Below are positions 1 to 64,000 of a stretch of 64,000 nt of DNA, piece by piece. Every line of letters begins with the position of its first letter. Position 1 is the stretch's first letter. The notes below the pieces were generated by a model. The model did no database searches. It was not told where the DNA came from and saw only the letters and a program-made list of their open reading frames with translations. The position numbers and the translations under genes are program-made. Origin of the DNA: Sabellastarte sp. h YS-2021 (taxonomy: Eukaryota > Annelida > Polychaeta > Sabellida > Sabellidae); assembly GCA_964017235.1 (NCBI GenBank), contig OZ024928.1, positions 82,393,566 to 82,457,565 on the forward strand, in the 5' to 3' direction.

Positions 1-840
1 TTTCCGGACTCTAACTCGAAAACGGTTTGTCCAATCAAATTCAAACTTGACAGGGAGATAGATCACCATCATAGCTAGGTTCCTTTCGAAATTGGTGTAA
101 TTCTGTCTCTTCGTTTGTCTGTTTTTCTTTGTCAGTTTGTCCGTCAACATTTCCGTTTCCGGACTCTGACTCGAAAACGGTTTGTCCAATCGAATTCAAA
201 CTTGACAGGGAGATAGATCACCATCATTGCTAGGTTCCTTTCGATATTGGTGTAATTCCGTCTGTTCGTTTGTCCGTCAACATTTCTGTTTCCGGACTCT
301 AACTTGAAAATGCTTTGTCTAATTGAATTCAAACTTGACAGGGAGATAGATCACCATCATAGCTAGGTTCCTTTCGATATTGGTGTAATTCCGTCCGTTC
401 GTTTGTCCGTTTTTAGTCTGTTTGTCTGTCCATCAACATTTCTGTTTCCGGACTCTAACTTGAAAATGCTTTGTCCAGTCGAATTCAAACTTGACAGGGA
501 GATAGATCACCATCATAGCTAGGTTCCTTTCAAAATTGGTGTAATTCCATCCATTTTTTGTCCGTTTGTCTGTCCGTCAACATTTCCGTTTCCGAACTCT
601 AGCTCAAAAACGCTTTGTCCAATCGAATTCAAACTTGACAGGGAGATAGATCACCATCATTGCTAGGCTCCTTTCGAAATTGGTGTAATTCCATATGTTC
701 GTTTGTCTGTCCGTCAACATTTCCGTTTCCGGACTCTAGCTCAAAAACGCTTTGTCCAATCGAATTCAAACTTGACAGGGAGATAGATCACCATCATAGC
801 TAAGTTGCTTTTGAAATTGGTGTAATTCTGTCCTTTCGTT
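1..840. repeat. Minisatellite, units of about 130-155 bp
   Basis: At least six tandem copies of a unit containing TTTCCGGACTCTAACT, then CTTGACAGGGAGATAGATCA and TTGGTGTAATTC, with variable-length TTTGTCCG-type linkers. Copies differ by scattered substitutions. The array is cut by the left edge of the window. Confidence 0.9.
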
Positions 841-1499
841 TGTCCATTTATAGCATAGATACAATTATGTAACCTAGATTACAAGTATTACATTTCTTAG
901 CACGCCTAACACATTCACCTTAACTGGGTGACCTAACATTTCTTTCTTTGTTTCTAAATTTAATTACAGCAGTCGCTAACCTTATTGCTGCTTGCGCAAC
1001 CCGCCTTTTGGGACATCTTTGACCCTCTTGTTTTGACTTTTAGCCTTACCATAGTGACCTTGACCTTCAAAACCTTGTCCAGGCTATGGAAAGCATAAGG
1101 TGTTGGAAATAGATACTTGATAGTAGATTGGTTGGTGGTTGTAGATGTCCAACGTCATAGTTTGAAAAGCAAGACTTTTTGTTTAGTTTAAGAAGAGTTA
1201 AAAATGAATAAATGTAGTTTAGTATAAAACAACAGGGATATAAAAATTTGGCAGAGTTGAAATGGGGTAATAAAATTGAATGTTTTAATAATAGAAGATC
1301 ACATAATATATGATGAGCTTATCTGCCACAGAAGATGCTGCATTACTTTATCTTTTTTCATTTTTTAATAACTTTTGTATTAAATCCCCAATGAACATAG
1401 AAATCGGATTCAAAGTCAGATTTACAGTGAGAGTTTTCTAACCAGAAACCAGACAAAGATGCTTGATATGCTGTAATTGGGATGACTTAACCTGAGGTT
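841..1499. other. Non-coding; includes a fragment of the 12.8-14.1 kb repeat family
   Basis: No exon is recognised. Bases about 1000-1160 (TGACCTTGACCTTCAAAACC, CTTGTCCAGGCTAT and the following sequence) match, in opposite orientation, the unit of the tandem array at 12770-14130. The rest is AT-rich unique-looking sequence. Confidence 0.5.
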
Positions 1500-1690
1500 T
1501 GGCCAAATATAATAGGAAAACGTCCCGAATGACATATACAGAAAAAATATATCACGAATGAAGATAACAATATTATACGAGTGCATAGCACGAGTATTAT
1601 ATTGTTAATCTTCATGAGTGATATATTTTTCTGTATATGTCTGATGAGGGATGTTTTACTTTTATTATCCACCATTTTGTGTGATTTATG
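1500..1690. mobile_element. Palindromic MITE, family M1
   Basis: Arms of about 65-70 bp form a near-perfect inverted repeat around GTGCATAGCAC. The core arm contains ACATATACAGAAAAA and its complement. Related copies lie at 17478-17620 (one arm) and 20074-20220 (both ends), so this is a dispersed family. No transposase is present. Confidence 0.7.
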
Positions 1691-2309
1691 GGTCAAATGA
1701 TATGAATATTTAATGAGAAAATGTGAAACAGACTGTCAAAAAGCACGAGCAACACTGAATATAAAACTTCAATCTTTACCTTGCAATATCTCAGTCATTT
1801 CTGCATGGATATTTATGCAACATACATGAACAGAAGCGCTAGAATAGCACCTTTCTAATGATATATTATACATATTTTTAAGTTACATACTTTCCGAGAT
1901 ATTGTTGAAAAACCGGAAGTTAATCAAACTCAATATCCATAGTACCGGGGCGCCGGTGTATACAAAAAAAATACATCCTGGTCTGTATTTCCCCGTATTT
2001 AGGGTAAATACGTCGCGTGGTAGATAATAAAACATGGTATCAAAAAAGGAAATTAATGTGTATATTGTGAGCTTTTGGTTTGCACCTGGCCAAACTCACT
2101 CTGTGAAAGAGGAATTGAGTTCATAAAATAACTTACCTGTTATTTTACCTGCTTATTAACAAAGTGGCTATTCAAACCCCATGAAGCAGAAACTCAAGGG
2201 ATCTCATAAATATTTCTAATTGGCTAGGAAATTCTGGATTAAAGGATTAAACTTCCAATTACAATAATGAAAAACTTTTCAGAATTCAGAAGTAGCATAT
2301 CAGATATCA

Positions 2310-2679
2310 GGGCCAGTTTCATGAAGCCTCATTAAGATAAAGGTCACCTTAAATTTAAGGATTTCCTTGAATTTCACCCTCCTTTAAAATCTCTCAGTTT
2401 CACAAAGCCTCCTTCCTTAAAAGAGACCTTAAAAACTCCCTTAAATTTCAAGGAAGCTAAGGACCTACCTTAAATTTAAGGAAGTGTTCTTCAAAGAATG
2501 TTTAATAATTTCAAAGGACATTTGCTTCCTCCTTAAGTTTCAGGGATAACCTTTTGGTAAGCAGAGTTAAAGGAGGCTTTGTGAAATTGAAATTTAAGGT
2601 GGCCTTACCAAAGCAAAAAAAATGACCTTCCTTTACTAAAGGAGGTTCTTTCTAAAGGAGGCTTCGTGAAACTGGCCCC
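2310..2679. mobile_element. TIR element (MITE) with GGGCCAGTTTCATGAAGCCTC-type ends
   Basis: The left end GGGCCAGTTTCATGAAGCC and the right end GGCTTCGTGAAACTGGCCC are inverted copies with one mismatch. The interior repeats short AAGG/CCTT-rich words such as CCTTAAATTTAAGG. It is non-autonomous. No clear target duplication is visible. It lies just upstream of the first visible exon of the helical-repeat gene. Confidence 0.75.
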
Positions 2680-2757
2680 AGTTACTAATTTCCTTTTCTT
2701 AGTTACTCAATTTATCATGTTATTGTATCAATTTACAGTCTTGTAAACTTTTCTCAG

Positions 2758-5700
2758 TTTTCCAGTTCAGCGAGAAAATTGTTGGATTTAATTGAATCAA
2801 GCGGATTGGATCTCTCAGATTGTTCTGAATATAAAGCTTTAGCACAACGGCTTGAAGAAGATAACCTGTGAGTATGTCTTGTATTTTTTTTAACTGTTGT
2901 TGAATCTAATTCTGATTCTAATTGAGCTTTTGTCAGCTTAATCTCTCACAAAGACAGAATCTAAGGGTCACAGCTAGGGTAGGTATGCTTTTAAAAAAAA
3001 AAAAGATTTCAAGTATCGTCTAAGGAAGCAAAGACAAGAAAGGGGAATCCAATTGCTCCTAACACAAAATTAACATGTAATATCTGGGTGATCATTCAAT
3101 TCTGTAAACTTATTAGTGTATTTTGATTCACATGGTTGATTCATATGGTTACCAAGATGACCTGGCTCAATATGACCCATTTGAAACAAGGTCACATAAG
3201 AATATACAGATATTTTAAGATTCTGTAACAGCTGCCTTGTTTACCATTTATTTCTTGCAGCCTTGCAGTAGTGTGCACTAAGTGCTTTTGTTTTTGTAAT
3301 AAAATTTGCGTTTTTCCTTTTTCAGGTTTTTTTCTGAGAGCCTTATATTGACTGACAAGATTGACTTACTGACAGCAGGGTAATTGGAATGGCCAGTGAC
3401 CTAATTGATTCAAATATCTAATTTACTTTAAGGGAAAATGTTCTTAGCTGAGTTTTGCTTAAAATTGTTTGATTGTTCATAGAATATTTTTAAATACTTC
3501 TCTCCATTTATTCTCCAATTTTCACAATTGCAACAGGCAGGAAGGCAGTGGGATTGGCAAACTACTACCATCATCAACTGAAACACCGAAGTCTGGTGGT
3601 AAGAATGAGATGCCAGTTATTTAAAGTAATGTTAAATATTAGCATAATAAAACCCTTTTAAATTGAATCACGAGAAACTGAAATTGTAGTTCTAGCATTG
3701 TCACCGAAACAGGGAACATTTCAATGCTAAGGCATTCTAAAGATCTATATCGAGCAAATTTACAGGAAGCATTCGTATCTAATTGTCATAACATGAAAGC
3801 AGCTAAATGATTTCTTTCTTGATAAATATATATTTCAAAATGTTCATTAAAATAATAAAATTAGGTAAAGTGTCAAGTAATAATTAATCGTGAGTCAGAA
3901 AATATAAGATGTGTCAACCCCAATATTATTAGTTTACCAATATTTTTTTGTAAATAGAATCAATGTCTGGGTTGTGTTTATCAAATGCATAAACTTGACC
4001 TTTTGACCTTGCTGAAGGTCACATGACCAAAAAGGCAAGTGCATGTAGTCACATGTACATATTTGTGATATAGATAGTTTAATAATTTCAATCAAAAATT
4101 AAAACAATGGCAAAAAGAGGTATTTAAAGTCACATGTGTGTATATGTGTTACATCGTGTATGATCATAAGTTAAACATTTATAATGCTCTGTAGAGTTAT
4201 TGTTCTTCTACATTGAAAAGTATCAAATCTACAGTTATTTAGAAACAGCATTGGGATCAATGTTCTTTGTACTTGAATGCATTTCTATAAAGTTTTGAAA
4301 TGTATTTAAGTATATTTTTAACCCCAGCCCATAAAGGCTGGTATTATAGTCATCCCTTGCGCTGTCCAGACAGCAGTGGTGGGCATAAAGCTTGTAGGTG
4401 TTCTACAGCCTAAATCCATACATGGATTTTCACCAAATTTTCTGGATATGTTTACCCCAAGAGGATCTAGAGTACATCAGGTTTTGAAGAGGTGTCTGGC
4501 AACAACTGTTGCCATGGCAACACTTTAAAGATTTTTGGGTATTTAAGTTTGTGGCTGTATACTTGTATTAAACTTCTTAATTAAAGAAGGGGCACTATTA
4601 AACCGATGTTACTACAGTTTGCATTTCTATCTCCCGCTGGTAAATGTTGTTTATCTCGAAAACCATAAGAGATAGAGCGATTTTGTGCAATTTTTGGACC
4701 ATCAGGATACTAAGGAGTACTCCTGTAGGACCTCTAATAAATTATGACTTTTCCGAATTTTGGCCACCATCTTGAATTTTGGTTGAAATGGAAAATGTCA
4801 TTTATCTTACAAACCATAAGAGATAGCGCGATTTTAGGCAAATTTTGGACCTCTGGGTACACTACTCCTCTATGACCTCAGAATAATTATGACTTTTCCA
4901 AATTTCAGCTGCCATTTAGAATTCTGGCGGAAATGGAAAATGTCATGTATCCTGAAAACTGTAACAGATCAATTTTGGGCATAAGTTGCCCCCACTAGAT
5001 AATAAGGACTATTTTTTAATGTCTGAACAATTTAGAATTTTCTTTCATCTGCCATCTTGAAAAATGCCATGTATCTTCAAAACCATGTTACTTGTCTTTT
5101 TCCGGTGGATATATCTTGCATCTGGCCACAGATGGGTCTTTGATCTAGTTACTATAGTATTTTGTAAAACTATATATTTCTTGTCTTTTATATTATAACC
5201 AAAGCACACAACCTTATATAATTTAAATGGTTATATATTTAATGTGTGAACTAGTTGGTGAATCTTATTTTAATCTTATTCTCAATTTAAAGTGTTACTT
5301 CTGTTCTGAAATTTCAAATAAAATTAATACACAAAGACTACAATGGTGTTTTTTTTTTGTTGATTTGTTAGGCCAGAAGGAAACCACTGCACAGACTCAA
5401 GAAATGTATGCAAAATATGACAAGGAAAACCTGGAACAAAGTGAAAAAACCAAAAATGTTAGTTATATACCCAGATGAAAAGTCAGGGATATACTGGAAT
5501 CACCCTTGTTGTGCTGCTGCCATACATCTTGACTTGTGTGCATGATAACACTAAAAACATTGCACAGATTTAATTCAAACTGGGCATACACTTGTATTTG
5601 TGCCAAAAGTTGAACACTATCTTAAGGTGACCTTAAACTCCAAACCTTTAGGTCAGTAATGACCTTTTTGCTACTTTTAAGCCCTGTATATCTCAAACTA

Positions 5701-8700
5701 TATGGCTCATGCAAGCATAACTCCCATCTGGGAATATATTAATATATTGTTTTTAAATTTGCTGAAAATCAAGGCTTTAAATTAATGTTTAACCTGTGTA
5801 TGAGCCCCATAAACACCCTTCACTTGGACTGTTTCTACATTTTTCACACATTTTGCCTTGTGATATTGAAATGAAAAGTCTGACCAATCTCAAATTGTAC
5901 TACAAATAATTTCTGTATATGTGATTGTTGTGTAAAATTTCAGTTTTATAGCTTTAATTTAAAGTCACCATAAGGTCTCTAAAATGCACACAAGGATCCA
6001 ATTTATTAACTTTTTGCCAATTTAGTTCCTGTAGCTCTCGAAGTATGTGGCTCATCCAGATATGATCTAATCAGGGAATATATTAATATGTAATTTTTTA
6101 CATGTGCCCCCTAGGATATCAATCCTTTAAGTTGGCATTTAACCTGTGTATGAGGAATGACTTACTAGTAACTGGCAAGACCAACACAAAAAATTTGTTT
6201 GTACAATATTAAATAAAAAGTACACGTGACTCCAAAAGAATCAGCTTTTGTGGTTTTTAAATATTTCCTTTATTATTGCAGTTTACTTTTAAAATGTATA
6301 AAAAAGTGTTTGTAAGCATGCTGTAAAGGTCTTAAATTGAATCAGATTTAAGCACAATCTGGAAGAAATTTCTTTGTAAAATTTTGGAGGTATATTCACA
6401 ATCTGTAGAGTGAAGTAATCAAAAACTTTCTCATAACAAAACATAAAACTTGCCATTAAGCACTGATTCATATCTTTGAAAATTTATTTACAATATTGTT
6501 TAGACAAATCAGCTTGTGAGTGACCACATGATGGTAGGAGAAGCTTTGAAGACAAAAGATATTAAACAAATCAACATGGTTTTAGCAAAGTAAGTTATTA
6601 AGCGTCCCGCAAGGGACGCTTGTTTGCGTATGGGAGAGCTTCTGGCTCCGCCGGCTCCGCCGGCTTCTGCGGCTCCGCCGGCTCCGCATTTTGTTTTTCT
6701 TATAACTCTGTAACCGTTAGGCGGATTCTTTTCAAATTTGGCAGGTTTAGGCAGTAGCCTTGGGGAATTTTTTTGAATATGCTGCAGTGACATTTCAACC
6801 AATCAGAGAGGTCACATGACCAAAAATGTCTTTTTTTCGATGGGGAAGCTTGTCCGGATGATAACTTGAAAGGAATTTTATCAATTCACCTGAAACTTGG
6901 CAAATACATTCATTCTATTAAAATCTGGAAATCATTAGATTTTGGCATTGATTGGTCAAGAAATGGCCGAGTAATTAATGATTAATTAATCATTACGAAT
7001 TTTCCAAATAAGGAAAACACAAAAATGCTTATATCTCGAAAACCGTGCTAGATAGAGCGATTTCGACGAAATTTTTGACCCGCAGGGTATATCTGCGGAG
7101 TAGTTTTCCCAATTTTCAAAAAAATTTTATCTCGCCCAAAATGGCGGCCATTTTGAATTTTCGAAATTTTCGCAAAAATTGCAAAACACAAAAATGCTTA
7201 TATCTCAAAAACCGTGCTAGATAGAGCAATTTCGACAAAATTTTTGACCCGCAGGATATCTCTGCGGAGTACTTTTCCCAATTTTCAAAAAATTTTTGTC
7301 TCGCCAAAAATGCCGGCCATTTTGAATTTTCGAATTTTTCGCAAAAATTGCAAAACATAAAAATGCTTATATCTCGAAAACCCTGCAAGATAGAGCGATT
7401 TCGACGGAATTTTTGACCCACAGGGTATATCTGCAGAGTAGCCATGCCAATTTTCAACAAAATTTTATCTCGCCAAAAATGGCGGCCATTTTGAATTTTT
7501 GAATTTTTCGCAAAAATTGCAAAACATAGAAATACTTATATCTCGAAAACCCTGCTAGATAGAGCGAATTCGACGAAATTTTTGACCTGCAGGGTATCTC
7601 TGCAGAGTAGCCATGCCAATTTTCAGACAAAAAATTTCTCACAAAAAATGGCGGCCATTTTGAATTTTCGAATTTTTCGCAAAATTGCAAAACACAAAAA
7701 TGCTTATATCTCGAAAACCGTGCTAGATGGAGCGATTTCAACGAAATTTTTGACCCATAGGGTATCTCTGCAGAGTAGCCATGCCAATTTTCAAAAAAAA
7801 ATTGTCTTGCCAAAAATGGCGGCCATTTTGAATTTTCGAATTTTTGCGCAAAAATTGCAAAACACAAAAATGCTAATATTTCGAAAACCGTGCTACATAG
7901 AGCGATTTCGACGAAATTTTTTATCTTCAGGGTATCTCTGCAGAGCAGCTATCCCAAAGAGCTTTCATTTGGTGAAGTTTCAGACCCATAGCTAATTGCT
8001 CACCTACTCAAAAAGAGTAAATGCGAATTACCTCTAAAAGTATTGCAGATGGCCAATTTTTCTCAAATAACTCATTCACCTACTTTTGGAAGAGCTTTCA
8101 CTTGGTGAAGTTTCAGACCCGTAGCTAATTACTCACCTACTCAAAATGAGTAAATGCTAATTATCTCAAAAACTATTGCGGATACCCAATTTTTATCAAA
8201 TAACTCATTCATGTACTTTTGGGAGAGCTTTCACATGGTGAAGTTTCAGACCCGTAGATGATTACTCATCTACTCAAAATGAGTAAATGCGAATTATCTC
8301 TTAAAAGTATTGCAGATAGCCAATTTTTCTCAAATAACTCATTCACCTACTTTTGGGAGAGCTTTCACTTGGTGAAGTTTCAGACCCATAGCTAATTACT
8401 CACCTACTCAAAATGAGTAAATGCGAATTATCTCTAAAAGTATTGCAGATAGCCAATTTTTCTCAAATAACTCATTCACCTACTTTTGGGAGAGCTTTCA
8501 CTTGGTGAAGTTTCAGACCCATAGCTAATTACTCACCTACTCAAAATGAGTAAATGCGAATTATCTCTCAAAGTATTGCAGATAGCCAATTTTTGTTAAA
8601 TTAATCATTCACCTACTTTTGGGAGAGCTTTCACTTGGTGAAGTTTCAGACCCATAGCTAATTACTGACCTACTCAAAATGAGTAAATGCGATTTATCTC

Positions 8701-11700
8701 TAAAAGTATTGCAGATAGCCAATTTTTCTCAAATAACTCATTCACCTACTTTTGGGAGAGCTTTCACTCTGTGAAGTTTCAGACCCATAGCTAATTACAC
8801 ACCTACTCAAAATGAGTAAATGCGAATTATCTCTAAAAGTATTGCAGATAGCCAATTTTTCTCAAATAACTCATTCACCTACTTTTGGGAGAGCTTTCAC
8901 TTGGTGAAGTTTCAGACCCATAGCTAATTACTCACCTACTCAAAATGAGTAAATGCGATTTATCTCTAAAAGTATTGCAGATAGCCAATTTTTCTCAAAT
9001 AACTCATTCACCTACTTTTTGGAGAGCTTTCACTCTGTGAAGTTTCAGACCCATAGCTAATTACTCACCTACTCAAAATGAGTAAATGCGAATTATCTCT
9101 AAAAGTATTGCAGATAGCCAATTTTTCTCAAATAACTCATTCAACTACTATTGGCAGAGCTTTCACTTGGTGAAGTTTCAGACCCATAGATAATTACTCA
9201 CCTACTCAAAATGAGTAAATGCGAATTATCTCAAAAACTATTGCGGATACCCAATTTTTATCAAATAACTCATTCATGTACTTTTGGGAGAGCTTTCACA
9301 TGGTGAAGTTTCAGACCCGTAGATGATTACTCATCTACTCAAAATGAGTAAATGCGAATTATCTCTTAAAAGTATTGCAGATAGCCAATTTTTCTCAAAT
9401 AACTCATTCACCTACTTTTGGGAGAGCTTTCACTTGGTGAAGTTTCAGACCCATAGCTAATTACTCACCTACTCAAAATGAGTAAATGCGAATTATCTCT
9501 AAAAGTATTGCAGATAGCCAATTTTTCTCAAATAACTCATTCACCTACTTTTGGGAGAGCTTTCACTTGGTGAAGTTTCAGACCCATAGCTAATTACTCA
9601 CCTACTCAAAATGAGTAAATGCGAATTATCTCTAAAAGTATTGCAGATAGCCAATTTTTGTCAAATAACTCATTCACCTACTTTTGGGAGAGCTTTCACT
9701 TGGTGAAGTTTCAGACCCATAGATAATTATTCACCTACTCAAAATGAGTAAATATGAATTATCTATTAATAGTATTGCAGATAGCCAATTTTTCTCAAAT
9801 AACTCATTCACCTACTTTTGGAAGAGCTTTCACACACGAAAATGAAAAATTGTGAATATCTCAGAAAAGCTATTTCTTCTGCTTTAATGCTCGGCAGGAG
9901 ATACACACCGCGGCAGTGGTCTTGACAAAAAGCTTTGTCTCCCCAAAAATGGTGGCCATTTTGAATTTTCAAAGTTTTTCCAAAACACAAAAATGCTTAT
10001 ATCTCGAAAACCGTGCTATATGGAGCGAACTCAACAAAATTTTTGACCTGCTGGGTATCTCTGCAGAGTAGCCATGCCAATTTTCAAAATATTTTTGTCT
10101 CGCCAAATATAGCGGACATTTTTAATTTTTTTATTTTTTGCAAAACACAAAAATGCTTATACCTTGAAAACCGTGCTAGATAGAGCAGACTGCGCTGACT
10201 TTGGTTGCCACAACAGTATAAGGCTAGAAACGAAGCATTTTCTTAATACTTTAGCACTCACCTTTATATCCTTTTCGGGACGCTTTGTTTTTGCTATGCA
10301 AAAACATTATCTTTTTTTTTTGCGAGCGATCCTCTAGTTATATATTGCACATCTGACATTTTTGGTTTTTCTGCAAAGATGTATAGTATATGTCACAGTG
10401 GAAACTCCAATCCAGTGCCATTTCTAATTCCCCTAGTGGTAGTTCCAATTAGAACTACCACTAGTGCTACTTCCAATTGGAACTACCACTAGTGCCACTT
10501 CTAATTCCCCTAGTGCTGCTTCCAATTGGAACTACCACTAGTTGTCCTTCTAATTGGAAGCAGCACTAGGGGAGTTAGAAATAGCACTAGGGGAATTAGA
10601 AATGGCACTAAATCTTTGAAAGGTGTAATTTCTAAAATCATCAAATCAACATTTTTAAGACAACACTGCATCACAAACAAGTGAAGGTGCGAGAAATCCG
10701 GCTTGGAAGTGCTCTACAAAGTGTCATACCTCAAATATAAACATTTGTCAAAACAGAATATAGACATTAAAACTTGTGAACAGATATTCATATTGTATAT
10801 TTTTGTGCCAACCATGTTTAGTAGAATTACCTGTATTCTGTGACTTATTTTGTGTAAATAAACTGTGATATAAAACATTAAAACTTGTGAACAGACCTCA
10901 TATTGTGTATTGTATGTATTGTCATTTACTGTATGTAAATACTATATGTATTGTCATTTACTGTATGAATAAACAGTTATTTATCAATGAAGAACTTCTT
11001 CTTAAGGAAATCAAATCAAGAATCAGGGCTATTTCTAATTCCCCTAGTGGTAGTACCAGTTGGAACTACCACTAGTGCTACTTCTAATTGTTGTTTATCA
11101 GCAAAGGATTAGAAACTAGTGGTAGTTCCAATTGGAAGTAGCACTAGTGGAAGTTCCAATTGGAAGTACCACTAGGGGAATTAGAAATGGCACTGGATTG
11201 GAGTTTCCACTGTGACAAAAACATTGGAAACCATAAACCAGTAAATTGACGGGTAATGCAAGTAGTTACACAGTGACCATATTAAACCAATTGTTTCAGC
11301 CTTAGAAAGTGATTACATGTAAATGTCTTGTTAGTTATTCAAAGGGTAAGTTTTGTAAGATGTTATGACGGAGTGATCTTTGTGAACCTTGAAAAACTTG
11401 CTTTTGACCTGTTGTTTACTGGCATGTTCATGAGCTGTATTTCTGGGCCCGTATTCACGAAAGGTCTTAGACTTAGCCAGGTCATAGGCTTAAATCCAGT
11501 CTTAAAGTTAAGACTTTTGTCTCAGCTAAGTTTTGTCTTAAAACCGTGTTCACAAAGGGTGACTTAGCTAAGTCCAAGATTATCAAATAATCACAGTGGT
11601 TTTCTGTGTCATGTGACCTTTCTTTTCCATTTAAACTATACTATTGGTGACCTATATATCCTTCATTTAATGAATTTTATCTAAGGAAAAGTGCTGTTTT

Positions 11701-14700
11701 GAAATGGAAAACCTTGTTACCACATATAAACTTCCAAAGACTGCTTTAGTGAGATGTTATGTATAATTATACTTTATTTACAGCCATTTCAAATTTTGAA
11801 GTGGAGAAAAGTTTATGGTGGCCATATTTATATCCTCTTTACAAATTTAAGGCCACTACTAACCAGTCTTAAAGTTGAGCCCTTGGCTAAGCCTAAGACC
11901 AGTCTTAAATTCTTTGTGAATACCACTAAGCCTAAGACAAAAGTCTTAGCAGGTTTTGGGCAGAAACTTAAGAAAAAAGTCTCAACTTTAAGCCTAAGCC
12001 CTGGCTAAGACCTTTCGTGAATACGGGTCCTGGAGCTGTATTTTATGGAATATTTATATTTGGTGCACATGTTCTCTTGAGCTTTTAGCACTGCAGTTGG
12101 ACAGTGTGTCACCTTTCAGTAAATAATCTTCATTTTATTTAAGCTTTAACTCAGTAATAGTCAGTTTATTTAATGTTAACTATTTGTTGATAATATTGCT
12201 TCAAGAGTGAAGCTGATGGTATAACCTTGATTTCTCGTTGCTCAGACTGTCATCAGTGGCTGTGTTTCACATATTTATCTTGCACTAAAAGCATGTGGCT
12301 AGTTTATAGCCACTCATGATAAATAGTAAAAATAGCATCAGAGATACCCCCGTACCCCACAGCCTAGGGAAATATTTTCAACACCATGAGATACAGAAGC
12401 ACTGTACCAGTACAAAGTTCAGGATACTTTCAGAGCACTGTCAGTTATATAAAGTTCCAAAAAATGTTTAAATGCAGAAAATAATGTTTAAAAGAAAGAT
12501 AATGCATGTAAAGATGAAGTATTAAAACAAGTCAATTTAATAACAAGATGACAGCATTAATCAGTAAACTAAAATTCAACATTCTTTATCTACATCTACA
12601 TGGCCGAATTATGGTTTAGATGTTTTGAATATTACCATGCATACAGAAGTGGTAATACATTTAATGAATGCTTATGTGTGGTGTTGGAGCAAAATCTGTG
12701 GCTCACTTGATGAAATTCTATCTCTTACAATGGGAAGTTATGAAAGTAAAATTCTTAATAAATTCTAATATGAATTAACAGTGCTTAATCTGCATCAAAA
12801 GACAGACCCAAAGGTGCAACAAGATTTTACAGGTCAAGGTCACTACGACAAGGTCAAAGGTCAAATTAAGGTCACACCATGATAATACACACCTATGGCC
12901 CCTGACCAATGTCCCTACCAAATATCAACTTCCTACACCTTACGGTTTCCGAGATATAGCCCGGATAAGATTTTATAGGTCAAGGTCACTACGGCAAGGT
13001 CAAAGGTCAAATCAACGTCAGATCATGACGTTGCACAACTACACCCCCTAACCAATGTCTCTACTAAGTATCAACTTCCTACACCTTACGGTTTCTGAGA
13101 TATAGCCTGGACAAGATTTTATAGGCCAAGGTCACTACGGCAAGGTCAAAGGTCAAATCAAGGTCACTCCATGACGTGGCACACCTACACCCCCTAACCA
13201 ATATCCCTACCAAGTATCAACTTCCTACACCTTACAGTTTCCGATGTCCCTACCAAGTATCAACTTCCTACACCTTACGGTTTCCGAGATATAGCCCGGA
13301 CAAGATTTTCAAACTCAAGATCACTACGGCAAGGTCAAAGGTCAAATCAAGGTCAGACCATGACGTTACACACCTACACCCCCTAACCAATGTCCCTACC
13401 AAGTATCAACTTCCTACACAAGATTTTATAGGTCAAGGTCACTACGGCAAGGTCAAAGGTCAAATCAAGGTCACTCCATGACGTGGCACACCTACACCCC
13501 CTAACCAATATCCCTACCAAGTATCAACTTCCTACACCTTACAGTTTCCGATGTCCCTACCAAGTATCAACTTCCTACACCTTACGGTTTCCGAGATATA
13601 GCCCGGACAAGATTTTTAAACTCAAGATCACTACAGCAAGGTCAAAGGTCAAATCAAGGTCAGACCATGACGTTACACACCTACACCCCCAACCAATGTC
13701 CCTACCAAGTATCAACTTCCTACACAAGATTTTATAGGTCAAGGTCACTACGGCAAGGTCAAAGGTCAAATCAAGGTCACTCCATGACGTGGCACACCTA
13801 CACCCCCTAACCAATATCCCTACCAAGTATCAACTTCCTACACCTTACAGTTTCCGATGTCCCTACCAAGTATCAACTTCCTACACCTTACAGTTTCCGA
13901 GATATAGCCCGGACAAGATTTTCAAACTCAAGATCACTACGACAAGGTCAAAGGTCAAATCAAGGTCAGACCATGACGTTGCACACCTACACCCCCTAAC
14001 CAATGTCCCTACCAAGTATCAACTTCCTACACCTTACGGTTTCTGAGATACAGCCCGGACAAACTTTTTCCCACCACCAGCCCGCCCGACAGGACGCCCG
14101 CCCGCCTGCCCGGACACCATGGGTGAAAACAATGTTATGGTGTATCAGGTGAAACTGTTTTACTTCATTTCACACTTAATGATGGTAAAAACCTTTTTCT
14201 TTGTGTTATATATTGCACACTAATGCTGATTAATATGGCGTAACTGTGTGAGGTTAAAAGTTTGGAAATGATATTGAACCTCTTTTAAACATCAGTATTG
14301 AAATCCTGGAAAGTATTTTAATTATGTTGGAATTTCTGTGTGTAGTCTCTGTAGACCCCAATTTTCACATATGGAGTCAGTTTGATAAAGTATGGTTTAT
14401 TATGTTACAGACTTCCAACAACTGAAAAAATGCTTACTGAAGAAGATGTGACACAGATAGCTGAGCTGTCTCAGAATAAAGAAAGTATGTGCAGCCTATG
14501 ATTTGGCAAGCTATACACCTGGAGGACTTTAGCAAAAAAACTACAAAAAATTATTTTTAAAAAAACCTATAGAATAGATTCCCAGAATTTGCAAATGTAA
14601 ATTGTATTCATTTTTTACACTGGTTGTTGGATATTTTTCCAAATGCTTTTTACCTGGTGTTTATTTTTTTCTAGGATTAGCACACATGTGCACCAACCCT

Positions 14701-17700
14701 AGAGACTTACTTTATATACAGTCATAAACTCGAGACTTTGAGCAGTTTTGAGTTGTCAATAATCGGTATTTTCACACATTCACACTACAGGCAGTATACC
14801 CCACGGTTAGACATTTTACTCGACGACGGAACCGCCTTCCAGGAATCAGGATACCTCATATCTTCTAAGATTTGATGTACCCATTAGGTATGACGCAGAC
14901 AGCGACTGTTTGGACACGGTGTGTAACTGTAAATAACAGTAAGATGGCAATAAGATAAGAGTAGTGTGATAGCAGTGCCCACATCTACTACAGAACCCGT
15001 TTAAGTAATTAAGCTGACACATGTCTGACAGTGATCAAATACCTTGTACTTAAACAGCAAACCAGTTTTGAATTTAACTGTAGTGTAATGTGTATTATGT
15101 AGAATAAAGCAGTTCTTGTATAACCTTTGAGTACACAACAAGTAGTATAAACATGTGTCACCGAGAGACAACCGCCATTTACCTCCACTCACCTTATGTT
15201 GCCTTCACACTAACATGACCGAGTCACAACCTTCTATATAAACCGCAGATCACACCTTCAGCTACCATATGAAAAATTCTTCTGCACATGCTCATGATTC
15301 CAAATTCAGAGGAAGAAAATGTAAGCATTTTAAAATTTAGGATGCTTAAGGAATTGAACAGTTCACCACTGTGTCACAAGTTTGCATACAGACGTCAGAC
15401 AGTAGTTGAAGGAGAGGGGCATTTAGCCCAACACCTACTACCGCGGGCAATACTGCCTGTAGTGTGAATGGGGTGTAACTGTTTTGAATATTTATAACCT
15501 GCAAACCCTGTGTAGTATTTAGATAATTCCTCTCATTAAATAAACAACTTTTGTATAAATAACTTATTATGATATATGTAAAAACAGCATACCACTTTCA
15601 AGAATCGAATATGCTGGAAAGGCGAGATTTTTTGGCATAACTGAATGTTAATAAAAATCTTAGAAAACATTATAAATGGTATAAATCTGTGGGAAAATAT
15701 GAATTTTGGAGAGCAGAAATGAGTTCATTAAATTTAACATTTGAATATTAGAAGATTGGATCATATGGGTTGTACTGTGTAACATAACTGACCGATCTCA
15801 CGGATGGATATTGGTTTTGTTTCTCTGTTTCCATGGACATAAATTCTACCTTTTGCTTACCATGAATGCATTTCGTTCCCTGTTAAAGTATTACAGAGGT
15901 TGACTTGGGTTCTTCATAAGACGGGAGACATTGAGAACTTGGTGGTCTTACTGAAGTGTGTGTCACTGTCATGCCAGAATGATGTTGCCAGCAACTTTGT
16001 AAAGACATGCCTGAAAAAGTTGGTAATTTTGCATACAATTTTGTGTGTTTCTTGAATTCTATTTTATATGGTGTACATTAAGGCTGTCAGTATTGATCAA
16101 GTACTTGTTAAAATACAGCAATGACCTAATTGGAATGCAAAATTTACAAAAGACATGCACAATTATGCAAATATTCTTATGTATTTTAAGTGTACCTCAA
16201 ATGAGTTCTTTCTTATTCAAGAAAATCATTCAACTTTTAACTATCTTTATTTCAAAAAGAGTGCTCATTAGATAGTAGTCATGGTAACAGTGTACTTAAG
16301 TATGAAACTGACTACTTCTTCCAGCATTAGTCCACATTGTGTGTTTCCAACTTAATCCAGACACAGGATACAAGCTTTGTTCTTAAATTGGTTAATAAAT
16401 GAAAATATTTATACGCAAGATGTGAAGATATTTGTAACAGTTTCACACTTAAGATAATATTATTTGTTGGGTGTTTGCTGTATGACAAAGTATCAATATT
16501 CACAAAGCAAACTCCTAGATATACATGACACAGCATTTAAGCCCATTCAGTTCATTAACTGGTGTTAAAACATTCATGCTAGTCTTTTTAAGCACAAGCT
16601 CTAGCAAGGCTCGCACTTTTAGAGATCACTTTTCTGTCTTTTCTTTTTTGTCTCCGAACTTTCATGAATTGTGGCCTGGCGTGATGACTATCAGTCTCTT
16701 CACTGAAGTTAAACAGCGATGGGCTACGTTAGTACTCGGATGGGTGACCGCTTCAGTGCACTATTTGTGTCTGCACTAGTAGACCGAAACCCCTTTTGGC
16801 CTTGTCAACACTAGTATTGTGTTCATAAATTCTATTTCTGTATGCTCTTTCCTGTTTCGCCAATGTGTTGTTTCCCACAAAATGTGCATTGAATTAGCTA
16901 TATAATATTTTGTATTTCACAGCTGATCTATGGTTTGTGGGTAAGTTTATGCACTGGTGAGTTTTTAGTGTGGTAGCTCTTAAAAACTGAATCATTTTTG
17001 AAGTTATCCTCTGATGAGACCCAGTCCAATACATGATCGAAGTCTATAGTAATATTAACATATTACCATTCTTTCACTGATATGAAAATCCAAAATGAAT
17101 ATTTGAGTTCAGTGTCCTGTTTAACGACCCAAGTTTACTGAAATTATAGTCAGTGAGCTTCTGAAATAATAAGGATAAATGTTAGTAAATAAACATATTT
17201 GACTCTGAATTTGACTCACTGGCTCCACTTAAACCTGAATTGGTCTTACACTAGTTTCATATATACCTGAATTGGTCTTTCACTGGTACCTACAATGTAA
17301 CTAATGCATGTACATATAAACAGGCAGAGAGGGAATGAGGTGGTGACTTTGCTGGAGAGCAGACCAGATTTTCTGAACTGTGTGACAAATGTTGTAAACC
17401 TTCAGCTAATGGCTCGCCAAGATCCCAGCACATTTGACAAAGGTAGCAATCACAATATACTTTCGAATATCTGCATAGGTCATCAGAAAATTATATTGTT
17501 AATCTTCACGAGTGATATCTTTTTTTCTGTATATGTCTAATGAGGGTTTTTTTATATTCTCCACCATTTTGTGCATTTTATGAGTTAAATAAATCAATAC
17601 TTAATGAGAGAATGATAAAAAGACATGTGGTGGGTAATAAATTTGATGTTTAGAAATTAACAGGATGATTTCTTACTTTGCATAATATATTTTAGAAGTC

Positions 17701-20700
17701 ATTTATTAGAAAATAGAAAAGTCTTCACATTTCCTGCAGTTCTTGGCAAAATGTGTTCTATTTCAGTTGTAAACCTGATATTAAACTCTGAAGAGGAAAG
17801 AAGTTTACCTTTACAGAAGCTGGTCCAACACTTTTTATGTTGTAAAGAATATGACACACTGCAGAAGGTGTGTAACAGTGTGTGTCTGTGAGACACTCGT
17901 ACATGAATACCATCAGACTAGCGTTAGTGGTATGAAAGGTTACCTAGTGTTATGCTTTTCATTTTATTTTGGTAGATATCAAGAAATCCTCAAATAATAT
18001 TCAATAATCAGTTACTAAAAAAAGGTGTGGGTATGTTAGTCTTTCTAACGGCTGTGTAGATTAATTTCTTGTAGTCCAAGTTGTGTATAAAGTTTGACAC
18101 TCGGTCATCTTTCAGTGTAACATGGCTAGTGGAGCTAAATGGATGTTTTGCAATTGTTTCACAACGTTGCTTACGTACCTAGGACGGTAGTTGAAATTTA
18201 GGGGTATTTCTCCCCAACAGCTATAACCTCAAGTTATGCTGCTTGTAGTGTTAATGATACACAAAATATCAGAAGTTATGTGGCATCCTTAGAGGCAGTT
18301 CTGTCGCCGAGTAAAATCTGTAACCGTGAGATGTACCATCTAGAGTGTGAATGGGACATTATGTGTTGAAATATTCTAGTTTGTTAACTTCAGTATATCT
18401 TGCAAAGAGTAAAGCATCACCATGCTTAAAAATCCCAGAGACTGAATGACATTTGTAACGATCTGACCATTAAATGCCATTGTACTTTCTTCTTTTGGCA
18501 TTTAAAGCAATACCTGTGTTTGAAATCATTAAATTCTGTGTGTTGGCAAACACCATATTCCTACAATCCTCTCCCTAAAATAGTTTTGTTTTTCCCAATC
18601 AGAACTAAAATGACCTCAATAATTTGAGCAATCATAAAATTTTAAATCCTGTGATTCATTGAATAGATGAAAATTCTAAAGAAAATAATAAAATCTCAAA
18701 CTCAAATATAATCCCTAGTAAACCCTAACTTTGACTTTATACTGAAAATCAAATTCGAGTTTAAACTAAAATCCAAATATAATGCCTATTCTCAAGTAAA
18801 TATATACTGAGGTTGTAAATCATTCATCCTTGATATATTTAAGATTATATTTCAGTTTTCATGAAAGGAGTCTAAGTGTTTGAGGTTATTGTCTGCATTT
18901 TTTTTTTGTTTGACCATGTTTTCAATTTCAGTTAGAGAAAAAAATACTGAGGTAAAGATTTTACTTTAAAATGCTGAATTTGAGTTTATACTCATGGGAC
19001 TGGGTTTGAGTTTGAGACTGAGTAAGATTGATTTTGAGATTTTTAAAACTTTTACTTCACATAATTGGTTAGTACAGTTAATTGTTTCAGCTTTACTGGG
19101 TATTGGGAAGCAGCTGCCAACATTCCACTTAAGAACATAGATTCAAACCCATGACCTCAATAGTGGGAGGCATGTAAATCACCACACCCTTAAATCATCT
19201 GATTGTGAACTGGCAAGTTATTGAAGAAGTCAGTAAGGTCACGAGAGAGTGAAAAAGATGACAAAATATCCCAGCAATGAAAAAGTTAAAATGAATTGGC
19301 ACATTGTAACACTCTGTTTATGTTGACATTGCAGATGGTAGTCTACATCTGTGGGGTTCTATTTACAGAAATTTGCTGACCATGTTCAGAAGCTGAATCC
19401 AGCATTTATACTGAGGGGGTTACAACCAAACCTGTACAATACAGAAGACAGGCCAATTTCACCCATATTTTACCTGTCCAGTGAGCACATGGTAATTATC
19501 CCTATCAAGTCTGATTATATAATACAGCTTGTATGTGTGCAGGTGCTTGTGTGTTTGTCAAGTCACATGTGGGTCCTTCACTTTTTCATGTTCTCGTATT
19601 TGGAAAGTTACTCTAAAATTACATGGTGAATTTCATTGATATTATGTACATGTATGTGGGTGAACTTCCAAGAAGGCTATCCACTTTGTGGTAAACAAAG
19701 TCCCAAAGATGACTTAGTTATAGCAACTTCAAGGCTATCACTGCATTGTCTAATATTCTGAAAACTACAAGATGAATATCATTTATCCGTAGTATGTAGT
19801 GTATTTTATGATTCAAAAAGATGTCCTGAAAGATGTCCACTTTATTGACCACCACACACTCTATATGTTGAATATAGATGGATATACAAAGTGTGCCAAT
19901 TTTTCATAAATATCTCACACACTATGTAACCTACAAATAAAAAATCCATGCAGAAGTTACTGAAATATTGCGAGTTAAATAATGAGGCTCTTACATTCAC
20001 TTATGCCCTGCATATATGACAGCCTTTTTTAACATTCTTTCTTTACATACGGATTTATTTAACTGATAAATCATGCAAAATGGTGGATAATAAAAGGAAA
20101 ACATCCCTCATTAGACATACACACTGGTTAGACTGCGCACTCCTATAATATTGTTATCTTCATTTGTGATATATTCTTTCTGTATATGCCATGTGGGAGG
20201 TTTTCCTATTTTATGGTGACTTAAAAGTTACCTGATATCATGCATCATAAACACAGGGTACAGTTGGTTATTTTCACCTCTGTAGATTATTAGTGGGAAA
20301 GTCTTTAATCAAACTAAATCCCCAGCCTTTACTTTCTTTAGAGTTCTGGTATAATCACTAGAAGAGATATCTCTCCCGGAGCAAATACTACCCCACTTGT
20401 CATAACTACATAATTCTAATTCTAGTTGTATTTTTGTAGCGCTTAATCTCCATCTATGGTCAGACTCTAAGGTATATAATGCCATAAATACATAAGGCTT
20501 CTGATCTCACCTGATGCTAAATTGCCACACATATTGTGATTAATTTGTCTTACTCCTGAAGGCTGGTATGAAAAGGAACATGTAAAGGTGCTAAAATGGT
20601 GACATCACTATCTTGACAATCATGGAGGTACATTGCTATCTTTACATTTATATCTCTGGCTAGCAATTTAGGCAGATATAAAAAGTTAATGTTTTGATAT

Positions 20701-22481
20701 CCCCATCTTAGCATGTAGGGATGTGTTAAGAAATTAAAAGTTTTGCACTTCTGTGGTAACATTAATAAGGGTATAAAGAGACTGAAAGTGTGATATCTCC
20801 ACCTTAGCATTTAGGGTGGGATGAGTTAGGTTTGTGGTCTGTATTGTAATATTAAGGCAGGTAGAAAGGATTGGAATTTTTATAACTCTGTCTTTACTTT
20901 TAAGAAGGAATGAAATGATGGAAATGTTTGAGTCTCTTGCTTTATCTACAAAAGTCTTTTTAGCTAGTGTTTTTTTTTCTTTTATACAGGAGACGGCTTC
21001 TCTTGAAATTATGAAACTTGTCAGACCAGAGAACAGATCAAAGCTACCAGATATCTACAACCACTTAATGCTCCTCAAGAGTAAGTGAAAATACTATGAA
21101 ATTTAGCCTGTAGCAGTCAAATTCCTTCAAGTAAAACTTTCTTCAGTCAAAAGAACAACATTCTTTGTTCCTTAGAGTACAGTTATATGCTGTAAATTTA
21201 CCTTCTTATCTCGGCTCTATATCTTTCTTGTATCTTTTCTACGAGAAAACTGGGCTGTATATTTTTTAACTTATTAGTGTGTAGTTATCTAGCATACAGT
21301 TAGTAGACACAGTGTAAATTTAGAATCAGTGCATTGAAGCCAGTTAAAAGCCCAGACATACAATATTTTTGGAGGTAGAAGAAGAAATAAGCTAAAACTA
21401 CAACCAAATTCTGTGGATTTTGGATGTTCTAATTATATAAACTCTGCTATATGTTTAATTTTAGTGAGTGAAGATGACATGCCAGCTGCTATCAAGTATT
21501 TTGAACACTGTCTTAATGAAGGATTCAGTCTTTCAGACATAAGACATAAGACTTTGAAGAAGATGGAAGAGACACTTTTGAAAAATGGTCAGAATGTCCC
21601 ATGGACAGTAAGCCTGCACACTGTGCTTTTTTCTAAAATATCAAGACCAAGTTATAAATAACCATACCTTGAAAAGTAGGGCTAGGTCGGTAGGAGATTT
21701 TTCATTTCAATATCCTGCCAGTGTGAAACCATACCGATTCCGGGATACCGAAAAAAAATTGTGTTCTAGCATATCCCGAATCGTATATGCCCGCTAAAAG
21801 GAAGTAAAATTCATGAAAACAAAACTGGTAGTTCTTCCAAAAGAAGTTTCTATAGAAGTGCAAAAATCTAAAAAATATGAGATAAAAGTTTATTATTTCT
21901 TCAGATTTGAAGTTTGTTTTCAATGTTTTTTGTTTTCTCACAATATTATACACTGACTTTTTAAAAGCCGGTGGTAAAGTGTTGTCACAGTATTCAAGTG
22001 AATTGGTCTCGATACCGAGGTACCGGTGTTACCAACCCTGCCCTATTGAAAGGGGCAGTTATTAGTTTTCAGATCTGGATTTCTGATATGTAATTAATGT
22101 CTCAGATAGGAATGATGTGCAAATGACTTTTGGCACGCATCTGCATTGATGATGGGAAAATGTTCATTTTCTTAACCTTTAAAACAGGTAATCAGGTCAC
22201 TTAATTGACAAAAAAAAAAAATTTTACTTCCTAATAAGCCTACTTTTCTAATAGGTTTTTCAGCAATTTAAAAAATTAAATGTTTGATATATAATCAAGA
22301 TTTTACTGTATTTAGTTTTTCTTTTATTCATTAGAAAGCTGCTATGCATGTGAGGAATAAGCCTTGGGTAGAACTGAATGTGGAAGAAGACTCCTCCAGT
22401 AGTGATGAATCATCATCGGAAGAAGAAGAGAGTCAAATGTCACAGCATTCCACAGTTCAGCCCACGGAATGTAAAACATAG
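2758..22481 (+). CDS. Helical-repeat (PPR-like) protein, 3' part of gene, 12 exons seen
   Basis: Exons with GT/AG borders: 2758-2867, 3326-3379, 3537-3598, 5372-5457, 6504-6589, 14411-14484, 15897-16022, 17328-17442, 19369-19491, 20990-21080, 21465-21607, 22335-22481 (TAG stop), about 405 residues. Phases chain exactly through exons 1-6, 7-8 and 9-12. Exon 6 ends in phase 1 but exon 7 starts in phase 0, and exon 8 ends in phase 1 but exon 9 starts in phase 0, so a small exon or an alternative border is missing at 14485-15896 and at 17443-19368. The protein is helix-rich: the stretch around YNHLMLLK..DDMPAAIKYFEHCLNEGF looks like a pentatricopeptide-type A/B helix pair, and TWVLHKTGDIENLVVLLK is another. 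It ends in a Ser/Glu-rich acidic tail (SSSSDESSSEEEE). An LRPPRC/BSF-type mitochondrial mRNA-binding protein is possible but not established. The 5' end lies left of the window. AATAAA lies at 22748-22753. Confidence 0.7.
4319..5148 (+). mobile_element. Helitron-like non-autonomous element
   Basis: The 3' end has the hairpin CATCTG-GCCA-CAGATG at 5119-5134, ten bases later CTAG (5145-5148), then T, as expected of Helitron termini. The 5' side opens with the hairpin CCAGCC-CATAAA-GGCTGG. The interior carries diverged tandem segments containing AACCATAAGAGATAG. The right part has a second copy at 59380-59746. The exact 5' end is uncertain. Confidence 0.6.
7014..7954. repeat. Minisatellite A, about 170-175 bp units
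   Basis: Five to six tandem units contain AAACACAAAAATGCTTATAT, CTCGAAAACCGTGCTAGA, TTTTTGACCCGCAGGGTAT and ATGGCGGCCATTTTGAATTT. Two more units lie at about 9900-10190, so array B is embedded in array A. The long open frames across it exist on both strands and are by-products of the repeat period. Confidence 0.9.
7955..9835. repeat. Minisatellite B, about 133 bp units with higher-order duplication
   Basis: About 14 tandem units contain CACCTACTTTTGGGAGAGCT, GGTGAAGTTTCAGACCCATA and CACCTACTCAAAATGAGTAA. A distinctive variant (ACTATTGCGGATACCC) occurs at 8171 and again at 9236, 1065 bp apart, which is eight units. A diverged relative of the unit forms the array at about 55020-55760. Confidence 0.9.
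10391..11217. mobile_element. Foldback/TIR element with arrays of short palindromes
   Basis: The left end TGTCACAGTGGAAACTCCAA is mirrored at the right as TTGGAGTTTCCACTGTGACA, and the identity continues inward for about 48 bp. Both arms are then built from 16-bp palindromic words such as CTAGTGGTAGTTCCAATTGG plus its complement. The centre (about 10610-11020) is AT-rich and non-coding. No transposase and no obvious target duplication are seen. Confidence 0.85.
11443..12030. mobile_element. TIR element with an 11-bp direct repeat flank
   Basis: The ends GGGCCCGTATTCACGAAAGG and CCTTTCGTGAATACGGGTCC are inverted copies, and GTCTTAGACTTAGCCA at the left is mirrored at the right. GAGCTGTATTT flanks both sides (11432-11442 and 12033-12043), consistent with a target-site duplication. 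It is about 0.59 kb and non-autonomous. Confidence 0.8.
12031..12769. other. Intronic sequence with a short dispersed repeat
   Basis: No exon is seen. Bases about 12330-12400 (around GTACCCCACAGCCTAGGGAA) recur inverted at 59235-59290 and partly at 57402-57440, so part of this stretch is a dispersed repeat. Confidence 0.5.
12770..14130. repeat. Tandem array, about 150 bp unit and 306 bp higher-order unit
   Basis: Units contain AAGGTCAAAGGTCAAATCAA, ACCAATGTCCCTACCAAGTA and TACGGTTTCCGAGATATAGC. Three nearly identical 306-307 bp higher-order copies begin at about 13176, 13483 and 13789. The right end runs into a GC-rich CCCGCCCG-type segment (14070-14120) that is also present, inverted, at 56370-56420. 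This is a dispersed family carrying an internal minisatellite. Confidence 0.9.
14485..15896. other. Intron of the helical-repeat gene; unassigned
   Basis: No repeat family is recognised. The phase break between the flanking exons predicts a small coding exon or an alternative splice site here, but I could not identify it. Confidence 0.4.
16671..16795 (+). mobile_element. SINE with a 5S rRNA-derived head (SINE3 type)
   Basis: The segment GAAGTTAAACAGCG followed by GTTAGTACTCGGATGGGTGA and CCGC reproduces the 5S rRNA internal control region (box A, intermediate element, box C). The 5' part of 5S (CGTGATGACTATCAGTCTCT) is diverged and the 3' stem is missing, so it is not a 5S gene. The body and tail downstream (to about 16850) are not well defined. 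Confidence 0.75.
17478..17620. mobile_element. Partial copy of MITE family M1
   Basis: Matches the right arm and flank of the element at 1500-1690 (ATTGTTAATCTTCACGAGTG, TTTTCTGTATATGTCTAATG, TCCACCATTTTGTG). It is intronic. Confidence 0.6.
17621..19094. other. Intronic, nothing recognised
   Basis: No repeat or exon is recognised with confidence. The phase of the flanking exons implies an unseen coding segment somewhere in 17443-19368. Confidence 0.35.
19095..19195 (-). mobile_element. tRNA-derived SINE relic
   Basis: On the minus strand a box A-like stretch (GGTGTGGTGATTTACATGCC) is followed by a good box B (GGTTTGAATC). The acceptor stem does not pair, so it is a SINE head rather than a tRNA gene. 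Confidence 0.45.
20074..20220. mobile_element. Copy of MITE family M1
   Basis: Starts AAAATGGTGGATAATAAAAG, has the central TATAATATTGTTATCTTCAT and ends with GGGAGGTTTTCCTAT, matching the element at 1500-1690 in layout and sequence. Confidence 0.6.
21677..22045. mobile_element. hAT-type MITE with 8-bp target duplication
   Basis: The ends TAGGGCTAGGTCGGTA and TACCAACCCTGCCCTA are imperfect inverted repeats with ACCG-rich subterminal sequence. The flanks TTGAAAAG (21669-21676) and TTGAAAGG (22046-22053) form an 8-bp duplication with one mismatch, the length hAT transposases make. It lies in the last intron of the helical-repeat gene. Confidence 0.75.
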
Positions 22482-22848
22482 TGTCCTCATGTACTGCTCT
22501 CTGATGGCAGAACCAATTCATAGTGTCTTCATGTATGCTTCTCTGCAGTAGGAAAATGTGGGCACCACAAAGTACACAACGTCTTGTTTAACAGCAGTGT
22601 GTGATAAAGCATACCACATCAGTGGTGGTTATTTAGGACACTGAATCAAAGTCATAGTGTCACCATATACTCCTGTCTGTTCAGGGAAAATGTAGAGTGT
22701 GTAAAAGTGCATCACACTTTCAGCAGTTTCAGTTTGTCTAAGAAAGAAATAAACCCTTATTTTTCTTTTGGTTTTTGGTATAGTGTCACTCATTTGTGAA
22801 TATTTTTGATGCTGCTACTCTCGAAGTGGATGTGGAATTTGTGTGAGT

Positions 22849-23021
22849 TTTAGTATAGGAATAAAAGACAAATTCTCATGCTTTATGATGGTTTTAAGCT
22901 ATTGATCAGCTGAATATTAAAGCCACGAAACCCGAAGGGCTGAGTGCTTTAATACAACAGATCAATAGTTTAAAACCATCATAAAGCATGAGAATTTGTC
23001 TTTTATTCCTATTCTAAAATG
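22849..23021. repeat. Near-perfect inverted repeat (hairpin) about 370 bp past the stop codon
   Basis: Arms of about 53 bp (22855-22907 and 22960-23012, containing AAATTCTCATGCTTTATGAT and its complement) flank a 52-nt loop that itself has ATTAAAG/CTTTAAT pairing. It lies about 100 nt beyond the AATAAA at 22748, so it is either an intergenic foldback element or part of a longer 3' UTR. Confidence 0.8.
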
Positions 23022-23726
23022 GTTTCATTGATATTTTGTTCAAAATAAGGGGTAAATCTTGCGCAAAATTCAAAACAAATCCAATGCCATGTTGGCTGTT
23101 CCATCTATGAAACACACATAGCAATGTCTAAGGTAAAAAATACACGTATTTTTGTCACTTTATTTTCATAGAATTTGTTATGAAATATTAAGGGACTGTC
23201 ACTGTAGATGCTTTCAATTTGTTGTAAGATTTAAAAGGATATGCTATTTATTAAAATCAAGCAAGAAATGACAATTTTATGAATATTTTAACCGCGATCA
23301 TTTGTTTACATTTGTACACAAAGGGACAATGCATGCAGAATTCAACAGCGTTATTTTATTTACAATTCTATATTCGCGATTCCAGCATTGCGCAAAAGAC
23401 GTGTCTAAGGTTACTGCGCAGCGTACCATTTTAGAATTGTTTTTCACATAATATTAAGGGATGTCCCACAGTTCTAAATTTTAGTCACTGTGATGACTTT
23501 CATGTTTCCCAATCCACATGCTTCAGAGATTATCACTTGAAGTGCAACAACAGTGTGTAATCAAGCACGCAAGGTAATTTATGTTTCTTCACCTCTTGGC
23601 AGTTGGGTCATATTGTACAGATGTAGAAGTTGTTGAATTTATTGTGCATATTTAGGGGGACCTTATGAAATCATTGTCATAAATAAATACAACACTCTGT
23701 GATCTCTGTATTGACTGTAGTAAATA
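23022..23726. other. Intergenic, nothing recognised
   Basis: AT-rich sequence. ACCATTTTAGAAT near 23426 is the inverse of ATTCTAAAATGGT at 23011, so the hairpin at 22849-23021 may be one end of a larger element. AATAAA-type words occur near 23682. Confidence 0.35.
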
Positions 23727-23817
23727 CAGTAGAACCTCCATTATCCGATCCTCTTGGGAGAGTAACAATTAGGTCGGATAATAGAAAGGTCTGATAATGG
23801 AAAGGCTAAAATAACAG

Positions 23818-24020
23818 TTTTATTGTGTTAATATATCTTACCTAGTGGACAGATGCATTTGTCCGGCGCACAGCCGGTCCCGCCAAACGTTAGAAAAAAA
23901 CGCCTCGAGCTGGGCTCTGGCCCGGACCGGTAGTGTCCTGTTTACTCGCCAGGTGGCTGTATAGCCTCCCTGCCGGTGCACTGCGCGTGCGCGCGCATGC
24001 GTACTTCCTCCTTTTGTTTG
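23818..24020 (+). repeat. DIRS left inverted terminal repeat
   Basis: It is the reverse complement of 30055-30280 apart from the outermost tens of bases and a few internal differences. It contains TTACCTAGTGGACAGATG and a CG-rich GTGCGCGCGCATGCG stretch near the likely 5' leader. Confidence 0.9.
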
Positions 24021-24130
24021 GCGCGAAGACGAGAGGTCGTCTGTTTTTTGGAGAAACTTTTATTTTGATTTATATCTGTTACAGGATATATTTTGATAAA
24101 TTCTTTGTGTAGAAGTGTTGTTTAATAACT

Positions 24131-26314
24131 ATGGATTCACCAGGACAAAGGCGGGGATCGTGCGGCCATAAGATGGCTGGCTTTGATATGCATGAGAAGT
24201 GTGCTCGTTGTCGAGACAAAGGTCTGGGTAAAGATCCCTGCATTGTGGGAGGTGCGATATGCAAGATTTGTGACAATTTTACAGCAATTCAACGTGATAT
24301 GCTGGCCACTCCACAGTATCAAATTCGCAAGGACAAGAAAGCGGGTTTGCTAGTGTCACCACGAGATGTAACTGTGCTGTCTCCAGTTAATTCTTCTCAA
24401 CAGCCAGCTAGTACTGCGCATGCTCAGCAGACGATTTCTGAAGATGACAGTGCGCATGCGCAGGACCTCCCTGGGGGTAGCGATAATGTAAGTTCTTCAG
24501 ATTTTGTTTCCAAAAAAGATTTTGACAAATTAAGTGACCAGCTAGATGAGAAATTCTCTCGGTTTGAAGCACTCTTATCAAGAGGCAATATATTTGCTAC
24601 CCCCAAAGTACCGGTTCAGGTTTCAAACCCACCGGTTTCTGATCAGCCATTCATAGATCCTGCCTCTGCCCGAACCACCGGTCCGGTGCGGTTTCCGGCA
24701 GTACAGGCTAGTACAGGATCAGATGGCAAGAAAGATTCAAAGAAGAAGCACAAGTCTTCTCATCATAAATCTTCCAAAGCAAAACCGGTTCCGGTTGAGG
24801 AAAATACCGGTCCGGTACAGAAAAAGCCCTCTGATACTGCACTTCAACAAGCTAAACCGGTACCGGTCGGGGAGATGACCGGTCCGGTCAGGGCATACCA
24901 AACTGACACCTTTGTACCCAAGGAACCGGTTCCGGTTGTGGATGGATCTTTTACCGGTCCGGAACCGGCTGCACCGGCTGGGGAGCCGTTTATTAGAAAC
25001 CTTGCTTCTGCTGGTGGCTCAGATAATATGTCCAATGTTGAACACCCCTTAACAGATGTCTTGCCTGTGGCTTCAGACGAACCACTCTTTGGGGATCATA
25101 CATCAACAGATGTTGTGGATAGGGATCATACATCACCGGATGTTTTGGATAGCGAGGATGGTGAACTTTCTGAATCAGACACTGATAAACCAGAAAAGAA
25201 TGAAGAAATGAGTTACAGGGAAACAGTTCGTTCCATCAGGGCCTTTATGGGCTGGAACTTTATCCCTGACTTTGAGTTTGAGTACAGTGACCCGGATAAG
25301 TCCAACAATCCGTGGCGTGGAAAAAATCCGAAGACAAGTTCAAAGGTGTCAGTAGCCATGCCAGCAGACGATTGGCTCTGTCAGAAGCTGGAGAGGATTA
25401 ATCTGACTGTAGCTGAGGGTTACCCTTCCCGAAGTCAAGAAGCTGGTGGTTTGCGTACTGACCAATTCATACGCACCCCTAAACCACAGGATAAATGGTA
25501 TCCCATGCATAAGTTAAAGACAGATGGTCCCCAGCGACCAGGTAGAAAGCTGTTCAACTGGCATGGTTCTGAGGCGAAACTAAATGCTCAATTCTCAAGA
25601 ATTGTCAAACCAGCTGCATATCTCGCAACAGGTCCCGTGTCTCGTCCCATATCGCAAGAAGTACTACGCAGATGGGAGAGGTGCGCCCGAGAGGGTACTT
25701 ACACAGTGAACCATGCAGCTGGTTTCAGCAGATGCACTAGCGAGATTCAAGATCAGATGGCACATCACATAACTTTCCTACAGACTCATCTCAGTAAGGG
25801 CAAGTCAGCCAAGGAGGTGTCTGAAGCACTTAAGGAGTTAAGGGATTTATGTGCTTTCCACCAGAATGTATCTGTCTCTCTTGGGACAGCTCTACAGCAC
25901 CTGGCTGATAGCCTTTTTGTGCAGCTGGGGAACTTCATTCTGATGCGTCGGGACTCTTATTTAGATCATGTTCGTCCCGGTATGAAGATGGACACTTGGA
26001 ATGAACTGAGGAATGCTGCTCTTTTTGGATATGGGTTATTTCCCGACGCGGCCTTGAATGTCGCGGAACAAGATATCAACAAGTTTGAGACACAACATGT
26101 GTCGGTCCAGTCTCGAGTTGGTCCCCAGCACCAACAGAAGACCAAGTATCGCTATAAACCGTATGAGAAGAAGGAGGCTAAGACCATGGTTCAGCCGTCA
26201 TCTGCTCCTCAACAACCTTGGCGACAGTTTGGGTCACGAGGTCGTGGCCGTGGGCGTGGTTCTACTAACCACCGTTTTTCCAAGTATGCCCGAGGTGGCA
26301 AAAATTATAAATGA
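24131..26314 (+). CDS. DIRS Gag-like protein (727 residues)
   Basis: The N-terminus carries a Cys/His cluster (CGHKM, CARCRDKG, CKICDNF) resembling the zinc-binding start of other DIRS Gag proteins. The middle is low complexity, with repeated KPVPV..TGPV motifs encoded by recurring ACCGGT/CCGGTTCCGG words (24600-24990). The C-terminus is basic and Gly-rich (GRGRGRG), as in RNA-binding tails. It overlaps the RT frame, an arrangement usual in this family. It looks whole. Confidence 0.8.
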   Translation: MDSPGQRRGSCGHKMAGFDMHEKCARCRDKGLGKDPCIVGGAICKICDNFTAIQRDMLATPQYQIRKDKKAGLLVSPRDVTVLSPVNSSQQPASTAHAQQTISEDDSAHAQDLPGGSDNVSSSDFVSKKDFDKLSDQLDEKFSRFEALLSRGNIFATPKVPVQVSNPPVSDQPFIDPASARTTGPVRFPAVQASTGSDGKKDSKKKHKSSHHKSSKAKPVPVEENTGPVQKKPSDTALQQAKPVPVGEMTGPVRAYQTDTFVPKEPVPVVDGSFTGPEPAAPAGEPFIRNLASAGGSDNMSNVEHPLTDVLPVASDEPLFGDHTSTDVVDRDHTSPDVLDSEDGELSESDTDKPEKNEEMSYRETVRSIRAFMGWNFIPDFEFEYSDPDKSNNPWRGKNPKTSSKVSVAMPADDWLCQKLERINLTVAEGYPSRSQEAGGLRTDQFIRTPKPQDKWYPMHKLKTDGPQRPGRKLFNWHGSEAKLNAQFSRIVKPAAYLATGPVSRPISQEVLRRWERCAREGTYTVNHAAGFSRCTSEIQDQMAHHITFLQTHLSKGKSAKEVSEALKELRDLCAFHQNVSVSLGTALQHLADSLFVQLGNFILMRRDSYLDHVRPGMKMDTWNELRNAALFGYGLFPDAALNVAEQDINKFETQHVSVQSRVGPQHQQKTKYRYKPYEKKEAKTMVQPSSAPQQPWRQFGSRGRGRGRGSTNHRFSKYARGGKNYK

Positions 26315-28613
26315 CAATCATTGTACAAACCCACACAATCAAATAATTCCAAAGATAGTGGGTCAAAACATCAGCCCTCAAAACTTTCCAAAGACTGTAT
26401 ACTCAAGAACTGCTGTAATTCCTGTTCCTATTGTTGTCGGTCCCGGGCAGCCGCAAAAGAAAGGCCTAAGTCCCGATCTTTGTCAGACAGAAATAAAACA
26501 TGTCAAAAGTGCTTCTTTTGTCTCTCCTTGTCGTTCTGTCCCTCATGTACCAAATGTCCACAATGTTGCAGAAAATCCTCCTGTAGGATGCAGGTTGCAC
26601 AGGTTCTGGGAAACGTGGCTCAGCCTGGGTTCAAATCCTCGGGTAGTCTCCATCTTGAAGGACGGTTACAACCTCCCTTTCAAGATGAGGCCCCCATTGA
26701 CCAGGTGTCCTCTGATAATCAGCGGATACGCCAACCCTCGCAGAAACAAGTTTTTGAAGGAGGCGTTGCAGTCCCTGATTACAAAACAGGCCGTAGAAAA
26801 AGTAGTGGTTCGGGCTTCTCTGGCCTTTTACAACCGGCTGTTCATAGTTCCCAAACCGAACAACAAATGGCGTCCAATCTTGGATTTGAGCAAACTCAAT
26901 CTTTTCCTCCACTCGGAAACCTTCAAAATGGAAACTCCGGAGACCATCCGGCTATCCCTTCAAAAAGGCGAATGGGTCACATCGCTGGATTTCAGCGATG
27001 CCTATTTCCACATTCCCATCAACCCAAGGTCGAGGAAGTATCTCCGGTTTCACCTGCACGGTCAAACCTTCCAGTTCAGGGCTCTGCCGTTCGGCCTAGC
27101 GACGGCTCCTTTGGAATTCACAAAGGTGGTGAAGGAGGTGAAATTGATGGCCCAGTCCAGGGGTATAAGGATCCACCAGTACCTAGACGACTGGTTGCTT
27201 CGAGCGCCCTTTCGGGAGGCTTGTGTGAACCAAACGCGGACCCTGATGGCTCTGTGTCAGCAGTTGGGATGGTTAGTCAATTTGCAAAAGTCGGAACTTG
27301 TTCCCCAACAGGAGTTCAACTTTGTCGGTTATCATTTCGACCTCTCCAAGGGTCTAGTGAAGCCGACTCAGGAGAGGTGGCAAACCCTAACTCAAAAAAT
27401 AAAGATGCTAATGAACAGGGACCATTGTTCGGTCCGAGAGTTCATGTCTCTCATAGGTTTGTTGACAGCCACAGAGAAACAGGTGGTTTCGGGGCGCCTT
27501 CACATGAGACCGATTCAGTGGCACTTGAAGAATCACTGGCACGTGCCAGAGGTACTAGAGAAGGAGATTCCTCTTCCCAGATCTCTGTACCCTCATCTGC
27601 AGTGGTGGTTGGACGAAAACAATGTGCTCAGCGGCCAACCTCTTCATCCTCTACAACATGCTCTGCAGTTGTTTACCGACGCCTCAAACGAAGGTTGGGG
27701 CGCGCACTTAGGAGACCACACGGCAAAAGGAGTTTGGTCGGACTCAGAAAGCCAGTTGCACATAAACTTTCTCGAGCTAAAGGCGGTCCTTCTGGCCCTC
27801 AAGAAGTTCGAGCAACAGTGTTGGGGCCAGATAATTTTGATAGCCACGGACAACACAACGGTTGTCTCATACATCAACAAGGAGGGGGGTATGAGATCAG
27901 GCTCACTTTGTGCCCTCCTCTGGAGACTGCTTTCCTGGTGCAATCGCAGACAGATAGTTCTAAGGGCCAGGCACATTCCGGGAAGGCTGAATGTGATAGC
28001 AGACAAATTGTCCAGGAGCACTCAGGTTATTCAGACAGAATGGTCCCTCCTGCAGGAAGTCTTCGACCACTTATGTGCCAGGTGGCACACTCCCCGAGTG
28101 GATCTCTTTGCAACAAGGTACAATCACAAACTACCCAAGTTTGTGTCCCCAGTACCCGATCCACAGGCATGGAGAGTAGATGCTCTCAGCCTGAATTGGG
28201 AGAATATGGATGCCTACGCGTTCCCTCCTGTGTCTCTTTTGGGCAAGGTGGTGTCCAAGATCCTAGATCAGGGAGTTCACAGGTTGGTTCTGATTGCTCC
28301 AGGGTGGCCCAACATGCCGTGGTTCTGGGATCTAGTCAGCATGTCTGTTCAGATTCCTCTCTCCCTTCCAAACGTGGAGAACCTGCTGACCCAACCGTTC
28401 AATCAGTGTCCCCACAGAGATCTCCTAGGGCTCAACCTCCACGCCTGGCTCCTAGAGCCTCTAGCATACAGGCACAAGGATTCTCTAATGAAGTGGCAAC
28501 GCGAATTGAGGCTCCTCAAAGACAATCAACCAGAGCCATCTATGAATCGAAGTGGTCCATATTTGTCAAATGGTGCGAGTCACACAAGGTGGACTTCGGG
28601 TCACCTTCTTTAA
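26058..28613 (+). CDS. DIRS reverse transcriptase-RNase H polyprotein
   Basis: Reverse transcriptase motifs are clear: TSLDFSDAYFHIPI, LPFGLATAP and QYLDDW. RNase H follows (LFTDASNEGWGAHL, then LELKAVLLAL, ATDNTTVV and RARHIPGRLNVIADKLSR). The C-terminal part (DLFATRYNHKLPKFVSP, then AYAFPP and APGWPNMPWF) is the block that in DIRS elements is often annotated as methyltransferase-like. The first residues overlap the Gag frame. It looks whole. Confidence 0.92.
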   Translation: MSRNKISTSLRHNMCRSSLELVPSTNRRPSIAINRMRRRRLRPWFSRHLLLNNLGDSLGHEVVAVGVVLLTTVFPSMPEVAKIINDNHCTNPHNQIIPKIVGQNISPQNFPKTVYSRTAVIPVPIVVGPGQPQKKGLSPDLCQTEIKHVKSASFVSPCRSVPHVPNVHNVAENPPVGCRLHRFWETWLSLGSNPRVVSILKDGYNLPFKMRPPLTRCPLIISGYANPRRNKFLKEALQSLITKQAVEKVVVRASLAFYNRLFIVPKPNNKWRPILDLSKLNLFLHSETFKMETPETIRLSLQKGEWVTSLDFSDAYFHIPINPRSRKYLRFHLHGQTFQFRALPFGLATAPLEFTKVVKEVKLMAQSRGIRIHQYLDDWLLRAPFREACVNQTRTLMALCQQLGWLVNLQKSELVPQQEFNFVGYHFDLSKGLVKPTQERWQTLTQKIKMLMNRDHCSVREFMSLIGLLTATEKQVVSGRLHMRPIQWHLKNHWHVPEVLEKEIPLPRSLYPHLQWWLDENNVLSGQPLHPLQHALQLFTDASNEGWGAHLGDHTAKGVWSDSESQLHINFLELKAVLLALKKFEQQCWGQIILIATDNTTVVSYINKEGGMRSGSLCALLWRLLSWCNRRQIVLRARHIPGRLNVIADKLSRSTQVIQTEWSLLQEVFDHLCARWHTPRVDLFATRYNHKLPKFVSPVPDPQAWRVDALSLNWENMDAYAFPPVSLLGKVVSKILDQGVHRLVLIAPGWPNMPWFWDLVSMSVQIPLSLPNVENLLTQPFNQCPHRDLLGLNLHAWLLEPLAYRHKDSLMKWQRELRLLKDNQPEPSMNRSGPYLSNGASHTRWTSGHLL

Positions 28614-29515
28614 CTCAGGTAGCGGAATTTCTCCTATTCCTTTTCAAGGAGAAAAATCTTCAACCTAGCACCATAGATGGCTATAGAACTGCTATAGCCG
28701 ACAAAATTGGTTGTGACAAGGTTAATTTTGGTAAAGACGAAAACCTTACCCGCTTGCTAGACAGTTTCCATAGAGATAAACCCAAGGGTCTTCGAGGAGT
28801 CCCTAGCTGGAATCTGTCTCTGGTCTTGCATCAATTAACCCAGTCCCCCTTTGAACCCCTTCGAAAGGCGTCTCTGAAACATCTTACCTTCAAAACGGTG
28901 TTTCTCCTGGCTTTGGGCTCGGGCAAAAGAAGGAGTGAGATTCATGCCTGGGTACACAGGAACATTAGACATCAGGAAGATTGGGCTAATGTTTCTTTAT
29001 TCCCTTCTCCTTGTTTTTTGTCCAAGAATCAGTTGGCTAAAGAAGGGCCTTCTTCAGTAGCTCCGGTAATTATTCCGGCCTTGGCCCCTACGTTGGATAA
29101 GTCTCTCAAGGAGGATAGAACCTTATGTCCAGTTCGGGCTTTGCGTTATTACCTGGACAAGACCAAAGACCTCCGTTCCGGCAAACAGTTGGTCTTTGTG
29201 TCTTTCAAGAAGAACTTCAATAAGGACATCGCTCCTGCTACGATTTCTTCTTGGATTAAACAAACCATCTTGTTGTGCTATCGATTGTCCAATGAGGATG
29301 CACAACAATTACATCAGGTCAGAGCCCATGATGTGCGGGCCTTTGCAGCTTCTAACGCTTTTCAAGGAGGTGTGTCCTTGGACCAGATCCTCTCAGCCTG
29401 CCACTGGAAGTCGCACAATACCTTCACCCAATTTTATTTGAAGGATGTAGCATGGGCTGATGCTGACCTGTACCATTTAGGACCAGTGGTCGCAGCCCAG
29501 CACATACGCGAGTAA
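28430..29515 (+). CDS. DIRS tyrosine recombinase
   Basis: The recombinase occupies the last third of a frame that stays open from 26321. An N-terminal SAM-like core-binding region (IYESKWSIFVKWC, QPSTIDGYRTAI) is followed by the catalytic domain: GSGKRRSEI with the first Arg, RAHDVR supplying the H-x-x-R pair, then HWKSHNTFTQFY with the nucleophilic Tyr. The upstream 2.1 kb of this frame lies over the RT gene and does not look like protein, so I place the functional start near 28430. It looks whole. Confidence 0.88.
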   Translation, partial: AQPPRLAPRASSIQAQGFSNEVATRIEAPQRQSTRAIYESKWSIFVKWCESHKVDFGSPSLTQVAEFLLFLFKEKNLQPSTIDGYRTAIADKIGCDKVNFGKDENLTRLLDSFHRDKPKGLRGVPSWNLSLVLHQLTQSPFEPLRKASLKHLTFKTVFLLALGSGKRRSEIHAWVHRNIRHQEDWANVSLFPSPCFLSKNQLAKEGPSSVAPVIIPALAPTLDKSLKEDRTLCPVRALRYYLDKTKDLRSGKQLVFVSFKKNFNKDIAPATISSWIKQTILLCYRLSNEDAQQLHQVRAHDVRAFAASNAFQGGVSLDQILSACHWKSHNTFTQFYLKDVAWADADLYHLGPVVAAQHIRE

Positions 29516-29904
29516 CTGGTATCCTTGAAAGGATAACTTGTATATAGTGTAAAGCGTTTAGAAGGAGTAGTGGGTTGTTTTAGTTGGCTCCTTCTTTTTT
29601 AGTTATCTTGTTTTGTAACCCCAGCGCGCAGTTCTCAACCGGAAGGGCTGGTGTGGGGTATGAGTTATTTCTATTTTATCCTGTTCTGCTTCCTTCGGAA
29701 TCCTTGGGACTGAACTCTTACCTCCTCTCTCCTATAGTCCTAGCCCAGGTGGCTCGGTAGACGGCAAAAAAGAGGGGGGGGGGAACCAACTATGGTGTAG
29801 GGTATGGGAAGGATCCCTAACCCTTGGGCCGGAGGCCCAGAGTTCTGACAAGAGTCCCTGTTGAGTTTAGCTGCCCTCCATCCAATGGGTAGTTATTCTG
29901 CATC
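29516..29904 (+). other. DIRS 3' untranslated stretch
   Basis: No coding potential. It contains a purine/G-run (AGAGGGGGGGGGG, near 29772) and GGGCCGGAGGCCC. It lies between the recombinase stop and the internal complementary region. Confidence 0.6.
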
Positions 29905-30007
29905 TGTCCACTAGGTAAGATATATTAACACAATAAAATGGAAAATTTAATAAGTAAATTAAATTTTTATAAGTTAATATCTTACCTAGTGGACAGAGGG
30001 ATTCCCA
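29905..30007 (+). repeat. DIRS internal complementary region
   Basis: The first half is complementary to the start of the left terminal repeat and the second half to the end of the right one, meeting at AATAAAATGGAAAATT. That junction fixes the element's outer borders at 23818 and 30280. In this family the region templates circle closure. Confidence 0.85.
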
Positions 30008-30054
30008 CCCTGCCTTCCCCGCAACAAACATTCCCAGGGGACTCAAACAGGGTG

Positions 30055-30280
30055 CAAACAAAAGGAGGAAGTACGCATGCGCGTGTACGCGCAGTGCACC
30101 GGCAGGGAGGCTATACAGCCACCTGGCGAGTAAACAGGACACTACCGGTCCGGGCCAGAGCCCAGCTCGAGGCGTTTTTTTCTAACGTTTGGCGGGACCG
30201 GCTGTGCGCCGGACAAATGCATCTGTCCACTAGGTAAGATATTAACTTATAAAAATTTAATTTACTTATTAAATTTTCCA
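30055..30280 (+). repeat. DIRS right inverted terminal repeat
   Basis: It mirrors 23818-24020. The outer 45 bases (TTATAAAAATTTAATTTACT onward) differ from the left end, as is usual in DIRS termini. Confidence 0.9.
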
Positions 30281-30352
30281 GTTTAAATGGAGTTGGGAGA
30301 GTGGATTGGAGTTCGGATAATTGAAAATTCGGATAATAGAGGTTCCACTGTA

Positions 30353-31411
30353 CTTCCTACACCTATCCCCACTGATTATGCAAAACATAGCAGATTGATC
30401 TGTGTGAAATACAATGGATATTTTTCAGCAGCCTAGGCTGTCTCCATCAAATGCAAAAAGTATTTTCGGCAGTTTGAGAGCTATCTGCATTGACAAGTAT
30501 TTCCATTGGCTAAGGCTCTGTACTTTAAACATAATAAGTATTTCCAAATGCTTTGACTATTTGCATTGAATATTACAAGTATTTCCAGCTGCTTAAGCTA
30601 TTTGCATTGAATGTACTTTTCTATTTCCAGCAATTGTGACCATTTGCATTGATTGTGATAATTATTTCTATGGGCTTTATGACATTTGTTTTGAATAGAA
30701 TAGGCATTTCCAATAACTTCAGCTAAATGGATTCCAACACAAGTCACAAGTATCTCTGTTCAAACTTACTGCATTAATTTGAATTATGGCTTATTCTTTC
30801 CTAAAATCTGTGCAACAGTCACTCTGCCAGCACTCGGTAAATTGGGCTGTGCTGTGTAAACATGCTTACTTTTAGGAATTAGAGATTTAACTGAGTGTAG
30901 CTCAAGGGTTTGTCTCAGAGTAAGTTTAAAGTCTCTTATGTTTAGACCCTTTCTGTCACACACAAATGAGTGGGTATGTGTATTGCACTAGTTGCATTTT
31001 AAAGGCAGGGTGTTCTTGTAAAGTTACTTTTCAAGACTTCAGTAAGTTAGGCTTAATACAGAATGACACTTGATATGAGAAAATATGCCTTTGTTAGGGT
31101 GAGCAAGCTGTCCTTGAAATAGTTCACACAGGTTTTTGGCCTTGTAACATTCAACTGCTTTCACAGTCACAATTTTAATTTGTGTGAATTGGTAAATTGT
31201 TAAATTTTTGTGAATATAATAAGTATATAGTTTACTATTATCTATTCATATATGTTGGCTTTCTTTCAATAAATAAATATTTTCACATCCCTTTTTATGC
31301 AAAATTTCACCTCTTCTTTCTGTAAAACAATACACTATCTTTTAACCACATAGTCATTGTTCACAGATTGAATTTTATTAAGGTTATGTCCAATTATGTT
31401 TCCTCAATATC
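30353..31411. other. Intergenic region between the MITE and the PhnZ-type gene
   Basis: From about 30420 to 30780 there are loose repeats of TTTCCA..GC plus TTTGCATTGA, an old degenerate tandem repeat of about 60 bp. The rest is AT-rich. The 3' UTR of the PhnZ-type gene enters from the right, with its poly(A) signal at 31379-31374. Confidence 0.45.
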
Positions 31412-33476
31412 TCAGAATAAGCAGAGTCTCAACTTGTCTTCATAATACTGTATAGGATGTAATGTACAGTTTTCCACTTTGGCAGCTTCATCCCATTTCC
31501 TTGCTTTTATTATGACATCAAAGTGAGGATTTTTCTCAAATTCAGAAGCCTCTATATCCGTCATTGGGCCACCTTGATGTTCCAATGTCATTTTGCTTGC
31601 AGCTGATAATTCTGAAATATCAATACATTACAGAACCACGATGTACTTGAAGTATTGAAAGAGACAGTAGTTACAATGATTAAAAGTTGACACAAAGTCA
31701 CACTTATGATGAATGATTCAATCCACAGCATTTCAGTATTATATTTTTAAGGATAAAATCTTTGATGTTCTTGGTATTTCAGGTGGTTGATCACAGTAAG
31801 ATACATGTAATACTATTGCATCATAATGATTTAACAATTTAGCAAAAGCTGTTTAAAATACATTTCAAACACATAGTTTTACAGAAATTATCTAAGCATA
31901 AATATCACATATATGTGGTGTAGATTTTACAACCTGACTCCATACTTCATGACTTCATAAGACAACATCTTCAAATTTTTGGAACAAAATCAACTTGAAT
32001 ATAAGAATATTTCCCCGATAGTGTACATACTGTTATAATAGTCTGAGTTCTTGAAGCAAAGGTATCTTTTTGCATTCACATGATTTCGTGCTATTTCAGT
32101 AATGATGTCTGGTAATCCAAGGTCTTCGAGGAATTGGGCGCCCTTTTCCTCGTGTTGTTTTATTCCCAATTCTATTCCATCTGTCCTCATGTTATTATCC
32201 CTACTGCATTGATTATGTCCCAAAAGATGACCCACATCATGCAAAAATGCTCCAAGGACCACCTGAAAGACATAAGCCTGATTTCAGTGAACTATGGGAC
32301 CACTTAATCTAATTACAAACCTTAAGCCCAGAGTGAAAATATCGAGATATTCCAATTTGAATTGAAATTTATCATATCACTTCAACAGAACAAAATATGC
32401 TTTCAAGATTATCAAATAAGACAAATCGTGTATTAAAGTTTAAGTGCAGCCTACCAGTGTGTAACTTGGCCTATTCTAATAGATCTTGACAGATATGATT
32501 TAGATGCTAGAATTTAATCATAATGCAATGCTAGTCTGAATGCTACATGTAAGGGGTTCCCCTTAAAAGTGCCATTAGCCAAGATGGAGGTATCCAAAAT
32601 ACCAGATTGGTATGAGTACAACACAGTGATTTAAAATTAAAAAAAACATCAAAATTGACATCTCAAAAAAGTATCAACATATGACAATATTTGTATGACT
32701 AAAGAGTCTTTTACTCTAGTAAAGACATGTAGTTTCTTGCACAAAGGTATTCATATTGATTCCACTTAAATTTACAGACTGAGACTTAATGAATTTGTTA
32801 TAAAGGAGTTTGAATAAAAGACCTTTCAAAATGAGAACAAATTTCTACTTTCCTTTGTTATAGAAACACCAGCTGAACAGGAAGAGCATAATACAATGAA
32901 ATTATACAATCGAACTTTTCGGGTAGATAAAACAGAATAAACAGTATCTTGGCAATAAATACTTAAGAAACAACTAGCAAGAATATGATGCATTCAAAAT
33001 CTCTTTCTATCTGAGTTATGATTACTGCATCAGTGAACCTGTTTTGTGGTTACAAAACATTTGGCATTCAAGAATTGACACATTCTGGAAGATGTCAGAA
33101 CTTTTGTGCCTGAATTCCTTTTTGATTTAAAGGATGGGTCAAAGTTAAAGTATGATGCTGTATGATTCATAACCCATGATTTCTACCCAACTGATATGAT
33201 ATGACCCATACACAACGAGTTAAAGGAGACAATAAATCCAAAATAAATCTACATCTGGTGTATGCAAATCACTTAACAGAAAGCACAGCCATGGGCTAAC
33301 ATAAAAAAAGTTCTATACTACTTTACCAGATCTGAATGGCCCTCATCTTCAGCCAACATGGCACACTGAGTTGCATGTTCTAGCTGAGAAACTGGTTCTC
33401 CAATGTAATTTGCAGCACCAAAGTTCCTATACAGACTGAATATTTTATCGATTATAGCCTCAGTTCTTGCATCCAT
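31412..33476 (-). CDS. PhnZ/TmpB-type HD-domain diiron oxygenase (oxidative C-P bond cleavage), complete 3-exon gene
   Basis: Minus-strand exons are 33476-33327, 32262-32031 and 31611-31412. All introns are GT..AG, phases agree, and the joined CDS is 582 nt (193 residues plus TGA). Known PhnZ oxidises 2-amino-1-hydroxyethylphosphonate to glycine and phosphate; TmpB handles the trimethylammonio analogue. Residues seen: Y24 and E27 in NYIGEPVSQLEH, H34, the H58-D59 pair in FLHDVGH, H87, H111 and D168 in RKWDEAAK. These match the bacterial ligand set as I recall it, exactly up to D59 and offset by 7 after a short insertion. H62, K115, S133, T136 and R165 fall where substrate-contact residues are expected, and QGGPM is conserved. 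I chose the ATG at 33476 because it reproduces this register. A CAG acceptor just upstream (exon from about 33489) suggests an unseen 5' UTR exon. AATAAA lies at 31379-31374. No signal peptide is seen, so it is probably cytosolic. The exact substrate is inference. Confidence 0.9.
32263..33326 (-). other. Intron 1 of the PhnZ-type gene
   Basis: 1064 bp, GTAAAG donor and TTTCAG acceptor on the minus strand. No mobile element is recognised. Intron 2 (31612-32030) is 419 bp and also plain. Confidence 0.8.
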
Positions 33477-34049
33477 GATCCAGCATCTGAGGGGAATACA
33501 GAAGTTTGAAAGTTGCAAGTTCAAAAGCCTGGTGTATGGCATATTCCCAAGTGTAAGAATACTTTGAGTATAGACTTAAATGATCTGCACATTCAGAAAC
33601 CAGAGCAATTGGACAGGTCTCCAACAAGATCCAACACACTCGTTGTTTATGAATGTAATGATTAAATTACTTTAAAATTTTCCTAGATCCAGACAGGGAT
33701 CTGGGTCACCACCAAAATGTTATCCTGTCTTCCTTGTACTATTGTTGACATTTTTTCAAAATTTTATTTAAATCCTTTCATAATCGAGTTATTGTGCAAA
33801 TGAATAGACAATGCTATAATTACATAGCCCATTGGTGGTGGTGGGGGGGGGGAGCTAAAGTGACTTTTTATTGTGTAAACCTTGAAAGAAAAAAAAACTT
33901 CTGATGAACTCACACCTGAAGTGCACTGCACAACATCGTTTTATTGCATGAACTATATTTGCACTATATTTACAAAGTCTTTTTCTTGAGTGCCAGAAAT
34001 GCAAGGTTACTGCTAGGGTGTACAATTCAGGACAGTTCTATGGAGATTT

Positions 34050-36950
34050 CATGTGGGTGACCCGTCATTCTTTTTTGACGCCCATGAAGGACAGTTCCCT
34101 GTGAAGGCTGATTCAGGGAACACATAAAAATAGTAAACGGCACACTTCTTTTTAGATGTTCTCCTCTTGATCATCTCCTGCATTGCGACAGATGCAGGAC
34201 AGATAAGGGTAAAAATACTTATCCAGGTGGAAAATAACCCTATAACATTTGTGCAGGTTGTATCAGAGCTTTAACTTCAAATAGACGGCGGGAAATGGAA
34301 GGTTAAGTACAAACAATATACAGGATTCCTGTTTAATGAATAAAATTCATTATCATCTTATACAATAAACCCCATGCACCTCAAAACTTCTAGTGCAATA
34401 GGTCTCATTTTTTGTTAATCAAAATGAATATTACAGAGGAGTAGTCGACTAAAGAGAGCAGGTCCACTAACGTAAGTAGTGATGGTTATGTCCGGGGACT
34501 CTGGGATGAGTCATCCCATCAACAATCTGCAGCCTCTCAACGGTAGATGCGACTAGAGACAGTTCAGGCCTCTTTCAAGATTCTTCAACCCATGGTTTTA
34601 TGTATTAGAATATTTTGGATTCTGAGGATCAGAATTATTGTGATGGAGAGTAAGAGTGGAGGAGGTCATATTCACTCATATTTTCTTCTGGAGAGAATGT
34701 TCTTAATCCACATTTAACAGCGTTTTTACTTTTAAATATATTTTGCAGTATATAGTCATAGAGGAGAACAAGTGCATTCATATATGTTGCACATTCATTT
34801 ATGTCATACATGCTGGTCATTCTTTAGCGTAAAATGAGGTTTGATATGTTTTATGGCACAACATTGCCCGAAGGTTCCAGGGGCATTTTTTCAACATTGC
34901 AAAAGTTAGAGGAAGATATGGTATAATGTCATTTGGTCCTGCTATTGCTACAACTACAAAACAGCACATTACTCGTACATTAGTATGTTGTCATCTTCAA
35001 GTTGTCTCCGAAAGTAATCGACTCTTGTGTCACTACCTTAGCAGATTCATTATAGAAACTTTGGGTTCCCTCTGATATTCTAAAGACAATGGATTTGATT
35101 TCAAGATACATTGTACTCTCAACTACGATGCACAGTGTCACAGGATCTTAGAAAATAGGTATCTATGCTATGATTAAGATTAATTACTCTTTGGCAGTTT
35201 GCTCATTTTCTCCATTCCGACTTGTTTCCCATATGACCTCTCAGACTTTATGACTGGCTCGTTTTGCAACAGAAGTATTTGACAAGTCAGGTGCAGAATA
35301 ACTCTGTACATCAAAAAGACAGACAGTGGAGCAGAAAGAGTATTCTCCAGAGACCTACGAAAAAGTATAAAGCTTTTTATATTCCAAATTTACCAGCTCG
35401 ATTATCCAAGCTTTTATCGGCGTGGTTTGGATGTATGTGCCAATGTACCCATTTTTCACCTGAAGACTGCAGAAACAACTTGCAAATCCATTTGTCAAGG
35501 GAAGTGGATGACATGAACAGACTAGCCGGATGTCTATACTTTCATGTCCCTATCCACCAAAACATCACATAATTTTCTGTGTTTCCATACTTAAACAGGG
35601 TGGTCACACTTCTATCCGAATTCACAATGAGGCTAGGCTATGACAAAGACTCAGAAACATCTGGTTTTATTACTAGGATGGCTTATATATTTGGGGAAGT
35701 CAGACTTGGTTCCCACACAAATGTTTGATTTCTTGCACTACTGATTTGATTTGCAGGAAGGTATGATGTCTCCCTACTTAGTGAAAAGCTTTGCCCCTTG
35801 CAAAAACACTGTCTAGAAGATCACTTTTTAAACTATAGACGTAAGTTTATTGTTTCTGTGAAAAATACCATTCCTAAACTGTGTAGGCCTATAACATTTT
35901 TTGGTAGTTCCTGAGAAGCCATATTTGAGGTTTATAGGTTGTCTAGATAAGATAGTTCAGGTGTTTTCCAATATCACAAGGCAATTGATATGGTGAAAAA
36001 ATGTAGCTGTCCACACCATCCTCTAGATTTCAATGTCCTAGTTAAACAGGTGTTTACACAAGGAAAGGAGCCCACTCAAAAGATCCACCAGAAAGATGTA
36101 TGCCCTGGTTTGCAAGATTCTAGCTTAGGAAAGTGTCAGGGAGTGAGACTAAGGGCCAGACATCCCATTTCTTCCTTAAATAAAACAACAGATTCTTTTC
36201 TTGTCGAGACAATATCGTTCCTATAGAATGGTCATTTCGGCAAGTGTTCAGACAAATACACTTGGCCTACCCAAATGGCAGAAATATTTCCAATAATCCA
36301 ATAGCTGTCCTGCCTCAGGTTATTCCAAAGACGATAATCTATCAATGCAGAATGCTCCCTAGGTTGGGCTGATATACCCAGTCAAAATTCCCCTGCAAAT
36401 ACCTCTTTAGAAACATAGCTCTATGTCCTACAGGTTCTACAAGAATATAACTAGTCCGAATATTCAAGAAATTCTTCTACAAAGATCTGATAACAATCAT
36501 ATCGGTCCACTTTAGACAGTGATGTAGACAGAATAAGGTGGAGCTCACCTTTGTAACTATTTCAAACATAACTGAGTGGGTTTTTTAAATTATCTTTGCC
36601 CAACTACCGTCACTCGTAAGAGTAGCACAAGTCTGACAGTAGAGACCCTATCTTAAAAAGCTCTTATTTTAATAGTTTGATTGCAAGCTGAGGTCTCCCT
36701 TACCAGTATTTTTGGCTACAAATCTATTGGCATGTGATGGTCCTTACTGTATTGGGACAATAGTTATTCTGGCCATGACATTCATTTTAGATAGGTCATT
36801 GGAAGGAGATGTCTCTTTATTTCCTATTAGATGTCTCTAGGTCTCTTAGATAAGGTTACACCAAGGACATTTCTAGAGTGACTCTTTGTCAATGACTTAA
36901 ACAGACGATCCAGTTTTGCTGCAAACCATCTCAGTCTGATGTGTAGGTCA
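34050..36950 (+). mobile_element. Decayed DIRS-type retroelement relic
   Basis: Short stretches resemble the intact DIRS at 23818-30280 in the same order. Near 34170-34260 there is a Cys-rich Gag-like segment with CDRCRTDKG, near 35540 an RT-like YFHVPIHQ, and near 36145-36240 an RNase H-like VRLRARH segment. It is old and heavily broken, with many breaks. The recombinase and terminal repeats were not recognised, so both ends are approximate. Confidence 0.55.
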
Positions 36951-37728
36951 CCCAAGTTAAAACTTTATTTTGAACATAGACAAGTGAGCTGCTTTTACAT
37001 ATCATCTATAACACAAGATATGTACAATCATTTATTCATTGACAAGTTTAGATTTCCACAACAACAACAACATGTCAGTAATAGGAGTATTGATTCTATG
37101 TGTATTGAACTTGTAGTTTCTTTTCACATATCTAAAAATATGAAAAAAGTGCTCTGGGCAATTATGTATATCAGAATGGCACTTACCTAAAAATGGCAAG
37201 AATATCCTATTGACAAGCAAGATACACTTACAGCTTTAAGATCAAGTTTTCTTTTAACTTGTTGTTCAATTTGATCAGGTTTTTTTTCGTCAAATGACGT
37301 CTCATATTTTTCCCCAACTCTCATGTGCACCTGTATGTTCCTAAGTTTATCAGCTTTCTTTATTACAGAAGAAACAGATGGTTATCTTTTCTAAATGAAG
37401 TCTTATTTACTTTAATTCAGTAGTTAGACATTTTTATCCCCATTTTATGTTAAAGATGTTTGCATATAACTACGCATGTGTACTTGTAAAGTAGTCTAGA
37501 TACAAATACGGGTATGATATATACTAGATACCAATGAACATATACTGATCAAAAAGGACACTTTGAACTTTTTTTTCAATCATACAGAAATAACTGTTAG
37601 GTTAAAAATAATGTCGCCATATGCTTGCCCACAAATTATCATCATCCAGGATTTCTGAGGAAAGGAATGGAAATAATCCAAAAATATCGATTGTTAATTT
37701 CACTTTAACATTAGTGGGCTATAAAGTA
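36951..37728. other. Intergenic, nothing recognised
   Basis: AT-rich with no convincing exon. Short open frames on both strands lack homology I recognise. Confidence 0.4.
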
Positions 37729-38132
37729 CGGAAGCTCTGAACTGCCAAAGTTTTTTTATTTTACTAACTTGAATATACGAGTTAGTTAACTTGAATATTC
37801 AAGTTAATAACTGGAATATTCGAGTTAGTAACTTGAATGTACAAGTTACTAACTTGAAAATACCAGTTACCTAACTTGAATATACCAGTTAACTAACTTG
37901 TATATACAAGTTAGCTAACTTGAATATACGAGTTAGCTAACTGGAATATACAAGTTAATTAACTGGAATATACCAGTTACTAACTGGAATATACCAGTTA
38001 GTAACTGGAATATACGAGTTAGCTAACTTGAATATACCAGTTAACTAACTGGAATATATGAGTTAGATAACTTGAATATACGAGTTAACTAACTCGAATA
38101 TACAAGTTAGCTAACTGGAATATATGAGTTAA

Positions 38133-39011
38133 CTAGAGGAATGCTTTTGCTAACAAAAGCGAAGCGTCCCTTAAAGTTTGAAATGCTTTGTGGTTTTAAT
38201 AAGCATGCTGTAAAGCTAAGAATGCACAAAGCTGCACCGTATGCTTTCCCAATACCTCTTAATACATTCTGAAGCTATAAAAGCAACGATAAAGGAGATA
38301 TAAGGCAAAAACTCCAAAGCAGCTATTTATGACCCCAGTTTGGCCCATAAGGGAGGGTCGGTGGGTAAAACTGACCGGCTATTTAGACTCTCCACATATG
38401 CTTTCCCAACACCTCTTAGTACATTCTCAAGCTATAAAAGCAACAATAAAGGAGATGTAAGGCAAAAACAGCTATTTTATGACCCCGGTTTGACCCATAA
38501 GGGGGGGCCGTGGGGTAAAACTGACTGGCTATTTAGACTCTCCACATATGGTTTCCTATTACCTCCCAGTACATTTTATAGCTCTAAATGCAATACTTAA
38601 GAAGATAATAGGGGGGTTGGCCTAAATTTAAGGCTTTCAGATTGGAAGGTGTCAGAAAATTACTCATAAATGAGACATTTTTCAAGGGATTGCTCCCAAA
38701 ATCTAGTCAGCTCGCGTTTTTGATAGTATGAACAGGTGTGTCAAATTATAAGGCTCTGTAGCAAGTAGTTTTTCCTGAACTGCGATGACGGGGGGGGTGT
38801 ACTTCAAAAAATTGTTTTTGATCATGTGACCTTCATAAAGGTCAAAGGTCAAATTTAAGCATGCAGAAAAATTTTCCCACACCTAAGGTATATAACTGCC
38901 AAATATGGTTTGAAACCTTCTAATAATAAGGGAGATATTCAAGGGAGACCATAATGCGGCGGCGAGGAAACTGAAGTGAAAACAAATAAGCGCCCTTTCA
39001 GGGACGCTGAA
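38133..39011 (-). mobile_element. Helentron-like element inserted in the palindromic element
   Basis: Read on the minus strand it starts TTCAGCGTCCCTGAAAGGGC and ends with AGGGACGCTTC, the hairpin GCTTTTG-TTAG-CAAAAGC, ATTCCT and CTAG. The flanks are GTTA and TTAAC, an A|T insertion. It shares 5' sequence with the element at 63624-64000. The interior has two diverged copies of a segment of about 180 bp. Confidence 0.75.
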
Positions 39012-39722
39012 TAACTGGAATATATGAGTTAGTAACTTGAATATTCAAGTTAGTTAACTGGAATATACCAGTTAGCTAACTGGAATATACAAGTTAATAA
39101 CTGGAATATATGAGTTAGTAACTGGAATATTCCAGTTAGTTAACTCGAATATACCAGTTAGCTAACTGGAATATACGAATTACCTAACTTGAATATACGA
39201 GTTAGCTAACTCGTATATTCCAGTTACTAACTGGTATATTCCAGTTAGTAACTGGTATATTCCAGTTAGTTAACTCGTATATTCCAGTTAGCTAACTCGT
39301 ATATTCCAGTTAGTTAACTGGTATATTCAAGTTAGCTAACTCGTATATTCCAGTTACTAACTGGTATATTCCAGTTAGTAACTGGTATATACCAGTTAGT
39401 TAACTCGTATATTCCAGTTAGCTAACTCGTATATTCCAGTTAGTTAACTCGTATATTCAAGTTAGCTAACTCGTATATTCCAGTTAGTTAACTGGTATAT
39501 TCAAGTTAGCTAACTCATATATTCCAGTTACTAACTGGTATATTCCAGTTAGTAACTGGTATATACCAGTTAGTTAACTCGTATATTCCAGTTAGCTAAC
39601 TCGTATATTCCAGTTAGTTAACTCGTATATTCAAGTTAGCTAACTCGTATATTCCAGTTAGTTAACTGGTATATTCAAGTTAGCTAACTCGTATATTCCA
39701 GTTACTAACTGGTATATTCCAG

Positions 39723-40313
39723 CCCAGATAGCATTCCGCCGTCGGACCGACGTTGGTTATTGGTCGCATGGTCGGCAGATTTTGCCGACGTTGGGCCGAC
39801 GTTGGGCCGACGTTGGCTTGCCAACCAACACACTGGTTAGATGTCTGTATATTTTGCCAACGTTGGGCCGACGCTGGCTTGCCAACCAACACTCAGGTTA
39901 GATGTCTATATTTTGCCAACGTTGGGCCAACGTTGGGCCAACGGCGGATTTTTATTCAAGATGGCGGCGAGCAATAATAGGGGATTTGGGGTAACTTAGA
40001 AAAAAATATTTATTATGGTATGTCAAAAAATCATATTTGAGTGAGCCCACAAATTTTAACTAACCATTTAACAATTTTACACATAAAAATAATATTCTCA
40101 TTAAAAATTCACACTACAAAAGTTATCAATAAACATCATCTGATTGGCTGATGCCATACATAGAATATAATTTTCACTGGTGGCTTGCCGACGTTGGGCC
40201 AATGTTGGCCCGACGGTCAAAAAGCCGTTGGCCCAACGTCGGCAGCCAACGTCGGACCGACGGAGGTGCTGATGTTGGCCCAACGTCGGTCCGACGGCGG
40301 AATGCTATCTGGG
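39723..40313. mobile_element. TIR element with CCCAGATAGCATTCCGCC ends
   Basis: The left end CCCAGATAGCATTCCGCCGT and the right end ACGGCGGAATGCTATCTGGG are perfect inverted copies. AG flanks both sides, so the target duplication may be 2 bp. Subterminal repeats of GTTGGGCCGACGTTGG-type words occur in both arms, with an AT-rich centre. It is inserted in the right half of the palindromic element. Confidence 0.85.
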
Positions 40314-40679
40314 AGTTAGTAACTGGTATATTCCAGTTAGTTAACTCGTATATTCCAGTTAGCTAACTCGTATATTCCAGTTAGTTAACTGGTATTTTCA
40401 AGTTAGTAACTTGTATATTCCAGTTACTAACTCATATATTCCAGTTAGTAACTCATATATTCCAGTTAGCTAACTCGTATATTCAAGTTAGCTAACTCAT
40501 ATATACAAGTTAGTTAAATGGTATATTCAAGTTAGGTAACTGGTATTTTCAAGTTAGTAACTTGTACATTCAAGTTACTAACTCGAATATTCCAGTTATT
40601 AACTTGAATATTCAAGTTAACTAACTCGTATATTCAAGTTAGTAAAATAAAAAAACTTTGGCAGTTCAGAGCTTCCGTA

Positions 40680-42195
40680 ATAAAGACTAATTGAAATTTT
40701 TGTTAAATAAATTGTAAGCCATTTGATATTACTATAATTTCAATTGGCTCACAACATGGATTGGTAGATTTGAAACCTTTTATCAGTAAAATGAGAGGAA
40801 TTGTTACAAGTTTTAATAGATATATAACTTGTTAACAATGTCTTCATTTTTTATGCATATCATCAACGGTTTACTTAATTTTGACTACAAGAGTATAAAT
40901 TTAAAATGTTTCTTTATTTAAAGAAAAAATAATAATTTAAATTATAAAATAAGTTTCAAAAATCAAAAACACTTTCTCAAAAAACACTAAATTTAAAATA
41001 AGAAAAAAAATATTTATAGAGAAACAGTGCAGTGTGTAATCTTCGTGTATTTTAATCTCTCTAGTTATTGAAATGATCAGCTAAAGGGTATTCTCAATTA
41101 CTCAGACATAATCTGATCGAAATAAAAATGGCAAGGAGTAACTTTACCCAAAAAATCCTATGTCGATTAGTTTTTTTTTTCTTAATTTTATTAGTCTATG
41201 AATCAAAAGTAATATTTTACAAATTAATTTCTTTGTTACAGTGATATGTATGTGACGTACTATTTACTGCACACAATATAAAATATATTTCTTATTACTT
41301 ATTCATCTATTATTGTGGCATATACTGTTCAAGATACACGAACAAGGGTATTATAAATCATTTGCTTGTAACCCCTAAATCGAGAGATAATTGTTGTTAC
41401 ATGCCCTATACAGTGTCAAACCCAAATAAATCGAATCAATATTAAAAATCAAATCTATTTACACTATCAAAGGTCTTATCCATATAAAAATGCAGCAAAA
41501 GTATCTTTGTTATCACTCAAAACTGGTCGCCAAATTTAAAAACATAAGTTGGGTTAGCAGAAATATTAAGTTTGGCGAGGGTTTTACGGCACTTTCAACA
41601 CTGTACAGGTCATATGACGGGTAGTTTGATTCGCAGAGAAAACAAGTACATACAGTTGGTCAAGGTTCTATACTGTAAAGTGCAGACCACATAAGGTCCA
41701 GGGTTTGAACCACCAACCTCAGAGTGGAACCTTTGCCAGTGTCGCCCCTGACTGTAGTGTTATGAAACCAGTCAAATTCGATATCTGTTCACCTGCATCA
41801 CCACCATTGGTTGTCTGTTAGGTTTTGTAGCAAATTAAAATAAATCTGCAAGTATATAAGTCTCTGATTGGACAGGCACGATCATATTTCACACCAATAC
41901 TTAACTACCAGCAACACCACCCAATGCACCACAAGATTGTGTAGAAAGTTATTCATTCTACAAGAACAAAAGTTCAAATCTCATCTCTATGGGTGATCGA
42001 TCATACGTTCAGTGTTGTGGCACCAAAGTATTGGAATGTAGTGCCGGAAGATATTAGGAACAGTGAACTTCCATTGGACATCTTCAATAAGAAACTAAAA
42101 ACTCATGATTTCAAAATATAATATTGTTTAGAAAAAAGTGCAATGATTGTTTACACTTAAATAAGAAGTGTGCCATACAAATATAGTTGTTCACT
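40680..42195. other. Intergenic; possible SINE trace
   Basis: AT-rich. A box B-like GGTTCAAACCC on the minus strand near 41705 hints at a degraded tRNA-type SINE. No gene is recognised. Confidence 0.35.
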
Positions 42196-43290
42196 GCCGT
42201 TTTGACCCCCAAGCCGTTTTAAACGGCGGGGTCCGCCGTTTTAAATGGCAGGCCCTGCCATTTACATCCACTGATTTTAAATAAGGGGTTGTAAATGGCT
42301 GAGCCATTTAAAATGGCGGACTCCAGGTCCCAGCCATTTTAACCTAATCAGCCCAACTTAGGATAACAAAATTCAAGACTGTTTTTTTTGTGCTGAATAT
42401 AATATAAACTATTTACAAGGAAATTATTTTTCATGAAAAAGGTGACATTAACATAGATAAACTCAACAGACCCTTGTATAGAAGTACTTTGTACTTCTTT
42501 TTTATTTTATATAAATATATTTAACTTATCTCACCTCAACAAAAAGTGTTTAATAATCTAAAATGAATTGTCTTTCCTGAGTCTTTATAGGCATTAAAAT
42601 GATCCTTTGATGTCGATTTCATTGCCTTTCATTGGAATGATTTCTTAATTGGATTTGTGTTTCAACATCCTATTGATGTTGATTTGTTTCACTTGGGGTG
42701 GGTGAAGTACACAATAGGGAATAGCCCAAATCATAAAGTGAAACAAATCAACATCAAAGTAATCTCTAAATGTAATGGGGCTTAATTCTATCAAATCCAT
42801 AAGGGGGAAGTTTATGGGTAAGCCTGATTATATATTTTAACTTTAACAAAGAATTATAAAGTTACCTTTTTAAATTGCACTAATTAACTGGAAAATGTAA
42901 GTAAATCAACAACTTAATTTGATGAATTTAGTCAAACAACACATTGATGCACAAAATTGATAAAACACACATTGCATATAACATTCATGTTTTCTAATAG
43001 GTTATATGGGTAAATGTCCATTTTAGAACTAAACGTTAAACGTTTGAAAACTATGATTAAATTAATTATTTTGTTTACAAACATGTAAACATGTAAAGTA
43101 TCACCCCCAAAACACCTTAACATAGTCTTATATATGTATTCTGAAAATAATATTTCATATCTGTACTAAATGTGAAACATAAAACATAATAAACTAATGT
43201 CTGATGTTGACTTTGTTTCTATCATCTAGTTGGCTGAGCCGTTTAAAATGGCAGCCTGCCATTTAAAACGGCGGATGGGGTCAAAATGGC
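42196..43290. mobile_element. TIR element with AAACGGC palindrome clusters
   Basis: The left end GCCGTTTTGACCCC and the right end GGGGTCAAAATGGC are inverted copies with one mismatch. Next to each end lie palindromic words such as GCCGTTTTAAACGGC and TGCCATTT. An internal perfect inverted repeat (42675-42694 and 42736-42755, AAGTGAAACAAATCAACATC) may be a second, nested foldback. No coding capacity. Confidence 0.75.
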
Positions 43291-43929
43291 ATGTAACATA
43301 GTCATTATTATTGTTGTTGTTGAAAGATTCATAAATGTTTTTTTTTCAGGATTTCACAAAATCCTTGATGTTGTCAGAGTTTCACGAAATTCCTAAAATT
43401 TTCAGCAATTTCATGAAATTTCTTTAACCTAATATAACATTTTATAATATTTTACAGATTGAAGTCCAATAAATTGTAAAATGTCAGTGAATTCATTTTC
43501 TTTTCAATTAACTTGAAAAATAATTAAAAAGCTAACCATATTTGGAATATTGTTCCCTTCTTAAAGAAACACATTTACCATTTGTTTGAGCATATATAAT
43601 GTAATGAAGCTTTTGGTTACCACAATGCTCTATATTTAGTCCGTATTGAAATAAAAGCATTATTGTGTGAACTTGCATAACTATTATTTACAACTCATCC
43701 CACTATTTTGCTTGGTTGTATAATTTTGTCTTCTAAACTAAATACTATGTCTGCATTAATTTCATAAACATTGGAAGTGTCATGGTTGATATTTGGGAAA
43801 ATACTCAATCCCAGTCATAAGGTTACAGATACAAGTGAAAGGTGAGTAGCAGACAAAATAAGAAAATACTCAGAAAATCGGCCTTAGTTATCGTTGGAAA
43901 CTAACAAAATACAACTATGCCATCCCTTT
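43291..43929. other. Intergenic, nothing recognised
   Basis: AT-rich. An imperfect run of TTTCAC/GAAATTTC words lies at 43345-43430. No exon is recognised. Confidence 0.35.
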
Positions 43930-45015
43930 GCTAGATTCACATCAAAATAAAGGCCCTGCCACAGCGGTTATCTTCCACCTTACGATCAGTAATAATGGAG
44001 AACTAAAGGAGATATGAGGCCTTTGTAGTAAGATAATGCCACTTGTCAAAAAGTCAACAACTGGGAAAGAGATTCAGGTCATGACTTCCTATAAGTGGTT
44101 TTCACATTTGGAACTCCTAGTAGCAATGATAAGGGAGATATAAGGACTTTTTAATAGAATAATCCCATTTGACATTAAAAATGTGATATGACGGCCATTT
44201 TGTTTTCGAAACTAGGCCAAATTACCATCAGGTAACTTTACTAGCCATATACCTTTTGTGCAAATTTGATGAACCTAGCTGCAACATTTCAAGTTGTAGA
44301 GCATCTTACTGATTTTGAAATAATTGACTATGGCGGCCATTTTGTTTTTCAAAATAAGGTCAAAATTGTTCTTAGGCAAAACATTTGCAGGCTAGAACTT
44401 TTCATGGTCTGTCTTTACATTCTAAAGCCATAGCACTAATAATAAAGGATAAATAAGTATGTTTTAGTGTGATGACCCCATTTAACTGTAAAGCAGGGGT
44501 CAAATTCAACACCTGGAAAAGATTCCCAGGCCATGACTTCCCTCAAGTTGTTTTCACATTCTGAACCTCTAGGAGCAATATTAGGGGACATATAAGGTCT
44601 TTTTAATGGGATAACCCCATTTGACATTAACCATGTGATGTGGCGGCCATTTTGTTTTTAGAACTAGGCCAAAATTATTATCAGGCTAGCTTTTCTAGTC
44701 ATATAACTTTTGTGCAAATTTGATGAAGCTAGCTGGAATATTTCAAGATTTAGAGCACCTTTATAATTTTTAAACAATTGGCTATGGCGGCCATTTTGTT
44801 TTACAAAATGAGGCCAAATTTTGCACAAACAGGTTTTCATAGCCATAAACATTCCTTGCAAATTTGGTGAAGATATATTTATGAATGAATGACATGTTAA
44901 GGTTATGTAAAAACATGACAAACAGAGGCACAGATGGACGCACAGACACACGTATGGAAGGCATTTTATAATCTCCCGACCAAGGGCTGCGGCCGCTGGC
45001 AAGAGATAATAAAAG
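43930..45015. repeat. Dispersed repeat with two tandem units of about 455 bp
   Basis: GGCGGCCATTTTGTTTT, GCAAATTTGATGAA and TAAGGGAGATATAAGG-type segments recur at matching offsets in two consecutive units, with sub-repeats inside each. The right end has ACAGACACACGTATGG and a GC-rich TGCGGCCGC segment. It resembles the animal repeats that drag minisatellites within larger non-autonomous elements. Confidence 0.65.
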
Positions 45016-45699
45016 CCCACGAAGGATCAACTGTAATTGTAAAAAATTCACTTAGGAAATTTATATCAGCTACATTATTGTATGATACAATACTAAATAA
45101 TATGCAATCTGATAATAATAATAAATATGTAAACTACATAGTATCTTCAAATAATGACTATAAGAAGCGTTTTTTTTCTTGCTTATAGGAATATATGGCT
45201 ATCTAAATGTTCTCTTGGGATGATATCACTACATTTGAATACAATTAAAGATGTAGAGTGAGTTATGGAGTTTTCATAGTTGTTACCAAATTTTGACAAT
45301 GTTCCTCAATAAGTTCAACCTTAATGGGCCAATATTTCACTTTGTAAATTAAGCGTAATACAAATACTTAAGAAAAACGCAATATCTATTATGTGTTCCT
45401 GATACATTGTGTTCCTTTTTGAGGGGAGTGGGGTAAGTATTCATAACTGCATGCATTTTAGAGCATTGACTACGACTTTTCTATGTCATATAATCATCGG
45501 CTATTGACCAAGTGCTTCCCTGCTGTTTATTTTTATTATAATTCACCAGTTAGTTAACAAAAACATTGATCAGGTGCCAAATAAAAATATCAAATCACAG
45601 TGAAAACCTTTTTGCTCTGTAAACTGAATGTTACAGTTCAATTTTGAAAGGAAGGTGTTATTAACCCATCATTGTAAGACAATCTTATTAATGCTCGAT

Positions 45700-46330
45700 G
45701 ATAGGAGAGGGTTATTGTAATCAGTTTGTTTCTGTCTGTCTGTGCTCCGTTTTGTCCATATAGCTCCAAAACTATGACATCAATCTCTCTCAAATTTGGT
45801 GGGCAGGTATTTCATGGGGTACAGACGGATTCTTCCAAATTTGATGTAATTTGTTTAAGGTTTAGAGTTTTTCTGATTTTTAATTGGGAATACACAGTGA
45901 AACTGCTTCTCTTCATCACATATGTAAAAAATCAATATTTTGCTTTCTGATGTCATTATACTTAATGATGTCACAATGCAATTCTCATTGTGAGGTCACA
46001 AACCTAGCTTGTTATACTTGCTGTCTTTAGGTAAAATATTTCTTCTCATTTTATATCTTGAAATTGACACAATTAAGAGGGAGGTGGTATATTCATCATT
46101 TTTATTAATTATTATTTTTATTTTCTCTTTTTTTCTTTTAATTCCTTGACAGTCCATCACAAAAATTTACCATGAGTGATTTTCACCAAAAAGTGACTTT
46201 TAAGCTATATTTTACCTCCACCAGCAATTTATGTTTTTGGGTGCAAATTGTTTGTCTATTTGTCTGTCTGTCTGTTTTTTTGTTTTTTTTTTGCTGTTTA
46301 GATTACTCAAGAATTAATGAACAGATCTTT
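45700..46330. repeat. Degraded dispersed repeat with TCTG runs
   Basis: TCTGTCTGTCTGTG at about 45730 and TGTCTGTCTGTCTG at about 46258 begin segments phrased like the unit at 1-840 (AAAACTATGACATCAATCTC, CAAATTTGGTG). No protein is supported; the neighbouring 101-codon frame at 46317 is not recognisable. Confidence 0.4.
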
Positions 46331-46639
46331 ATTTAAAAAAACTTTGTGGGTAGGACCTGGCCAAAGGAAGAAGTTACTAAAAGAAAGATCTGGATCTTAT
46401 TTTGGATACAAAAATCAAGAATTTTCAGAGGCCCCATTTCAGTGTATTTTTAATGAATTTGGCTTTCTACTTGATATTTCTTCGAAAATTAATTTACATG
46501 TTTGGTTTTATCTTATTGTTTTCTTTACAATACTTTATATCACTTTAGAGACTGGTCACATGGAATTGAGCGTTTTGCTCTCTCTGAGTGCATCTTGTTT
46601 GTACTGTAATGCGAGAGATTAATACAAAATTACTTAAAT

Positions 46640-48599
46640 ATGGCAGCAGTGCAAGGCCTTAAAACTAGTTTGGTAAAATCGTACTAATCAATCAATAAAC
46701 TACAAAAACCCCAATGACATGAAAACATCAATGACAACCGTTTTATACAAAAGGGTTAATTATTAGGGAGGAAACAGCTTTATTCATTGAATTTTGACAA
46801 TATTATTAATTGTCTAATTGATCATCTTGCTTAAGTTATGATGAAATTAGCAAGTAGGGAATTATGTAAAATTTCTAAATTTGTCCAGAGCCTAGATCAT
46901 TTGATCAGCTTTTTCTCTGATAATCCCAGAGGCTGTAATGAGTGTGAGTAATCTATTACATTCCAATGTTAAACATAAAAACCACCACATGCAATCAAAA
47001 TTCAGTAGCAAAAGCTCGGAAACACCAAAGAGTAAGATTAGAGAGAGAAACACCGTGAACCATGATCTCTTCCAGACAGAATCGCCCTAACACATGAAGC
47101 ATTGTGACTACCTTATCTGTAGTCGGATTTCTTAAAGATGTCAAGGTTTATCTGTATTTTATGTAAATTTCAATATCTCACCTGTCAGTTAAAAACTTTG
47201 TGAAATTTTGAAAAGATCACACTATAATTTTCAACTAAATCTGTCAAATCCCTATCAAATGCATTTTAATGAATGTCAATAGAGTAAAATCTAAAGTCTT
47301 AGACATACCTGCATATTACAGAAAATAGATAGATTTCAGATTGTTTATAGCTTGTGATCTGTTTTGACTCCGGCCCCGAATAAATATAATTTACAGACAT
47401 TTGGAACCAGACTATTTTGAGTTTTTAAATTCGCGTCAATGACCAACGCCTTGTGAGCGATCCTTATAACATGCATTAACTTTTTAATTATTAACAAATA
47501 TACCTTTAAACTAAAGTAATAATGTTAAATTTATATTATGCATAACTATCAATATTAGACAGATAAGTGTCAGTGCACATTTGTTATGAATTTTGATAAC
47601 TAACGTAATATCGCCCCCCACCCCCAGTGTGCACAAACATACACACTCACCTGAGATATCCAACTGCGATATTGTCTTTTATTTTCATTGATTGTGAGAA
47701 TAATAAAATGTAAAGGGCGCCTGAAACACTGATTTTTAACAATCGGAATACATGCATAACAGTATTTGGAAAGTAATGGTTAAATATGGGTCAACACTGC
47801 AGAAACAGCAGTATTAATGCCATTGTCACCACACCGGCAGTCTGTTCATGAAACATCTTGCTCAAGGTACCTTGGCTACACTTCTTTGTATATAGACGAG
47901 CTATTTACAGTATATCTTTTACAATAACTACTGGCTGTTCCAACACCATTTGTGAGTTGTCAATGGAAAAATGCTATGTAATTTTACTCAGTTAAGTTAG
48001 CATGCTGAAGGAAATGGAACAAAACATTTGTGGGTATACATGGATATACATATCATTTTTGTGGTATCTGACTTTTATGCAATTCAATCTCCAGTTTTAG
48101 TCACAAACATTCTAATACTCCACACACAGCCAAGAAGAGTTTGGCAAAAATACATCTTTATCCAAGGATGCTATACTGTTGCATGATAATTTACTGACCA
48201 CTAAACCAAACGATTTGACATTGGCATTATATCAAATTCTTGAAATTCATTATTTCAATGAAAAACATTGAATTTGAACCCTGCATGTGTACATTATGAC
48301 TTTACGTTAAAGAATAAACATTTACAGGTGCCCCTTATGATTCACTTTGATGTCTCAGTAAAATGCTTTAGTTTTAATAATGTTAACAGATTACTTTTTC
48401 ATAATTTGCTATAATCAATTGTTTCAATTTTACATTCTACTTATTTATTTGCATTTAGTGCAATTAAGTGTATTGTGTGCACAGTAACTAAAACCTACAA
48501 AAGGTACTACCATTGTTTTTTTTTTTCTTTTTTATTGAACTTCATCAGTTATTCTATGTAAAACCTGAGTTTATATCCAGTAGAAATATGAAAATAATA
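46640..48599. other. Intergenic, nothing recognised
   Basis: AT-rich with no recognisable repeat ends or exons. A C-run (CCCCCCACCCCC) lies near 47614. Confidence 0.35.
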
Positions 48600-49482
48600 C
48601 TGAGACATATTAACTGTCACTTTGAAAATTGTGTATTATTAAGCTTTCAATGTTTACATGAAAACACAATTTACACATACACAGGGGGCTGTGTGTATGT
48701 GTTCAGAGCTGTATTGATTGGTGGTGGCAGCAAGCAGCAGCCCACTAGCAGAAAAGCAGCAGAGAATGAGTTGTTTAGCACATATATACACACACACTAT
48801 TATAAGACTGACTTCAATGTGTTCTTCATTCACCCAGAGTGCTCTTTCTCTGGATTACTGCCCCACTTTTTCAGGGCTAAGTGCTTTTACTGAAGCTGAA
48901 ATAGAGGGGTAAAGTCTAACAGTGTATTGTTGTGTTAAATGTCTACATATGGGAGACTTAGAGGGCTGCAGCCACCTTGTATGATTCTATATGTTTGGGA
49001 AAGAGAATGTTCACTTAGAGAACATTAACTCAGCATGGATAAAATAAGGTCTTTATATAGAAACTGTTTGCTTTTGTGATTCTACTGGTATATTAAAACA
49101 AAAAGGATGTAAGGGCAGCTCACTGTAGAATTTCCCAGTTGAGTTTTTTTATAAAATTGCAATACCATGAATACTCCCTCTCCTTCTCTCTATCTCGTAT
49201 TTTACATCACAGTGTAGCCAAAACAAGGAAGTATATATTTGTGTTGGAGGGGATTGAATTGAAATTTTAATTGCAGAGGCAGAAGGAGGATCCACTGACT
49301 AAAGACTTCATTTGTACTGTGGAATTTGAAATCTTCTTTCATGTATAAAGATAAATATATATGCATATAATTTTGTGCGTGGAAGTTTCATATATTTAGA
49401 GTATATATGTGTATATATACTGAGTGGTATGTCTGTGTGCAGTTTGTGGTGATTAAAGTGAATTGAGAAGTCGCAGGATGAG
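48600..49482 (+). promoter_or_regulatory. Probable 5' flank / 5' UTR of the PLC-beta gene
   Basis: This stretch precedes the PLC-beta ATG with no recognisable repeat from about 48700. It holds a CT-rich run near 49175-49195 and TATATA-rich sequence at 49350-49420. A TATA-like role is possible but cannot be shown from sequence, and the transcription start and any non-coding 5' exon are unresolved. Confidence 0.25.
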
Positions 49483-49581
49483 ATGGCGGGAGCTAAGACA
49501 GGAGTACATGTAGTGCAGCTCAAATCCATCACTGTGCCCAGCGGACTGATTGAAGGCAATAAATTTATTAAGTGGGAAGAT
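49483..49581 (+). CDS. PLCB: Phospholipase C beta, first coding exon
   Basis: Encodes 33 residues beginning MAGAKTGVHVVQLK and ending NKFIKWED, followed by the donor GTGAGT. Vertebrate PLCB1 and PLCB3 start MAGAQPGVHALQL and carry KFVKWD or KFIKWD at the same place, so the start codon and exon are secure. This is the start of the N-terminal PH domain. PLC-beta is the Gq-coupled membrane enzyme that splits PIP2 into diacylglycerol and IP3. PLCB4/NorpA-type proteins start differently, so this is the PLCB1/3 class (Plc21C-like in flies). The gene runs rightwards, with intron 1 spanning 49582-62423. Confidence 0.88.
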
Positions 49582-50635
49582 GTGAGTATAATGTAAACAT
49601 GCTGGAAAAAACACTGCTACTTGGTTTTGTGTCTGTGCATAAATAGATAAACATGCAGTAGCTGCTGTGTTGTTTACAGTGTGTATATGCACAGTACTAT
49701 CTACTGGCTGTTATATATGTGACTGTCAGTACAGTTGCCAGTACACAGGTGTTCAGTTCGGAATGTACACTGTACATATCTCTTGTACAAACAATTAGTT
49801 CTAGTTATAATTATGTCCACTTACACAATCAGAAATACTGTATTTTTTTATCATCTTGGGACATCAAAACAGGTTACTAGTTCCATTTATATATGCAGAT
49901 TCCACTGTAGTATAGAAGGGGGTTGGGGTATTGAGAAATTTATGTCTTTTGCCTGATCAACAGATTTTACAATATCTTAATGGGGGTATTCCATTTCTGT
50001 GATATATCAAACCTAGCTTGCTCCCGATTGTCTTTTTTCAGGAACTGGCAACTGAATCTTATACGTCTTAATGATCTTAAAGCCATCGTAAACCTATTGT
50101 GTATGGAAAATATGGTACTTCCTGATGGGTTTATGATTATAGTGCTGAGGAGTCCATCAGGAACAGTTTACAGAATTTTAAGACAGCCATGAAATTATTG
50201 CAAACCTTTCCCGATTCTTATCAGATGTATGACATTGTAAACTCAATCGTAAAGTGATCTTTTTGAGCTTACAGCAATCTTCTGGGGGTGTTCAACTTTA
50301 GCTGACCCTACAACTGACTCTATGACTCTATGGTCAGTTACAAAAGTCGGGGACAAAAATCCGGAAAAAAGGGTAGGAAAAATCTGGGTCTGTTTTACTT
50401 CACTGACAGGGCATAATACATCTTGTCTGGATATAGAGGCCGACCTGACTTTGGATTGGGATATTTTCTCCATGACTAGACTGGAAACTACCAGAACAAG
50501 CCATAAACCCCTAACAGACCAGCTGTATCAAGCCCTGACAAAAAAATCTGTACTGCCAAACAGACAGGACTGGAAAAATATACATAATCACCACAACCAG
50601 ACTTGCAGTTGGTATTGCCATTACAGGTTTTGATG

Positions 50636-51149
50636 AATTTCTGAAAAAAAAAAGAGGATCAAGTGTCGATCAATAAACAAATTTAAAACTAGGTCAAGAC
50701 TGAATATTTGGATCCCATAACATACCAAAACTTCTAAATTGACATTTTTGAAATAAATCAATGTACTTCTGCTTCAGATTATGACCAAAAATACCACTTA
50801 AAAAAGAAAATTTTCATTAGTAATGTTACATCCTGTTCAAACATGCAGAGGGAGATATGCTTCTGATATCTCACCTGACAATGAAATCCCTCTTACTTGT
50901 TGCTGGCTTTTATACTCCAAATTCGGACCTCTGGGAAACAGAGCTTCAAAATTCCATCTCTGGGAGCAATTTTTCTACATACTAGTATTTATACCAAATA
51001 CTTCTTAGCCTCTGGGAAAGACCCTATTCTGGACGTAATGGTAAATGTGCTGTAGATCTAGTCATGTGATGGGATCCAAATATTCAGCCTTGACCTAGTT
51101 TTAGATTTGTTGATTGGTCAACACTTGATCCTTTTTTTGCCCAGAAATT
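50636..51149. mobile_element. TIR/foldback element in PLC-beta intron 1
   Basis: Arms of about 75 bp (50636-50722 and 51064-51149) are inverted copies, including CTAGGTCAAGACTGAATATT and its complement. AATTTCTG borders both. A single related arm occurs at 54530-54610. Wider flanks (about 50020-51370) also share GTCGGGGA and GCTCCCGA words in inverse order, so the true element may be larger. Confidence 0.65.
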
Positions 51150-51636
51150 GCTCTGTTGCAATAGGCTGTGAACTATTTTATCTACAGTGATAAGGACAAA
51201 CCATTTTCCAGGGTGGTGGAGCCATGGTCAGGAACAAGAGTCGGGGAGAATCGGTAAAATATCAAACATGTTTGATTTTTTGCAGACCCACTGCAACAAC
51301 CAAGGAAAATACAACCGACCTTAATCAACTATTTAAACATTGCTCCCGACCCTCAAAAAATCCTTAGTTACTGACAAGTCGGCCCTAGTGGAACATCCCC
51401 ATTAAAGCTATCTCACAGTCGAATAGCTATCTTTTCTATCCTAGGATGATCATAAACCTATCTTTTCTATCTTAAGTCTATCTTTAAGGGTTGTAAACCA
51501 ATATTGGATGGATCAGAAAACTATCACAAACCTATTGGAAGATCTTTTTAGGCCTGGCAACATCAATTGCAAAGCTATCATGGAAAGTATTTTATACATC
51601 GGGAACATATTGTAAACTATACCCCTGGATTGTGCA

Positions 51637-52110
51637 TTTTTTTATGTCGGCTAACTTGTCAGTCAGCTGATATTATGGCATCACTCTGCGGCGTCTGCGT
51701 ATGCATCCACGTGAACATCTCCCCTGAAAGTACAAGGCCTAGAGACATGCTGTTACTTTTAAAAGATACCTTACCTTGTGAGGATGATAAGTCATAAAAT
51801 CCATGGAGATCTGTGTGTTCGTCTGTTCCGCAGAGCCGTTAGAAATGAGGTACCCCCACCCAAAGTATGAAAATTTCAACACTTTGTCACAATTTTCTCA
51901 TTGACTATTGAAGGGATTTCTGTGTTATCTGTCATATATGTACTAGACTATAGGTAGATTCCCTTGTGGGAGTATTAAACTTAGATCTTTTAATGCATAA
52001 AAATACATGAAACATATATATATAATGCAGTAAATCACTCATATCTTGAAAAGTATTGCATTTTGAGCATTTTATCGTAATCGGGTTTGCATTTGCAAAG
52101 TTATCATGTG
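51637..52110 (+). repeat. Dispersed repeat, short copy of the 54.6 kb family
   Basis: It shares TTTTTATGTCGGCTAACTTG, ACAAGGCCTAGAGACATGCT and CACTTTGTCACAATTTTCTC with 54620-55080. It ends after one unit of the tandem part. Confidence 0.65.
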
Positions 52111-54529
52111 ATTTCATTTTTTTTCTGTCAATATGTTTCAAAGTGTTGGAAGAAGTTGTGAAATATTTTATCTACAGTAGATATTGGTCGATAAAAATAA
52201 AAAAATATGGGGATGCGCAGACAATGATTTTACACTAACAGTGACTGTGTGACAGTTGAGGATATTAGAAGCATTTACAACAATGAAATTCGTGAGTTAA
52301 TCTGCTTTTTTTTTATTGAATGAAAGCTTGTTCTACAATGACATCACTTCATTCATAATTTCTTTGCGGTTTATTTGACAAATGAGTTCTAGAAGTGATC
52401 ACGTGATTTTGTTGAAGCGAGGATACATCTATTTGTTATAAAATAAAATAAGATGCATTTTTATATTATTTTGGTTTAAATTACTGATCATAGGTAGCTT
52501 ATACCGACTGCCACATGCACACAGATCACGAAAATATCAAGGCAAATTTATTTTCTTATTTTAAATGAAATTGTTGAATATTTTATTAAAATACCTACAG
52601 TTTGCTTGTGTAAAATATCCATATACTGTAACAAAATAAACCAGTTTGCTAATCTTATTTTATATCGACGCTTCAAAATTAAAATACGTCTTCTCACTTC
52701 AATATCAAATTTTAAACTGCGCATTTACAGTACAGACCCCTTATATTTGTAAACCTTTCACGTAACTACACAAATCTGTAAACAACGTCTTTGGGAGCGG
52801 CTGTTTGGAAATGCGGGCGATAATACAGAGTTTACAGATTTCAACACCCAGTGCTGTCCTAAGATTGAATCTGTGGATGGCAGAAAGCCAGCCACTGCAC
52901 CCTTCTTAAAGTATGTTATTCAACTACTTTTTCCATAGCTACAACATGGTGAGTAAGTTGTAGCTTAGTGCATAGCCGAGAAAAGCTACTTTGAGATTCT
53001 CACTATTGAGTTGTAACCCAAAAACTATTGGATTTACAGTAGTGTGTTTAAATAATTTTTCCACCTATATTTTCCACCTTAACAGTTAACATTGTACTTT
53101 ACTTTCGAATACCATTTGCTGGGCACAATTTTTATATCCTTTTCTTTTTTCACTTCTACTCTGAAACTCTAAACACATAGTCAGCTGACACAGAGCCCGT
53201 TCACGGGTACTGATTGCTTGTTGTTACATCAAATCATAAACCTTTCATAAACTACACTGCAGAAATGGCACAGGCGTCTTATATAGACTATACATCATCT
53301 AGCCCCAGCATCTTTGTCTGATTTCATGTTTGAAATTGCATCTTCATTTGAAGTACTTTAAACCTCCTTGTTTGTTTTGTAAGTATAATAGTATGTGGAG
53401 TACTTGTGGATATCATTACCCAATAATTTTCCAAGAGAGAGAAAACAAATGTTTTTCTCTGTAGGAACATCATATTTATAGAAGTGAGTCATACAGTTTC
53501 TTGATTATGTTTTAAGATAGTTTTGCCTCATTGGATCACAGGCATCACTTTCTTGGAAGTTGATTTTCAACTTATTTTTTTATGCAGATTTTGTAATTTG
53601 ACATCTATTATGAAATTTTCTTATTGCACATTTGTTTAACAGTTGAAATTTAAACTTTATAAAGGAGTTACAAGCAAGCTATTACATTTATATAACAAAT
53701 CTTGGCTTGGGAAGTAATGAGGTAATGACTGGAAGGCGTTTCTTGAAAGGGATTTCATGAAACTTCTAGGGTTCCACAAGGGTCCTACATTTGGCCTCTA
53801 TATAAAAAAAATTGTGGTTGATAAAGAACACAGTTTATCATTGATGCAATGTTTTAGCCTCTTGTGTCTGGCCTTCTTGAGAAAAGTAAATTTTCCATGT
53901 ACTATCCAAAACTTCAATTTTTCAGTCATTGCTATCAATTGGACACATATGTGATTTTGTAATTCATGCTGCTTTATCTTTAATGTACCTATGTAAGATA
54001 CACAAGAATGATTTGGGTAGACTCGTCTGATCTTCTCTTGTATGTATCAGCTTTTTAGAAATATATTTGGTGGGGCGACTGCAGAATCCCCCTGACAGTA
54101 CTGAAAATATGGTGATTAGAAAATTCATAGCAAACAATGAATAATAATTATAGTAATTATGCTAATTAGACAAATTTAAAAAAAATCAGTAAACAAAATT
54201 TAAAATAGTTTTTTATGGTTGACAAAGTCGGCAAAATGAAATAAGTCTCAATGAATGAATCCCTGGTGGACAGGTAGACAAGGTTGACAAAGTCAACAGA
54301 AAAGTTCAAAGAATACCTGGTCGCCAGGTCGGAAAAAAATGACATTTTTACACCAGACATATACTAAATGCCCCCAAGAGCAGAGGGGCAGAGAGCTTCA
54401 TCTTTTTAATGGCTTGCTGTCTGAACCAAAGACAAATTGACTTTATTTTTGGACCAATGACAGATCAAGCTCCCAGTTATCCGTCATTAATCTGTCAATA
54501 TGAAACATGACTGCTATTTCTCAGCAAAA
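52111..54529. other. PLC-beta intron 1, mostly unassigned
   Basis: One isolated copy of the 55 kb minisatellite unit lies at about 52910-53045 (GCTACAACATGGTGAGTAAG). Otherwise no repeat or exon is recognised. Confidence 0.4.
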
Positions 54530-54619
54530 GAGGGTTCAAGTGTTGACCAATCAAGAAATCGAAAACTAGGTCAGTACTAAATATTTAGATCCCATCACAT
54601 GACCAAAACTACAGCATTG

Positions 54620-56112
54620 ACTTTTTATGTCAGCTCACTGGTCAGTTAGCTGACATTATGTCATCACTCTGGCATTCGTGTCCGCATGAACAACTTTTCC
54701 TCCAAAACTACAAGGCCCAGAGATATGCTGTTTTTTTAAAGATACCTTATCTATAAAGGATGAAAAATTGTTCAAGGCATGCAGATCTGTTTGTTCGTCT
54801 GTTTGCTAGATCCATTGCAAATGGAATTTCACCAAAAGTGTGAAGATTTCAACACTTTATCACAATTTTCTCATTGACTTTTGCATGGATTTCTCTTTTA
54901 TCTTGCATATACATGTATGTACTAAGCCACAAGTAGATTCCCTTGTGTGAGTACCAGGCCTAGATCTGTCTTAATGTTTTTAATATGAATTTTTAAAATA
55001 CTTTTTAATGCATTAAAAATTATGAAATCATGCACTAAATCGCTTATGACTTGAAAAGTGTTGCATGTAGAGCATTTTGTTAAAATATGTTATTTAGCTA
55101 CTTTTTCCATAGCTACAACATGGTGAGTAACTTGGGAGTCTCAATGCCTAAGTGAGTAATTGCTGCTTTCTGAATTTTCAGTACCTATCACAATGAGTAA
55201 AATCACTGGTAACTTAAAAACTATTGCATTTAGAGAATTTTGTATAAATGTGTTATTCAGCTACTTTGGGGTCAGCTATAACTTGGTAAAATTGCAGACC
55301 TGTAGCTCATTGCATAGCTGAGTAATAGCTACTTTCAGGTTCTCACTGTTGAGTAAATCAGTTGTAACTTGAAAGCGATTGCATGTAAAGTATTTTCTTT
55401 AAATATGTTGTTCATCTACTTTGGGGTCACCTATAACATGGTGAAATTGTAGACCTATAGATCATTGGATAGCTCAGCAATAGCTAATTTCAGGTTATCA
55501 CTGTTGAGTAAATCAGTTGTAACTTGAAAACTATTGTTTTACAGTATTTTCTGTAAATATATTATTCACCTACTTTTCAGTTAGCTATGACATACTGAAA
55601 TTGCAGACCAGTAACTTGTAGCATAGCTGAGCAATAGCAACTTTCAGGTTATCACTGTTGAGTAAATCAGTTATAACTTGAAAATTATTGCATTTACAGT
55701 ATTTTTTTTAATATGTTGTTCACATTCTTTTTGGGTGAGCTATAACAGAGTAAAATACATTTCAAATGGAAATTTTCTGTTTTAAATGGCTATTTCTGAC
55801 ATATAATCAGAATCAAATATAGGTTGATATATTTTTATATAATTTTAAGTCCAAATCTTAAAACCAAAATTAAACAGACAATCAGTTTCAGAGTAGAAGT
55901 GAAAGAAGAAAATGACGCAAATGTTGTGCAGTGCAAATGGTATTCAGGAGTAAAGTACAATCTTAGCTGATAATGTGTAAAAAGTAGGTGGAAAACATTG
56001 AAACAAAATACTACAAATGTAATAGTTTTCGAGTTACAACTGATTTAGTCAACAGTGAAAAGCTGAATGTAGCTATTGCTCAGCTATGCAATGAGCTACA
56101 GGTCTGCAATTT
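54620..56112. repeat. Dispersed repeat ending in a minisatellite of about 150 bp units, with an inverted unit
   Basis: Head: a GTCAGCTCACTGGTCAGTTA-type hairpin with AGCTGAC. From about 55020 to 55760 there are five units containing AACTTGAAAACTATTGCATT, TGTTATTCACCTACTTT and GCAGACCTGTAGCTCATTGC. Bases 55975-56112 carry one unit in reverse complement, so the element may have an inverted partner end. The unit is a diverged relative of minisatellite B at 7955-9835. Confidence 0.75.
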
Positions 56113-56349
56113 CATCTGATTTAAAGAAGCAGATGGAGTACTCTCCAGTGTGTATTCTATTGGTAATTTGTCATTCAAATGGACAAGTGGCCACTTGATG
56201 GGTTTGACTTTATACCAGCATTTTTACTAGCTTTAGTAAGTCAAACTGAAGTTAAGATCACATGGGTAGACATTCATGACTAAACCTATGTTTTGCTTGT
56301 TAACTGATCCAATTACTTTTTACCCCACAGCACTTAAGGGCTGTTAGAA

Positions 56350-56815
56350 TATTGTTTTCGCCCATCGTGTCTGGATGATCAGGATGGGTGGGTGGGTGTG
56401 CGGTCGGCCGGAAAAAGTTTGTCCAGGCAGTATCTCAGGAACTGTAAGATGTAGGAAGTTGATACGGTAGGGACATTAGTTAGGGAGTGTAGGTGTGCAA
56501 CATCATGGTGTGACCTTCATTTGACCTTTGACCTTGAAGTAGTGACCTTGACCTATAAACTTTTGTCCAGGCTATATTTCAGAAACTGTAAAGTGTAGGA
56601 AGTTGATACTTGGTAGGGACATTGGTTGGGGGTGTAGGTGTGCAACGTCATGGTGTGACCTTGATATGACCTTTGACCTTGCCATAGTGACCATGAGTTT
56701 TAAAATCTTATCTGGGCTATTTTTTTTTATTCCATAAGGTGTAGAACACTTGGTAGGGACATTGGTTAGGGGGTGTAGGTGTGTATCATGGTGTGACCTT
56801 TAACTTTGGCTCTAC
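56350..56815. repeat. Inverted copy of the 12.8-14.1 kb repeat family
   Basis: The GC-rich head (GTGGGTGTGCGGTCGGCC), AAAAAGTTTGTCCAGGC and three units with AAGTTGATACTTGGTAGGGA and GTGACCTTGATATGACCTTT are the reverse complement of the array at 12770-14130. Confidence 0.85.
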
Positions 56816-57561
56816 CAAACTGCATTCACCTGCCATATTTGAGACATCTTTCTCTTATGACAAAGATGTATAGATTGCTGCAACTGATTATTATATGCAC
56901 TTTTACATATTTGTGCTATTTTCATTGAGAGCTGTTCTCCAATTACATCTTCATAATTTTTAGTTTACTGATTAATGCTGTCATCTTGCTATTGAATTGT
57001 CTTGTTTTGATACTTTATCTGGATATACATTTTCTTTCTCTTGGATGTTATTTTCTCTATTTAAACATTGTTAGGAGTTTTGTACAATTGAAAGTAACCT
57101 TATCTTTGTACTGTTTCACAAATTCTAACATAACACGGGTGTATCCGCGATTCTGATTGGCTAAACGGCGAAATACTTCATGGGTAAAATACAGCGTAAC
57201 CTGGTAGCTCCGAATTATTGCTCATTATACAGTAAAAAACAAATAAAAGAGGATGATGACATTTATTTTGTATATAAGGTTAGTAACGTTACTTTACATT
57301 GAAGTGTAAGTGGAAAACCGGTAGCTGAACTTTATAGTGGTTTTCAATAATTTATTTACCGTACTGACGATACCGGTACTACCGCAACACTCCTACTCAT
57401 GGTGTTGAAAACTATTACTCTGATGCTATTTTCTGTTATCATCTGGTATATAAGATGTTGTGCAGCCATAGTTTGTGCCCCTGGAATATTTTTGGAATAT
57501 ACAATTGTATATATGTATTGATGAATCTGCATTGAGACAGTAGAGTCAGAAAACAGACATA

Positions 57562-58174
57562 AAATAGTAAGTGCTTATAATTCACTTATTATTGGTCCTA
57601 GAGGTTTGCAATGTGAAACCAACTTATAGGAAATCATGGGCTGGGAATCTTTTGATGTAGTCAGATTTGACTTTGAACCCTCCTTCAAGGACAAACCAGG
57701 ATAACCAAACTTAAAAGTGCTTATAACTCGCTTATTATTGGTCCTAGAAGTTTATAATATGAAACCACCTTATAGGAAATCATGGGCTGGGAATCTTCTG
57801 ATGCGTTCAGATTTAACCTTTGGCCTCTCCTTTATTGTCAAACGAGGATAGCAAAACTTAAAAGTGCATATAACTCACTTATTATTGGTCTTAGAGGCTT
57901 GCAATGTGAAACTAACTTATAGGAAACCATGGGCTAGGGATCTTTTGATGTAGTCATATTTGACCTTGAGCTGTTCCTTCAAGTTCAAACATGGAGAGCC
58001 AAACTTAAAAGTGCTTATAACTTGCTTATTATTGATATTAGAGGTTTTCAATGTAAAACCAACTTGAAGGATATGATGGGCTCGGAATCTTCAAATGTTG
58101 TCAGGTTTGACCTCCAGTGTTCACTGGCTTTGGTGGATACAAATTTTCATTGGGTCTCCGATGCATAGGTCTAG
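57562..58174 (+). repeat. Four-copy tandem repeat, about 146 bp, ending in CTAG
   Basis: AGTGCTTATAACTCGCTTAT followed by TATTGGTCCTAGA recurs at about 57570, 57715, 57862 and 58008. The right border CATAGGTCTAG (58171-58174) followed by TT resembles the 3' ends of the Helitron-like elements here, but I see no terminal hairpin. Confidence 0.7.
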
Positions 58175-58789
58175 TTATAATTTGAGTTTTATCTACCATT
58201 TCTGAATGCACTGTTATAGAACAAAAATAAGCGGAAGCTCTGTAAAATAATTCTAATGATATTTATAACATTTTTATGCTACTTAATCGGCACTTGACAA
58301 ATTTATTATGCTAGTATCCACAGTAAATGGTACTAGGTATCCCAAAAAAATGTCATGTCTGTATATTCCCACATTTTAGAACAAATGCTGTGCTTGGTGG
58401 ATAATAAAAACATTTGTCTCACACTTAAAATGTCAAAATCATCCACTTTCCAAAGGTTAATATCTTTACATATAGTTTTTTATACTTTGCCATTACACAC
58501 AGTGTTGTTTGTTGGGATGGTGAGGTTATTACCAAAATAAAGTGAAACATACCAACACACAAGAACATTACAAACACCCACATGGTGAAACTTGAGCATT
58601 GTGATGAATATTGTGATGATGGTCCACTGTGAAGCTTCTTTTTGTTACATTTTTCTTTTCATAAAATTTGTCACAAACAAACTTTTGAATTTAACTGGAG
58701 ACCCGATTAATTTTAAGGAGTGCAAATTATAAATATATTTTCAAAGCCATTACATGGCACCGACTTAGATACTATGGATTATGCATGAG

Positions 58790-59110
58790 TACGCCACCAC
58801 AGTGTACAGACTTTTCCATTATCCCTCTAGAGGGAAAGGTATTATAGATTCTCAAATTTGCAGAATATATTCATCATTACAAAATCTTGCCTGGGAATAT
58901 TTGTGGCCCCATTTTGAAAAACAAGATGGCCGCCATGGGTATTTTTCGACTTTCGGCAAGTACTTTGGTTACCTCTCTAGAGCAAAAGGTATTTAAGGCA
59001 GAGATCTCAAATTTACAGGATATGTCACATAACAAAATCTTGCCTGGGAACATTTTTGCCATCATTCTGAAAAACAAGATTGCTGCCAAATCATTTCTGT
59101 GATGGTCCTC
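58790..59110. repeat. Two tandem units of about 165 bp
   Basis: CCCTCTAGAGGGAAAGGTAT and CCTCTCTAGAGCAAAAGGTA begin two units. Both continue with CTCAAATTTGCAGAA or CTCAAATTTACAGGA, then AAAATCTTGCCTGGGAA, then AAAACAAGATGGC. Confidence 0.7.
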
Positions 59111-59379
59111 CAGGAGTTTTATACATTTTGAGGCTTTTTCTCATCTATGAAATGTTGAATGTCTTCATGGTGGATATTTTTAATAAATATATATACGCTC
59201 TATAGTATACTTTTTCACTACTTCTATTCTCATGGTGTTGAAAACTATTTCCCCAGGCTGTGGGGTACGGGCATATCTGATGCTATTTTTGATGTTCTGT
59301 GTCATGGCAAATTTTGAGAGCTGTAGCTACACATCCAACTGAGTATTTATAGCTATTTTGACGTTTTGCCAATTAATAA

Positions 59380-59746
59380 ATCACTTGTATCTCAATAACC
59401 ATAAGAGATAGAGTGATTTTTGGGCAAAATTTGGACACCTAGGGTACTAAGGACTACTCTAGGGATCTCTGAAAAATTTAGATTTCTGCGAATTTCGCCC
59501 CATCTTGAATTTTGGAGGAAATAGAAGATGTCATTTATCTCAAAAACTGTAAGAGATACAGCGATTTCGGGCAAATGTTGAACCAGTAGGTAATAAGGAC
59601 TAATCCTCTAATGTCTATAAATAATTTAGACTTTTGTTAGTCAATTCTTAATCTTGAAAGAATGCCGTTTATCTTCAGAACCACGTTACCTGTCGTTTTC
59701 CAGTGGATACATCTTGCATTTGGCCATAGATGCGTCCTTGGTCTAG
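59380..59746 (+). mobile_element. 3' part of a Helitron-like element related to 4319-5148
   Basis: It repeats AACCATAAGAGATAG, GGGCAAATTTTGGAC-type and ATGTCATTTATCTC words, then the hairpin CATTTGGCCATAGATG (59717-59732) and terminal CTAG (59743-59746). The 5' end is not recognised. Confidence 0.6.
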
Positions 59747-60320
59747 TTTTGGACTGATTTAACAATTTTGTTCAGTTTAATGAGGAATCGCATCAGAGCA
59801 CATCACTTTGGATTGTATCAGATCATTTTGGTGCATACAGCCCTTATGACATTTAGTGTTATTAAATTGTCTCACTAGAGGGAGGCCACAGGATGATTCT
59901 CTGTGTGGGACTTTTTTTACCAAAATGAGAACAATGCATAAACTTGACTGTCATTATTTTTGAGTTCTAAATATCGAGAATATCACTATCAATTCAGGTT
60001 AAAAACTATGGTGTAACATGTGAACTATTTTCCCATATTATATATGACGTTAGAACTGATATTATTAGATAGTAGAACACTCATAAAATAGAAGTGGCAT
60101 TCCACAAGAATTTTTCTTAACATCAACAGTTTGCGACTGTATGTGAATACAGAAAAAAGGACTTGATATAATTGTACTTTTACGATTGTTGTCCAATTGC
60201 AAATAAATATGTTTAAATAAAAAAAAATAGAATACAGAAATCACAAATTGTATTTTTTGACTGTGGATTCATGGGATTGGTGTATCATTTTATGTAGTTG
60301 AAATCATGCCAAATATTTTT

Positions 60321-61695
60321 TTTTTTTTTTTTATTTATCATTTTTTTGCAGCACATACAAGGTAGGACATAGTACAAGAGGCACAAAACAAAAAAAACAA
60401 AACAAAAAAAAACAACAAAAAACAATACAAGGAACTACAGAAGCTAAAAAAAAAAAAAAAAAAAAAAAAAACACACAAGGAACTACGTAAGACAAATTAC
60501 AATTAGATAGGTTTTAGTTAACAGTATTTTGCTATCATGTTATATGTTTTATTCACCCAAGAAAAAGACTGTTGAAAATTCCCCATGTTTTCCTAAACTG
60601 TTCCTGTTTAAAATCTAGTTTGGCAATAAATTCTTGTTCTTGATATATTTTCTGCAGACAAAAGCAAAAGTCATCAACAGATAAAAATCCTTTCTTGCGT
60701 GATGTTTTAAATATATACTTTTTAGCTACTAAATAAATTAAATTATTAGCAGTGTTTTTTTGCTGTCCTTTCTCAGAACCCAAGATTATACAAGTTGGAT
60801 TGAGATTTAACCCAATTTGTAACACAGGTTTAAGTTTGTCTTTTAGTTGAGACCAAAACTGTTTCACAATTTGGCATTCCACAAATAAATGTGTTATGGT
60901 TTCCAATTGATTATGACAAAAGCTACACTTTCCATCATCATGTTTACTGATTTTCAATAGGAGATCATTTGTACCCAAGATTCTATATAGTACTCTGATC
61001 TGGAGCCATATCAAATCATTGTCCATTACTGTTTTAAAACAGATTCCAAAAATGTTCCTCCATAAGCTTTCATTTGGAGTTTCGTCATAGAGATTCATCC
61101 AATATGAAATTGGTGTATTTTCTATACTTAATCCATGATAGTTTAAAGACCTATAAAAGTCTTGACTTCCCTTTTCGGAATTACATAAGACCTTTATCTG
61201 ATTAGGATACAATGGCTTCTGAAATATCTTTGGGTCCAGTTTATATTTTTTTAAATAGATCTTTACAGTCGATGTTATTCTATAGTATTCAAGAAAATTA
61301 GTTTTAAATGAGTATGATTGCTCCAATTCCCTTTTTGACAAGAGTTCCCCGTTAGTACTAAGCAAGTCACCTATTAAGATTATACCTCTCTCAAACCATT
61401 TTGGAAAAAACAGTTCTATTTTAGATATATTTGCGTTGCACCATAGCGACTGGCTCAAAGCATTTAAATTCTTTTCCATCTGAAACGCTTTTAAAAATTT
61501 ACTCCAGCTTTGTAGAACATCAGTCCAAAACTTGTTTGTTGTTTTCTTTGCAAGGCTTTCAGAATAGTAATTACCAAGTAGTACCAATTTATGAGTTGAC
61601 CCAAGATAGCACTTTGCCAAAATGGCCCAAATTGACTGAGGATTCATATACAGTCTACGCACCCAAGTTATTTTTAATGCAGAGAGGAAATGTGA
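60321..61695 (-). mobile_element. 5'-truncated LINE with poly(A) tail and 15-bp target duplication
   Basis: On the minus strand the insert ends in an A-run (plus-strand T-run at 60316-60332) and is flanked by direct repeats ATGCCAAATATTTTT at 60306-60320 and 61696-61710. The encoded part, from about 61695 to the stop at 60553, is the C-terminal third of an L1/Tx1-like ORF2. It starts HFLSALKITWVRRLY, downstream of the RT core, and ends with a Cys/His knuckle (CSFCHNQLETITHLFVEC). The frame is still open, so the copy is fairly young, but it lacks endonuclease and RT and cannot move itself. Confidence 0.85.
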
Positions 61696-61710
61696 ATGCC
61701 AAATATTTTT

Positions 61711-62423
61711 CCCTAATATCACATATTTTGCTTTTTGCTCATGGTTTGTTATCATATTTCATGTTCTATATTTATCCATAGAAACACCCCTGGATGATGC
61801 ATTTTTCAAAAGGGTGGGGGATGGGTGTTGGCGCCGCCCCATCCCCCAACTTGGCGGGGGGGGGGGGGGTGGTGGGGGTGACTGAGATAAAGAGACTACT
61901 GAATTGTCCGGGAGCAGTGGGTGATAATTACATATTTTACAACTGGCATCTAGATTGTCAGCACATATAATTGTGGGAAAACTTAAAATATTAGAAACGA
62001 ACCATAAATCTGAAGAAATTATAAACTTTTATTTCGTATTTTTGTAGGTTTACTTAATCAAACTGCCATATTTTGTTTTGATGAACTTCCTGTTAATAAT
62101 CAATCAATTGTGGGATGTACTAAAACCCATCTTTTTTTTAATCCAGGAATTGTAGAAGTGGAGGGGAGACGGTGTTTATGCAGATAAATACTGTTTGAAC
62201 CCTGTTAAGTTGACCCTCAAGGGATCAATAAAATATTTCAATTTTAATAGGATTTCCAGGTATGTCAGCATTTCAGTAGAAAATACTTGATATTTACTTT
62301 CTATCAAAAGGGAATTCTACTGAACACAGTTCTACTCAAAGGGATTTGACTGTATAAAGTCAGACAAGGTTTTATAAGTGCCGTTAAAGTACAATGAGTA
62401 GTAATAACTTGTTTGTATTACAG
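61711..62423. other. PLC-beta intron 1, includes a G-rich run
   Basis: Bases about 61854-61880 hold a run of more than 14 G followed by GGTGGTGGGGGTG, a possible G-quadruplex. No exon or repeat family is otherwise recognised. Confidence 0.5.
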
Positions 62424-62501
62424 GACTCCTCTTCTGGGACAGCTGTTACACTGAAGGTGGATCCTAATGGATACATCTTATACTGGACAGACCAACACAA
62501 G
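62424..62501 (+). CDS. PLCB: Phospholipase C beta, second coding exon
   Basis: A TTACAG acceptor, 26 codons in phase 0 and the donor GTGGGT. The residues, including VTLKVDPNGYILYWTDQHK, match the PLCB3 segment VTLRVDPNGFFLYW and the PLCB1 segment FYWTDQNK, which directly follow the exon 1 homology in the PH domain. Phase 0 on both sides joins cleanly to the exon at 49483-49581. No third exon is identifiable before the window ends. Confidence 0.88.
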
Positions 62502-62699
62502 GTGGGTGACATTGTCATAGAACCAGACCAGGTACTGTATAAAACATGAAATTTGCCACAGTATAACCAGACCAAGTGGAGTATATATAAAACATGAAAT
62601 TTGCCAGAATATATGAAATTTACAGCTGGTGACGCCCTTTAAAAGTAAGACAATATAATCCAAATTTATGCCCATGGCGCATCTGAGGATATCGGTTCA

Positions 62700-62841
62700 A
62701 AGTTGGGTTTTACATCCAGTTCAACAACCAGGGTCATATTGGGACAGACCTACAGCATTTGTCACTTGTGGGAGTTGAACCCACACAGAGGTGATAACCT
62801 GTGACCAGATTCGAAATTTGCTATCCACTTGGCCACCGTGT
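62700..62841 (-). mobile_element. tRNA-derived SINE relic
   Basis: The minus strand has a box A-like TGGCCAAGTGGATAGC and a box B GGTTCAACTCC spaced as in a tRNA promoter, with pairing around box B (TGTGGG/CCCACA). The acceptor stem does not pair and the body runs on to about 62700, so it is a SINE. Confidence 0.6.
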
Positions 62842-63623
62842 ATCTCTTCTGTGGATATTAGAGGCCTTATGATGTTAAACAAAGGTTACAGTAGTATCAA
62901 GAATTTCCAAAAGGTCAGTGAAATAGAAGGGAGTTACCTCATTTTTTCTGGTCAATTTCCCCATACCCTCTTAAATATTTCTTTGTCTATAAGCTCCAAA
63001 AGCATATTGAATCACTGAATACCGGTCAAATAAATACATGAGAATGTGATAAGAGTATGATATAAACACCAGATGACCTAACTATGAAAACCCACACAAA
63101 AGTATCATACTTAAAACAGTGCTCATTAATTACAACTATTAGAATACACTAGGGTGTGCTGCATGAAACCCAAGGATAATATGGAAAACTGTACTGTTAA
63201 TTACGTACCAGTGTGTGATATCAAAGCTAGATAATTTGCTCACTAAAATAATGTACCTCAGAAGAAAATGCTTTAGAACAAAGAATGATGTAGATGTACA
63301 AAATATACAAGACAACACTGAAATTATACTTATAATATAAATTCATTCATATACACCTGTGTGTGTCACATGAAAAATAAACATTTGACAGACAAAAAAG
63401 AATCGCAAATGAAAATATAAAATTAATGCATCAGAACAAAGAAGGTGACAAAAGTGGTTGACAGAGCTGACGTAAAAGAATAAATCACCCATAAAGCTCA
63501 GAGGTACTGACTCCCCTTGATTAATTAAGAAAAAATTTACTCAGTATACATGTTTTTTGACAGTAGGACATAGTTTTATGGATAGTAAGATCAATATTAT
63601 ACAGCATGTACAGCATTGAGTAA
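62842..63623. other. PLC-beta intron 2, nothing recognised
   Basis: AT-rich. No third PLC-beta exon could be found before the window edge. Confidence 0.4.
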
Positions 63624-63678
63624 TTAAGCGTCCCTTGAAAAGGGGACGCTTATTGGTTTCACCCCCGGTTTTCAGTCA

Positions 63679-63710
<32 letters not shown>

Positions 63711-64000
63711 ATTATCGTCTCCCTTGAATATCTCCCTTGTTATTAGGCCTATCCAAATGATATGTGGCAGTGTTCTTCTATAGGCGTGGGGAAATTTTTT
63801 GACAGGCATAAATTTGACCTTTGACCTTTATCAAGGTCACATTATCAAAAATTCAAAAAAAAATTTACTTCCTTTTCACTAGATTTCCTCAGAAAGTACT
63901 GGGTGTGGGTCAACCAAATTTGGTATGCACATTCCTGGGGGAAGAATCTAGGCGCCAGTCGATATTGGGATCAGTCGGGCCATAATTGACCGATTGACGG
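63624..64000 (+). mobile_element. Helentron-like element, cut by the window edge
   Basis: Starts TTAAGCGTCCC after A, with hairpin partner GGGACGCTT (to 63651). It then has a (GCC)n run at 63678-63710 and GCATTATCGTCTCCCTTGAA followed by ATATCTCCCTTGTTATTAG and TTTGACCTTTGACCTTTAT, all shared with the minus-strand reading of 38133-39011. The 3' end lies beyond 64000. Confidence 0.75.

Follow-up and report, generated by a model that had tools for sequence, protein, structure and literature searches.

The sabellid annelid Sabellastarte sp. carries a spliced gene whose product is, with high confidence as to enzyme class, a PhnZ-type oxygenase. The gene is, judged from its structure and its genomic place, the animal's own and not that of a bacterial contaminant. 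Our best explanation, to which we give a probability of roughly 0.7, is that it encodes an animal PhnZ-type mixed-valent diiron oxygenase acting on (R)-1-hydroxy-aminoethylphosphonate (1-hydroxy-AEP), a compound that bacterial PhnW and PhnX handle poorly. The enzyme family is known from bacteria, and the predicted protein is an animal member of it.

The window, by which we mean the whole 64,000-nucleotide stretch of DNA that was analysed, covers 82.39–82.46 Mb of a 190.5-Mb contig; the genome as a whole spans 1.786 Gb in 647 contigs. On its minus strand, three exons joined in silico through GT-AG introns give a 193-residue HD protein (Table 1). This is exactly the product that the initial annotation had described, and the 13 residues listed there, from Y24 to D168, are all present in the spliced translation (13/13). 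In the PDB alignment residue 9 of the protein pairs with residue 9 of PhnZ, so the start codon lies where it would be expected. A stretch resembling a 3' splice site, CCCCTCAG, was seen by eye to end ten bases upstream of the start codon, and a non-coding leader exon is therefore possible.

The initial annotation had argued from the spliced structure against contamination, and its argument gains from the polyadenylation signal and from the place of the gene within a large contig, all of which point to an animal origin. That the gene is a bacterial contaminant, or was inserted from a bacterium only very recently, is scarcely credible: the relatives within reach of the collections searched are bacterial, but the best bacterial identity is only about 44%, and the two GT-AG introns and the polyadenylation signal are found about 82.4 Mb into the 190-Mb contig. 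When the PhnZ-like protein was searched against all six frames of the 1.79-Gb genome, four candidates were scored, namely its own three exons (E 1.7e-47 for exon 2, 1.8e-37 for exon 3 and 4.7e-25 for the other) and one further place at E 0.86. No second PhnZ-like copy appeared in this search, and the gene is thus single copy within its reach. The six-frame search of the genome with the HD family PF01966 returned no match at E 0.001, which reflects insufficient sensitivity, since the protein query did recover the gene. As to the mitochondrial contig (C647; 15,345 bases), COX1, COX2 and COX3 share one strand, with ATP6, ND5, ND4L and ND4 on the opposite strand (gene names assigned by eye). In COX1 the invertebrate mitochondrial code gives serine where code 4 would give arginine, at sites that by eye look like conserved serines, and this reading gives good support to an invertebrate animal. 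Scans of the COX1 locus for tRNAs and Rfam families returned no match, and a comparison of COX1 with the PDB yielded nothing further.

Table 1. Features of the PhnZ-like gene, as positions in the window, and exon series of other phosphonate genes, as contig and position in the same genome.
Feature	Position	Strand	Description	Basis
Exon 1	33327..33476	-	start codon at 33476; residues 1-50; Y24, E27, H34	spliced translation
Intron 1	32263..33326	-	1064 bases; phase 0; GTAAAG...TTTCAG	
Exon 2	32031..32262	-	residues 51 to part of 128; H58-D59, H62, H87, H111, K115	spliced translation
HD-motif codons	32236..32241	-	H58, D59	hand-computed from exon coordinates
Intron 2	31612..32030	-	419 bases; phase 1; GTATGT...TTTCAG	
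Exon 3 including TGA	31412..31611	-	part of residue 128 to 193; S133, T136, R165, D168; TGA stop at 31412	spliced translation
Polyadenylation signal	31374..31379	-	AATAAA; starts at the 33rd base past the stop codon	
PEP mutase exon series	C8:104164438-104186567	+		family search
Phosphonopyruvate decarboxylase exon series	C8:104089309-104118597	-		family search
AEP transaminase exon series	C2:73454940-73467968	-		family search
Phosphonoacetaldehyde hydrolase (PhnX) exon series	C1:34117717-34122600	-		family search

A search of the 177,635 distinct sequences of the PDB gave four significant matches, TmpB (6npa) first at E 5.5e-33, followed by three PhnZ sequences at E 8.6e-31 to 1.4e-30, and values of 5.5e-33 and 8.6e-31 mean that the resemblance is not one of chance. 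The Pfam HD model is passed with 38.5 bits (cut-off 22). Animal MIOX also belongs to the HD diiron oxygenase class and lacks the YxxE loop according to PMC8177086; a MIOX identity was rejected, as the Pfam MIOX model yields only 15.1 bits where its cut-off is 25. Among the NCBIfam models the protein scores highest on TIGR03276, the model for the HD-domain oxygenase of phosphonate degradation, with 191.7 bits, ahead of TmpB with 159.3 and of the Gimesia maris-type PhnZ1 (NF052439), a hydroxymethylphosphonate dioxygenase of the same family and the lowest of the three, with 132.2.

The curated cut-offs of these models (214.6, 300 and 300) are missed on all three, and the same is true on TIGR03276 for the characterised enzymes. 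PhnZ (residues 9–177) scores 184.2, 138.5 and 117.0 on the three models, in the same ranking as the animal protein, and in a control with ten relatives TmpB (residues 20–178) reached 187.2 on TIGR03276, so that PhnZ and TmpB both fall under 214.6; we therefore regard that figure as an annotation threshold and not as a trait that defines the family. Three of the eight bacterial relatives in the control pass it (Hymenobacter, Armatimonadetes and Nostoc), and five, one of them N-terminally truncated, stay below. The ranking of TIGR03276 over TmpB over PhnZ1 is also common to several other relatives. Viral and phage collections contributed one relative each.

The active site was compared in an alignment of 23 rows, in which the animal protein was set against 22 relatives, drawn from three genome-collection loci, 17 of 27 plasmid matches, and the PDB-aligned stretches of PhnZ and TmpB. 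Where at least 20 of the 22 relatives fill a column and agree without exception, the animal protein keeps the residue in 23 of 23 cases; where agreement is 90% or higher, it conforms in 32 of 34 columns. The initial annotation had read a full active site from the window, and the alignment bears this out: the six diiron ligands H34, H58, D59, H87, H111 and D168 are all present, Y24 and E27 align with Y24 and E27 of the PhnZ YxxE loop, and the residues that, following the initial annotation, probably contact the phosphonate (H62, K115, S133, T136 and R165) are there as well. K115, S133 and R165 are identical in all 23 rows including PhnZ, H62 is found in 22 of 23, and position 136 is S or T across the rows. 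E27 varies within the family (it is H in Asticcacaulis), and the region is missing in Aquicella. A seven-residue insertion relative to PhnZ lies between H62 and H87, and H111 accordingly pairs with PhnZ residue 104, the seven-position shift that had been noted from the sequence.

According to PMC8177086 both PhnZ and TmpB possess the YxxE loop, which MIOX lacks; the tyrosine of the loop occupies the second iron until substrate binds, whereupon the glutamate moves to the substrate amino group and the second iron is open to O2. The same source describes most known HD proteins as phosphohydrolases, and the animal protein sits on a long branch, two points that would suit a loss of the oxygenase role, leaving an HD phosphohydrolase or a protein without catalytic function. 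Such a loss is nevertheless quite improbable in view of the retention of Y24, E27, the six ligands and all 23 invariant columns, which at about 40% identity argues for selection on the oxygenase site. A plain HD phosphohydrolase is likewise disfavoured by the retained YxxE residues.

The same 23 rows, among which there is no MIOX and no Gimesia-type PhnZ1, were used for a maximum-likelihood tree, which places the animal protein together with PhnZ, Hymenobacter and Aquicella with support of 100/97, and sets the TmpB clade apart. The grouping persisted at 97/98 when two long rows were dropped, and when Aquicella was removed as well the animal protein, PhnZ and Hymenobacter were held together at 91/95, below the starred level of the tree program. 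Forcing the animal protein into the TmpB clade was rejected (p-AU 0.022), and a strict pair of animal protein and PhnZ alone was weakly rejected (p-AU 0.046); both tests followed inspection of the tree, and their p values carry less weight for that reason. By this tree the animal protein is grouped with the characterised PhnZ and not with TmpB, though on a long end branch of 1.74. The family membership in PhnZ/TmpB that the initial annotation had claimed, and for which a position outside that clade would have been the contrary outcome, thus stands on the PDB E values, the grouping with PhnZ and the complete set of diiron and YxxE residues, in a tree without MIOX and with the Pfam MIOX score under its cut-off.

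The closest known system is PhnZ of the bacterium HF130_AEPn_1 (PDB 4mlm, 4mln, 4n6w and 4n71), which shares the HD family, diiron ligands, YxxE and contact residues, length and start with the animal protein, and groups with it in all three trees. The animal gene differs from it in being 38.5% identical (65 of 169 aligned residues), in the seven-residue insertion, in its two introns and in that no PhnY partner could be shown. TmpB of Leisingera caerulea is of the same family and has the same active-site residues; it falls in a separate clade, and no clear orthologue of its partner TmpA came to light in the animal genome. Identity to TmpB is slightly higher than to PhnZ, at 42.1% (67 of 159), and the highest identity is to Hymenobacter (80 of 188). 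As TmpB is both the top PDB match and slightly closer in identity, the substrate is not readable from identity.

We consider it somewhat more probable than the contrary that 1-hydroxy-AEP, and not some methylated or other analogue, is the main substrate. A TmpB-like use of N-methyl- or trimethyl-1-hydroxy-AEP, with release of sarcosine or glycine betaine, appears unlikely: the rank and identity of TmpB would favour it, as would the methylaminoethylphosphonate found on snail N-glycans (PMC6994554), but the tree groups the animal protein with PhnZ and the grouping with TmpB was rejected. Two features seen by eye also stand against it. The loop before H111 is one residue longer in the animal protein, as it is in PhnZ, Hymenobacter and Aquicella, and the DxxHE stretch of the TmpB type is absent.

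The initial annotation had suggested looking in the same genome for a 2-oxoglutarate dioxygenase partner of PhnY or TmpA type. This did not lead to a demonstrable orthologue, although PhyH and TauD homologues are present. Genome searches with the TmpA protein, the TauD family and the TmpA model gave no clear TmpA orthologue. The TauD searches returned no fewer than seven gamma-butyrobetaine dioxygenase-type loci, and in all six of those whose joined exons were scored TIGR02409, the gamma-butyrobetaine dioxygenase model, beat the TmpA model by 8 to 24 bits. The search for a PhnY orthologue gave PhyH exons at several loci with weak scores only. Four PhyH exon peptides were compared with the PhnY model, which is of the methylphosphonate and not the AEP type; three scored 17.0–20.8 bits, where the cut-off is 500, and the fourth had no match. 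Of six exon peptides compared, the C-terminal exon of a PhyH subgroup of three copies (one on contig C3 and two on C5) comes nearest to the bacterial PhyH partner, but the match is weak and covers only 39–45 residues at 33–41% identity.

For the bacterial relatives, 17 plasmid loci were surveyed with flanks of 5 kb or 3 kb, 13 of them annotated and with an incomplete gene table. Near the HD gene of these 13 we found a TauD/butyrobetaine-type dioxygenase at three, a PhyH dioxygenase at two, phnX at two, a C-P lyase cluster at two and a phnM-type gene alone at one, and at the remaining three (Hymenobacter, Aquicella and Novosphingobium) no annotated phosphonate enzyme. At a Chloroflexi locus (L001) a TmpA-like gene stands directly upstream of the HD gene. 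In Hymenobacter no hydroxylase is annotated within 5 kb of the HD gene, and a reading of the gaps revealed no more long frames between the Na/Pi symporter and the MFS transporter; it is one intact near relative without an evident hydroxylase neighbour. In Novosphingobium a phospholipase C adjoins the HD gene, together with overlapping frames. Aquicella was dropped as a candidate for a working solitary PhnZ: its HD gene is truncated, with the N-terminal part missing and hence no YxxE residues to compare, and it is flanked, in the gaps of the annotation, by two frames of 348 residues that are nearly identical and transposase-like in appearance. Among bacteria more widely, phnZ accompanies 15 of 1,186 phnWX clusters and 24 of 75 phnWAY clusters (PMC8154272).

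With these data a complete two-step oxidative AEP pathway of the animal, in which a PhyH/TauD-type 2-oxoglutarate oxygenase would be the PhnY/TmpA partner, seems doubtful. The presence of an oxygenase of this kind beside the HD gene at 5 of the 13 annotated plasmid loci and at the Chloroflexi locus speaks in its favour, as do the several PhyH loci, with their three-copy subgroup weakly resembling a bacterial partner, and the TauD loci of the animal genome; the scored TauD loci, however, are all nearer to gamma-butyrobetaine dioxygenase than to TmpA, the PhyH peptides score far below the cut-off of the methylphosphonate PhnY model, and Hymenobacter, the closest intact bacterial relative, has no hydroxylase annotated nearby.

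Phosphonate genes elsewhere in the genome were sought as exon series by family (profile) searches, and the exons were joined by eye and then scored (Table 1). For PhnX a further exon series exists on the short contig C480. The same exon searches in 14 control bacteria gave matches in 6, 13, 14 and 13 of them, none above cut-off; since control bacteria match too, gene identity rests on the joined exons. These reach 341.5 bits for the decarboxylase (cut-off 312.5), 274.3 for PhnX (cut-off 220) and, for the AEP transaminase, 347 on NF010006 (cut-off 296), with TIGR02326 (327.9 against 400.8) and TIGR03301 (319.1 against 360.8) remaining under their cut-offs. The joined PEP mutase exons score 277.7 on TIGR02320 against a cut-off of 319.6, and the next model, phosphonopyruvate hydrolase, follows at 133.4. 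The exons of PEP mutase and transaminase are incomplete, which accounts for the missed cut-offs. The first PEP mutase segment is identical at 119 of 151 positions to PDB 1m1b, which we take to be the PEP mutase of Mytilus edulis.

From these genes for PEP mutase, decarboxylase and transaminase the animal plausibly makes AEP, and its PhnW- and PhnX-type genes offer a possible hydrolytic exit for it. The initial annotation had envisaged an endogenous oxidative route for AEP; this part of its reading needs revision, since a possible PhnW/PhnX-type exit exists and there is no clear PhnY/TmpA partner. Because PhnW/PhnX-type genes are present, a PhnZ for 1-hydroxy-AEP is favoured over the two-step route, and action on (R)-1-hydroxy-AEP would be the better fit, by analogy with the bacterial enzymes: R-HAEP is not properly processed by bacterial PhnW–PhnX, and 1-hydroxy-AEP was first isolated from amoeba polysaccharides (both from PMC8154272).

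Related parts of this chemistry have been reported from other invertebrates. They include an AEP pathway in coral (PMC3640398), PhnX-like and PhnW-like proteins in the hemocyte proteomics of a snail (PMC6281880), transcripts of foreign origin for transaminase, decarboxylase and PhnX in bdelloid rotifers (PMC3499245), and a set of coral genes whose affinities are bacterial, algal or dinoflagellate, phosphonoacetaldehyde hydrolase among them (PMC4878875); the parts of these four sources covered do not mention PhnZ. Large phosphonate pools occur in some invertebrates, snail eggs and a sea anemone being examples (PMC6429109), and the glycans of molluscs are decorated with AEP (PMC6994554). The only eukaryotic PhnZ-type case met in the literature searched is PhoF of the fungus Fonsecaea multimorphosa, which is likened here by its description; it is a fusion of PhnY and PhnZ, whereas the PhnZ part of the animal stands alone, and the same source describes eukaryotic phosphonates as more cryptic than prokaryotic ones (PMC10574752). 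We found no report of an animal PhnZ in the available parts of the open-licence literature searched, nor any of oxidative phosphonate catabolism in animals in the literature searched. Automatic annotations of animal PhnZ homologues may exist.

The mechanism we propose follows the work on PhnZ. H34, H58, D59, H87, H111 and D168 would hold an Fe(II)/Fe(III) pair, and Y24 would cap the second iron until substrate arrives. E27 would then swing to the substrate amino group and free the second iron for O2, a superoxo species would abstract hydrogen from the (R)-1-hydroxyphosphonate, and cleavage of the C-P bond would yield phosphate and a carboxylate, which would be glycine if the substrate is 1-hydroxy-AEP. 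The enzyme is probably cytosolic, as no extension precedes the PhnZ start. Its role may tentatively be seen, at somewhat less than even odds and by analogy, in the removal of 1-hydroxy-AEP arising from AEP that the animal makes or takes in with its food; the odds are slightly lower now that Aquicella no longer counts as a solitary bacterial relative. A closed C-P economy can also be imagined, though it is somewhat less probable still: AEP would be made, partly hydroxylated by an oxygenase of the animal's own PhyH/TauD complement, and cleaved by PhnZ to glycine and phosphate beside the PhnX exit. If this were true, the synthesis of AEP for lipids and glycans would have an oxidative catabolism as its counterpart. 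An animal genome with PhnZ, PhnX and AEP-synthesis genes makes C-P turnover by animals directly testable. It bears on the question of whether the conversion of phosphonate phosphorus back into phosphate is the work of invertebrates themselves and not of their microbes alone, and the animal may both build and dismantle C-P compounds.

In the Sabellastarte assembly (G000), an exon series for a PhnW-type aminoethylphosphonate (AEP) transaminase lies on contig C2, the same contig as the PhnZ-like gene, at a distance of about 9 Mb, and exons of a PhnX-type phosphonoacetaldehyde hydrolase occur in two series, one on a large and one on a short contig. Among the 2-oxoglutarate oxygenases, sought as putative PhnY/TmpA-type partners, at least seven loci resemble gamma-butyrobetaine dioxygenase, and the two copies on C2 appear almost identical across the exons that were read. 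A PhyH subgroup with the motif GRIDH is present in three copies, of which the one at C5:120.545M is followed by a series of near-identical part-exon repeats whose frame is open.

Coordinates of the features (contigs belong to G000)
Feature	Location	Strand
Phosphonopyruvate decarboxylase (matched exons)	C8:104089309-104118597	minus
PEP mutase (matched exons)	C8:104164438-104186567	plus
AEP transaminase, PhnW-type	C2:73454940-73467968	
PhnX-type hydrolase	C1:34117717-34122600	
PhnX-type hydrolase, another series	C480:21891-23310	
Gamma-butyrobetaine-dioxygenase-like	C8:36.3M, C8:46.9M, C14:70.98M, C14:71.00M, C14:82.1M, C2:144.48M, C2:144.62M	
PhyH subgroup	C3:31.01M, C5:120.545M, C5:120.567M	
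Putative DIRS-type element	window 24113-29515	plus
Non-LTR-like frame	window 60556-61758	minus
MFS and PhnZ-like genes with flanking frames, Aquicella plasmid	L018:3139-6689	

Within the window, three long overlapping frames look by eye like a DIRS-type retroelement, with apparent reverse transcriptase and tyrosine recombinase, and a 401-residue frame, likewise judged by eye, resembles the C-terminal portion of a reverse transcriptase of the non-LTR type. The 15.3-kb mitochondrial contig (C647) appears on inspection to be coding on both strands (stretches L090 and L091), with COX1, COX2 and COX3 on one and ATP6, ND5, ND4L and ND4 on the opposite strand. On bacterial plasmids of Nostoc and Variovorax (L016, L020), C-P lyase clusters have a PhnZ-type HD oxygenase gene within or adjoining them; on the Aquicella plasmid, two inverted, near-identical frames of 348 residues that look transposase-like enclose a PhnZ-like gene truncated at its N-terminus together with a short MFS gene.

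On contig C8 of this animal genome, the genes for phosphonopyruvate decarboxylase and PEP mutase, which catalyse successive steps in AEP synthesis, form a head-to-head pair with about 46 kb between matched exons.
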